This document shows, one piece after another, positions 1 through 64,000 of a stretch of 64,000 nt of DNA; position 1 is the stretch's first letter; the number at the start of each line of letters is the position of its first letter. The DNA is from Paragonimus westermani (lineage: Eukaryota > Platyhelminthes > Trematoda > Plagiorchiida > Troglotrematidae). The DNA is taken from contig QNGE01001681.1 of the NCBI GenBank assembly GCA_008508345.1, positions 64,691 to 128,690 on the forward strand, given 5' to 3'. The translations under genes were made by a program, and so were the position numbers. Under the pieces are notes generated by a model. The model did no database searches. It saw only the letters and a list, made by a program, of their open reading frames with translations, and was not told where the DNA came from.

Positions 1-32
1 TGATGATGATGATGTGTGTGCGTGTGTGCACA
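1..32. repeat. Microsatellite (GAT)n then (TG)n
   Basis: The window opens with four to five GAT/TGA units that run into an imperfect TG/CG/CA dinucleotide tract. Nothing else is associated with it. Confidence 0.85.
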
Positions 33-1968
33 TCCTCTACAATGCCAGAACTTTCACCTCGCATCTGATTGGCTACTGGCGCTCGCGTGAGACATAGCAA
101 CAATGATTGGTTTAATTCTAACTCGTTCAATTATTTAATGTCCTTTGTGCACTTTTACTGAGCAGATTGCATACATGCCAGTTTAGACTCGTTACCCTGC
201 CTTACTTTATGATTTAGGAAACAACAGTATGATCCTACCGATTAGCATGTACGCCATGGTGTAGTTGTATTTGGACCGTCCGATTAGTACATATACGGAA
301 GGAAATAGAAGCCTGTACCCTTAAAATTAGGAAGGTATTGGCCACTCTCTGGCCTGTGTAGATCCTCTCTTTAGAACTTTATATTCTTTTATATGCAAGG
401 ACTGTGAGGGCTGTCCTGCCACACAGCTAGTTAAATTGACCAATCAGGACGGAGAACGCGAAGCATCTACAGGCGGCTGACCGTTGATAGCATTGAGTGA
501 AAGTTTGACAAGCCGGTGTTTGTTAGCTATCGTCAAGTGAGTTTCTTTTTCACTCTTTAGATATGCACAGATTTGAGTGATTGGGGTGTAACTCTGGATG
601 CTTGCTAGCTGTCTGCTACAATGAACACTCTTTGCAGATGCCTTGATCGGGTGAAGTGATGTGCGAGGTGGAGTTAAGAAATGAAGTGATCCATCATGAA
701 ATTGGTCACAGTAGGTCTGTGTAAACACCCTGGTTTGAGCCCCAGCAAATCACGGGGTAGGCGGCTAGAGATTTTTTTTAGAGGATGTAGGTCAATCCGG
801 ATCAGTGGCAAGAATATTGTTCGTCAAAATTGATTTTGAGGTGAATGCACTCAACGGCATGGAGCAATGGGAACCTTAGAGAGATTAATGATGATCTACG
901 TTTGGTTGCACGTCAGCTGAAGCAACCCTGATGTTAGATATCTGGCATAGACACAATAAATTCTAGTAGCTAAGGCCCCTTTCGTTTTCCATATCTAGGG
1001 CTCCCTGTTTCCTTCAGGGATGTATGATAGTAAGGCATCTGAACGAATCACTGCTGATGAATGAGTCAAATGGTGTGAACTGCAATCCACCTTTTGCATA
1101 TGAATTGTACACGCATTTGAGTCCCGTTCTATTTTGTTTATACTTTTCGCGTGCATTCATATGAAGGTAAAAACTGATGAAAAAGAGACACGAAACAGGT
1201 TTTTATCAATTCAAGTTACAAATATGGAAGCCTGCCTATTGTTAACATAGGCAGTTGTAACCCATTCAGAAGTAGACCTGCTACCCCAAGATGCGAAATT
1301 ACTTGTCCTACTAACAACACAGGTTACATTCACAGTTATCTAACGGCCTGATAATCTGGCCAACATGATGACTGCTACGGAATATTTGTCGGTTGCAGGC
1401 AATTGAGATCAGGTGAGTCGTTTAAAAACATGCGCAGATTCCTTGCTGAAGTACTACTAATTCTACCGTCGCGTGTTCCACTTCACTTATCAAAATAGCT
1501 GGGTTCGCTGTGAAACCGAATGAGCTATCAAAATAAACACTCAATAAGGCAATGCTAGTTTAAAGGTATAATGCATGAGTGACCTTCTCTAGTTCAGATA
1601 TTTTCGTTAGACCAACGGTTAGTAATTTCCATTAACAGAACACCTTCGATAACAGCAAACGGTTTCCAGCTTTACTTGCACGACAAGAGAGCAAGTGCTG
1701 TTAGTGGGTCAAGAAAGGATCGTTTGTGTGCAGAAGCAGACTACGAATGGAGACAACTAGTCGTAGAACAGCAGATGGGTGAGTAGTTTTTAATCAGTTG
1801 CAATAAGTCATTTCCTGAACCTCAACTTCATCTCAATTTGCGTTTAGGAAGCAACCATACATACATACATTTTGCCACCGATAGCTCGTGAGCAATTTGT
1901 GTAAACGTTTTTTAGACAAAATCGCAAAGGAGTGAAAAATTCTTCAGAAATATTCTGTCCTTTTCCAG
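33..1968. other. Unassigned, no gene recognised
   Basis: Only short frames without recognisable motifs on either strand. A small ATAC tetranucleotide run sits near 1857-1872. I see no transposon coding remnant here. Confidence 0.5.
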
Positions 1969-2040
1969 GCTGTTACCAATACGCTTGTCTAGACTTAGTT
2001 ACAGCAAGTTTTGGACGCTTTCGGATCAAAAACAAAATTG
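1969..2040 (+). CDS. Candidate plus-strand exon, unknown product
   Basis: A 72-bp segment lies between a strong acceptor (attctgtccttttccag) and a good donor (ATTG/GTGAGG), phase 1 to 1. The peptide begins CYQYACLDLV and ends RIKNKI. It sits in a 101-codon open frame (1932-2237). A second acceptor-like site (ccatcctacag) occurs at about 2104 in the same frame. No family is recognised. The phase-1/phase-1 layout is common for extracellular modules, but that is only suggestive. It may be part of a plus-strand gene entering from the left, or chance. Confidence 0.3.
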
Positions 2041-2240
2041 GTGAGGGATCATCAACTCTAGGTTGCCTTCCGATTATTAGAAGTTTGCTTTGTACCATCC
2101 TACAGTTATCCGATCAAAATATTAGGTCGACTGCCTTCAACTTCCTGCTCATAATTATACATCAGCTCCTAGTGGAAAACGTTCCGACTTCTGGAGGAAT
2201 GAGTGATTTTCACTTCACTAGTATAACTCAACTGTAGTTA

Positions 2241-4500
2241 ATATATCAATTGTAAGGATTGCCGCAACCAATAGTACTCAAAATTGGTCTTTTAACCAAC
2301 TCTAGGAAAATGTCAGCTGGTGTCGGGACCCTTGGTTGTCCATTGCAATGTTCCAAATTTATATTTACACTCTGGTTTTCTGAAATCCGAGGGTGTATCA
2401 CAGCCAACACCAAATACAACTGTATGAATTACTCAATCACATGAGCAAACAAGAGCTTGAATACACCGGCAATCCAATAGCGACCTAATGAATCCATGTT
2501 GCACAATCAGTCAGATAGGCAGCTGCCCCTCCAAATTTGTAGTTGAATATTATAGTACTCGCTGTGTTAAAGTAGGTTGTTTGGAAAATTGATAATATTA
2601 GAATAGATTGGTAAAATTTCGTACCCCCTGTTCAGTACTGAGCGATCAGGAGTACGAAACACGTTAAGGTGGCGAAAGTGCAAGAATATCCTCCTCCAAG
2701 TGGCTGATATACAATGAAGACGAAATCCGTTATGGTCGGGAAGACACAAAGTGTGGTTTTTAAACAGAAAACGGCTTTAGTCCGAATCACCGTCGCGATT
2801 TCAGTAAATTTCACGAACTGCGTATTGCGTAGGCGAATTCTGGGAGTGTACTACAAAGGATGCAGTGATGATGGAAGTTCCCATTCAAATGACGAAGTTA
2901 GTCCTAAGATGTACAGCGTTTTGTATGCCTTACTTTGAGATCCGGATGGGAACCCCGCTTTCTACACACATTTATATACTTGAGTCTCAATAGTGATTAG
3001 TTCTACCTGTTCAACACATTTGCCATTGCAGAATCAGAACTACTAAGCACAGCGTAGCTCGACCTCAGTACGATAAATACTAGTGAGTGAGGGCAGTGAT
3101 AGGCAATATGTTTATGGATCCTGTAACCAGCAGAGTTTTACGTCTGGTTCAACTGAAACTTTCCCGCTATACGTTGCTTACCAAACAGGCTCCATTCAGT
3201 TCACTTTATAGCGTCATGTAATCGAAAGTTCAGGTTCTGTTCACTGTAGTGATTAGGTTTCCTGGAACACGTGTTTTGGTCGAACACCTCGCTGTTGTCA
3301 TCTATTAAGTTCAATAAAACAGCTTTGTCGACCCCCTTACTAACCTATTCACGTGCTCGCAGGTAATCCTGCATCAGTTACGTATGTCACGAAATTTCTA
3401 AGTAAAACATGACTATAGTACGACACCAAATCTTTGTCAGCATTACGTCGAGGAGCACTTTCAAAAAAACACAGACGTCGTTTGCGAAGATTTCATTTGC
3501 AACACTGTTATCTGCATCTGCCCTGGAAGTGCACCCACAGAGTAATATCACCAACTCTGGGAAATACTGGCCTGCGGAATATCACCTGAAATTTTACCGG
3601 TCGCATGTCTGGTGATCATGATCAGCGAAAGGTTAGCTAGACTGTTCGTTGATTTACATAATTCTTTCGTATTTGAATACGGAAAGTGAGTAAAATTGTC
3701 ATATTATACGTGTTATTCCCTTTTACTTCAGAAAGACAGTAACAAAAGTTTGACTGTCTATGGCATATAGGCGCTCAGTGTTGGTAACGATTCTACTCGG
3801 TCCGCGAATGAGTATCAGCGAAAGTTTGTCACCGTGAGTGTTCAATTTGTGGATGTTTGGTTTTAAAGTGTAACTAACTTAAATCCCAGTTATTTTGAGG
3901 TGAATCAAAATGGAAGTTAACGTTCACACCTTCAGAAAATAATTCATACTTTGAGAGTCAAAAAGTAACAGGTCTGAACTTTCTCCAGGGCATTTGCTCC
4001 TATCTCGTAACGTCGCTAAGTTCGTTCGCAGCGTGTGTCATTCGATTATCAATGGGTAATTCCTTGAATCTATTTCTAATCGTTAGTGCATAAGCTAACT
4101 AACAGTTCTATGCAGAATTAATAGTGATTCTTGGACTTCAGTCTCAGACACACACTGTGTGACCGTTTTGTTTTGTTTGGACTCAACGGGTAAAGATAAC
4201 CTTTGCTTCACAAGTTAAGGAAGTCAACCGATCGACCGTCCGTTCTGTGAGTACCGCTTGGGATGGAGGAATGTGCATGTAACTATTTTACAACTTGTCT
4301 TCACACTGTTCATACAGATGGATGTAATCCACCTCTGATTGCACCGGATATGGCCGAAAGAGTTTGAAGTGAACGGAGCGAAAGTAAGTTATCTTTCAGG
4401 GTCACTCAATGTTTATTCGACATTAACATGTCAATAACCGCCAGTATCAGTGCGGCAGCGATGTATTCTCATTCACTTTTTCCAAGCTCATCTTCACAAA
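2241..4500. other. Unassigned, no gene recognised
   Basis: Short overlapping frames on both strands with no motif I can name. Base composition is like the surrounding DNA. Confidence 0.5.
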
Positions 4501-4512
4501 ATCTATAAATCA

Positions 4513-5830
4513 TACACAAGATCCGCAGTTGCTCTCTGGCTCTTGAAAGCAATAAGGCTGCTGGCCCATATGATGTCGTGCTGGCACTTTCCAAAGAAAG
4601 TAGGGAGGAGTTAACAGAAGCCTCAACTCAGTTGTTTCAACTAGTATTGAAGACGGAGATCATTGCTCCATTCCGCAGTCACTCAACAATATCTCTTATA
4701 CTCAAGAAAGATATCAGGATCTTTTGTGAAATGCACCGGGGAATTACATGATCCCAGTCACTTCTAGGGTTTTGGCCTCTATTATACTTCACCGATTCAC
4801 CTGAATCGTGGGGCAAACATTAGGGAAGAACAGGCGGAGATTTCCCCTGGGTGGAGATGTATAGATCACATTTTTACTCTTCGTCAAATTCTGGAGCAGC
4901 GTCATGTGTACCGCCGACCAAAAATTGCCACGTTTCTCAACTATAAACTTGTGTTCGATTCGGTGGATCGATCTACACTTTTAGAGTCTCTTAAACTCAG
5001 AGGTGTACCTACCAAGCATGTCAACAACCTGTTGTCTCTTTATACCCACACTTCAACTCAGCTTAAGGTACATGGTGAGTTATCTGACAGTCTCAGCATT
5101 AGGAGTAGCGTACGTCAAGGCTGTCCCCTTCCGTAATTTTTGCTTAAATTTTTGTGGACGAAATATATCGGCACTCAACAGATGTTGGCATGGATCTCCT
5201 GCTTGGTGAAAGACTGACTGATCTTGCTTATGCTTGGACAAATGTTGCTGTTCGACGACTTTCAGGCAGTGCAGACGGTGATAACCGTTAGTTAGCGTTC
5301 TGCTAAGTATTCCGGAATGCACTTTACAGCTCCAGAATGCGAAGTGCTTCCGAGGAATTGTTGTGAACTGACAGACTTAGTGTGAGATAATAAAGTCATG
5401 GAGATTGCTGACCGGATTGTATACCTGGGCAGCTGCATCGGCAGCAGAAGTGTAGTGAATGAGTTAGAAGCGCGTTTCTCTAGGGCTAGGGTTGTATACG
5501 CTAGCCCGGGACATCTCTTGAAATAGAGAGGTATCTCGCTGAAACGTAAAATTCGCGTATATAGAGCGACGGTGAGGGCTGTGTCATTTTACTGCAGCAA
5601 AACCTGTTCGCTGAGAGTGGCAGACCTAAACCGTCTTCGGGTATTTGAACAACGGTGTCTGCTTTCGATCACTCGTTCCAAGTGTCACCAGTGAGTAAGC
5701 AACGAAGAGCTTAGAAAGGGGTTTTTTAGCATAGATTGTCAAACGATTTATATTGTTCACTCCTTACATTTACACAAACGTAGAGGGTTAGGTCTTCAAC
5801 TGAAGGTACCCGCCAGTCGTCTGACACACA
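4513..5830 (+). mobile_element. Decayed non-LTR retrotransposon (LINE), reverse transcriptase remnant
   Basis: Several plus-strand frames, broken by indels and stops, follow a LINE reverse transcriptase in order. KSNKAAGPYDV (4550-4585) matches the KxxKAxGPD block. REEQAEISPGWRCIDHIF (about 4825-4875) matches EEQAGFRPGRGCxDHIF. FDSVDRSTLLESL and VRQGCPL (about 4950-5133) match AFDSVDR and GVRQGCPLSP. LTDLAYAW (about 5218-5240) is the YADD region with both Asp lost. RIVYLGSCIGSR and IRVYRATVRAVSFY (5410-5590) match the thumb region. No intact endonuclease or 5' end is visible. Clade (RTE or CR1/Jockey) is not resolved. Confidence 0.88.
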
Positions 5831-5839
5831 AAGCACCCT

Positions 5840-8800
5840 CTGCTGACGCTACGGCTGAGTAGCACAAGGTTGGAAATGAGCGGACGCTGACCTGGCGTAC
5901 AGAAATGAAATCGAACACGTAGGAGTTGACCACCATAGGTGTGGGTCACCCCTCAGGCCAGGGCCTTCGCAACCCACAGAGTCGGCGATTCGTTACGTTA
6001 GATGAGATGGCGGCTAACTAAGCTCAGTGGTGTGAATTTTGTCACTTTTCAGCCAAGTTTCCCGCGAAATGAGTGGATTCAATGACGCGGGGCCATGAAA
6101 ACAGTAAGGAAGCTAACTGTCTTGCTGATGACACCTTACGCTCACCGGTTGTTTGTCTGCAACGTGTGGCGCCTTGATACTGAATGTTTGAATATGAACG
6201 AGGCTATTTTGAGTAGTTTGGCTCCTTCTGCTTCCTTTCTGTGCGAGGTTTACTTTAGCGGATAAAATTCAGTTTTGTCACCCCTGTTTTCAATTTGTGC
6301 ACGTTTGCCACTGGCTGAGCAACAGATACTTTTGATTAAGAGGGTGAGCCATTATAGCTGTAATTAATTGTTCTAAAGTAACTGTGCATACTTGGGAGGC
6401 AGAAGACCGTCACCTACGAAGACTGGACTTCGTTTCTTTATATAAATATATGTAAACGTGAAAGTTTTCCTCCACCTCACCCGTCAACGAACCAAACCTG
6501 ACTATAGCTATGCGCTTAGACTCCATGTGTATCGGCCAGCTTCGAGTTGTAACTACATGTATACTGTATCCTATTAGTAGTCCTCGCCGACTGTGCGAAA
6601 CTGAGTAGAGGACGCAGCATTTACTACAACATCAATACTCACGATGAATGCAAAATTCTTCTTTTATCACTCATCTTTATTACCGTGAGCGGGAGATTCC
6701 ATTTTGTCTTATATACCATCTAAGGAGTGTAAAGCATTATTTGTTATCAAAGGTGAAGAAACCAAGAAAGTAGGTCATATCTTGGTGATAGAGTCTTATA
6801 GCTTAACTGAAGTCTGCTAAGATTCCATTTTGGGAGACAATTTCTATTTTTTGTTAACGTCTATATTGTGAAACAATGTGTAAATAAGTGTTTAGTTTGC
6901 TTCAAACCTATTCTTTTAAATAATAGAATATTCACTCAAATGTTTTATCACAGTCACAACAGACAGAATATCCGCAAGATGTTTGAGCGCTACATCAGAA
7001 TGTGCTACTGTTCCACTGCATCTTCGACACTCAACAACCTTCCGAATGCGCATCATATCGACAGGTGGATAATGGAAATGGGGTGTACTCATTCAGATCA
7101 CTATTAGTCGTGCGTATGATGCGGCTTTAAAATGCAAAAGGGATAATTTGATTGACCAGTAGGTCATGCAAAATGTTTTAAAAGGATTCACACAGTAATG
7201 GGTACGAGAGGTTATGGAGCAATTTTCTTTCTAACAGTTGCCAACAAGGCAGTATTGCGAAAATCTTTAGCTGAAACCTGCCGAATCTAGTCCACAAGAT
7301 CTGAAAATATTGCTAGTGGCAACCGTTACTCCAGATCACACAAGCTAGCGGTTGAGCGAGACCACCAAACGTAAAGGTAAACTGGTGGTTAGAGTGGTCT
7401 TCTTTGTATTGAATAGAAGCGGAGCGGTTGTCAATTCAGTTATAAGATTTCCTGCCAAGATGATTTTTTGAATTAGTCAATAATTGCTGGAGCAAACGAG
7501 GCCGTTAGTGCACAACCCACTCAAAAGGCGGCGCTTTCTGTATGTCAAGAAATGGAATGCTTCTAGCGAAGCAGTCGAATAACAATTTACCAGGTCGATG
7601 TAATGAATCTTTATGTGTAAATTAAGATACATACCTCGAAAATTAATTTATAAAAAAACAGGAAATGTTCCTCAACACTCTGGTTATTTAGGGGACAACT
7701 ATTTGTTTAATTTGGTGCAAACTTTCATCATTCTGAATTCAGTTTGATTTAAAACTGAGCTGCAGACCGTCTGATAAACAGGTAATCATTGTGTCAACTG
7801 ATTAAGTCCGTTTACACAGTAACACTCGTGATCCTCAGGGCTTCAGAGGGGTTAGGTTAGTTGGTATTCAGTCGAACTCAGTGTGGTGAATGCTTTCATT
7901 GTTTGGTCAAGCTGTCCGTGATGCTGGGCAGCGAGAACTGTAGGGAAGATGTCTTGCTGACTACGTCCTAATATCACATACAGCTGGGCTGTTTCTTTGA
8001 AAGGTATAGACAAGTTGATGTTAAATGTTAAATGTAGACAAAACTATTTTTAGAAATCAAGTCCATTCTCTTCTCCGTTTTTTTCGTTTCCTTTCCTATG
8101 CAGGGTTTCCTTTTTTTCTTCCTTATGGTTGTGTAGCAGTTAAACGTCAGCGAGAACGACTGATGTATTTTTGTCTCTGTCGATTCTGATGATGATGACT
8201 TGTGCTTAGTTACTCCGTGCTCACTGGTCCGTTTTGCCTTCTCCTAGTTGTTACTGGTCTTTTTTCATGCACATGCTTAGTGCTTGGGAAATTTGTAATC
8301 TCTACAGTCTTTTCCAATGTCGACATAATTAACCTGAACAGCAGGTTTTTGAATACGGTAATTAACATATTCAGATTTTACATGAAACTTCCAGTTACAT
8401 TTCGCGTCTACGTTGAATATCATTCAATTAAGTTCCACACTACGACTGACACCTTGTCAGCTTCAGTTGGCACTGGTATATCCTAGCCATAATCAGGGTT
8501 CGAGTTCTCACACCCTTATCAACAATGAACCTACCTGCAAATTACACACAAGCGAACTTGATAGAACTTTTGGATGTGGTAAGACGGTCCGGATAACTGC
8601 GAAGTGAATGACACGATGGTTAACAAGGTTGTCTTGAAAGAAGGTGAGCAGAAATTCAAAGTTTAATTGTGAAACAGTATGGACCACTGAAGAGCAGTCA
8701 CCAAGTAAAAACTCCAGCACAAAAACTTATCCCTAAAGATAAAAAGCTATAATCTGTTAAGAATGCAAAGGTCTAGATCTAGTACGAATGAGGTGTAAGC

Positions 8801-11799
8801 CACATCCTCAAACTTGGTGGGAACTCAGTAGCATTTTGTGCGCTCTTATTTAAATGGTTACATTTGTATTCCTCTCAGGTTTTGCTGACTTTAGAAGCAC
8901 TTTGCCATCTATCCTCGAATAAAAGCGTAAACCCAGTGCATTTATTTACTATATCAGGCACTGACCATGTTGAAAAGTATACTTTTCTTCCAAGACAAAT
9001 AGAGTCCAAAAGATGCTGCTTGTATAATCAATTGGAAAGTATCTTCAAACACTGAAGGACCTCGAATACACCCCGTGCATCTTACCTCACTCGTTCTACA
9101 TTGATTAGCTAGTGAATATATGAGTACAAGATAACGACAGAAAGGTTACCACGATGGAATTACTCTATTCAAACGGTCCAGGCTAGATTTTATGGATTCA
9201 AAAATTATGCGGTGAGTTGGCTGTTTGTTAACTAAAAGGATCAATCTGTCATTGAAAAATTCATCCTGTCGTAAACCCTCCAAAATATTAACCGGAAGAG
9301 AAAACTGCAGGTACGTCGCTTGTATTAATTTCTCTAAGCTTGAAAAGTGATCACTGCGTGTCTACAAATAACCTATTACATGTGAGATCGTCAAATCATG
9401 AATGTCGTTTACCATTACCAACATAGTACGCAGATACTTAGTAAGCCACTTTGATGAGAGTGAGATAATTCAACATCACACCGCCAACTGCTCCAACAAA
9501 TTATTCCAACCTCTGTTTTCCTGTATTACTACGACTGGGTGAAAGTCTGGATTTTTATTTAGTGGTTCCAACTAAACAGAAAGCAACAGAAGACGCCAGA
9601 TATTTTGCGCACACGACTCCCGACTTAGTCCGCACTGCTTGCAACTAGAGTATCATTGTTCTTATGATCCTTCTTCTTCCTACAGAACGATCCACACTGA
9701 TACCGGTCCCACACCTCCGGCTATTTTTCACAGGATATTCTGCTTCCCCTTTTATAGCGCAATAACCTCAGCTATAGTCATAGAAGGAAACAAAATGATC
9801 TCAGGTTTTGAGCTGCCCGGCGAGGTCTAGACCAGACCAAATGGGTAGATCATCTAGATTGCAAGTCTCTCAACCAATGAAACATATTTTCCCACATCCC
9901 CCATGAAAACGATTGAGAACATACAATGTGGTGCGGAACGCATGAGTGGTACTCTGGAATGTGTGCATAGTGACCGATATTTGAAGTATTTTACTGTGAG
10001 AAGAGTGCATTCGAGCGTAGTCAAGTGGTACAACATACAGTGATTAGGCGTAATGTCGAGTTGGAAGTTACATTTCTTTGAATATGTGTGAAACATGGGA
10101 CAGAAACAGTTAGAATAAGTGGCTCTAATATAAACTATTGTGTGCATGATTAAAGCAACGTGAATTCTGCATTTTAAAATTCGCTGGCTGGTTTCTGGCA
10201 GAGAACAGTCAATGGGAACAGTAAAGTAAACTACTTCAGATCGGCTGCCAGTTATCCAAAAGGTAGTTACCCAGTGGTAATTCCAGCTTTCTGACGTTTA
10301 GGATTTCGGTGAACCATGAGGCCTGAAAGTTCACTTAAGCTCTATTCTGCCTTAGTGAGTTCGACACTACTAGAACAGGTGATGGGTGAGTTCAAAATCT
10401 CCCACCATAACATGACTTTCAAGATAGACTTATTTGGTTTCGCAGTCAGACATCTACGCTTATCTATACAACACTGGTGTCAAGGAGCAGTCTGAAAAAT
10501 TTAAACCATGATCAACTATTGTTTTCTAAGGTACACGTGGAATTATGGAGGGAAAGCCTTTTGAACTCTATCAAGGCTTTTTTTGTAGATATGCTGTGAG
10601 GAATCTCAGTAAGCATTGGAGGCTTACAAACAACTTATTTCGTGTTTTGCAGATTTCAGCCGGTCATCCCCGGTCAAAACTTTGAGTTGTGTTCCGAAAT
10701 ATGTTATCTTTCTTTAATAAGTTCATGCGTTTTTGGACAGGTTTATTCATTGTTGACAGATTCGAATTTCCTTTTGTCCTACAGCAGCTGATGGCGAAGG
10801 TCACCATCAAACAATACGCTGGTATGTCATCGATGTTGAAACTGATGGTGTTGTACATTGCTCTTAGTGGAGTGATTAAGGTGAATATTGATAACAAGAA
10901 AAATGGCATATCCTTTCGAAACTCCAGCTCAAACGCGACAATCAATTACATGGTCTATTTCGTTCTGTTTTATCACGACTAAATTCTAATTATTCACCAC
11001 ATACTTAAAATGCGTCGTCTTAAAACAGTGGATTTCACTTTCTGGGTTCTGACAACTGACTCCAGTCGACTGGTAATCATATACCAGCAACTTATTCATA
11101 TAAAAGCATTCATGGATGATTGCAGTATACTGCTGCATTAGACTAACGGGAAATTTTCATATAGATTGCTGACTTTTCACTCTCATGTGATAGAAAATCC
11201 AAATGATGTAGAGGGTAGGCGATCCACCGTCTTCAGAAAGAGATCTTGTTCATTCACTCGTAACGAACATGAACCTCACCAGAAGATACGGTGCTTAGAT
11301 TAGACACTTAACCTGTAACAGTAACGCAAAATATATTAAAATAAAAAGCCCACAAAAATTTGCCAAGGGTATGCATAACTAGAAATGAGGGGGATGTAAA
11401 CATGTCAGTGATTACAACATCTCACCATTCCGGATAACACATCTACTTGTCGATTTAAAAGATCATGGTAACTTTAGTCTTGCAAGTGACATCTATCCAC
11501 TATACTAAGCAGAATATTCAAGGCTTTTCGTTTCGTGATCTCACCGTTGAATGATTATCACACGGTTTTGGTCAACTGTTTGTAATAGGAGCGGATAAAG
11601 CTCGGTGTGATAAACGCTCAGGTGGCTCATGGAGTGTGTGAACCACCTGTTGTGGATTTACCAACGTGGCTACTAAACCAGGTGCCAGCGAATCCCGAAT
11701 GTCCAGAACTATGCACCGATCAACAGCCGCGTCACATGCGCGATCAGTACACCTGAATCGGCCTAACCGGCAAATGCACATACATGCACATGTAGCTGC
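5840..11799. other. Unassigned, no gene recognised
   Basis: About 6 kb with frames under 100 codons and no recognised domains. A few splice-like sites exist (for example 10785-10821 on the plus strand) but without enough sequence to name a product. Confidence 0.45.
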
Positions 11800-11836
11800 A
11801 TATATATATCAAATGTATATATATATATATCAAATA
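11800..11836. repeat. AT-dinucleotide tract, duplicated
   Basis: Two runs of alternating TA, each followed by TCAAAT, stand side by side. It looks like a simple-repeat tract that has been duplicated once. Confidence 0.85.
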
Positions 11837-14800
11837 CCTCATCAACACTGTCAGAGGATGATGAGATAGCGCTGGTAAAACCGATCACAGACTCAAGCGG
11901 ACAGCATACAATACAGAGTGAGATTGTGGCTGCTCCTATCTCGAATCTGTGAAGAGTAGAACTCACGAGAAATCTATTAACAAAAAGCCACAATAACAGC
12001 CATGTTAACAGAAAAAAATTAAAACGGAAGGTTCCTGTAAAAGAGAAGAGGATGATCACCAAACGGTAGGCAGACCTCACAGGTCATATCGTGGGAACAA
12101 GAAGGGAAGTCTTCGTTTTCAGTTCGAGAACGTGTATTTCCCGTCCGGATGAAAAACAGAGTGAACAGGTAACCCTGAATACTAACACACTTCAGGCAAT
12201 TTATCTTTACTGGTTGAGAAATGCTTTGTCATGTTTACAAAAGAATGTGAACGCACCAACTCCAACGTATGAAAATGACGTATGAAAATGCTTAAAAGTA
12301 ACATACCAATTAACTATCATAGTTTTTGCGGAAATTGATACTAAACTTGAAAGAATGCACTTGCTACCCTGTTTATCGACTGATTGTGCACACCTTTGAA
12401 TGTGGTCCAATGGGTTTGAAGTGTCAAATATTATACAATGCATATTGAGCTCCAAGTGGAAGGGTATCAACCAAGGATTAAACTTGAAAAACTAAAAACG
12501 TTACCTCATGAAATTTGCATCAAAAATCGATTAAAGTTGTTGCCTTTTGCATACGTTTCGTGAACACCGACCACAATTACAGACCGCACCGGTAAATGTA
12601 AGGAAATGTTGAGAAACATGAGATTTCGTTGTATGGGAACTAAGAGATGAACTCTCGCTCGAAGTTTCAGGCATACCGTGTTGAATATTAGCAGGTGGTA
12701 ACACTGAAAATGCTGTAGTCGACTTGTACTTGTACACTGTACTCCTCAAACTCTTCTCTCCACGGTAAATAATTAATGTCAAAATTTCAACTATATCCTA
12801 CATGTTCCTTCTTGGAAGGTTAGGTTCATATCAAAAGCAGTTGGTGATACACCGGCTTTTGTAACAGTGTAGCCACCCTTCTAAACACTCCTTATCTGAA
12901 GCCCATTGATACATGGCCATTCAACAACCAAAACTTTGTCTCTGTCGACTGCAGACAGCATAGGAATTTTTCAGTGACGTTCAGTCAAGACACACCCAGT
13001 CCCTGTAAGCTCATAATGCAACTAATATCCTATGGATGGATGAAGTGTAAGCCTTCAGTACAGATGTTTGCTCACGGTGAGTCGTCCTTACAAGCTTCTT
13101 GACAGATGAACATTTCGCACGTGAATGACACAGGTGCTACTGTTTCGCAGAGGTTCTCAACGTCAAGCAGAACGCCATACTTCAGGTTACAATTGAGTTG
13201 AATATGTAGTTGTTTGTCATGGTTTCTTCCTTAGGTGACTATCCTGACTTGACAGTGAAGACGTCGTTACTTGTGGTGTGACTGACGGCAGATCCAAGGT
13301 GAAAAATTCAGCTCTGTGTGATCCATCGCTCTACTAATAGTAACAGGGTTACAGCCATATTGACAATCATCATGTTGACACTCACATTAGTCTCGATTCC
13401 TGCAAGTATTGTAACAGCAAGAATGTTTATGTATATCAGAACTTAGGAAGAAGCAAACAGTTGTAAAGATAAGCGAACGACAGACTGCAGGAAAGTCAAG
13501 TTTGGCAAACCTTCATCCAAACTAGAATATAAAACTACATACGTGAAGCTGCCAGCAGGTATTCCTATTATAATTGTGAGAAATCAAAAATGGAATATTA
13601 CAATAAAATCTGCAAAATAGAGAGTCTCAAACAACAGTCTTAAAAGCCTATATGTATTATTTTCCGACCATTAAGTAAAGGATAGTTGGTTGAATGACAC
13701 AAACTGCAAAGATTAGCCCTGTGTGCCATACTTCAGCACTGTTACTGGGTTTCTAATCTGCATGAAACGGACAGACAGAGCAGGATTGCGAAGTTGTTAA
13801 GTTAGAACGATTTTTACACAGCCTGGACAGGTAGATTTTACGAGTTCTTTACCAGCTCTTGTGGTTTACATCAAACGACAGAGGGTTGTCGACTTTCCAA
13901 CAGAAATCAATCAGATTTCTCAAAACCGATTTTGGAGTCATTTGTTCTCTTGGTAGCAACCACTTCCAAACTTGTACTAATTTACTCCTGCTGCTGACAG
14001 AATCCAGCATGTTCTAGAAGTCTGCATGTGTGAGTATAAATTCCTACTTCTGTTTGAACATCTATTTGCACAAAATCTGAGAGAATGTGCAGCTGGCAAA
14101 CAAAGCACCATTTCGGACCCTGAGCTAGCGACGTCAAGGTGCATTTGTTCATGTGAACCTCAGTTTGTAATTTCGGCATTATTTAATGAGAACTTCCACA
14201 AAACTAATTTGCGAAAAGTTAATATCAAGTAGAGTATGAACAGCATTCACATCCTAACAGAAATAGTTAATAACTATCATAAGCCTACTGTAGGAATGAC
14301 CAGAACTTCGATGAAAGTTATCCTTCCATGTGTCTCCATTTGATGGAGGGATGAAAGTGGTTAATTATAATTGATTCTGGAAAAATATTCAACCAAGTGA
14401 TCTAACCGATGGTTTACAGCCGAACCAAAGTTCCTCAGATAGAACCACCAATTTAGCAACACCCGGACTGACATTTGATGTGATGTATATATCCATTTCC
14501 ATGCTAACCTTGTATATCCTTCTCTCACATTTTTTCGGTAACATTTTTAACTGACGTGTCGCATATAACCTTCCAACCCATAACGATGTCTGCAGCCGAA
14601 AACAATGAGAAAACTGATTTTCAAGGACGCATCATTGTGGTTATAATCATGTTACGTATTGCTCAGCTGACCACATGCTTGTTTTGTGGCAGACTTGAAG
14701 AAGAACAATTAGTTCGACCCTACTCAAAATGCACGATCATTGGTGCCGGATTTTGGTTGTACACCTATAAAAACTTATATTCCTGTCATCTGTAAAATGA

Positions 14801-17800
14801 CGGGATTTGTGAACTTAATTTGCAGCATGTTCAAAAACAAAATTCCGTAGCGACGGGATAAACTGTTTTGCAAACTCTAATCATATCCTATCTCAGGTGA
14901 TAAATTAAGATGCTGACGTGTCATCCAACGCAAACATATTTTCAAGCATATTTTCAAGCCTGTACCTACGTGTACACACTTATGCACATAGGATCCGCAA
15001 CATATACGTTAACAAAAACGGTGAAAAACGAGCTTCTAAGTTATGAGACTCAAATAGAATTTCTACGAAGAATGTTGTTAGCATTGAGTCAGCTACTAGG
15101 GAGCAACTGCAATCGAAGCAAGCTGTAGTGCTTACCCACAAGACTCCCCATACAGCTGTTTACACAATGTGAAGCGTTTTCTTTCAATCAGGAAAGAACG
15201 TCTAAACAATCACCTTCAACCAAATAATTTTCACTCTGACTGCTCTGAACTGTGTTCATAGTTTGGGTTTAATGTCAGTGAAACTCAATGATGACTTCTC
15301 TGGCCACGTTCGATCCGACTGAGATATTCCAAACTCTCTTGCTTGGGAGTCAGAAGCTCATAAGTCATGGATTCCATACCTCTGTGTAAAACCGATCTTT
15401 TGTGAATTCTCAGTCTGTCTGTCAGTATGTTATAGATATTTAGTACGTTGGCGTGCTGTGTCAGTTTGTTTAAACGGAAACATTTTATTTACATTTGGTT
15501 CTCACCATCTACATCAATGAACACAACTAATCATTCTTTCTTATCTGGACGACATACAATCATAAAAACTTAGGCATATTGCGATATGCTTTCTGGTGCA
15601 GACTCAAATGTACACGCCTTATATATGGTGTTCTCAATCAACCGCGAACATCCTGGCATAGCCTACAGTCCTCTCAAGCGCCTATGACTTGTTTCACCAT
15701 CCGACATGCTTCGACATTCAAGCGTGTCTTGCGCACAACTCTTCCATCTTTGGGTAATCTATTAAGAGGACCAAAAGGAATTGCCTGAAAATAGAAAATA
15801 CTTGAATTCTACAGAAGTGACCTATATACAATAAGAAAACCCGTAGGATTAGCGGAATAGAGAGTAAAATGGCCATTCAGCGTGTAACAGCAGATGCCAA
15901 AAACCTTCCTAACTTGGCGGTATCTGAGGTTGTAGTTCGGTTATAATCAATAAGGAGTATTCGCAAATAGACGTCCCCGTGAATAGGAGATATATGTGGT
16001 TGCGGCAGGTAAGCACTGGAGAGTTGGGCAGTGTAGCATTTGTTCAGTTATTTTGGTTTCCATGGAACGACGAAACGGTAGGGCATGAGCGCTGCGCGGA
16101 GAGCCAATGGCAATCACTGAACCGACGCTGGGTCATCGTAACTGATGTAATCACATTTTTATTCTCAAAAAGCTTAGCAGGTTAGTCTCAGAGATGTTCG
16201 GGATCACTATAACAAACCGCGAAATCTGATCGAAACGATATTCTTCATGTATGTGACAAGCGGCCTCAACATTAAAACCTAGTTCTGTTCAATTCTTGTT
16301 AACTAGTGTGAAATATTACTATGGATTTTTGCCCACAGTGTATTGATCAAATATGTAACATCACAATTATTTCGGTCGGCTAATGTGAAACTTGAGCCTG
16401 ATGAGTCGTATTTCATGGTAAAGCGTTTGGGTTCCAACTGAACTGAACTTCTATGTGGACAGAACGGTTTCCTAAGTATTTTTGACTTTCAGTCACTAAC
16501 ATCACTTAGTTCATTGAGCCATGTTTGTTTATTTGAAAGAAAAACAGAAGAATGACACACGGTAGTTTTCAGTTCTTCAGTGAAGTAGAAAATTTTTAAA
16601 ATTCCTTATCTCTAGATATGAGGCAGTAGCACTCACAAACTACATCGAACAAACAATTCTGACTATCAAATGGGAGACATGATTATGAGCTGGTTTAGCA
16701 AGGTTTAGCTTTTAAATTATTATCCCTCAGTAATTTGAATAGTTGCAAAGTTTAGCAATGAGTTAAAATGTGACGATGTGAATGTTTGCGTTTTGTGGCT
16801 AATGAGGCAACACGTATACAGACCTTCAGTGTTCGGGCATTTCGGTGAAAATGAATGTGTATGGTGTTGACAAACTACACATCTACAAAGCACTCAGATC
16901 AATGCCAGAACCCAGTCTGGGCATTTTGTTTTCGTTAAAAAGCATAATTTATGGGTTTGTTAGGGAAGCCCACACTTCCGCTTAGTTTGTTGGAAGTTGA
17001 TTTTCAAAACGTTCTATGACACTTTGGAAGATTCACCAAACCTTCAAGAAAACACACTCCGTCGAATGGTATTGGTTTGATAAATCCAACAAATGTATAC
17101 TAATATCAATCCAAATGATCTTGTCGCTATCAGTCGTAGGAAGCGGACAGGTGTCTAGTGCTTGTCAGTAAACCACAAAACAAGATTTAGTTGACTGGCC
17201 GTTAAATTATATTCCTTCGTAAAGATATTTTGGCGAAACTAGACACAGCTATTACCTGGTGTGAATAATCCAATAACTCATGGCAAATAACTCCCACAAT
17301 ATGAACCTCCTCGTCTTATTGATGAACAGATTGATAGTAGCACAACCTTAAGAACAAGTTGTGGGAGTAATGCAACTTGCTCCTAACGCTGGGTTATTCT
17401 CGGTCTGTTTATCAACAACCTGTTAAACCCGATGCCCAAAATGTTTGAGTTCGTTCGTCACAAATTTGGTACAGACAACATACTAAACTTCTTACATACT
17501 CACCCACATCAGTTAATTGTACTCCACTTATATCTACACTTTCAATCATGTGCTCAATGCGATGTAACGAACAGAAGATATTTTAACTCATTTGTCTATA
17601 CGCCTTTCTAATAAACGGGGACGAGGTACCCCAGCCCAATTCAGCGTTAAGTGTAGGTGGTCATTTGGTTCAGTTTTGAGCGCTACACCTAAAATACGCA
17701 TTTCGCGGAGCAGAACTTTTTCCACACGTTTCGTCGTCATACTTGTTTGCAATTTGATAAAGTGCAACATGGATGGAACTGTCCATATTCTTTCAGTAAC

Positions 17801-17934
17801 TTTAGTCCAATGAATGCTTATGGCTTACATTGTCCTGTTCTGACGACAAAAGCTTACCTGCGTTTGGGAGGTAGACTGGCTTTCTGCTGAGTTTACATTG
17901 CGTAACTTTCCAGAACAGCAGAATTCAACCTTAC
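11837..17934. other. Unassigned; may hold the RPTP C-terminal exon
   Basis: No certain gene. The RPTP gene should continue into this stretch on the minus strand. One minus frame (12531-12782) contains a Ser/Thr-rich segment (ETSSESSSLSSHTTKSH) of the sort found in cytoplasmic tails, but nothing links it to the phosphatase. A plus-strand frame at 14576-14795 begins MSAAENNEKTDF in fair start context and has one hydrophobic stretch; its reality is unclear. Confidence 0.35.
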
Positions 17935-18005
17935 CAATTTCTGCAACAAAATATGTATTGAGCAATCCATAGCTCGTAAAATCATCTGACCGCTTATTTA
18001 ACAAC
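17935..18005 (-). CDS. RPTP exon: D2 helix after the P-loop
   Basis: A 71-bp exon, phase 2 to 1, with acceptor ggttacttacaag and donor ATTG/GTAAGG. It completes Glu from the previous exon and encodes LLNKRSDDFTSYGLLN followed by TYFVAEI. This matches the LLxxLxxDxxVDVYGLVxxLR helix pair that follows the P-loop in PTP domains; the YG-hydrophobic pair is the best landmark. It is the last piece I could place; the QTxxQYxFCY segment and the C-terminus should lie at lower coordinates and were not found. Confidence 0.52.
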
Positions 18006-19883
18006 CTTGTAAGTAACCCAACTGTCTCTTCTGCGGTCTTCAAGTGTACGCCCTTGATAGAAATTAGCTGACCGTCACATAACTCGGTCTCGTAAAAACC
18101 AAGCCGCTGATTTTCGTGGTGACAGTCGTGAAATATGGACTTCTACTAACTCAACTTTGTTTCTATCAACTCCGGTCTGCCAAGACGGATTAGTTCTAGC
18201 TGTTAGTCCGCTAACAATCTGAAGTCTAAACCGTTGTCCTACATTTTATCAGTTCTGTTTTGTTGCTCTGATGTTTCCACGAAATTATCCTAGTGGCTGC
18301 CTTTTGATACAGCTGATTTGAATATTTGCCGAAGCATTTGAACACCGATCAAGAAAAACACCGTATATTTTCAGGCTAGATCGTTTCTATTCTAACACAC
18401 AGGTTCTCACCTATAGGTTTAACGTTTTCATAAGCCGCATTCAAACAAATTGGCTCCAGTGTCATTTACAGAAAGCTCTTTATAGGGTTTGCAGCTCCTA
18501 ACAAGTATGTGCCGAGGTGACTTATGCAGACTCATATTCTCGGATATTATCTTCTTCGTGGATATTTGGTTTTCGGAAAAGTAGGCCTCAACTTATTCGC
18601 GCAATTCACGCATATCAAAATTATAAAATTTAGTCCACAGTGGGTATTTCGTGCTTGACGCTGTCACTTCAAAACAGAGCTTTTACTAAATACCTGCCAT
18701 TTTTGAAGCGCTCGTCACTCTTATTCATTCTACAAACATGAGCAACAATTTCCTTGTAATCAACCGTAGCTTTTCCATCTCGTTTCATTTTTCTGAGGCG
18801 GATTTTCGTTGTATATTCAGTGTACACATATGTAGACTGTACTCTAAACTATTTCAAGTCGACTCACCTCGCTGATGTATCAAAACATTTGTAGCGCGTT
18901 CTACAATTCATTCATGTGCATTGCGTCAACAAGAAGCAAGTCAGGCAATGTACCTAGCCGAATTATAAAAGTCTTCTGCGACTACCTAAACTTTCGGAAA
19001 AATGTCTAATCGGAGTTGATGTAGTGTTGTACACAAACTGGTTGTTCGCGATCCTTTCTTTAAGTGGATCATTAGTTTAAAATAAATAAGATCACATATT
19101 CTTAAATTTCTCGGTAGTTTACCGTAAAATTTCATTTCAGTCGTGTTATCCATCATGCTGCTTCAGTCTACAACGGCCTATCGCTTAATCATGATCGGGA
19201 TTTTCGAATTACACGTCTGAAATGGGTGTTTTAACACAAGAATTTCAGGGTTGAAATTACCATAAACAGTACTTTGACCCGTTTGCGGTGGTAATGAGAT
19301 GAAATGTTACATAACCACAATCGTCACAGGCAAGACACATACCGAATAAAAGAACGGTATATCAAAAATATACGGGATTTCAAAAACAATTCTTGCAAAC
19401 TTTTTTCTTGAATTGGTGCACTGTTATATCATGGAGACACATCGATGGCTCATATTTTACTGGGAAACTTGGATGGCCTGAGAAATATGTGTAACAGTTA
19501 GTATCGAATCCGGCCGGAACAGAATCACCTCCACTTTCCGCTACGTGAAGAACACTACTGACTATGCGGTAGCTCACTTGAGGTTCTGCTAGCTAGGGAA
19601 CCCACACAAAAACCCCTGGAACGGCTCATTATAACTTGGTAAAACCGACACGACTCTTCAGTAATGTGGACAAAATAGTACTATGGCAAGGCTAATAATC
19701 GGGCAGATATTACTCTACATCAGTAAGTGGCTACTGCTGTTTGTTTAAACATATAACTCAGGTAACTGTAAAGGCAGAGGCAATACCATCAACACTTATG
19801 TTTATGAGCTCATGCAGTCTGATGTGTATGAAGAGAACGGAATTTAAAATTAAAGATAAACACAGATCAGCGATTTTCTTTAC

Positions 19884-20072
19884 TCATTATGCTGTAGAGC
19901 GGCATAGACATCCCGCCCGGGCAAAAATGCCACAAACATGAACAGAGGAACGTATATCTTCTCCAAAGTAGTTAAATACACGATGACCTTGTGAATGTCA
20001 AAGACTGTGGCTGCAGTGCTGGCTTCCAGTCCAATGGAAGATGCCGTCAGTATTACCAGGAGTGATGGTTGA
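19884..20072 (-). CDS. RPTP exon: D2 pseudo-active site (WPD and Cys lost)
   Basis: A 189-bp exon, phase 2 to 2, with acceptor tttgttgattag and donor GA/GTAAAG. The peptide LLVILTASSIGLEAS aligns with FxFTSWPDxGVPxxT, placing A-S-S at W-P-D with the Gly kept. A helix follows (VFDIHKVIVYL), then YVPLFMFVAFLPGRDVYAAL, which aligns with PxLVHCSAGxGRxGxFxAL. At the P-loop the catalytic Cys position is Val, five residues separate it from Arg, and Gly-Arg is retained. Both general acid and nucleophile are gone, so D2 should not catalyse. An alternative alignment would put the P-loop on LLVILTASSIG, but the Cys-x5-Arg spacing favours FVAFLPGR. Confidence 0.52.
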
Positions 20073-20150
20073 CTAATCAACAAAGTCAGTCGGATAAACA
20101 AAGTGGGCACTTATCGCGAAGGAAATAGTTCTCTTTTAATTAACTGAAAC

Positions 20151-20207
20151 CTGTCTGACCATGTTCTCAAAACCTTCATTGATGCGAACAAAGTAATTCG
20201 TGTTACG
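20151..20207 (-). CDS. RPTP exon: D2, YxVR strand to VRQ
   Basis: A 57-bp exon of 19 codons, phase 0 to 0, between acceptor ttctaacgcag and donor CAG/GTTTCA. It encodes RNTNYFVRINEG and FENMVRQ, matching YTVRxFxxx...RxVxQF of PTP domains just ahead of the WPD loop. It joins the previous exon in phase. The following exon (19884-20072) begins in phase 2, so this junction does not close: either a border is misplaced or a very small exon is missing in the 78 bases between. Confidence 0.48.
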
Positions 20208-20560
20208 CTGCGTTAGAACACAATCCGCAGAAAAAATATCTATGCCATCTGTCTTGAAAAAGTTTGCGAAATGATACGCGGTGTTTGATTACCCATCTAC
20301 ATGGCTGTTATGTATGCTATGGACTAATTCTTGTACATCTTTCCAGGAGAAGAGTAGACGTATTTGAAGACAGTTCTGCATGGTGACGGTGTCCAGTAGC
20401 GAAAAGTACAGCGATTGCAGGTTGTGATGTTTTTCCAGTTAAGGACGACCTACCTGAATATAAGTTAATTGTACACAAAATTGTCCACAATCACAGTGAG
20501 TGCGAAATGAGTGACCTATAGTGAAGTCGAAAGAATCAGTCGCCTTGCAGGATTGTCAAC

Positions 20561-20675
20561 ACGACTGTTTTGTGTGGTTTCTTCCTCCACATATAGCCAT
20601 TGTTGTCTGGAAACCCATAGATAGGCTGACGATTGACACTTCAAGTATTTTGCTTGGCCAAGTTGTTCGCAAAAT
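20561..20675 (-). CDS. RPTP exon: D2 middle strands
   Basis: A 115-bp exon, phase 2 to 0. The acceptor tttcttcttgcaag has a clear pyrimidine tract; the donor CGT/GTTGAC is weak. It completes Gln from the previous exon and encodes FCEQLGQAKYLKCQ, SAYLWVSRQQ and WLYVEEETTQNSR. This resembles LxExGxxKCxxYWP followed by YGxIxVxxxS of PTP domains; the KC pair is kept and WP is lost. It follows the 22308-22470 exon in phase and precedes 20151-20207 in phase. The reading frame stays open past the donor to 20516, so the exon could be longer. Confidence 0.57.
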
Positions 20676-22307
20676 CTTGCAAGAAGAAATATTGTTCCTG
20701 AAATTAAGCAGACGCCCGAGAGGTTCTTAGAAATTTGAATCAATTTATTTATATAAATAAGTAAATTTTCGGACGTTAAATTGGTTTGTGGTCAGAGTCA
20801 GCATCATAAAAGGGGGTGTGTTTCTTCTGGTACAGTGATTAAATAATAGAAGCTGGTAGTCGAGCTAATGGCATTTTGAAGCACTTACCATTTTACGTTG
20901 TGTGAATACATATGGCTCTCGTGATACGACTGTTCGAAATCGGAATTCTGTATCACTCATTTTTCGTTCGTCGAACAGAATGACAGTGGTTTGATTCTGT
21001 GCCAAGTCTTAGATATCAAATCTGTGCCATCCTGTCATTCAGAGGCTGGACGGTATAATCAGTTGCTGAGGTGGCTCTTTTTACCACAGTTACTTGTAAT
21101 CCACAATCTGTGGACCTTACTGAAATTATTAGAGACAACTTGATGTAAATGTGACTAAGCGTGTTCAGCAGAATTTTCAGAGAGTCCATCTTCTTCAAAA
21201 GCCTATAGTTTCTTTAGCACCGCTATTTATTAATGAAATGACAATGAATTGTTCCAGTTAACAAACGCCAAACCCCAAAGACGTTTTCATAATTAGAGTA
21301 CGTTTGATATTCCTGAACACAGACTGATTGTTTTTCAAACTTCATTGACTAATAAAGAGCCGAAAATGGAAAAACTGGTCGAATCCTTATTGAAGCGGAA
21401 TGTCAGCAAAAGAAATTTACAAAACCAATGCCATCAGCTCTTACAGCATTCACGTGTAGCTTCTAGACAAGCTAACTTATGTGCAGTTTTAGCCACACCT
21501 ATCCCTGGAATCGCAAACAGTGCAGACTCTACGAGAGACATTCAAAATGTCAAAATGTTTTCACTATTAAACCAAAATCCATAAAACTAGCCAAAACGTG
21601 ACTCACTCGGGAACCCAACTGGAAAAATTGGTTCGGGAAAGCTTATTTTGTAAGTTTAGGCTACCACTTCTAGGTCACGGAGGTTTGGTGCATGTCTTCC
21701 AAATCATCACTACCGTTATAGTTTGCCCAATAGCAGATGCAAGAGAAGTCAATGAATGATGTTTTCAATTAACAGGAGCATTCTATGCGCTTACCAACCT
21801 TTCGCTAAATTTTCAAGGGTAATTTGCAAAACCATTAAGTAAAAGGCTGCGAGTTAAATTTCGATGAGAATAAACACTTATAAAGATCAGTTTTTGTTGT
21901 TGCGTTAAGTTTGTAATCTCCCGGGCTTTCTCTGATGGGTTGAACGACCTCTACTGTTCTCATTAATCGTTTTTAAAATGGCTTATATATTTTGTGTCGA
22001 AACGTTTGTATTGGTTGAGAATGCAAACCGATTAGGCTGTGTGATTGAACCGGGAGTAGATGCTGCCCAGTGTACGTTGAGCTGCATATCGTGGTTCGTG
22101 AACATGCAGGTGACATTTGATTTCTTTCGTAAACTGGGTAAGACTGAAACAACTCGGTGGCACTGAACTGCTAATGATTAAAGTGTGTTAGCCGAAACAA
22201 TGAGTAAATGTTTTAAATAGCCGTACTAGGGCTATTCTCTGCATACAGAATATGAACAAATATAAATATGGTACCCAATCTTATCTTAACATTCATTTTT
22301 TTCTAAC
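20676..22307. other. RPTP intron in D2; one unsupported plus-strand frame
   Basis: Intronic on the minus strand. A plus-strand frame at 21366-21584 starts MEKLVESLLKRN in good start context (gaaaATGG) and has a helical, charged composition. It is short and has no recognised family, so it is not called as a gene. Confidence 0.4.
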
Positions 22308-22470
22308 TGGCAAATGAACAAGATGTTCCGGTGGGCCACCACTCCAGAAAATTTCTCATACCATACAAGAGTTTGACCGCTTCCTGCGTGAATTAAAGTG
22401 CAACAATAGAAGCCCCCTTTAGCGTTGATTTTCGCCAACGGATTATCGATGAGACTAATTACATCAAATC
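22308..22470 (-). CDS. RPTP exon: degenerate D2, equivalent of the TQGP/DFWRM block
   Basis: A 163-bp exon, phase 1 to 2. The peptide runs FDVISLIDNP, GGFYCCTLIHAG, QTLVWYEKFSG, then NILFIC and a split Gln. It aligns by position with DYINASxID, FIxTQGP, NTxxDFWxMVW and VIVMLxxLE of D2 domains, but most signature residues are changed. It ends two bases into the codon after IC, which is the same place and phase where the D1 exon 32662-32852 ends after VMLN. That shared intron is good evidence that this is D2 and not chance. The acceptor (tatgaag) lacks a pyrimidine tract and the donor is CCA/GTTAGA, so borders may shift slightly. Confidence 0.62.
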
Positions 22471-22565
22471 CTTCATACATATTTCGCGTTATTTATGGCG
22501 GTAGTATAATTGTAGTTTTTATTAATGACAAGCTTTTCGATAAATTTAATAAGTTGGAGGAGACG

Positions 22566-22800
22566 CAACCGTGAAAATTCTGGACCTAGGATGGATTCAA
22601 ACCAGGGGCAGAAATAGCATGCCAAGCGGTGAGAATTACTGTACCATGTGGGCTACAAAGTCGCGCCGTGAGCTCAGAATTTACAGACTTGGACGCAGTC
22701 ACTCATTTGACGAGCTGTGCCATATAGAATTCACCAAATGTTGCATGATTTCTCAAACGGTTCACGCTGGAATCCGCGAGCATCATTGATTGGCATGGAA
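22566..22800 (-). mobile_element. SINE family 1, copy C (tRNA-derived, diverged)
   Basis: The minus strand carries a B-box-like GGTTTGAATCC at about 22590-22602. The 3' part (CACCAAATG ... TTCACGCTGGAA, about 22730-22775) is clearly shared with the copy at 63270-63540, and the head GTGAAAA with the following block resembles the copies at 50.5 and 63.3 kb. The A box is poorly preserved. All three copies lie in the same orientation. It sits within an RPTP intron. Confidence 0.6.
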
Positions 22801-23420
22801 CTGTTCTGAAGCAACTCCAAAAGAATGACTGATGGGGCAGTCAATTTGCCAAAGTGAACTGACAAATTTACGTTATGCGCGCTCCGGACAGAATTAAGGT
22901 GCACAGTGTGGCATTAAAGTTTTTGTGCGGAATTACGTTCACTTGATTTTTCGCATAGCTAACTCAAACACAATGTACTGTTATTTTCTATCAGTGTTTG
23001 AGTGACTGTTCAGAAGACTGTTTATTGTCAGTTTCATAATGAATTGGATTTTACAAAATTTGCGAAGCGGCAAAATCATTGAAATACATGGAATAAACTT
23101 TATTGTTGACCATCGTTTTGCAACGTCAAATTTCAACTACGATTGCCAAAACTCTTAGCTGTACCGTAGAATGTGGCCAATTCTGGGTGTCTTTCATTCG
23201 AATTCAACAGTTTCTTTATTCTTTTGGGTCATATAAGATCAGTCTGTCCCCAGTCTAGCATACTTAGCTGATATATTTTACACATGCTCCAAATCACCCG
23301 GAGTTGATAGAATTATTACTATCCAAAGAACCTGCTCCATTTTACTTGCTTCCTCTAACCTACTCATCTATGATAATGAAGTAGGCATCAGCAGAGATCC
23401 TCCCTAGCGATGGTATTTAC

Positions 23421-23452
23421 CCATGTATATTTTAAGAGTGGCAGATATACCT
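23421..23452 (-). CDS. RPTP D2 micro-exon, 32 nt
   Basis: A 32-nt segment with a very good acceptor (ctcttttacag) and donor TGG/GTAAAT. In phase 2 to 1 it encodes GISATLKIYM plus a split Gly, leading straight into FDVISLIDNP of the next exon. Together they align with SRVxLxxxxGxDYINASxID of a PTP domain. Size and position mirror the 32-nt D1 micro-exon. The phase matches the downstream exon at 22470; the upstream partner is unidentified. The phase-1 reading (VYLPLLKYTW) is also open but does not join the next exon. Confidence 0.55.
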
Positions 23453-23633
23453 CTGTAAAAGAGGAGTTCCTTGTACATTTTATTTCATGTGACCGGCCGG
23501 GAAATGTTTTACAGTTCGGCGTCAGGTCAGTAAGTCCTTGGCTGTCACGACTGCAATTATTATCCAACGAAACGACTAATGACACTGCAGACAAACTTGG
23601 TTATTCAATAACCTGTAAGATTTCTTCTCTTAC

Positions 23634-23664
23634 CTCATTCTACCAGTGATGCAGTGAGTAAGAT
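23634..23664 (-). CDS. Candidate 31-nt exon with in-frame stop after D1
   Basis: The segment lies 58 bases downstream of the D1 active-site exon in the gene's direction. It has a good acceptor (tccaattcag) and a good donor (GAG/GTAAGA). Read in phase 0, as the active-site exon requires, it gives ILLTASLVE and then TGA. The peptide loosely resembles the last D1 helix (xFxxxALLE), but the usual EQY before it is missing. It could be a real final exon of a D1-only form, a poison exon, or chance splice-site sequence. An alternative shorter donor (CTG/GTAGAA) would keep the frame open. Confidence 0.25.
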
Positions 23665-23722
23665 CTGAATTGGACGTATGTTAACAGCTTCGAGTAGTTT
23701 GCCTATTTGCTTCACAACTCAC

Positions 23723-23861
23723 TGGAGATTGAATCATTCCTGGTCGACATCGACGGAGTTGCAGGATAACGCCTGGAAGATCAATTATTTTGCCTTTCTT
23801 CTCTAGATGGCGTCGAAGAATATCAGCTGTTATAAACGTTCCGGACCGTCCGATTCCCGCT
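23723..23861 (-). CDS. RPTP exon: D1 active-site P-loop and Q-loop
   Basis: A 139-bp exon, phase 2 to 0, with acceptor ttcattccaag and donor CCA/GTGAGT. It encodes AGIGRSGTFITADILRRH, a helix, and LQLRRCRPGMIQSP. Joined to the previous exon the P-loop is HC-K-AGIGRSG: the Cys-x5-Arg core is intact. The Gln of MIQS corresponds to the Q-loop glutamine (Gln262 in PTP1B) that activates water. The catalytic triad Asp-Cys-Arg and the Q-loop Gln are therefore all there, and D1 is predicted to be active. The expected next piece (EQYxFxY helix) was not found with matching phase. Confidence 0.95.
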
Positions 23862-24138
23862 CTTGGAATGAAAAACATAAGGATTCTTTATTTTTTGTCT
23901 ATCGGGACCGTGATGAGAAGTTACCAACGAAGAGTTAGGAGTTACACGCAGTCTCAGAATATTTTCAATACAAACCGACTTATCCAAAAATAAATTTGCG
24001 TGGTATCAGACAAGGCCTTTCAATTTTAGCAGACTCGATAACTGTGTACGCTTGTTGCTTCTAGTAACATTCTTTACAGTCATCAGTGTAGATCTCTGAA
24101 TTAATGTGATATTTCGATAATGCTTTTTACCCACTCAC

Positions 24139-24299
24139 TTGCAGTGAACAAGTGTAGGACTTTCTTTGTTTGAAGCGGATTTTAATTCCTTATATTTGTT
24201 TAACATGACGCTGAACTCTTCCATGTTCGGCACACCTCGATCGGGCCAGTTAGCAAATGCCAACTGCCGAACGTGCTGTTTTCTTGTTCCACGACCATC
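24139..24299 (-). CDS. RPTP exon: D1 WPD loop up to the catalytic Cys
   Basis: A 161-bp exon, phase 0 to 2, with acceptor tttcttgcag and donor GCAA/GTGAGT. It encodes DGRGTRKQHVRQ, then LAFANWPDRGVPN, an amphipathic helix, and ESPTLVHC. These match RxVxQFxFxxWPDxGVP and PxLVHC of classical PTPs. The WPD general-acid Asp and the catalytic Cys are both present. The exon stops two bases into the codon after Cys; with the next exon that codon becomes AAA (Lys), where classical PTPs have Ser. No other GT in the vicinity gives an open frame, so Lys is the simplest reading. Confidence 0.94.
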
Positions 24300-26190
24300 C
24301 TGCAAGAAATCAGGTCAAAAATGTAAACTTATCCGCAACTTGGCTTTAGAACAATTAAGCAAAATTACTAACGCAGCAGGATAGATCCACTGAAGAAATC
24401 GTCGTAAGGATTCCAACCAATAAAGATTTGTTGGAGAGTAATAAACGAAACCCAGTCTCTCATCGTGACGGTTGAGATGACTCATTATTAGAAAAGCAAA
24501 ATCGCAGGAAGCCAACTATTCGCACAACTGAAAAATTCATGTAGTGAAATAAACATGTGGTTTGAGGTCAACTGGCAGAAAACAGTTGAGCTGAATTAAA
24601 GATAATTAAACGATTAGGAAGATGGTAATTTTGGGCCTCACATGCGTGAACTAGAAAAGTCAGTACAGTCCGCGACTACTTATCATACACTAATAAAATA
24701 CTCAGCACTTTTCCTAGGCCACCTTTGTGACTCTTTCTTAAAACAAGTTATGCCAGTTTTAATTGTATGGAATATGCCCAGGGGTGAAAATGAACAGGAT
24801 AGATAGCAATGTCTAAAAGATTATACCAGTCGCTGCTTAGATGATGACAGTTGTGAAGCTTTTTTACCAACCCTTTGAAAATGAAAACAGTTCTTTAGTT
24901 GATATAACACGTAGTATTTCGCTTACTAGTTGTACAGTGTCAGTTATAATTCCGCTTGGTTTCAGCTAGGTTTACTGCGATAAATACATGGGCCAGAGAC
25001 GATACTAAGTGAAGAAAATTCACGAAAGCCGAGGAGATCATCGTACTACCTTCGGAAAAATATCGATTCATGTGCACACTTAACGTGGCTTTCAATCCTG
25101 GGTCTTTCAAGTTATTATCGTCCACGCTGCTTAAATTGTATGTCATATAGAAAGTTATTAATTCTTAATGGTGAATCATCCTAGGAATTACGCGCGAAAA
25201 AGTGTCCTGACACCGATTATTTGCTGGTCAAGTAACTATCCTGAATTTCCCAATTATTCAGTTTCGCTACTCGCCAAATGGTGCTCCTGTATATTCGTCC
25301 ATCAACGAAATTAGTGAGAAGCCAGAATGACTGCAAACAGTTTGCAACACAGCTTCAATAACGGACGTCCAGTTTGATTTTGGTTCAAGTCAGCGCGTAA
25401 AACAATAGCTGAATTGTGCTCTAACCTGTGATGGGAGTTTTTCGAACGGGCCAAGACCTCGCGAAGGTTGTAAGCCTTTCTCTTTTAGTTGGTGGGATCT
25501 TGTTTAATACACAGTGTACGATACTCTCTAGCAGATCAGCTTCCTTTACCGTTTGAAAGTAAAACCAATGACTCTTCAATCAGTACCAAACTCCGTACGA
25601 TAGAAAGCACATTTTTAATCAATACCACAATCCGCATCAACAGTACATTTATAAATTCCAAATCATGTGCCTCATTTGGTTTGAGCCAAACCTCATCAGG
25701 TCTACACCTACTCCGTGCACGATAAAATACCGTTCGTCATATGCAGGTTGGGAATTCCTGTTTGTCCATTTTACTTGCAACTTCATCGAACCCGATTGGT
25801 ACAGTTTACGATCATTCATACGATCCGGCCAGTAGCACGCGCAGGTGGGCGTAACATCTTCCGTCAGTCTACAGTCGAAACAGCAATTCAGGCAGTTGCA
25901 TTAATATCACTTTAACTACGTCTGGTAATTGTTAAACGCATTATACCAGAATGGAGGGACCAGTGAATTAAAGATTTGTTTCAGTGCCTGGCTTGACGTT
26001 TAAAAGATACACATACACCACGATGACGATAACTTAAACTCATGGCTCTGGTATCATCTTTTATTTACAGCTTTTCAGTAGGTCGCAGCTTTAAAACGAC
26101 AGTAATCTGGACTAGCATGAAGCGATCCTGTCACCCACCATATTATTGGACTCATATTAAGCAAAATCGGACTATTCAACTGCACAATAA
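24300..26190. other. RPTP intron, no coding feature recognised
   Basis: Sequence between the WPD exon and the end of the Ty3/gypsy element. Short frames only on both strands. Confidence 0.5.
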
Positions 26191-26229
26191 CATTACACTT
26201 CGTGTATGAAACTCAGATAGGTAGCTAAA

Positions 26230-26860
26230 GTGGGGTACTCCACTGTAAACGTGTATAATGGCGGCTTCTTCGTTGTAAGTAGCTTTGGGCCAATGGAATA
26301 AGCGATAGCGTTTCCTCGCAGCATCCTCCTTTCATCGGGAGCCACGTCCTGATTGTGCGATTGTTTTTTCCAACCATTCTGTTTGGTTGGGCATACCATG
26401 AAGTTGTGCGAATTTTCTTAACTAATCAGCGCTTCAAACAGCTCCTAAATCTCTCACTTTCGAAACAGGGGCCTTGACCGGTCAATGCGCATCGTGGTAA
26501 TCTGTGATTTGCAGCGATGTGTTCCACCACCATCCTGCATACGACGTTTGCATACCATTTGGGGGTACTGCCATCCATGATCCACCTTGTGAAATGTCCA
26601 GTCATGGCTACGATATACCGGTTGCTGGAAAGAAGCCTATCACAACCACCGGCCATAATTCTCCAATTTTGCTAATCTCGACTGGTGTTACGGGATACTG
26701 ACTGGGGTGGTTGGTGCTCTTCAGCAGCTGACATTGCTAACACGCCTGCGCACAAGTGTTCGCGTCATTCTACCGGTACGCCCTTCGCTTCAGCATGTCA
26801 CAAGTTCGATGACACCCCGCATGAGCCAGCTGTTCACATTCCTTCATAAATGTCGCTCTC
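26230..26860 (-). pseudogene. Ty3/gypsy integrase remnant
   Basis: In order on the minus strand: LAHAGCHRTCDMLKRRAYR (zinc-binding H-H region), a stop, NRYIVAMTGHFTRW (generic NRYILVxxDxFTKW), CALTGQGPCFES (generic HTDQGxxFES, with the catalytic Asp changed to Gly), then MPNQTEWLEKTIAQ (generic HPQxNGxVERxNRTL). Loss of the DDE aspartate and several stops mean no activity. Confidence 0.78.
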
Positions 26861-27679
26861 ATTTCCCCTGATGTAACTGGCACGTTTCTTCCCTCCTGCA
26901 GTTGGTGTACTAAAATTCCGGCACTATTCGTCTACAAGTGTGGCCAGTGCATCTTGAGAGCTTTCACTTCTGTAGTCTCCTCGTCTACTGGCGGTTGTCT
27001 TGTCGACAAGTGTTGGTAAATCACCACCCGGATCGCCGTATTCATCCGTTGTGCTGCTTGTAACTTCTCGGGCTGGTTCTCGACTTTAGTACTGCTAAAT
27101 CTGGTAACGTCTTCGTGGACTCAATCGGTATGTTGTTTTCGGGAAAGCAAATCGGGAACACAGTTCTCCTCCCCAGCTACACGGCGAATCGTGAAGTCGT
27201 ACTCATATAGTCGTCGCACCAAACCAGCCAGCTTTCCTCCGGGGTCCTTCGCTGAGTCAATCCACTCCAACTATTTGTGTTCGGTCTCAACACGAAAACG
27301 TCGGTCGAGTAAGTACGGCTTTACAAGATCGCCTGTTAGAAATGTCAAGTGCGCCAAAAGCTGTCCAATTTACCCATAATGAACATTTTTTGTTGTTGTA
27401 AATTTGAATTTCTCTTTTCCGTGCCATTATTGCGCCATCCTTTTCAATCTTTGCGCTGGTTAGCATACTAGACGCTAATTCACTGATTTATGACCTAGGA
27501 CGGTTCCCATGCGCTTCAATGAACAGTATTCATTAGGTCGCTTGACGAGCTGTAAATACGCAAGAGCTGCGCCTGTAATTTATCTTCGGACTGAGAAGGT
27601 AAAAGCTCTATTTCTGGAGACCGGTGTTTTTCCTTCATAGTCAGCTTGGGTATCAGCTCTTCGTGCTTACAACAGCGCG

Positions 27680-27880
27680 TACAGTAGTAGTTCATCGTAA
27701 AGAACGTTGCAACTCAGTTGTACTCGCTTGGTCGTTCCGCAATATAACAGCGCCAAACTCACCTTCTCCGTCCTTCAGTAATTTCGTGCAGCAGGACCTA
27801 GTACCACACTGGTGTATTTCACAACAACGCCTCCCTGCTTCAGTACCGCTCCGATTCCTATATTAGTCGAATCCGTTGTG
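27680..27880 (-). pseudogene. Ty3/gypsy RNase H remnant
   Basis: The minus strand reads NIGIGAVLKQGGVVVKYTSVV followed by LGPAARNY and a stop. It matches DAxxxGxGAVLxQ and the SxxLxxxExNY block of gypsy RNase H. The leading catalytic Asp position is altered. It continues the pol order from the reverse transcriptase. Confidence 0.7.
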
Positions 27881-27919
27881 AGAATGGAACTCTGTCCAGC
27901 CACTGTTAATTTCAGTGTC

Positions 27920-28480
27920 AGCTATCTCTACCCCATCAATTGATGAACCTCAACAAGCCCTTGGTTGACTATCTCTGACCATCGAAACCGCCAATATTCC
28001 TTCAGAATTTCGTCTAATGAGCTCGCAGGACCATGGAGTTTCTCGAAGACACGACTGTAGAACCCAACGCGACCGAGAGACTGCCGTAGCGTTCTCTTTG
28101 ATGTTGGCACTTAAATAAACTCTATCTTCAGCAGTATCTCGGGCGCTGCTTTCTCTCCATTGTGAACCTTGTCCTTTATCAGACCGATTGCTTGATTGGA
28201 ACCTGTGAATATCCGGACCATAAGTTCAACATTGTAAATACCCTGGCGTTCTGTAGCCTATCGAAAACCTCCGCCACCGCTGGGACTGCTGCGACTTTAT
28301 TGACCGTACTCCCTTTGACCCGCCTGAAATCGATACAAAACAAAATTTGCCAGTAGGCTTCTTCACCAACAAGATGGGAGAACTGAACAGCCTATCGACC
28401 CCCTCGATGACTTCTTCGTTCAACATGACCTTCACTAATCGTGCAGCAGATGTTTCCGAACTCTTAAGGAGCAAATTGTT
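27920..28480 (-). pseudogene. Ty3/gypsy reverse transcriptase remnant
   Basis: Two minus frames are recognisable. The first (28226-28474) has EVIEGVDRLFSSPILLVKKP, matching GVIxPSxSPxxSPVVLVKKxxG at the start of gypsy RT. The second (27928-28110) has LRQSLGRVGFYSRVFEKLHG and FRWSEI, matching the LGLxxYYRRFI and FxW connection block. The central palm with its YxDD motif is missing or frameshifted between them. Confidence 0.8.
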
Positions 28481-28859
28481 GAAATCACTTTAGCTCCATG
28501 GGGATTTATTGTTCAATCCAGTCACAATAGCTGCAGGAGTTGTGATGTGTAGCAAACAATTTTCAAAATTTGCTTGTTTCTTTAATTGGCAGCTGGTTAT
28601 CTCATGTTGATATAGTTCTGTGTACGTTCATTCCAATTTGTCCGAGCAGTGGTCTGTGCTTTGTCGCTAGTGAAACAGTGCTATATTGCGTCACAAGTTC
28701 ATTGTATTCCAAATGGAGAATGGCTTCATAACGGTCTAGTATGGTTTCACGTGTTTTGGCTGAGTGTCGAAAGGCTTTTTGACTACACGGTCGCCGATTT
28801 CGACATCTTATTTTGTCAGACCATTACCTTTGACAGTAAATCCACTTAGTGTTCAAACG

Positions 28860-29035
28860 ACCACCACACGGCTAGACAGTCTGCTTGATTTTAGCCAAAC
28901 CAATGAAACCGCCGCCCCAGCGTCATTCAAACAGCAATTCAAGCTACCATTGATTTCTAACCTATCCGGAACTGTAATCTTATCAATAGCACCCATTGCT
29001 GAACCTCCCTTTGTGAACAAATTCTGTCAGCGAAA
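28860..29035 (-). pseudogene. Ty3/gypsy aspartic protease remnant, DAGA
   Basis: The minus strand reads RLEINGSLNCCLNDAGAAVSL. The active-site signature D-T/S-G-A is present as D-A-G-A at about 28913-28924, so the catalytic Thr/Ser is replaced by Ala. LSGFTVKGNGLT after a stop matches the following strand block. The protease would have cut the Gag-Pol polyprotein. Confidence 0.6.
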
Positions 29036-29039
29036 TGTC

Positions 29040-29320
29040 TAATTGGGGGCATCTCTTTGCCCAGTCGGCAAAATCTTCGCCAGTGTTCACACATTCTGCG
29101 TGTGCAGCGGTCGTCGCTATGATTTACTCTCTTCTACTTCTTTGTATTTGAGGCTGTCACTTGTTGAACCAATTTTTCAACTGCACTTCGAAGGTCGCTC
29201 AGTTCATTTGGTTCATTTGCCTTCAACTCGTTGGCCACTGGGAAGCTGTCCGCTAGTAATTGTCAGGCCGCATCAGCTAATTACTGAAACGCCATCGGAT
29301 GTGCGATGACATCAATCTTT
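29040..29320 (-). pseudogene. Ty3/gypsy gag, C-terminal part with knuckle remnant
   Basis: After the insertion the minus strand resumes with DVIAHPMAFQ, a stop, LADAA and then NELSDLRSAVEKLVQQVTAS. That is the DPxxFxxxLxxLADxA and VExLxxQV tail of Gag. A broken Cys-His knuckle-like segment (CEHWRRFCRLG) follows. Stops interrupt the frame at least twice. Confidence 0.6.
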
Positions 29321-29324
29321 AGCT

Positions 29325-29985
29325 AATCCGGGATTGCTTGTGGTGTTTCCTCCAGCAACTGAACAATCAGCATCCGTTTTTCTAAAGCGCGGTCCAGCCG
29401 TGTCATTGTGGTGGATTGTCAGGTCGGAGGTGCGAGTTTTCGAACGCTCAGCCGAGTACCTCAACGCGTGGGAGGTAAATTCGAAAACCTGCCGCGATCG
29501 GATCAACGACAACGTGCGCGACCGGATGAGTCATCGCTCGACTGGATCGGACCAACGGGCGAGGCAGGGCAGGCGAAATACGACAGACGGCCAGATCGGA
29601 GGCGTGGTTTTTCCAACATTTAGAGGAACATCTCGACACGATGTTGGAATACGGTCAAGGCCAACATTGGGTGGATGGCGGACAGCACGAGCAGCCGGAC
29701 GAGCCATCGCGCAACGGAATCGGACAAACAGACGAGGAATGGCAAGCGAAAAACCCTCCGATAGAAGGCACCGGTCACGCACGTAAACCGGTTAGAAGTG
29801 CACACGACGTGTGAACGGAAACCGGGGGGTGCTGTGGGTTGGAATTATGACTCATGAACGAGAGAGCGCGCGTTGCATGTGACTGGCGATTTGGACAATA
29901 AAGATCGTGCTTTATTGGACGCCTTCTCTCTACATCATGACTATCAACAAAGCTACCCACAGTGATATATCGTAAACGGTCTAAG
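29325..29985. mobile_element. GC-rich insertion in the gypsy gag, possibly a solo LTR
   Basis: About 660 bp separate ARL from the next Gag block and do not look like Gag. The segment is visibly richer in GC than the flanks. It contains a 173-bp imperfect tandem duplication (copies starting near 29522 and 29695), a 9-bp inverted repeat TTCCAACAT/ATGTTGGAA (29611-29649) and a palindrome holding AATAAA on both strands (29896-29917). An inner part could be bounded TGT...ACA (29810-29935 or a longer version), as for an LTR. No target-site duplication was recognised, so the class is open. Confidence 0.5.
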
Positions 29986-29987
29986 CC

Positions 29988-30261
29988 GGGCGCCGTTGAG
30001 CCGCCGCACCACCTCATGAAAGTCAGCGGAGCTGCTGAATCCGGCGACCAAAGCCTCGTTCACGGTGGCCCACTCCAGTTTCACAGGGTCCCTCCTCAGC
30101 ACATCAGACACTGCTTCCACCTTGCTTCTCAATAGCATCCGCATAGTCGCCAGCTCCGCTCCGTCGGCCTGGACTCCCACCACTACCACCATGTCCTCGC
30201 GAACCTCCGAGAAAATCCGAACCTCTCCAATTTTGGGAGGCTGCGGCCACGGAATCTTCAT
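29988..30261 (-). pseudogene. Ty3/gypsy gag, N-terminal part
   Basis: Open for about 90 codons. The run KLEWATVNEALVAGFS and ADFHEVVRRLNGARL matches the capsid-like region of flatworm gypsy Gag (WxxVKxxLxxxFS ... RLxxARL). The frame leaves the family pattern directly after ARL, where the GC-rich insertion begins. Gag would form the particle that packages the element RNA. Confidence 0.65.
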
Positions 30262-30299
30262 CCTTTAATCTTGACCTTGTTTCCAAATGCTGTGAGCCA

Positions 30300-31008
30300 A
30301 GAACGTCAACGGCGCATGCATTGTTTATTCGGGAAACCAATGGATGGATTATGCACTTCAACACAACAACAAACAAGCACTCATTTATCTACAACACTTG
30401 TCCCAGAAGGTAACGGTTGCAACGGTTGTCAGTGCTCCGTTCCTGTAAGTACCGAGAACCACTCCTTGCCAGGAAGCACTCTAGTTTGTCTTTTTTGTCT
30501 TTTTCCCTAGGTGGCCTTAAAGTCCAAATTCATGCTCCTGTCGCCGTGATGAAAAGTAGTGGTGTGAGCAATATAGTGCCATTGCTCTTCCTCATTGAAG
30601 TAGTATTCCTGAAACAAAAGTGAACTCACCATATATCACAATCTGTGGAAGATTTAAGTAATCTCAGACACCAGGCACATAAGTACCTATCAGAGAACGA
30701 TGACTCCCCCGGAGTCGCTTGAAAAAGCCGTTTCATTCAAATCCGTGAAAAATTAGGAATGACACTAATGGATGTCACAAAAAAATAATATTCCCTCAAA
30801 CCAAAAAGCCTGAGTAACCACGCTTAGTTTGCAACCATATAAAAAATAACACCACATGCCTAAAGAATGTAGCCCTATGAGTTCTGCAGTCATTTTTAAC
30901 ATCATTGCTGCGTAACGCGGGAATTTCCGATCCATCGACAATGCGAACCAGAGAACGCAAAGAACTTTGTTTATAACGTGTCCCAAATCGTTATCTTATT
31001 GTTGGTAT
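30300..31008. other. RPTP intron; possible 5' flank of the gypsy element
   Basis: The 5' LTR of the gypsy element should fall here on the minus strand, but I could not pair it with a copy near 26.2 kb. No gene is recognised. Confidence 0.35.
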
Positions 31009-31059
31009 CTAGATGTAGTCAGATATGGTTGGAGAGGTTATCTGACTGGAGTTTCTGAC

Positions 31060-31186
31060 GATCACAGTTTGTGCACAAGCTGCTACAGACCGAGTGGTGA
31101 CACTAATCAACGAAAAACGGCGATCATCTTCTGCCTGAATGTTTATCAGATTGACTAACCGAGCTGCTGGAAGAACGGTTGTGGAA
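31060..31186 (-). CDS. Possible RPTP exon: D1 middle strands (uncertain borders)
   Basis: This lies inside an open frame of 121 codons (31009-31374), the longest non-transposon frame among the introns. The stretch RRFSLISVTTRSVAAC resembles the strand block YGxIxVxxxS of PTP domains, and QTVIVRN resembles the following YxVRxF. A 127-bp exon with acceptor ttgctaag and donor ATC/GTCAGA would link 32662 (phase 2) to 24299 (phase 0). The expected KCxxYWP motif is not present in this segment; an FWP occurs just upstream in the same frame, so the exon may begin earlier or be two exons. Position, strand and phase support it; motif match is weak. Confidence 0.4.
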
Positions 31187-32661
31187 CTTAGCAACAAACT
31201 GATAGGCCAAAAGAGCAAAAACTTCCTCCACAAAATGGCGGTCATGAGTACTGTTTCTCTTCCATAAGTGTTGTTTTCCAACAATCTGAGAGTGCTAGCT
31301 ACCGCCATGACTACTGCTGTTCTGGTCTGCTTGGTTCGGTATTCCAGCAACTGGCGCAAGCTATCGTCTAACAAATCACAATAAGGTGTTATTCATCGTA
31401 ATAATTGAAAAAATTAAACGGATGAACCAAATACAAATACATTATTCGTTTCGTGTCAAGGTTGCCGGTGCGCTAAGTTTATTAGCTGGTATTGTAAACT
31501 GAAATGGCTTGATGACCATGCTGTTGCGCAACACCCCGTTGCGATCTACATATCTCAACGTCGTTTCGACCAGGAACTGAATAATATATGTCCAAGTCCA
31601 GTAGCTTGAAGTCTTTCTAATGCATCTCAACAATCTCACAAGTTAGAGCGTGTTCTTCAATTGTATGCCGTAGTCAGCCCGCTGTTTTTCCCGGTTTTTC
31701 AAAATGTGTTATTAAATCTACAATTTATTCATAACGTTGCAGAAACTATGATAAATTCATCTTTTTTCATCATTATGTGACGTATGGTGTACGCGTGAAT
31801 ATACTGCAGGAGAATTTGGTCGAAATCACAGTTAGTAACTTTTCGGAAGCATTTATACAGTCTTAACTTGACTGATGTGCAAGCATAGATTTGAAGGCAG
31901 GTGTTGTTTCTCTTTTTCTGTCAATCCTTAGCCTTGAAGGAATCAATTCTACTAAACCCGGATAAACTACAAAGCGAAAATTTCGATTATATTAAAACTT
32001 TGTTCATATACTCTGTTAACTAGATTACAACAGGTAGGTCCTAGTACTTACCAGCGTCCTGATGAACAACAATTTTGACCCACTCAGACATCAATAGCAT
32101 CATGTTTGTTAGAAGTCAGTCCCACCACCCGTGATCAAGACAGACAATTTGCCCACTTATTCACAAGAGTACTGGAGAACTGTGTCACCCTCCTACGACT
32201 ATTACCCTCTTCATTTCAGGGCCGACCTTACTCAGCTAGTGAAGGTTGGTCCTTGACTTAGTAGGTGCTTTCTAGTGTGAGCCAACTATATCTGATTGAT
32301 CAGGTTTGATCTCTGAGAAATAATCTCACCCCACTGAATAGATTTGTTTGGACCGAGGCATAACGCTTGCTGTTTCAATCAACATAATGCAGTCAGTGTA
32401 GGTTAAGATTTGCTTAAGTTATATAATGGCACACTTAAAGTAATGACCAATTTTGAGTTTCTTTGAATCAGTTCACAATTCCTATCGGACGGGAATCGTC
32501 CGGAGCGTAAGTTAAATTCGTTTACCATTCACGCAAGACTTCTATTAAGAACTTCCCTGGAGAACGTCCCGACGCCGACAAATAACAAATATCCACAAGT
32601 TTATATCAGACTAGCACAATTTGGGATGAACTCAGGTTGAGCGCAACAAAATTTTGGTAAC

Positions 32662-32852
32662 CTGTTCAACATAACAATGACGTCGACGTTGTTCTCAACA
32701 ATCATGCGCCAGAAATCCCCACAGGTGTTTTCTAAAGGAGCCTGTGTGCAAATATATTCCATCTGTCCAAAATCCATTTCCACAGGACCCTTGCTGGGCA
32801 TCGCGATGCGGTAAATAGGAGAAGCGTTGACGTAATCTTGAAGTTCATTCGG
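32662..32852 (-). CDS. RPTP exon: D1 core with DYVNAS, TQAP and DFWRM motifs
   Basis: A 191-bp exon, phase 0 to 2. It encodes the PTP signature block in order: LQDYVNASPI (generic DYINASxI), YICTQAPL (generic YIATQGPL), GDFWRMIVE (generic DFWRMVWE) and DVIVMLN (generic VIVMLT). This is the most recognisable PTP exon here apart from the active site. Differences from consensus are TQGP to TQAP and a six-to-eight residue insertion before MEYICT. The donor is AACAG/GTTACC, weaker than most in this gene; the acceptor is aaactag. The downstream partner is not certain (see 31060-31186). Confidence 0.93.
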
Positions 32853-33662
32853 CTAGTTTGAAAGAAGAATTTAAAATTCTTATTAATATCTTTGTATACA
32901 TTAAAACGAAAGCCAGTAAAGCTTTAGTCAGTTTAGGCAATACCTGTCGAGCCAATCCAATAATTTTTTTCATAGGCCTGAGCTTAGAACAGTGCTTCTG
33001 AATCTATTATATTCCTGAGAAACATGCGTAGTCCTGTGAAACTTCGTGATAGCCATTTAAAAGATAACTCAGTACATCTTATGGCAGAAATAAGCTTATC
33101 AGTGTTATTGACAAAATATTGGCCATAATTTTCAAGAAATACAAAGGAACAGACCGCATCAAATTGTCTGTTCCACCTTTGCTGAAATTTCGTTCTTTTT
33201 GAAAAGGCATTAATGTGTCATAATTACGTTTTGACATCCCGATTTGACTAACTGACCGATAGAATATAAGGTAATGGCGCATAGCCATATAACAGAATGG
33301 TAGAATATAAGTGTATAACACGGATGTTGATGGAGTCCAACGTGACCTGCTTGCGAAATCCTATCGAGGCAGTCGATTCCCTGATGCGTCCCATGTGAAG
33401 AATTAGGACTAGTGTGGGAGTTGTCTCCGGTGTGGTTCCGTAGTCATGCCGTCCGAGTGTTGTTTTGCCAAGCAGCTGAAGTACAGATCTTTCGCAATTT
33501 GGCTACCTTGCAGGCACAATATTACATCGGCGGCGTACATGTAACATTCGCTGATAACAATGAACGCCATTTGTTACTTTCACGTTACTCATTGCTGACT
33601 AGCGTAGTCACTAATCCTATCAGTGCTTCAATCTACTGAAAAACCAACTTGCGGAAACTCAC

Positions 33663-33694
33663 CTGCTTTTTTAACACTATTCGACGAATGTCAT
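33663..33694 (-). CDS. RPTP D1 micro-exon, 32 nt (YDIRRIVL)
   Basis: A micro-exon of 32 nt, phase 1 to 0, with acceptor ctttgactag and a consensus donor CAG/GTGAGT. It completes Tyr and encodes DIRRIVLKKQ, matching the conserved YDxSRVxL strand that follows the KNRY loop. Both borders fit the codon phases of the neighbouring exons (34371-34479 and 32662-32852). Too short for gene finders to call alone; the motif, the splice sites and the double phase match together make it convincing. Confidence 0.85.
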
Positions 33695-34370
33695 CTAGTC
33701 AAAGACAAAAAATAACAGGAGACTATGAGTCAGACACGACGATGTGCATAAAGTGTAAATTAAGTAAACTAAATGAACCTCATGGGAAAGTAACGGATCA
33801 ATCGAGTGTTAATTATACAACGTTGTCCCGTATACAAACTGACCAGTAAAGTAGCAATACCGCTTGTTATTTGTGCGTTTGTTCTCACAGTCACGCTAGC
33901 GTGAACAAAACATCACTCAGATCAACTACTTTGACTGGAGGTTTTCGATTACCATTTTTTTCTACGTCAAAGCCATCAGATCTGTGCACTGTTTCACTGA
34001 TTTTGTAAGGAACGGGAAGTCTGGAGAATGAAAAGAGTCTAATCTTCTTAGACGGACAGTAGAACAGTCAAGGTTACAGCTCTTTATGACTTGGTATGGA
34101 TGAAATATTAACCGAAAAATCATTCTTTACTTCACCAGTTATTATAAATCGCTGAATACTGAAAGTCCTTTGCGACAAGCACACAAAGAAACTTATCAGG
34201 TATCTGTCAAGGATTGGAGTTAATTCGTTATCTGAAAATTTCCAAATAGTGCACTGGTTTTAAAACCAAAGTTTTGTCGACGGAAAAATGACCATATGCA
34301 ATAACTCATCACGAAGTCTTTCAAAGTTGTGATACATAGGCAACCAGATAAATTTAGCCTTGAAACTTAC

Positions 34371-34479
34371 AAGGAACAGCGTTAACACAACGATTTTTCG
34401 TCAGATTCACCAACTCGAAGCAAACTGTGCACTTTAGTCCTTCGGCTTCTTTATTCTTCTCGCTGACATTGTGCAAGTT
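34371..34479 (-). CDS. RPTP exon: D1 phosphotyrosine-recognition loop, KNRC variant
   Basis: A 109-bp exon, phase 0 to 1, with acceptor tttgccgcag and donor CCTT/GTAAGT. It ends LTKNRCVNAVP followed by a split Tyr codon, so with the next exon it reads KNRCVNAVPYD. In classical PTPs this motif is KNRYxNVLPYD, and its Tyr (Tyr46 in PTP1B) lines the phosphotyrosine pocket. Here that Tyr is Cys (codon TGT). The flanking Lys-Asn-Arg, Asn, Pro and Asp are all kept, so the alignment is secure. The split final codon T|AT is completed by the micro-exon at 33694. Confidence 0.85.
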
Positions 34480-35232
34480 CTGCGGCAAATCGAAGGCGAA
34501 CGGTGATGAGTGGTCACGTACGTAAACGATCCGTTCGTTTGCTCAGTCATTATGACATTTGAGAAAGTTGTGAACTCAAGCCTTACACTTCGAGACGTGT
34601 GCTGCCAACATGCATACCGGCTAATTCAGCGACAAGTTTGAGCAAATTAAGTGCTCAACTTCCGTCTTGCTCTTTCATCTTGATGATTCTTAATAAGTTG
34701 AATTTCGGAGGAAGCCTCTTGTTACCCGGAGCATCATGCAAAAAACCGTTGAATTTACCATTTCAGTTCACCTGTTTTTCTAAAACTTAGTTGGCGTGCT
34801 TTAAATATCAAGAAGCCTTAAAGCTGAAAATAAGCCTTAAAGCATTTAAAGTTTGCCTCTTAGTTCTGTACTACACATACTCGGCGGCTTGATTATCAGT
34901 GATTATGATTCCCCATTTGATGTTGCCGAACCAAGTTGGTAAACTTGCGTGACTCGTGATCCAATTTGATGTTTACAAGTTGTTCTTTTTCAGTACCTCA
35001 GTTTTTAGACAACATGCATATGATTCTGTTAAATCTCTGTTCTCTCCCGCCTGTTCAGTGACGCAAAAACCTTTATAGCAAGGCGAGTTGTTTCTAAACT
35101 TGTTGCCTCTAGTCGTGGACCACATACAGATAGACCAGCAGGCAGCTTTTGAACTTAATTAGGTGACTGTTAAATCAGCGGGAGAAACGAAATATGCGTC
35201 CTAGTAGCCTAGTCTTACGCACGGTCTGGGCT

Positions 35233-35305
35233 GGATATATATGTATATATATATCTTAAAATGGGCAGAGGGCAGAAGATTATACGTAAATATATATATA
35301 TACCG
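35233..35305. repeat. AT-dinucleotide tracts
   Basis: Two alternating TA tracts separated by about 40 bases in an RPTP intron. Confidence 0.75.
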
Positions 35306-37373
35306 ATATCGGACGTGGTTCTACAAATTCAGCAATAAACAATTTAAATATGGAGCAACTTACGACCAGGTTTACAAGCGCATACAACAGTGCAGCAGAA
35401 ACGTGACAAAGTGTCCGATTAATTCCAGCGGTAAAACATGTTGTGGGTTACAGTTACTCATATAAACAAATATGGTAGAATATGGTAGAAATTGAAGTGT
35501 TAGTATGAAAGCCGAATACAGTTTAATTGTTCACGTACGATGTAGTGTTTATGGAAGGGAAATAAATTTCACCGTATCAAGCAGTTAGGAGTAAAGGCGA
35601 GTATTACAAACGGAAGTCGCATAAATTCGGAGATGAGGGCATACTACTGTCAACTTGTGAGTAGAAGAAAGTGAAATGTGAAATAGGAGTTCACAGTGAC
35701 CTTTATCTTCGATATGTATTGTCCCACTGAAGCATGGTTTAAATACCCCACTGTAGTGTTACAACTTTAATCCAAACCGCCCGCTCTACCGTACGCGTAG
35801 AATGCTCACCTGTCTGGAGACTGTGTGGCGTGAGCCACTAGCCAAATCGGTGCTAGAATTGTCCTAAACGCATACGCAGATAAGGTCTGGTTAACTGGAC
35901 ACTCGTCCACTACCGTCTCTACGCTGTCAGACATAAAAGTATAGAAAAACATCCACGGGTGTCAATCATAAGTGATTTTTCATGTTGAACACCACTCACG
36001 TCCGATCCCAGCTTCCTTAGTCAAACTCACTTTCCAGCCAACCTCCTTCAGAACATACTAGACTACAGTGTCGCTCTTTCAAAGTCCGCATTAGTTTGAC
36101 ATTGTAACCCCTGCTGCCGGGAAGAAAGTCAAAAACCTTTTTATCCTAACGTCACTAAACTTCCCTACATCAAAAAACTTAGCAAACTTTGTGCTGTGAA
36201 CTTCCGCACGCAATTAAGTCTTTGAAATATCCGCAAACATTTTAAGGTCACAATGCGCCCTTTCCTAAGTTAAACGTTGCCAATTAATGTTTAGTGACGT
36301 ATAGATCTTAGGCTGTCTGTGGTTAACAATGATTCGTACCCAAAACTTTGGCGGCGCTGGTGAAGTTGCGTGGAGCAAAAGTAGCTCGCCTAACGAGTCT
36401 TTGTGGAAAAGACAACGTACCTAACACACAGTTTGAGTCGAATACTTTAATCGTGTATCGTGCAACCTGCGACAACCCAACAATCACTTCAGCTGGCATC
36501 TCTTAACCTTATGTACCTGCTTTTGTGTTACACTTCATATTACCTCGCACCTGAATTTTTACTATCAAGCACAAGTCCCCATAACGCGACCTCAACATTG
36601 AATTTGTTGTTGGTGGTAAGTAAATTCTATTTGTTCATTTTACAGCACCTTCCAGCTGGTTAGACTGAACTGCTAATAATCAGGTGACTAGGTGAATGGC
36701 AAAATGGGATTCGTTGGTAGCTCGATGACTAAAAGCACAGAGTTTTGTTGGACCAAATTAGCCATAAGGTTAAGGTGAATTCAACAAGAACCACTGAGCA
36801 ACTGCCAGTCTGACCAAAAGTGTAGGGTCGCACACAGAGAAAAAACACAAGCGAATGCGTAAATGTCGCCAGTTAGAATCGAATAAGTAATCGACAAACA
36901 ACTGTTCTTAATCAACCGTTTGAAATAGGTCATGATCTACGATTAACTTAAGCAATCATTTCCACATTTTGAATTACTTTTTACGCATAGAACGCACGCA
37001 AATGCTAGCGTCTGAAGAGTGTTCCACAGAAAAAGTATTCGAAAGTAGGGGTCAACAGAACTTTTACTTTACAGTTCAGGCAATAAATCATGTGAAATAC
37101 TGATCCTAGACCAGAGCGCAACAGTCACTCTGGAACTTCAGAAATTCAAATTATATGATGACGTAAGCAGGGGATGGGTAACAAATTGCTAGGACTTTAC
37201 TGAGTGACAAAATTGTGCGTTAGCGTTGCACATAAGGAATGGTTGTTAAGTTGGCGGAATAAGACAAGACTGTCAAAAGCATGTGACAATATTCTTGTCC
37301 TTGTGAGCTAAACTGGACGAATGCACTCCAACAAACTTGTGAGAACATACGCCTTGGCTCCATGCCAAACCGC

Positions 37374-37420
37374 ACTAGCTCAAAACGACAATTATTTTAT
37401 AATTATCGTTTTGAGCTAGT
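37374..37420. repeat. 47-nt near-perfect hairpin
   Basis: Arms of 22 bases (ACTAGCTCAAAACGA...) are reverse complements with one mismatch that pairs as G-T in RNA, around a TTT loop. It lies about 440 bases downstream of the D1 entry exon in an RPTP intron. No coding or transposon context is seen beside it. Confidence 0.9.
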
Positions 37421-37860
37421 GGTTTCAGCTGCGTGAATGATTTGTTTCCGTCACTAATGTGAAACTTCTTCTGACAGAGATCAGCTGAGAAACAACACAT
37501 CTGATGATACGTCTCCAGAAGGACAACAAATGACCTTGTGATTGGTAGTAAAAACTAGTTCCTACAATAAACTTAGCAAATTAGCTTGGTCGAAAACTGA
37601 GCTCGTGGTAGATATCAGTCTTCCTTGTCCTGACGTAAGAGAGAGGTATTACTCGGTAATAAATTTTCACCTCATTTAAACATCTGCTGGACTGAAAGTA
37701 ACTTATGAGAAACTACTTTTAACGGTATACTCTGTAGTACTGTTCGTCTTATGGATTATACCTTGGGTAAACAAAACCTCGAAAAGGCTAGCTGTTAGGT
37801 AAAAATCAATACATTCCCAAGGAGAATCAAAAAACGTACTAACTGACGAAGAAAACTTAC

Positions 37861-37992
37861 CTTAAACTCCTCCCTGAACATAATGTTGTTTTCAGCAGAG
37901 CCAACTGAGTAAAGGGCATCATAGTTGGAAATGTTTGCTTGCCCCCGGCTGATTAGTTTGTGATGGTGAATAACAATAGAGAACCGAATGAA
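37861..37992 (-). CDS. RPTP exon: N-terminal edge of catalytic domain D1 (FREEFK)
   Basis: A 132-bp exon of 44 codons, phase 0 to 0. The acceptor tttcctccag and donor AAG/GTAAGT are both near consensus. It ends ENNIMFREEFK, which corresponds to the F-x-x-EF helix that opens classical PTP domains (compare the generic FxxEYExL). The preceding part (about 30 residues, including NISNYDALYSVG) is the linker from the juxtamembrane exon. The next exon starts NLHNVSEKN, giving the expected EFxxL run across the junction. The fit to the PTP fold is good but the sequence is divergent. Confidence 0.78.
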
Positions 37993-40900
37993 CTGGAGGA
38001 AATTTTAGGCATGTAAGACTGGTTTTATACGCTACCTGCTTGGATAGACGTGCAAAATATCATAATACAGGTGATGCATCAAACCAGTAGAAAAAACATG
38101 CTCACAGATACGTTGTGTCGGTCAATCAGAACAAGGTAATTGACAGCATTCTTACAACATACATCAACTATTTAGTTTGGTAAGCGAGCAAACTTGTTGC
38201 CCTTGTTACAGGAAACGTTCTTAATACAAATCATATTTGGCAACCTATGGATTAATCAACATCAGTAGCCGAAGTACCGAAAGACAAACCCAGCAACAGT
38301 TTGGATAGCGAACACCGTAGTTACTAACTGGCTCTCTCCAGCACAAGTGATATTTACACATTATTTATTTGTACACAGTTTCACGGGCCTTGTCAGATAT
38401 ACTTCAGAACGCGTGCTATAAATTAGTGAGTATTAGAAACGTTCACCTCTAAAGAAAACACATTCCGCAGTATAACCACAGTCGCCAGATAACGTTCTTA
38501 ATCCATAAGAAAGTTTCCTCAGGGGCAGTTCAATCCACTCACTCCTAACAAGACCACTGATTATATCAACATAATGATTCTGGAATTACTGTAATATTTT
38601 CTTCTACCAAAGTTTCAACCCCAATTGTCGAGCGAAAAAGTAACTCTAGATCATTTAGGTCATTTAGGTGTTTTAAATAAAGTGAAAGTTTATTGGATTT
38701 TTCAATCACTGGGCCGCTAGAAAGTTGGCTTGTCAGCCGGCAAAACGCTCGTGCCGTCGGAAGTAATATATATATATATATCATGTAGTTTGATGTAATG
38801 GACTGCAAGACTCTAAATCTACTGATATGCTAGCTTGTTACACTGTTTAACATTAGTCTGTCGATGAGTTCAAATAACCGATACGCTGACCTATGCGTGC
38901 TTTATCTGGGTGTGTTTACTGCAGAAATTCACCCCTTCATGCCTACATGAAGGTGTTTCTTCGTAGCTCTGGTTACAGATATAAAAACGCGGAAATAGAT
39001 CTGAGAACGAAAAGGTAGTCTTAGCCCGTGAGGAATTCTGTTAGAAACCCATTTGCTTGCATTCGAATGCAAGCTAACGATGGCTTCAGCAAACTGTCTT
39101 TCTGTATTCTCACTACACCAAACTCAAAGTTGCATGGAGCTGTACACGAGCAATTATTTATTTAAACAACCGACTGAACTAAAGGAGGACAACCATGTTC
39201 ATTGTACAGTACGCAGAAACTGGAAAAAATTAAATATAAAAGACTCCTTTTAGCCATAGTGGCTTTAATAAAGACATCAGTGATTTGGAAACCCTAGTCT
39301 AGTTTATGGTTTGCTAGAAATCTCACTATCCGAATCACAATTATCTGGTCACACATGACTCATAAATGTACGACGGTTATCATCTATAAGGTACTGATAG
39401 ATGTCAGCATACTCTGAGGTAATTAAAGGCGGAATTTGACGTTAGTTTGACAGAGTTAACCGTTATTAGCATGATGTTCAGTTAGAACCATCAGTTAACT
39501 TAAAAATTCTTGAACAACATACTCTGCGTTATCCTCAATTGGTTTGCATTGTTTTATGAATAATCACAAGTAGTACTAAGCTACGCAAATGCCAGTAACT
39601 TACTCGATACATATTCGAATTCTCGGCAAACTAAAATGTATTGTATTGAAATGCACGCCAATAAGACGTGGATTAAACAGTTCTCCGTTAGGTATTTCGT
39701 TCTGATAATAACATGGTCTTTCAAACGTACGACTGGAATTCATTGATACATTACATTTCCACCATTTAGAAAAGTTCTATTTGGCCCGTTTATTAATAGC
39801 ATAAATCTTTACGACTACATCATCGGAAAAGGAAGGGTTTACCACGAACGCCTGTAGAAAACTTCTCAACACATCTGACCAAGCACGTACATAAGTTCAT
39901 GTGTTTAACTAAACCGAATTTCAGTAAGACAGAAGTACAACGGATCAAACTCGCATGGGGTTCTTTCACCTTGTACAAAAAAGACCATAATTTGTTTTTC
40001 AACAGAGAGCAGTGTGACCAAAGTGCTAACTTAAACGAGAATTAATTTTTGGTAAACGGGTATGAATGTGGAAGTGCTCAGACCCCGGCGTGTCTCAAGA
40101 GTTCCACCGGTGGTCCACTTGGCCTGTGAAGATATGATGTTCGTCTTGTTAGTTTTTATTAAGAAAGAGCAGCAAGCTTTCTATAACTAGATATTATGAT
40201 TATGTCAGATGGTTCACAGATCCAAAAAGCTCCAAGAAACAACAAGATAAATTGAAATGTGAGGAGAAACAGACACATGATATGTCACAGTTGAGCAATG
40301 AAGTATATCTAAGCGGTACACTGATAAGATTTACCATGATATTCAGGTAACAAATGTCAAACCGACGAAAAAACAAACTTAAAAATCTTTTAATTAGTGA
40401 GAGTGTCTTTGGTGTGTGATATCACCGGCTGACCGTCATTGGTGGTCGAACAAATTAGTGAACACCTCCAAATATCAAAACGTGTAGCCCGAGTTGGGTG
40501 GAGCGCTGCCACAGCCAGCCTACCCCAACTGAATGTTGGTTCTACCAGCATCGCACCCTGTTCAATTAAAGCTCAAAATTTATTAGAATGATCTCTCAGT
40601 CGTCTTATGTTTGGTGCTAAAAAGTCCGCTAATTATCAGGAAAGTACGCCTATAGTTTTGTTGGTTACAATCAAGTCATCTGTTAAATCCTAACAAGCTG
40701 TTGAGAAAGTACACACCGCTCAACTTCTCAGATATCATCGTTAACCAAGTACCTAAACTTCGCTCTGTAAACCCTACGCGGACATTTCCAGTAAGAACAT
40801 CACAAAGTTTGGTACACGGCGTTAGGTTCGTAAGTTTACTTTTGGCTGATGGCCCATACTGCAAGTTAATCTTGTTCAGGGGGCTTTGAAGTGGAAAAAC

Positions 40901-43046
40901 ATATCTCAGCAACAACTACAACCTTTTGTCGCAATCATCCAATTCATCATCGACGTTTTCGGTCGTTATCGCGATCAGAATTTTAAAATTGTGGCATTCC
41001 ATGAAATAATCTAAGCCAACTGATGGATTCACGTGACACTACAGTCAACAGAACTGAATAACAGATTACTGTTCGCAAATCAGTGATTAAGTTCAACTCA
41101 TTGTGGCAAATACACCTTACATAAAGACACCATAAAACTCGCTACATACTCGTCCATCAATGTGCTAGGAAGTGCTGAGTTCGAAATTGTTAACAAATTA
41201 GGAACAGGCAAACAAAAATCCAGGAAAACAGGAGGGACCGTTACAGAACGATGGTGCCTAATATAACCCGCTCAGGCAACGTGCTGTTGCAGAACAGTGA
41301 AAACATTAGACGTATGCCAGAAACATGAATGGATCGGTCAACAGGCCATCCCGATAACAATCAATTTGTGAATGTGTATACAGTGAAGTGGTATTTCACT
41401 TTTCAATTGTCACTGCCTTCAGGAACCGAGAAAGCTATTGTCTTTCTAATACCGTTTTCCAAGTTTCCCTCAGGCACAGTTGAAGCAGTCTAAATCTTTC
41501 TTTGGCGTGTAAATTAAAAAATATTTCTGAGTAGTAAAAATGTAGCTTAGCGTACTTGACATAAACTTTCGAGAAACTGAGTTTGGTTATTTTCACAGGC
41601 CAAACAGAATCTTGCAATGAATGAACCCGTAATGTATTAGTCACGTCAGAAGATCCTGCTCAGATTTATGGATTTTTGCGCTCTCGGGCTTGTTCTGGGT
41701 CAAAATTCACTGCGTATTTGTTAAATCAGCATGTATGAGAATGTACCCGACACTCACAAAATGGGGTACACCTACTGTTGTAACCATAAAATAAACTTGG
41801 CTTGTCACGTTGATTACAGCTGAACACCCGTCGCCAGATATAGGAAGGCGTTTAGCAAACGTGAACAGCATTCTCCAATATTGACGTGTCTGTACATCCG
41901 TTATTAATACAGCGGTGCTGGTTTACATGTTAGCATATCTTGCACAATAAACATCCACGTTTCAAATCGTTTTTCCTAGTTTTCAAACTTCCCGACATCA
42001 CCGGCTGTTAGCAATTTTGGCTTTTTGGTGTTGCACTACGTTACACAGTGGTGATGCTGTGTATTGTATAGTATTGATATTATTTCAGAAAAATTGACAA
42101 CGCTGAGAAAAAACTATAAGGCTAACTAGGAATTTACGGTTAGAAATGCATTTATTTGTCGAGGAGCACAAACTATCTGCTTACTGTTAGTGATATATTC
42201 GAGGAAGTTCAAAGTGTGACGAACACAACATTAGGGCAACGTTGTGGCTAGTGTTACGTCAGAAAAAAACAGTAAAATGGACTTTTTCCAACCACTTATT
42301 ATCCCACTACACTATGTTTACACGTCTCCTACAAGTGAATCACTGTAGTGTGGTCTTGTCCCCAGACACACAACAAATACACCAATAGGCCATAGATCTT
42401 AACGTTTAGGTTTAATTGTCACGCAAGTTTTACGAGGCCAAGTCTAAATAAAAGCCACAGCCTAGCAAGTATGGTGGATAAAATTCGAGAAGTACAGGCC
42501 CATTGTTTTTACTTTGGGCTTATGAACTGTGTTACTACGTCGATCGCAAACCTCTGCTTATCCAAAGTTGTCATCAACATTGGAAAACTCTCCAACATAC
42601 ATGTATTTAGCTTACCAATCGTGATAGTTTATATCTTCACAACTAATTCTATACAATCCTCGAAAATTGAATAGTAATCAAGTACTCTTCAGGAGGCTGT
42701 ACCAATACCACCTTCATTCATCAGGAAGATTCACATTTAGTTTATCCCCGCTGGATACGCTCACGTTCAAATTGACGCATGTAAATCTTTGGTCACCATG
42801 GGCGTTGTTGGATCTGTTGAATTTCATCTGGTAAGCTTGGTTTATTTTCTTTCCGGATGGTGCAGAACGATGAATTTTTCTGAGGCTTGTTTGGTTTGTT
42901 TAAAGAAAGCCGATCCCCAAATTCACCTGTATTAGACTTTGATATGTACAGTGAACGATCATGTTAAATAATGTACCACAACTACACACAGAACGTTCGC
43001 TTTCTTCATGCTTTATAACTACCATTGACCATTCATTGAGACTTAC
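37993..43046. other. RPTP intron of about 5 kb
   Basis: No exon or transposon remnant recognised on either strand apart from a short TA tract at 38764-38782. Frames of 60-80 codons occur without motifs. Confidence 0.5.
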
Positions 43047-43170
43047 CTCAATGGTATTGCTGGGCTTGCTCTCATCTTCATCTACAACCGGCTGTTTTAA
43101 TGAGCTCATTTCCTGTTGACTGGTGGCTGTTTCCTGACTCATGTTTCGCTGCTCCGTTTTGAACGCCTTC
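43047..43170 (-). CDS. RPTP exon: cytoplasmic juxtamembrane region
   Basis: A 124-bp exon, phase 2 to phase 0. It completes the Trp codon split at the membrane exon and encodes a polar, charged segment rich in Gln, Ser and Glu (begins KAFKTEQRN, ends KPSNTIE). The donor is a consensus GAG/GTAAGT; the acceptor cccggcag lacks a strong pyrimidine tract. No domain is recognisable, which is normal for the linker between membrane and D1. Support is positional (between TM and D1 exons, same strand) and arithmetic: the length fits the phases on both sides exactly. The following exon at 37992 also begins in phase 0. Confidence 0.6.
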
Positions 43171-46100
43171 CTGCCGGGTAACTTGTGCATCCCGTTAGTC
43201 CACACCCGAGGTGAGATAGCACCTTTGTTGTGATTGTGTCAAGCAGCAATGTATAAATCCTAATCCTCCCGATTGCCTTTTCTGACGTGTATTAGGTCTG
43301 GTAGATAGTCCGGTTAACCCGGCCGTCTGAGTGAGTTGTCGAGTGCGCATTACTATGTGAATTATTTTAAGTCGTCAAGAGCGATTTGCTAGAGAATCTT
43401 CCGCGCTAAATTTGCATGTGGTGAACGAGAACTAATCTCATTCCTGTGAACTGTTTGTGGTACGTCACAGTCAAAAAGGTAATTTCAGTGCAATTATTAC
43501 CTTATTGGATAAAAATGAAGTAATTTTCTGGTTTGACATCAAAAGTGAAACAGATGGATTAGCGTTAGCGATCTATGTTCATTTGCTTGCTGATAAAGGT
43601 CATGAGCCTAACTTGGATGTATTGTGATCGGGGTCAACGTTAGCCTCAACAGCAGCTTGGTATATTCTAGAAATACCGCATGACAAACAGATAATTAAGC
43701 AAGATTGGTGAGAACCACCAGAAACGTAGATGTTGCTAGCAAATCAATGGCTGTGGCACGGCGCTATATATGGCTCGGTTCCTGATCGACGGCAGCTAAC
43801 CGCTTCATTTAACAAACTAGCCATGGTCATACTAGTTCGTAAGCAATGTGGTTTATAGTAATGAACACTGGAGGCATTTATGAATTACGTATATTGTCGT
43901 CAGTCAGAGCTATTTAGCAAGGAAGTTGGAGTAATCTTGCCTCTAAGTAATCGTAGAAAAAAATTAGCACTCCCCGAACGATGTCATCGGCACACCAGTA
44001 TATTTTATTAGGTCAATTTTTCGAACGATGCTGTGAATGTGACTAATTGCAAAAATTCAATAAACAGGAATGCAAACTACGATTTCACAGTTATTTCTCT
44101 CACATCAATCTGAGGCACTTTGAAGAGGAATAAAAGAACTAGTGAAGGTCAGCATAAAGAGCACGTAAAGCCGTTGCAGTGTTTGTAGTAGTGAAAATAC
44201 CTAGTACGAATTAACGTGACGAGTTGTTCAAATGTTGATCGACCTGTTCAGAAGGGTCCGACCAAAGGTAGATGTCCTTATTGACAGCACTGTCGATTCG
44301 AATTGAACGGTCATCACAACAGATGTGCTGCTCATCAGTTAAAACACTGTAAACGACCGATTCTGGATGAATGAACCACGCCATGGTGACCCTAAAACTA
44401 TCGTGTTTCATTAACAGCAGAATTCATACGTGCTCACTATTCACAGACCATATAGGATCAACGTTCGTGCGTTAGCCGGATTACACAGAAAACTTGTACA
44501 CAAACACAGCTTAAAACTTCTGAGGCAACCGCGATAAAACCTAATCATATCTGGTGACAGGATGCTTGGTTTTGTTGGTGTGACCTCAATTTTATGTCTC
44601 ACAAACCGAATACACAGTATGTCTTAGAACGAGTCATTTTGTTTGCTTTTGAAGACGGTGAAAAACTTCGTAACTAGTGGTAACAGGGCCACTCTGTTTA
44701 CGTGGCAGTATTTCATGAAGAGTTTCTTAGTTTTCAGGATCAAACTTGCGAGCAAGTTTGTCAAGGAGACACCAAAAACTTTGCAAAACGGTTGAAGATT
44801 TCTGACCTGGTGCCTGCTCACGTACTTCGGTTTAACAGCTGACTGACTGTAATCGTACGCTTATTGGATAGACGGAGCAGAATCGTATGCAAAAATGACA
44901 GCCATACTTACACAAATAGCAAACCTTAGGGGTCATTTCTTTGATAACATGAAGTTGACTTCTTGATGGAAACTAGCGGGATAATTGATTTGATATAATT
45001 TTGGTTAAAAATGGAAGTAAGATGGAGTGCATGAAGAAGTGACTTTTAACTGCAAACAGGTGGTTGCATATCGTAAATTAGGACGGACTGCCATACTGTA
45101 GGTTCCATCCAACAGGAATTATCTATTTTAGGAATACTGTTTATGGTAGAACACACGTATTCCGAGATTCAAAGGTTTTTCTTGGAAGCGTGCAGAGAAA
45201 AGAATGACCGCGAACGTAGGATAGTTTTGATGATGCGCTCTCACGGTTTGCACCGGTTACCATGAGTTCATGGAACAAGAAGTTGATAAGTTAGTTTCTA
45301 ATACCAAACACTAGCATGAGTCGCACGTGTACCCAATGAATATGAGGTCAGCTGCCGAGGCTCAGAGGTGCAGCATTGTTTATGAACGCAACCACGTTGA
45401 ACAAGACAGCTTTATGTAGATGGTTGTTGACTGGTTATGTCATAAGCATCTCGAAAACACAATTCACAGTTAAATTCGATGAGTATTGGTCATGATGTTA
45501 GTCTTGACACATAATTCACTCTTGTCTTTGGCTTCTGTGTGTCTACTAGGTTCAACTCAGTTTCACCGAGGATGACTAGTATCCGGATGACCCATCAGCA
45601 GCTCTTATGTAAGCTGGACTACTGTCATTATGCACTCCTATTAGACTCAGTACTTGCTTGCTGTCCAGTCAAGTTTTGTGAGGAGAAATAAATTTCTCCA
45701 TCCTCATGGTAGTAATTTTTCAAAAAAACCCGCTGTTTTTCGGTCAAATTGCTGAGAGCAAATAAATTTTGCCAGTTCAGGTAAATGAAAACTGAAACTC
45801 GTATATTCAAGTAAGTGTTGTTCATTTACCCATCAATAAAGGTAACCACTGGTAATATGCATCTGCTGCATTTGCTGCGAGTTATCCACTACTCAATCAG
45901 AGGATGTACTCAAATGTGTGGCGAGGTTAAACAGGGGCAGCGGAATTTACACACCTGTCCGGTCCACATGGGTTGGACAATGCAGGTCAAGCTATTCATT
46001 CTTTCTGATAAACAAATTGAGAATAACACAACGTTATGAGCAGGTTGTAGTACTCTACTTTCCAACCATCTCGAATGGCTTTCCTCAGGAGTGTTGTAGT

Positions 46101-49100
46101 CCAAATAGTTGCTCGCGAAGTAGATTCAGTTTGATTGATAAGAACACTGACATTTAGATAGGCATGCGATAAGGTGTCCTCGTGGACAGTGCAAATTCAC
46201 TTGGTCTATGCGATTGCAAGTAAACAATTTGATGTGCTCTCCTCATTTAAACGAATTTATCCCCACCTAGTTAGGCGGCTGTTTAACATGAGATAATCAG
46301 AAAGCTAATAGTAAAATAAATTCGTTTTACAACTTTGCTTCAATCGTGGGCGCTTGAATTCCATGAAAACAAGCATTTAAACGAAGTGTTGAACCGACAT
46401 CTCAATCCAGAGAGTGGACGGCGGTCGTATATAAATTGACGATGACAAGATCTAATGAATCACTGTTTTAAAACTTTCAAAAAAGATGGTGGTTGAAGTC
46501 TAATCGATAAAACTGTACAGTATATAAAAACATTTTCGGATTACCAGCAATCCGCAGAAATTAAACAAAGAGGCAATAATGATTTGCGACCAAACGTCTA
46601 CGTGAAATGCAATTTGCATCTCTTCCGCCGATTATCTAACGCAGGGTGTTACGCTCTTCCTTATTTCATTCACTCTGGTGTGCGTTGAGTTGAAGTACAT
46701 TCCTTGTCAGAAATATTTAAGTTCCTGCAACGGCAGGTGATATGATGACCGATGGAGAACATATGAGAAGGCGTTCAATTGTAGGTAAATGAATGCGATG
46801 ATTTTTGGGAGCGACACAATATTTATTTCAGTTTAACGTCTGTCGTCTCGTTATGAATGTTCACAAAAACCGTTTCATCGAAATGGTGCGTAATACTATC
46901 CTCTTCACGAACAGCCTTATGACCAGTATTTTTGTTGACGATAGTTTGATTCTCCTTTCAGAATAGGTTATGGGAAATTCTTTATGCAGAATTTCGTTCA
47001 ACAATTTCTCCTCTGCCGTTAGTCCATTTTCTAAGCTTATGGGCAGAGTACTGCAAGACCACTAGTGCTGTTTTGAATGGGACAACAAATAACATAGTTG
47101 GGATCACATAAAGCCATGCTTGAGCTCGCTGGTGAAGAATCCATTAAGTTTAGAAAAACCTGCGCGTGTTATGAAGAAACTCCAAACTTTGAACAGAAGA
47201 TGACATTGGAATCCTCTTATCGCATGCAATCCAAAGGGAAGTATAATTCTATTACAGTGAAGGGTTAAACTGCGTGTTAGGGTTACAACCATTTCACCTG
47301 TGCAGACTAGGCTAAAAAGAGGAAGGTCCCATTAGAATAGAAAGTTTGTTGACAATTTCTCATTTAAATTGTACGATATTTTTTGTGTCGTGAATCACGT
47401 CTAAGAATATAGAACTGGCACCCTCTAACAGTAATCTTTGGTCTTTGAACGTAGTATGTTATCAACTTGTCACAAACCACTTTGTGTGACAATTGAGCTG
47501 AGTAGATCGTTATAATTTGACAACCAGTTACTGTCAACCACAGTTTTCGACATCGTGTAGATTTTTAGCCATCAAATTTCAAAACGAAGCACCCAACCTT
47601 CTTTTAGAGCTTAGTAGGGCACATCACTGCTACGACGGTGGGTAAAGATCGGCTGTCTTTTCATGAGTCAAACGACTTCGTCAATGCGCACTAGCCTTAT
47701 TTACAGGTTATCACAATCACTACGCAGCTTTCAACCAAGTTAAGTCAAGAGTATTAAAGAAACTTAACCGATGGATCACTGTTCTTCTTTGAAAGTTAAG
47801 ACGAAGTCCAATAGTTATAATGAAGGAGACCCGATAACTTTTCGTGGGAGTGTTAACCTTCAAAGAAAAACCCCGTCAGGTACACAAACCTTACCTGTAG
47901 TGAAATTTAGTTGTTGCGCGATATACGTGGTACCGTCGCACCGTAAGCAAATGTACGTTAAAACACACTGAGTTAACCAGTTACACAGTCACTGCTAAAT
48001 TTCCAGTGCACTACCACTGGTAGCCCAGTTCGGTGGAAAAACGGACCATAAACCCATAGTTCATTCCAAAGTTTATTGTTCCCACAAGCTCCTTCTGAAG
48101 GCGGTCAGGTAGCTTTAGTAGTGGTAGTAGTGGTAGTAGTAGCAGTAGCAGTAGTATCGATGCGAGGCTGGCTTATAAGGGCTGCCTCCATCTCTGCGAC
48201 TCGTTTTTCGTCCGTAACCATGTGAGAGATCAAGGTGACAGTTGTGAGACATTGCAATTTATTTAGTATGACTGGCCAAACGTCAGTGTTTTCTCTGCTC
48301 GACGCACTGTTCAGTTTTGGTGCGCGCACTGAAACTTGGACCGTCTTCCAGAGGATTCGCAGGCTTGATGGTTTTCTTCTTAATTGATTGGATTTAATGG
48401 ATGGATCGAGGTTGACGCGCTTGGTGCATTAACACAGTCTAGCGAATGAATTTTAGACAACAACGCCACCGAGTTACCCGTGGAAAGTCAAAGCCGTGTG
48501 CCTAATGAAGACTAGACAATCCTGACCAGTGGTAGCGCTGCCCGTCCTAAATGTCCTTTTCTAACAAAGAATCACTGAATTCGCTTTAGTTATGGTTACC
48601 AGAGTGATCAACCGCTGCTGAGGTTTGAAAGGGTCTTCCATCGTGCTTATTAGAAACAGCGGAGCTCGCTCGTGGACTGGGAGCCTACTGATCACCATCG
48701 GATTGTACTTCCTGTCGGTTTTATGATCAAAACTAGTGGGTTTTCGTTGACTGACCTTTATCCGCGTAAGCTGAAAGGATAAAACAGCGGGATTTGTTCT
48801 ATTCTGCAGGCATTGTTTGTTCAGCGCAGTCTGGACCAAGTCTTCTTCGTAGGATATCACACTGAGTACTATCCGAACAAAGGAAATTCAGAACCTGATC
48901 TCAGCTGTTTTATTGATTACACAGCTGTTCACTTTGAACAGGAGGAATGAAAGGTGATCCAATATTAAACACCGCTGAAACAATGGAGCACTATGCTAAC
49001 GAAGGGGTCATCTCAACTAAACGCTCATCTCGATTTCTTCATCAGTGTTTCTTAGATTACCATATTCTTCACAAGGCAGACAATAATTGTCCTTTCAACT

Positions 49101-49413
49101 CTAGCTAATACTCTATTACCAAGATATAGTGAGAAAACTAGATTATCATAAATGGAATTAATTTGCTTAAATGGACCAAACTCCTCCGCGAATTATTTCA
49201 ACAGTGACTATTATACACGGGTACGTACGCATCAAGCAGACCACCGCTACTTCAGAATGTAATTTTGCAAAAACCTCTGTGAGATAAGTATGAAACCACG
49301 CACTAATATGTAAGCAAAACTGGCTGATAGGAACAGGGTTACTGATAAAATATCCTAAAGTGCGTAGGTTTCATTACAGTGTGACAAAGTAGAAATGCGC
49401 TTGTTGAACATAC
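43171..49413. other. RPTP intron of about 6.2 kb
   Basis: No transposon coding remnant was recognised. Two minus-strand frames have exon-like sequence without a phase that fits the gene: 48105-48329, ending in a Thr-rich run from the TAG repeat, and 48750-48860 (begins VISYEEDLVQTAL) with a donor-like AAAG/GTCAGT. Confidence 0.45.
48117..48158. repeat. Trinucleotide repeat (TAG/TGG/CAG)
   Basis: An imperfect run of TAG, TGG and CAG triplets. On the minus strand it would encode a Thr/Ala-rich tail ending at a stop. Confidence 0.85.
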
Positions 49414-49543
49414 CACGATTCTGCTTTTCGACGTCTCGCTTTCTTGAACCGTTTTGCCAAAATCACAATCACCAGCAAAAAGATGGAAATGGCAGCAACC
49501 AACAATCCAGTTAGCAGCCATTGAGCCCATACAGGAAATGACC
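49414..49543 (-). CDS. RPTP exon: transmembrane segment and basic stop-transfer
   Basis: A 130-bp exon, phase 1 to phase 2. It encodes SFPVWAQ, a hydrophobic helix of about 22 residues (starting WLLTGLLVAA, ending VIVILA) and then a strongly basic stop-transfer (KRFKKARRRK). That layout puts the N-terminus outside and the C-terminus in the cytosol. The acceptor is ...ttctctaaag and the donor GTG/GTATGT. The phase-1 entry is typical of exons following extracellular modules such as fibronectin III. The last codon is split TG|G and is completed by the juxtamembrane exon at 43170. On its own this could be the membrane exon of any type I receptor; the phase match to PTP exons on the same strand is what ties it to the phosphatase. 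Confidence 0.75.
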
Positions 49544-50477
49544 CTTTAGAGAAAAGCAGAAACAATCAGTAGTGAGCTACCTGGTGACATCGACGGAGCG
49601 GAGAGAATTCGGGATTTTGATTAGTTTAAACTAAACGCTACCTTTATTCGATTTCTGTCGCTATATGTAACTGAAATTGCAACGCAAACTATAAGCATTA
49701 TTCAGTTGGTTCAATAAGGTCCTAGGCTTCATCCTAAACGAGAATTTGCTGGTCGCGGGGTTATCGATTGGATTGAACAGGAGGGTTACTACCCCCTAGG
49801 AAGATGACTTGGCAACCTAAGCACTATTCAAGCAAGGTTACTGTTGAACGTTCACCTATGACTGATCGGTCAGGCCTAGCACGAGATTACTGGTGTTGGA
49901 GATAACAGGCTATCTTAAGAAACACAAAAACAGGGGCGTGAATGCTATATCGGACAAGGATATTCGTTGAGGATTAGCTCGAATAGGAACAAAACTCAAG
50001 TCTAGTGCTTCCTTACAAAGTGAGCCAGCCGAAATCCTATCTAAATGCTAGGACTGTAATCAGGTATGGGTGGTGATTGTTTGGAAATATTCGAAATTCC
50101 CGAAATTCAATGCAAACCTCATTTCCGTCAAATTCATTTTTCACTTAAATTCCTGATCTTAATATGAATATTTGTGACAGTTGTTCCTTTGAACACTCAT
50201 TCATTTAAGTATGTGCAGTCACACACACTGACCTTACGAGCAGACGCCTATCTGAACAAGTCCATATGTGTTATCCAGTGTGGTGCAGTTATGGAAAATT
50301 CGCGCCAATTAGCATAGCCACTTGAAAATGCCCGAATGAGTTCACGCATATCATCACTGCACTAGCTACGAATTGTACCGTCAAAAGAGGGCGGTGTATC
50401 CAGTAGAGGGTTGCGAATTATATAAGGTAACCAATATCTGTATTGTTAGTTAGTAGTTCGGCAGATTTGATGATTTA

Positions 50478-50625
50478 TATGAGACCCAGTTGTGAAAAGT
50501 CAAGGGTTCGGCTGGATTCAAACTAGCGACAGCACGCCTAAACACAACATGTGCTCTACCAACTGAGCTGTGAAGCTCTACCACGGGGTCATGAATTTCA
50601 TATTTGGACTCTGTTACCTTCACTT
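50478..50625 (-). mobile_element. SINE family 1, copy A (tRNA-derived)
   Basis: Read on the minus strand, AGCTCAGTTGGTAGAGCAC (plus 50551-50569) is an excellent RNA polymerase III A box and TTTGAATCC (plus 50512-50520) a B box, 30 or so bases apart as in a tRNA. The sequence does not fold as a full tRNA. The tail CATATTTGGACTCTGTTACC is shared with the 63.3 kb copy, so this is a dispersed SINE and not a tRNA gene. Confidence 0.75.
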
Positions 50626-50629
50626 GTTT

Positions 50630-53600
50630 GTTCCAAAGAGAACCAAATATGGCTGAGTCTTAATTTGCTTCCTACCATGTTCACCCATATGAATGCAGTC
50701 CATCTAAGTTGGCTACGGTCGCATGGACTTCAATTTAGTTTCATGATGATGCCTATTTATCATCGAACCGACCACTACGACCGGTTCCGTCCTTTTTTAG
50801 ACTTAGCAGGTAAACCTAGTCTGAGTGGGGGATCATACCAGGAATCCTCCAGGTTACGAGTCAACTCGGCCACGAATACTGTAAGCATTGTTGCTGACAA
50901 GGGAATTTGAATTTTGAATGAATTTTTGTTTGCTTTCCACCTTTTTCGAGCGGATGGACATAGTGCACCTTGTACTGCCAGTTGTTCCACTGCCTAGGAG
51001 CCTATAGGCTCAAAATTGTGTTCACTATTCCCACAACGATAGAGCTGTTCAGAGAATTGACAGCCCATCTGATGGCAGCTTTGACTGTTTATACGGAAGG
51101 CTGCTGTTTCGAACTTCCGTTCAGACTATCTCTACCGGATGAGTCAAAACCGGCTGTGATGTATCATTTTGGGGTAGAAGAGCAAGATTCGTTGCGAATA
51201 TTATCTAACCTTATCTCTTCTGCAAATCTTGTGCACCATTTTCAACATGCGCCTTAAGGTATACTGTTATCATGTAACATTCGGTTAATATAAATCAACT
51301 CCATTCTCCGATTGCCTGTTTGGCGCGTAATTTAACAGCATGGCTGGTTATCTGATTGGTTTATCGTGCTATCATTCGGATTCAGACAAATCTGTAAGCA
51401 TTATGTTACTATCCAATCTGAAACTATTGAAAACGACCTGGTCTGTCTAATTTTGCCCATCTGAGATCGTTATATCTAGACTTTAGAACTACCTTGACTT
51501 CTGCCAACTCATTAACGGCATCAGGACATTCTGCTTAAATGACGATATGAATCTAAGGGCAGTGTTATAACTTCAGCATCGTTGTCTCGCGCTGATAGCT
51601 TTCTAAGAAAGGTGAACTTCTCGACAAACTATCCATTACTCAGGCATGACTGTGTAAGAAAGTCTAGTCTGATCATTTGGATATTATTATTATGACATTT
51701 CTGCACTAACGGTTACTGGACAGACCTTAAATATATGAACACGACTTTGATTCCGCAAACAGATGTACGTTGCGTGAGTTAGTTCAACATAAGCGGTGCT
51801 CCGGTTAAGAGCTATCGACTGTAGCAAATGGTTTGTGTGTACCGATAAAACTGCCCTATCACTTGTCGGAAATTGTAAAACATTAGTGCAAACGCAATCT
51901 ATCTAATCTGTTAACTGACAGCAACTGAAAATCTTTTTCTAACAATCTATCGGCTAAGCTCTCAGTAACAATCTTCACACGAGCACTTGTTTAAAAGCGT
52001 ACGCTAATGTGTAGAAGAGACCAATCCTAGGTTGCACCTGCTTGCACTTAGCGAAATCGCTGAAAGAAACGGCCATCCGCAAAAATTAACCTTTTGAAAG
52101 GTTATAACTAACCTGCTTATCCGTAAAATACCTTGCCGTAAATACTTGGCCCGGAATAGTTTCAAGTCAGTGACTGGGAAACCAAGCCCCTATATTACGT
52201 GCGATTTATAAACCGAGAAGCTGAGCCAGTTACCCACTCACCTCAGTGGTTCACATAATATCCACTAACCGTTCTAAAGAAGTGAGTCATGAGAAGAACC
52301 ATCATTAGTATGGCATTCACAGCGACAACACTACCTTACATAAAATAGGTTGTTAATTTTGTAAAACATGCTTGTTTATGCTTGTTTATCGGACGTCGCC
52401 GTTCTAATGCACATGCACCCCAAAACGACAACCACTATTGCGATATGTGTTCATAGTTCACTCATGTTTGAAAAACCTAGAAGTTACCTGGAGCCACGTG
52501 GGTGGAAAACGGACTGACACCACCTCTAGGAGAGCTGCTTATCAGCCGTCTACCTGCAATGAATGAGACAGCAAACCTATTCCGGATGTTTGTGCTCCGC
52601 CCTCAAGCCTCAGTGTGCTCTCTAATATATTACATCGGATGACCTTGAGCAAACAACCAGCTAGTTTTTACCGCACTTTGTTAGGCTTTGAGAACACGTG
52701 AACTGGAAGTTGTTTTGGCCACAACTCTCTTTTACCAGCTGTTTAGATAATGTTTTGCTGGGGCTGCGTCAGATAAGAATGTACTGCAGGCTAGAAGTAA
52801 CATAGGCGGCTAATCGACTGGAAGAGAACCGATAGTGTGAACTACTTGTATCTGTCGTATACTGAAGTCATATGTGATAAAGACATTATTATGACGTTAA
52901 CCTAGATGAATGCTCATTTTCAAGGTTGTTCACAATCTTCTATTAAGTGCATGGAAGATGCGGTAACACATACACCTAATGCGAAGCTGGAAACGTTGAC
53001 TGTTGGAAGTTTCATTCACATACAATTCAGTAGACGAGCAGTATGAAATTAATTAGAATTAATGGGATTATTGACCTTCATCATGGTTCACCGACGTGCT
53101 GAACGGGGGTTGACAATTACCTTATAAAAATCTTTAGACGGTTAGATGATAGAAGTTATTAAAACAGCCTGAATGTTTGCACATGAACTACAAATCAAAA
53201 CAGGCGAGTACAGCTTGATTTTAAAGAAAATTTATGTTTCCGTCATGGCGCTTATTGCCCTGATGCTGAAGCTCGTACCGTCTTCCAGAACCGAGAGGTG
53301 TTGTTGTGCATCAGAATATTTGCATGTCAACTTTTTCACAGACAAGACGATTCAATAAAATTAAAAATCACCAGACAATGGACATTACAGATGCCTTAAT
53401 GTCTTTGACTTTTGTTGGCGATATTCGAATTCTCAATCACCAAAGGATTTTGTAAACCGTTCTGTAGTGTTTAACTAGTTTAGTAGAATAAACTGCGAGC
53501 AACTGACTCACATCACCCTTCCCGGTTGTTTTTATAGATATAATTACATTAGTTGCAACTTTATTCATTTGAATCTCAGAGCAGCTGCTGGCAGGTGTAA

Positions 53601-54540
53601 GTACCAAACACAGTCGTTATTCACGTTACAGTTGGAAAGAACTGATTACTTCCTTCTGTTATCTGATCCTCGTACATCCGTTTGCTCATATAGTTAAATT
53701 AACGATGTTATCAAACCTAGAACGCGGTAGTCAGATATGGCGAACTTGTGTTTTGCTAAAATCTGACAACTTCCGCGAGATACACTAATTCTATCCCACA
53801 GTTACCTCCGTCAGCATTACATCTGCCTTTAGCTTCACACAACTGCTGTCTCGTTTAGACCTCACGTAAGTGTCGTTAAAACCTTAGACAGTTACACGGT
53901 TGGTCACAATAGGTAGGATGATGTCTGAAATGCAGTATATTACGATTTGATCACTGGGTCTTTGCATGTAACCCAAATAGGAATTCAACATCACAAATCA
54001 CCGAGTTCTATAGTAATTATCGTTTTTAAAACCCAACATAATTGTTGATCTTCGTAATTTCTGAGTGTTATGGATTGCATCATAAATGAACTCGGTTGCA
54101 CAGCTAATTGCATTCACCAAGCTAGGCACACCATAGCCGTCAGTGTGGTCGCAATAGAAACGGAAAGTGAGCGAGTTACGTTGAAGTGGTACATGTTTGA
54201 TGTTACTGTAGATCAAATCTGTGATGAAGTAGTCCAGCAAGACAGTATGATGATTGAAAATAGGTCACCGCCCAACCACGGAAAGATTAATTAAAACGGG
54301 CATCCTCATTTTAAAAGTGAACAAATTTTGGGGGTACAAGACTGTTTGTTGGTTTATAGTAAAAATACTCTGTTGGTGAGTGTTCAATAAATGAAATATT
54401 GTAAGCTTTACCTATGTGAGCTGTGTTAACTATTTCGTAGTAAACCTGACAGCATAAGCGAGCACTTTCTCATCGCAATATTCAGGTGGTTTCATACAAA
54501 CCTTTTCGATATACTAGTGCTGATGTCATGAAAACGAAAG
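50630..54540. other. Unassigned; expected position of RPTP ectodomain exons
   Basis: The extracellular exons should begin here on the minus strand, ending in phase 1. I could not name any. The block at about 50780-50920 reads like dispersed repeat. At 54070-54294 both strands are open: plus VSVVAIETESERVTLKWYMF and minus LTFRFYCDHTDGYG with good splice-like borders; neither is recognised. Confidence 0.35.
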
Positions 54541-54545
54541 GGCAG

Positions 54546-56512
54546 CAAACGAGACTTGTTTTCTGCGGTTGAGCATGAGAATAACTACAACACAACAACT
54601 ATAAGAACAGTAACTAGGGTGAGGCAGAAAAACGGTCAACCTAAGTTACGGATGGCGTGTTTGGTGTCAGTTACGCAATCACTGTTCCGAATCGTGGGCG
54701 TGATTGGTTGTGGACCCGAGGAGGTTAAGTGTCCGCACGAACTTCTTCTGAGGGCAGAGGTCAGGGTTGCGTAATCGGATGTTAATCGTTTCGGCAACGG
54801 TCAGCATTCGGGATCTCACCATTTTCGATCGATTCCTTGGCAGTCGGTAGACAATCCAAAAGGCATCTTTCTTAGTGACAGACTGACACCACTGACCAAC
54901 CACGCAGGATGACGTTCACGGACTGTATCAGACAACCGTCCAGTAGTAAGAGCAATATATGATGTTCGAAACTAGCAAACAAATGAGCACCCACAACAAT
55001 TGATTGTAGATCATGGAGGTTTGTCATTGGTTTGTGGTATGATAACGGGTGATGAACGGAAACTCACGCACAACTGACGTTCTGGGCTTTCCTGAGAAAA
55101 CTCAGGCCATGGGATCTTTCCCGAAATGAAGACTAATAAACGCAAGTTCATTGTTCACAGAGGGTGGCTTATGCTTCATTCCTACCGCCTGCATCGCCCT
55201 CTGTATGAAAACTTCTTTTAGAAAAGCTAGCTCGGCTCCTGAAGTGTCACGGGTGCAGACCTTTAAGGCTGTACCTGTCAGTCGTCGTGTGAGGTTTTGC
55301 TTTTGAATTAGCGGAACAACCCTGTCAAACTGAAGGTACTGGGCACTCCAAGTATAACTGCTGTACAAAATTCGTTGGATCGAACCACCTTCTCTTCTTA
55401 CAATGTCAGCGTCCAAGAAATTTATTTGATTATTGTTGTCTGACTCCTTGGCTAATTCAATCTTGCTAGGAGCGAAGCCAAAAGAGGTTGTAACTCTGTT
55501 CGTGTTAGTATTCTCGTTGACGACGCAGAAAATATCATTAACGTAACGTTTTTAAAGTGTGAACTGTTTAATGACCGCGCTCGTTTGGTTAGTCCTCAGT
55601 CTGTGATAAAGGCATCAAATAACAGGGGACCTAGAGGCGAGCCGATTGCTACCGTAGATCGCATTGTTGAACAAAACTGAACGTTGGTTGTACAAAGCAC
55701 CAGCAGCTGTCTTAGTTCATCTTTTGGGATGCACATCTGTTTGTTGTGACGCTTGATGTAATCGCCAAAGTAGTCAATTTTATCTTGTAGAGGCACGTTT
55801 GTAAATAGTGAGTCAACATCAGATGAGTTCATTTGTTGATAGTTTAATTTCATATTTGGGATTGTATCAGTGAATTGAAATGTATCCTGGAGACTGTGTT
55901 TTGCTAACATTAACCTGATGTGTTAGAGCAGACCGACAAGCCATTTGGCCGGAGCATGATAAGAAGAATTGTATATGTCTATAATGGGTCTCAAAGGCAA
56001 GTCTACATTGTGCACATTGGGCAGACCGTATAGCCTAAGGATTATAGTTCCAGTGAGATAGATGCGCTCGGAAGTGGCGGGATAAATTACACCCTTCTGT
56101 CTCATTCCATGCTACCTTTTACATATCGCCTCTTCTATAGCTGGTATTTTGTCTATCGGTACTCATCATCATGAATTTTGAGCTCTCAGCCAGTATATCA
56201 TCCATTTTGGTAACGTAATTAATCCTGGTCATTAAGACTACTCCTGTTCCTTTTCCGGTCTGGAAAGCATTATACGCACGTTTCTTTGTAATCACTTCAA
56301 TGCTACTTCGTCAAGAGATGTTTTACACGCGATGCGTAATTAAGATAATGATAGCACGAATTCACCAAAGTTGATTTCACTCTTAATTCGTTTAAAGATG
56401 ACAGTGGAGATAAGGCATCTAACTGACCGCACAGATTTTCAAACTGAACTCCTAAATCAAACTGATTATTTTCAAGTTGACCATCATTCACATTTGATCG
56501 CAGCGTTCGCAT
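54546..56512 (-). mobile_element. Penelope-like element, minus-strand copy, near full coding length
   Basis: Minus-strand frames follow a PLE from head to tail. N-terminal SSLNELRVKSTLVNSC (56303-56512); LYGLPNVHNVDLPLRP (about 55985-56045); SSDVDSLFTNVPLQDKI and GSPLGPLLFDAF (55596-55910); RYVNDIFCVVNEN (about 55520-55550); NFLDADIVRREGGSIQR (about 55370-55430); GIY-YIG-like TGRLSDTVRERHPAWL (about 54905-54960); and AFWIVYRLPRNRS to the end (54679-54880). The catalytic YxDD reads YVND. Frameshifts and stops are present. PLEs pair a reverse transcriptase with a GIY-YIG endonuclease, which is what is seen here. Confidence 0.88.
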
Positions 56513-56675
56513 TCAGATAGATATTCCAGCCAGCCTCTTTCGAAAAGAAGCACTAGACTCGAGTTTCGCTCTCATTAGAGCTCGTCAGTAGTGCATATCC
56601 TTGACACGGCCGGGATTTGAACTCCGGCCATTCCAATCATGAGGCAGCCGTGTTAACTACTGCGCCATTGACCTC
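56492..56675 (-). mobile_element. SINE family 2 / PLE leader with tRNA-like head
   Basis: Read on the minus strand: an A-box-like TGGCGCAGTAGTTAACACG, then a B box GGAGTTCAAATCCC (plus about 56615-56628), then a body up to GCGATCAAAT at 56492. It directly abuts the first recognisable codons of the minus PLE. A truncated inverted copy lies at 56866-57004. It may be an independent tRNA-derived SINE or the 5' leader of this PLE family. Confidence 0.65.
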
Positions 56676-56865
56676 ACATTAGGCACGACCGAATTACCGA
56701 ATGTGAACGCTCAATCACTTCCGCCTGTGGGCAGTGATCAGGTTGGCCAATCGTCTCAAGAGAATACACAGTAACTGTCTTGTTAACTTCAATCGCTAAC
56801 TGTGCGATTAGGACTTTCAAGACAGGTCGAGATCACTGATCTCATCAAACTTGCCTAATGAAAGG

Positions 56866-57004
56866 GTGGCCGGAGTTCAAATCCCGCCGTGGCAAGAATA
56901 TGTACTACTGACGAGCTCTAATGAGAGCGAAACCCGAGTCTAGTGTTTCTTTCCGAAAGAGGCTGGCTGGAATGCTTATCTGAATGCGAAGGCTGCGATC
57001 AAAT
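56866..57004 (+). mobile_element. SINE family 2, 5'-truncated plus-strand copy
   Basis: It starts at the B-box region (GTGGCCGGAGTTCAAATCCC) and runs through the shared body (ACTACTGACGAGCTCTAATG, AGAGGCTGGCTGGAAT) to GCGATCAAAT, the same end point as the minus copy at 56492. It lacks the A box. About 230 bases separate the two arms. Confidence 0.7.
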
Positions 57005-57451
57005 CCCCGACTACCCATCAGTAAACTGATTAATCAGTCACAGTGCTTCAAGCAAAACTCTGTTTGAATCCAGCGAGGCGGAATTATAGAAATACCGTTT
57101 GGGTTCTTCGGAAATTTAATTCACGGTTTCACAGGATTCAACTGATTGGTTAAGTCGGTCATTCTGAGGTTCATTCGCTTGGCGCAATACCGTTAGCATA
57201 CATCTCCAAATCCGAACGATATTTTACGACAACTTATTCAATGCGCCTTTGCAATGGGTTAGCTTCGGCTGCATCTTTCAAACAATTTCTACTTTGGTGT
57301 CCCGCTAACTGTTAGCATAACGATTGATTGCAACAGCTGTTGGATTGATAACATTGTCTCATGATTCTCCAATATTGTTTCGGATACTAGCTGTTGTCGA
57401 TGCATCGAGTCAGAAAACGAAGTTTGTTCTGGTGCTCTGCTGACCGGTGGT

Positions 57452-57842
57452 ATGAGTAAAAAGGTTTCAATTGAGATTGTTGCTCACTTGACTGACTCCA
57501 ATCATTTTGTCAGTAAGAAAGATGCCTTTCGGATTGTCTACCGACTGCCAAGGAATCGATCGAAAATGGTGAGATCCCGAATGCTGACCGTTGCCGAAAC
57601 GATTAACATCCGATTACGCAACCCTGACCTCTGCCCTCAGAAGAAGTTCGTGCGGACACTTAACCTCCTCGGGTCCACAACCAATCACGCCCACGATTCG
57701 GAACAGTGATTGCGTAACTGACACCAAACACGCCATCCGTAACTTAGGTTGACCGTTTTTCTGCCTCACCCTAGTTACTGTTCTTATAGTTGTTGTGTTG
57801 TAGTTATTCTCATGCTCAACCGCAGAAAACAAGTCTCGTTCG
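57452..57842 (+). mobile_element. Penelope-like element, 5'-truncated plus-strand copy
   Basis: An 85-codon frame (57452-57709) encodes the C-terminus of a PLE: IEIVAHLTDSNHFVSKKDAF, then RIVYRLPRNRSKMVRSRML and CPQKKFVRTLNLL. It is a near-identical inverted copy of the tail of the element at 54546-54880 (arms of about 335 bp, including 3' untranslated sequence to 57842). The reverse transcriptase part is absent. It lies on the far side of the minus copy's 5' end, so the two face away from each other tail-outward. Confidence 0.88.
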
Positions 57843-57844
57843 CC

Positions 57845-60385
57845 ACTCTCTTGTGCTGATTTCTTGCAGAATACCATTTGGGGTTTCGTGAGAGTAATAG
57901 AGGAAAAATGAGACTGTTTTTGTTGACAAATTTGCATATGTAACCATTGTAATGCGCATGTGTACATTGTGCTCAGCACAAACGGGATGATAGAATTCCA
58001 TTAAATAATTTCCTTATCGAGTATAACGAATGACCTTGCCAGCTGAACTGCGTCCTATAGTCTTTGTTGCCGATCAAGCAGTGTTTGAATTACGACGAAA
58101 CACGAGGATAACAAACCCGAAACAAACAATGACATTACAGTAAACAAAACTATTTATCGATATCGTAAATGGCTAAACTTTAACATTTGGCTGATATATT
58201 TCATTGGACAACGATTGTTCTGTAGACAACCACTCATCTACCATGATCGCAGAAGCGGTGGGAATCAAAGTTTCCGAGCCGTTATGCACCTGTATGGTCC
58301 AGTTAAACCAGGAAATAAATGAATTTCATCTCTCTCGCGAGGAAGAACCTTTGTGTGCTCTGTCAACTTAATAGTTTAGCGAATGAACGCTTGAATTAAC
58401 AGTCCATAGCTATATACCTTTCCGACATTTATTCACTGGTTCTGGACTTAATTGGCCAGTGTGTACACTGATGACAAAACTTAGAAAAAAGTGAACGAAC
58501 AGTCCATTCTGTCACTCTCACCAGTACTAAGTGTTTGTCGTTAACATTCAAGTTCTTCGAACGGCAAACGGATTATCTTGACATACTCTACTTGTTTATG
58601 ATTAAGTCAGCTAAGTGTTCATGCAAGTACATCATCCCAAATGATTAAAGCGGCAACTCCTGTTTAATCGGAAAACATATCCAGAGATTAGTTAATTACC
58701 TACCTACGACTGAAATACATAAGAATATTTGACTGACCATGATTCCATCTTCTAAGTACCAACGTTATCTAAGTGAATTAGGTAAGCACCGTTTTTGTCC
58801 AGTAAAAGCATTACCCTTTTCTATCGAGATTACATACATTTCTAGTTCTCAACCGTTTACCGCAGATTTACATACTGTGAATGATGAAAGGAACTTCGCC
58901 AAATTGCATTTAACCAAAAGACTTTTCGAACAAGACTGATGACCAGGGTGGTCGATTGAATCCGAGGGTCAAAATTTTTAGAAGCTAAAGTGTAGTGACG
59001 AATTCAAACGACAAATTGCATCGCTAACAATTCTCAACGTTCCAAGTAATATTTTTTACTGAAAGCAATAAAGTGGAAGCTTCGTTACACCATTCATGGT
59101 TATTCATATCAACAGACATCTGATTCCATACAGCAGAACAACTTAAATGTGAGATACAAGGTCGAAAATGTTGGAGCCGCCAGGTTAGCTATTTATTAAC
59201 CAAACATAAGGTTTGCGTGTATTCGTACATGTTCAAACCAAACTCAGTTGTTAGCAGTGGTTCGGTCAGCTATGATTTGTTGTGTAAGCCATGCGGACTA
59301 TACGTGTAAAAACTAATCTACAACCTGGCGGTGACTTTAATGTCAGCAAGACGAGCCGTATGAGTCACCCATTTTGTAGATAATGAAAAAGTAATTCGGT
59401 TTGAAGGCTTGAAAACCTAGTGGTGGTACAAGAAAATATGAAGTCTACGCGTCAGTCACGTTGTTCATCGGTTTTACAACCGAGAGAAATAGACATGGTC
59501 ACGCTGCCGCATTTGTGGATACTGCGGTTACGTACCCCTTTACCATTGGTAATGAGCGGTGTCTATGACGTACTTCCCTTTGGGATGAGTAGAACATTTT
59601 TCAGGGCAGCTTGCTCACAAGCACCACTTTCAGCTAAGTTACGTTGTTTGTTTCTCCAACAGGATAATCGGATTGTCCATTGGTCTAGAAGCTGAACAGT
59701 AGGTTTTTATTGCGTGATTCATTCACAAGTCGTGTAAATTCGTAGGCTATGAAGCGTGGTTCTTACGTTTGTATACTTCTTTTGCAATCAGCCTGAAGGG
59801 TCCGAGCGAAGGACTAAGTGTTGCTTCGGATGAGATCTATTAAGTTTGTCTTATGGTTCCATTGTATTTGTAGACCTATTTTCAGTATGGCATAAGACAT
59901 CGAACCGTTTCAGTTGAGCCTGAGCTATCGGATGAGTCGGAAGCTGTTTATGCAAATGTACGGGGAACCATCACAGCTGATTTGGGTAAAGAAAATTTCT
60001 GAAGATCAATTTTCAGGCAATTACTACGTTACCAAACTTGTCCGTTTTGTTCACTGATGAGGCGGATGTTTGGAAGAGAGAGCAGCGAATCATTAATGGC
60101 ATTCCCAGATTCCCAGAGAATTCACAAGAAGTCAACCGTGAGAGTTGCTGTCCTCGGTAATTTCCACCGAGCTTTTACGGTTGAATAGATGTATACATCT
60201 GTGTTGTCCGACAGACCAAAATTTACTAAGACGGAAAATGTCAAGAATGAAACAACAGTCTTAACGAAGAAACTATCCAAGTTGCTCTGTGACATAAAGT
60301 GATCGTGTGCATCAGACAATTAGGGACGGTCATTCTACGCTCATTGGCTAGTATAACTACCGGAACCAAACAAATCGCAACTGAC
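57845..60385. other. Unassigned
   Basis: No gene recognised. Plus-strand frames at 58235-58370 (starts MIAEAVGIKVSEPL) and 58739-58939 (starts MIPSSKYQRYL) have ordinary composition and an ATG but no family and no supporting splice pattern. Confidence 0.4.
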
Positions 60386-60389
60386 CCCA

Positions 60390-61590
60390 TTTAGTTTGAA
60401 AGATACGTTTGATTTCGTCGACGTGGCTGATTTACTGAACATCAAGGAGCACGAAATGGTTTCTTTAGATGCAACCTCGCTATTCATAAACCTGTTGTTA
60501 AAAAAAACTTTTAGTTATTTGTGCACTCATATTGAAAACCTAAATCAACGTGGGCATTTCCATAGTGAAACTAAAAGAGCTATTATCATTCTGCACAACA
60601 AAACGTTCACTCTGAAATGAACGGAAATCCCTATCAACAACGTGATGGCACAGTGATGGACTCGCCGTTAAGTCCACTGCTCGCAGATGTATCCATGTTC
60701 GAACTTGAGATCAGTCAACTACGTTGTCGATGATTTCTGTCTCCATAGACGCTACGTGGACAACACATTTTGCTCAATAAACGAAAAAGTTGGCATAAGC
60801 CTTCTGCTAGCTGACTTCAGACATCGGCACCTTAACATCACATTCATTGTCAAATTAGAGATGAGCAACCAGCTATCGTTTCTAGATGTTGGTAGGCATC
60901 GTAGAAATGATGGATCAATTCAGGAGTCAGTTCACATGGAACAACCGTGGACTGACCATTACACGCATCCTCTCAGCTTTGTTCCGCTGGTACATAAGCG
61001 GAATTTGATTTGGTGCCTACGAAGCAGAGCCCAAAGGATATGCAAACCGGATATCTCATCGGATGAGATGCAGCACGTTCGATTTCTCAGCAGAAACATG
61101 CAACCAAAAGTGAACCAGGAAAGTGTTCAGACTTTGGATAAAAACCCGTTCTTATCACTATATTGTGCAAGAGTGAAGTGTCTAATGAAATTATCACCCG
61201 CCGAGTTTGTAATGCAGTTGAGAATACCTACCCTACAACGCGGGTCATCTTATCGTTCAGTAACTGCCAGGTACTGGCGCCAGACCTCAAAGGTAGCTTG
61301 CCTAGGTTTTCTTCGTCCTTTTGTGTTTATTCTCTCACCTGTTGTTGTCAAGATGGTAACGTTGGGAGAAGCACAAGACGGCCACTGGGAAGGATTCGCA
61401 AACGTCACCGGAAACGGCTTTGTAGCGGTTCGATAAAGCCCATTTACAGTGCAATTGGTTCTCACTTATCTGAGACTAATCGTCAAATTCAGTCGGACAG
61501 AAACATCCGAGTTGTATACAAGGTTCGTCAAGCCAACTCCAGAGCTGCCAGGTTGTACAGTCACTTGAAACTCAAGCAAGCGTGAATCGG
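60390..61590 (+). mobile_element. Penelope-like element, plus-strand copy, frameshifted
   Basis: Plus-strand frames in PLE order: DTFDFVDVADLLNIKEHEM and SLDATSLFINLLLKKTF (60402-60520; generic SFDVxSLFTNIPL), RRYVDNTFCSINEKVG (about 60747-60795), NQLSFLDVGRHRRNDGSIQ (about 60867-60925), YTHPLSFVPLVHKRNLIWCL (about 60960-61020). A shift of frame leads to a GIY-YIG domain (CVYSLTCCCQDGNVGRS at about 61322-61372, KPIYSAIGSHLSETNRQI at about 61436-61490), ending VYKVRQANSRAARL. The catalytic box is YVDN. It is a different, more diverged lineage than the pair at 54.5-57.8 kb. Confidence 0.88.
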
Positions 61591-61599
61591 TTGACACCG

Positions 61600-63265
61600 G
61601 CGATTGCATGTCTTAAGTTGGTCACTGGTGACAGTATCGCACACTCACCAGCACTCCAACCCACCCCCGTTTTATGTACCTCATGGCTGTGATTCATTAA
61701 TGTTTTATTGAAATTCTTCTCAGAAAGCTACTTTGGTCTTCACCGCGTCCGGATTTACTGAAAACTGGCTTAAAAACTCTGAAACAATCGCTCCAAGAAC
61801 ATTTCGCATCTGACGATGTGACACACGAATTTGGGGAATGAGACATCCTAAGGAAATATGCAAAGCATATTAGAAAACATATAACCGAACTGAGAGTCAT
61901 GTGAGTAACTTGCTTTAATCGTTCAAAGCTACTAGTAGGAAAATCTACATTCACCCGTTCAGATGCGTTTGCCAGGCTGGTCGTCACCATCACTTGCATG
62001 ACGCCAGTAGTGACAATGTGGCGAAACTACTATACTACCATGGTGACTTGAGGACGAATAAAAGACAAAAGTTTATTGATAATAAAAACCCATTAATGAG
62101 ACTTTATTCCTGAAACTTTGATTTTCACTCACATAATCCGCCTCACGGTACCTACACAGTCAAGTAACTGGCTGTTGTGAGTCGCTTGCGGGGTAGCTTC
62201 CTTGCCAGCTATTGTGTGTGTCGCCATAGAAGCTGTTAGAAAATGTGAATAAGCTAGAACTAGGGCGAAATTATGTCTTGCTGGTCACATATACGAACCT
62301 TCAATTTGAAGCACCCACGGATAAAGTCAAAGTGACTTTTTCCGCCTTTGATATATAGTAGTCCCCTGATTAAGCCGTAACGAGCTGGAACAGAAAGATT
62401 TGTAAGTCCTACAATATTTCTAGCCTTCCAGAGGAATTTCGCCAAAAGAATAAATCCAAAAAATTACTGTATACAAGCTTACTAAAGGATAATCACTGGA
62501 TGATACTTGTTGGTGTCTTCTATGTGAAGTGTTTGAGAATGTTGCCAGTAAAGTGTATGGGTTATGTGTTACCTGTGATCCCAGAGTGCAGAGCTGAGGT
62601 GCGAGCAGATCTGAATTACTTACTGTATGAGATTATGGATGTATGTGTACGTTTGGAACATTTGGACTTGCGTGCTTTATGCGGATACAGTAAGCTTTCG
62701 TAGCCCGAGGTTCTTGTGATCCATTTAATAAGTCACATCGTATTACTAACAACTCTCCCTCCTTTTTCTCGCTTCATCAAACAATGAGAGCGGCCCCATG
62801 CATTCAAAACGTAACCAGGTATGAAGCAGTCACATACGGTGAAGTCTTCGCATTTCACCTACCTCCCAAACTGCACGCTTCCTTCCACTTTTCTGTTATT
62901 CTTCTAGCTTAATAGGAGTGCATGACATAAATTCAACTTCTGCCCTCAAAATTTGCAGTATTGTGGGAGTATTCCAACTCGTTTACATATGGAGGTAATG
63001 TCTACGAGTTATGGAAGTGCCTACGAAATTCTCGTTAAAACAGGCAGGGTAAACTTAAGAGTCAGAGGTAGCTTTTGGCGGTAGGTCACTAGGTTGTCTT
63101 TCCTTTAGCGACGACGTTTGCTTCTCACTGTGACTGTGTAAATTTCAAAGGAATGTAGACAACACCATACCACCAACTTCTCGGTCACTAGTCGCTGAAG
63201 TGTATGCATGCTTTTGATCGTCATCCGTAAGCGTAATAGAATGCAATGGCAGTCACATAATGTGA
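61600..63265. other. Unassigned; two exon-like segments
   Basis: Plus strand 61722-61905 is open as KLLWSSPRPDLLKTGLKTLK onward after an acceptor-like ttcttctcag, broken by one TGA. Minus strand 62300-62385 has a good acceptor (ctttctgttccag) and the frame RYGLIRGLLYIKGGKSHFD ending at a poor donor. It could be an RPTP ectodomain exon, but no motif confirms it. Confidence 0.35.
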
Positions 63266-63269
63266 ATTT

Positions 63270-63540
63270 TAGATGAGACTCAACTGTGAAAAGTCAGGGC
63301 TTTGGCTGAAATCGAACGAACGCTAGAAAACATACCTCAGCATGGCAAGCTCTCTACCAGCTGACCTACGAAACCATACCAGGAGCTTGGAAATTTCACA
63401 TTTGGACTCCGTTACCCACCCGTCACACTGGCTCATGTAGAATCCACCAAATGATTCAGGGGATCGACTGTCCCGGCAGGATTTCTAAAACAGTTCACGC
63501 TGGAACCCACCAACGCCATTGCTGAGCATAGAAATTGTGT
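63270..63540 (-). mobile_element. SINE family 1, copy B (tRNA-derived)
   Basis: Head and middle match the 50.5 kb copy (GTGAAAAGTCAGGG, CTCTACCAGCTGACCT as reversed A box, CACATTTGGACTCCGTTACC). The tail matches the 22.6 kb copy (CACCAAATGATT, GTTCACGCTGGAAC). Read on the minus strand it is a tRNA-derived SINE with decayed A and B boxes. It links the other two copies into one family. Confidence 0.72.
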
Positions 63541-64000
63541 TACTAATAAGTAGTGTAACAGAATTACGATTTCCAATGGGACCCAACGGTGAAGCCCTGA
63601 CGTTTCACAGTTGGGTCTTATTTAAAATCATAAATCTGCCCCACTACGTGTTATTAATGCGTAATATGAACGTCCAGTACTCCCGAAATGTGAAGGTAAA
63701 CTCGCATCGCTCGCTCATTATTTTTGTTTACATGTGGACAGTCTTCTTTCCGATTGTTCCAGACAGATTTCGACACCACTTGTGTTAATGCTTGCTATTC
63801 GTTTGTTTGAACGTGCTGTTAAAATACACAATTTTCCCACGTGGCACAAATAGCTAAACTCAACGAAAGTTTGTAAACGAAGCAGAGTGCTCCCTCAATT
63901 TACTGAGGTCGGTCGTTTAAACCTTAATAAGAAATGTGGATCACATGTTTATTGACAGGTGTGTTAATGGCATATTTATTCACCCTCTGAAGAGCAGTAT

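What the first reader, a model, noticed from the sequence alone, without database searches (positions are those of the whole stretch)
23723..34479. D1 phosphatase pocket has two rare substitutions: KNRY to KNRC and HCS to HCK
D1 keeps WPD, Cys-x5-Arg and the Q-loop Gln, so it should be catalytic. Yet the Tyr that stacks on phosphotyrosine (Tyr46 of PTP1B) is Cys, and the residue after the nucleophile is Lys instead of Ser. HCKAG is the P-loop style of PTEN and Cdc14, and Lys there favours other or more acidic substrates. A receptor PTP with a PTEN-like P-loop and no pocket Tyr may act on something other than ordinary phosphotyrosine. The Lys depends on the join AA|A across an intron.
Basis: partly seen in the sequence, partly recalled or inferred. 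Interest (0 to 1): 0.85.

Follow-up and report, generated by a model that had tools for sequence, protein, structure and literature searches.

The report
Fluke receptor phosphatase with altered pocket
A lung-fluke receptor enzyme that should remove phosphate from tyrosine has lost two touching residues of its substrate pocket; the change is real and the gene looks maintained, but this does not by itself make it a lipid phosphatase.

Summary
The window is Paragonimus westermani DNA. The minus-strand gene encodes a complete PTP domain (PF00102, 1-231 of 234, 214.9 bits) with Cys for PTP1B Tyr46 (KNRC), Lys after the nucleophile (HCKAG), WPD, C-x5-R and the Q-loop Gln. Of 35 in-frame, stop-free joins tried across the intron, one keeps C-x5-R and it gives Lys; none gives HCS. 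Lys recurs in 2 of 2 orthologue models that span the join and in the paralogue; Fasciola and Echinostoma have Arg, one schistosome group Thr, others Ser. The Cys could not be checked in orthologues; the paralogue has Tyr. The exons look constrained. No D2 was found: the gene stops after one domain, downstream of a transmembrane exon (R3-like). The two changed residues are hydrogen-bond partners in PTP1B, so they are one altered contact. The PTEN comparison is half right: PTEN has a second P-loop Lys where this protein has Ile. Most likely it is a competent receptor PTP with a loosened, more basic pocket and weak phosphotyrosine-peptide activity; a pseudophosphatase is the main rival. New variant of a known kind.

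The parts
49414..49543 (-). Transmembrane exon: SFPVWAQWLLTGLLVAAISIFLLVIVILAKRFKKARRRKAES, a hydrophobic run followed by a basic stop-transfer stretch
   Evidence: Hydropathy scan; sequence with ctctaaag acceptor and gtatgt donor. Its splicing to the PTP exons is inferred, not shown
37861..37948 (-). Juxtamembrane exon (RGQANISNYDALYSVGSAENNIMFREEFK)
   Evidence: tblastn of P0002 to the window; edges; matching exon in paralogue contig C348
34371..34479 (-). Exon with the pTyr-loop motif KNRC; Cys codon 34389-34387 at the PTP1B Tyr46 position
   Evidence: alignment
33663..33694 (-). Exon Y|DIRRIVLKKQ; the preceding join restores PYD
32662..32852 (-). Exon PNELQDYVNAS..YICTQAP..DFWRMIVENNVDVIVMLNR
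   Evidence: Pfam hit
25869..32661 (-). 6.8 kb intron; contains retroelement-like reading frames by eye; the two pieces given to Pfam had no match
   Evidence: negative Pfam scan
25712..25868 (-). Exon LTEDVTPTCACYWP..YDERYFIVHG; Thr at what I align as the PTP1B Lys120 position
   Evidence: tblastn of P0001
24139..24299 (-). Exon with WPDRGVP and TLVHC, ending AA|gtgagt (first two bases of the Lys codon)
23723..23861 (-). Exon starting with A (third base of the Lys codon), then AGIGRSG..RRCRPGMIQSP, with the Q-loop Gln
20641..20697 (-). Last coding exon EQYFFLQDFANNLAKQNT and stop codon TGA (20643-20641); ends the protein after one PTP domain
   Evidence: tblastn of P0002 and P0003

Best explanation
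The gene encodes a single-pass receptor-type tyrosine phosphatase with one cytoplasmic PTP domain (R3-like), from a lineage that in the proteins sampled here is seen only in flukes. In this copy the Tyr46-Ser216 hydrogen bond of PTP1B, between the phosphotyrosine loop and the P-loop, is replaced by Cys and Lys, and Lys120 is also lost (Thr). Cys, Arg, Asp and Gln of the chemistry remain. I think it is still a Cys-dependent phosphatase, but with a shallower, more flexible and more basic pocket: slow or selective on phosphotyrosine peptides, able to turn over small aryl phosphates, perhaps preferring acidic contexts. Shown: sequence, splice join by open frame, single domain, relatives' residues, signs of constraint. 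Inferred: activity and specificity.
For: Complete PTP domain, 214.9 bits; one splice join keeps C-x5-R and it gives Lys. Lys in the two orthologue models that span the join, P. heterotremus PHET_00588 and P. skrjabini miyazakii EG68_02405, and in paralogue C348, AA|A; a second P. westermani model, P879_01934, ends at that exon with AA plus one intron base, which agrees but does not prove Lys. WPD and Cys are kept in all three models, the P-loop Arg in the two that reach it. Constraint: dN 0.31 against dS 2.68 (saturated) between window and C348 coding sequences; against P879_01934, 5 of 90 exon residues differ but 10 of 29 in a read-through intron piece, Fisher p 2.4e-4. Tyr46-Ser216 hydrogen bond: passage in PMC5773487. 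Loss of the pocket Tyr with activity on DiFMUP but not phosphopeptides: PTPD2, passages in PMC2638020. Fold: AlphaFold2 model of paralogue P0002, pLDDT 90.6; the top-ranked solved matches are PTP beta (PTPRB; that this is an R3 receptor is from PMC5336234) at about 29% identity.
Against: Catalytic positions drift across this fluke lineage (WLD, WFD, WEN, WPE; Q-loop Gln to E, D or R, and H in the related gene C1317), and the two orthologue models that reach the Q loop have Arg instead of Gln, although their last exons look mispredicted. The Cys cannot be confirmed in any orthologue. PTPN14 (PTPD2) is called inactive even on generic substrates in the introduction of PMC7320164 and a pseudophosphatase in PMC9464862, against the DiFMUP result in PMC2638020. 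No expression or enzyme data. The dS value is saturated.
Confidence: 0.45

Rival explanations
1. Pseudophosphatase or substrate trap: the domain folds and binds phosphoproteins or partners but has no useful activity, like PTPRU.
For: PTPRU keeps the catalytic Cys but has GSRQ for KNRY, WPE and a P-loop Thr, and is inactive (passages in PMC7320164). PTPN14, without the usual KNRY loop, is classed as a pseudophosphatase in PMC9464862 (passages). Members of the fluke lineage have lost the WPD Asp (WEN in one schistosome group, WPE in Opisthorchis) and often the Q-loop Gln. The window copy has lost Tyr46, Ser216 and Lys120.
Against: Window copy keeps WPD, Cys, Arg and Gln together; orthologue models keep WPD and Cys, with Arg where covered. 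PTPD2 was active on DiFMUP in PMC2638020, so loss of the Tyr need not abolish chemistry.
Confidence: 0.27
2. Ordinary phosphotyrosine phosphatase: the substitutions are tolerated and specificity is normal.
For: All chemistry residues present. From recall, not fetched: a bacterial effector PTP of the classical fold (YopH, named only) carries a basic residue at this place and is a fast phosphotyrosine enzyme, so the basic residue alone need not change specificity. Ser, Thr, Arg and Lys alternate at this site in flukes, as if tolerated.
Against: Position 46 is aromatic in 62 of 62 scoreable other domain segments with intact Cys, Arg and Asp, and its loss is given as the likely reason for the inactivity of PTPD2 on phosphopeptides.
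Confidence: 0.2
3. Phosphoinositide phosphatase.
For: First P-loop Lys shared with PTEN (Lys125 contacts substrate); an R3 receptor, PTPRQ, acts on phosphoinositides. The domain also matches PTP-SAK (PF22784, a DSP-PTPase family) at 27.3 bits, just over its 27-bit cut-off, but that family says nothing of lipids.
Against: PTEN Lys128 is Ile here; PTPRQ specificity is ascribed to WPE and this protein has WPD; PTPD2 did not act on the lipids and inositol phosphates tried; PF00102 dominates at E 1.6e-63, while DSPc and PTPlike_phytase stay below their cut-offs.
Confidence: 0.06
4. Assembly error or decaying gene: the odd residues are noise.
For: The Cys is seen in one assembly only; the available annotation of the locus (DEA37_0013388, P0007) is a mis-joined 149-residue model.
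Against: All seven PTP exons are open and the six introns are GT-AG; Lys recurs in orthologue models and in the paralogue; exon constraint.
Confidence: 0.02

Closest known systems
R3 receptor PTPs (PTPRB, PTPRJ, PTPRO, PTPRH)
   Same: One cytoplasmic PTP domain; a transmembrane exon lies upstream; classical PTP fold; PTP beta structures are the top fold matches to the paralogue model
   Different: KNRC and HCK instead of KNRY and HCS; fibronectin ectodomain not identified here
PTPRU D1
   Same: Receptor PTP domain with altered KNRY and P-loop but catalytic Cys kept (passages)
   Different: PTPRU also has WPE and a wholly different loop (GSRQ), and two domains; this protein has WPD and one domain found
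PTPD2 / PTPN14
   Same: Lacks the pocket Tyr (passages)
   Different: Non-receptor; its P-loop was not compared here; reports on its activity conflict
PTEN
   Same: Lys directly after the nucleophilic Cys (passage)
   Different: Second P-loop Lys absent; the sequence matches the classical PTP family
Fluke relatives: PTP models of Paragonimus, Fasciola, Echinostoma, schistosomes and Opisthorchis
   Same: One clade with the window domain, ultrafast bootstrap 100, 15 fluke rows of 27
   Different: Arg, Thr or Ser after Cys outside Paragonimus; Tyr, Phe or Ser at position 46

Membership tests
Classical PTP (PF00102) | Full-length match to the PTP domain | tested here: met
   1-231 of 234, 214.9 bits, E 1.6e-63
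Classical PTP (PF00102) | H-C-x5-R with WPD Asp and Q-loop Gln | tested here: met
   HCKAGIGR, WPDRGVP, MIQSP|EQY
Classical PTP (PF00102) | Aromatic residue closing the pTyr pocket (KNRY) | tested here: not met
   KNRC; PMC7320164 calls KNRY typical and less well conserved than C-x5-R, so this puts usual phosphotyrosine recognition in doubt, not the fold membership
R3 single-domain receptor PTP | Single PTP domain at the C terminus | tested here: met
   Stop codon in exon 20697-20641 after the last helix; only three PF00102 matches at E <= 0.001 on contig C1681, all in this gene
R3 single-domain receptor PTP | Transmembrane segment upstream | tested here: inconclusive
   Strong hydrophobic exon with stop-transfer at 49543-49414; splicing to the PTP exons not shown
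R3 single-domain receptor PTP | Fibronectin type III ectodomain | tested here: inconclusive
   No match over a Pfam cut-off in 8 selected upstream frames (one sub-cut-off hit, PF20235 at E 0.012); no convincing tblastn hit with schistosome, Opisthorchis, Fasciola or fish N-terminal parts (best E 0.076, inside an intron). Most upstream frames were not scanned
Tandem-domain receptor PTP (D1-D2) | Second PTP domain downstream | tested here: not met
PTEN-type lipid phosphatase | P-loop C-K-A-G-K-G-R with two substrate-contacting Lys | tested here: not met
   C-K-A-G-I-G-R; PTEN residues from a passage in PMC4743836
PTPRQ-type lipid-active receptor PTP | WPE in place of WPD | tested here: not met
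   WPDRGVP; feature from passages in PMC5336234
Pseudophosphatase | No catalytic activity | not testable with these tools
   Needs an enzyme assay

The most novel reading that the evidence does not exclude
In this fluke lineage the Tyr46-Ser216 hydrogen bond has been taken apart and rebuilt: a basic residue next to the nucleophile takes over charge lost at Lys120, and the new Cys at the pocket mouth gives the receptor a second thiol that can meet the catalytic Cys when the loops open, so that the receptor is a redox-gated phosphatase with its own substrate range. Against the charge-swap half: the P. heterotremus orthologue model has Lys at both places.
Probability: 0.07. Interest if true: 0.7.

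Novelty: new variant of a known kind. Interest (0 to 1): 0.42.

Why it matters
In the non-fluke domains sampled here, Ser after the catalytic Cys (115 of 118) and an aromatic pocket residue (62 of 62) hardly vary. A natural series inside one fluke lineage (Ser, Thr, Arg, Lys against Tyr, Phe, Ser, Cys) is a ready-made set for testing what the contact between the phosphotyrosine loop and the P-loop does for specificity and for oxidation of the enzyme. It also warns that annotated RPTPs in flukes should not be assumed to be ordinary phosphotyrosine phosphatases.

Tried and rejected
Splice artefact: rejected, because no in-frame, stop-free join tried restores HCS and relatives' models show K or R at the same site. 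D2 domain: looked for and not found. KCxxYWP exon: a first regular-expression scan missed it; orthologue P0001 located it at 25868-25712. Orthologue check of the Cys: a search with the N-terminal exons (6 hits of 314 candidates, lengths limited by the tool) returned one Paragonimus protein, P0001, which lacks that exon. Charge swap between Lys120 and the P-loop: 13 of 16 fluke relatives scored lack Lys120, but the orthologue P0001 has Lys at both places, so it is not a clean swap. Papers: 0 with all of 'receptor protein tyrosine phosphatase', 'trematode' and 'Fasciola'; 5 with 'Paragonimus' and 'protein tyrosine phosphatase', none about this enzyme by title or abstract start; 1,674 with at least 2 of 'Schistosoma', 'receptor-type tyrosine-protein phosphatase' and 'flatworm', 10 listed, one of them (PMC8400842, tapeworm secretome) holding the phosphatase term 10 times and not read. 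The papers used were seen as passages, not in full. Ectodomain: not resolved. YN00 failed. The tree has 27 rows: 15 from the fluke lineage, and 12 segments of 10 outgroup proteins chosen by hand with segments of 200 or fewer aligned columns dropped; left out were P0031, P0081, P0110, P0009, C1317, other own-genome PTPs, Echinostoma P0140 (a different PTP type), tapeworm P0069, and the remaining retrieved proteins. P0146-P0149 came late and were in the input but not in the count.
Full report
WHAT IS THERE. The window is 64691-128690 of contig C1681 (151,785 bases) in an 823 Mb assembly. A public protein from a contig of that length, DEA37_0013388 of Paragonimus westermani, matches the window, so the window is lung-fluke DNA. 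The gene lies on the minus strand. With orthologue and paralogue proteins as guides I placed seven PTP exons: 34479-34371, 33694-33663, 32852-32662, 25868-25712, 24299-24139, 23861-23723 and 20697-20641. The six introns between them are GT-AG and the frame stays open from the first exon to the stop codon. The 281-residue product matches PF00102 over 1-231 of 234 positions at 214.9 bits.

THE TWO RESIDUES. The pTyr loop reads TKNRCVNAVPYD and the P-loop VHCKAGIGRSG. Lys is coded AA|A across a phase-2 intron. Trying 24 donors and 11 acceptors around it gave 35 in-frame, stop-free combinations; only one keeps C-x5-R and it gives Lys; none gives HCS. A related gene in the same genome (contig C1317) has the intron in the same place with AG|C, Ser; paralogue C348 has AA|A, Lys. 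A plausible path is Ser AG|C to Arg AG|A to Lys AA|A (inference). In the 36 loci held from this genome, a motif scan found 7 unsplit P-loops and 7 of 7 are HCS; 36 of the 66 exon matches were not given loci there.

HOW RARE. In an HMM alignment of all proteins then held plus the window and C348 (272 domain segments), I set aside 21 sequences (flukes, a tapeworm, the window and C348; 23 segments) and looked at the 118 other segments with Cys, Arg and Asp intact. Position 216 is Ser in 115, Gly 1, Ile 1, Arg 1; the Arg is in what is by position a second domain. Position 46 could be scored in 62: Tyr 54, Phe 5, Trp 3. By a regular expression, among 191 P-loop segments in 145 proteins, Lys (3) and Arg (4) occur only in flukes; the alignment, which is more tolerant, also finds Arg in 6 other segments, 4 in what are by position second domains and 2 that break off after the residue. 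These are the proteins most like the query, not a census.

RELATIVES. Orthologues: P. heterotremus PHET_00588 and P. skrjabini miyazakii EG68_02405 (both HCKTG), and a second P. westermani model, P879_01934, which ends at HCK by reading one intron base. Paralogues: C348 (KNVY, WLD, HCKAG, Gln to Glu), P. westermani P879_07559 (WLD, HCKAG, Glu) and P. heterotremus PHET_00586 (KNIY, WFD, HCRAG, Glu). Fasciola and Echinostoma: HCR, with Tyr in Fasciola and the site not covered in Echinostoma; one schistosome group: HCT with Phe; a second schistosome group: HCS, Tyr, WEN; Opisthorchis: HCSNG, Ser, WPE. A maximum-likelihood tree (LG+G4, 27 rows, 15 of them fluke) puts the fluke rows in one clade with ultrafast bootstrap 100, and the window with the two other species' orthologues at 100. 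Results against a simple story: the two orthologue models that reach the Q loop have Arg instead of Gln; none reaches the KNRC exon, so the Cys is known from this one assembly only; and P. heterotremus PHET_00588 keeps Lys120 as well as the P-loop Lys.

IS IT FUNCTIONAL. dN 0.31 and dS 2.68 (saturated) between window and C348 coding sequences; against P879_01934, 5 of 90 exon residues differ but 10 of 29 in a stretch of intron that its model reads through (Fisher p 2.4e-4). Both point to constraint on the exons. They do not show activity.

ARCHITECTURE. After the last helix comes a stop codon at 20643-20641; the PF00102 matches on this contig at E <= 0.001 are three exons of this gene. No D2 was found. 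A transmembrane exon with a basic stop-transfer stretch lies at 49543-49414. I did not find fibronectin domains in the frames tried. The predicted fold of paralogue P0002 (23-row alignment, pLDDT 90.6) has PTP beta structures at the top of its solved matches. So it works like, and is probably a divergent member of, the single-domain R3 receptor type.

MECHANISM. In PTP1B Tyr46 is hydrogen-bonded to Ser216, and this bond is absent in the oxidised form (passage in PMC5773487). The finding's two substitutions are the two ends of that bond. Lys120, as I align it, is also gone (Thr); 13 of 16 fluke relatives scored lack it too. Literature comparators, seen as passages: PTPRU, altered pTyr loop, inactive (PMC7320164); PTPD2, no pocket Tyr, active on DiFMUP, not on phosphopeptides nor on the phospholipids and inositol phosphates tried (PMC2638020), though two other papers class it as inactive; PTPRQ, lipid-active, explained by WPE (PMC5336234); PTEN, two Lys in the P-loop (PMC4743836). 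From these the likeliest outcome is a competent but weakly phosphotyrosine-directed enzyme (0.45), then a pseudophosphatase (0.27), then an ordinary PTP (0.20), with a lipid phosphatase unlikely (0.06). All of this step is inference.

VERDICT. The claim of a PTEN-like receptor acting on other substrates is only partly supported. New variant of a known kind; interest 0.42.

Noticed in passing
window 28400-26100, minus strand: Pieces that look by eye like a Gypsy-type retroelement (reverse transcriptase- and integrase-like stretches) sit in the 6.8 kb intron between exons 32852-32662 and 25868-25712; one 70-residue piece had no Pfam match.
   Followed up: partly
window 55551-55105, minus strand: A 149-residue open frame that looks by eye like a Penelope-type reverse transcriptase fragment; no Pfam match.
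   Followed up: partly
window 43190-43047, 35863-35795 and 32852-32604: The public model DEA37_0013388 joins these pieces into 149 residues and misses most of the PTP domain, so the locus is misannotated.
   Followed up: yes
L031-L032 (contig C348): Paralogue in the same genome with WLD instead of WPD and Glu in the Q loop, open across its exons; a pseudophosphatase candidate.
   Followed up: partly
P0068, P0081, P0085, P0091: A schistosome PTP group with WEN in place of WPD and Glu in the Q loop, otherwise HCSAG; likely inactive or trapping.
   Followed up: partly
L033 (contig C1317): Related PTP with HCSAG (AG|C) but His in the Q loop (MVHKP).
   Followed up: partly
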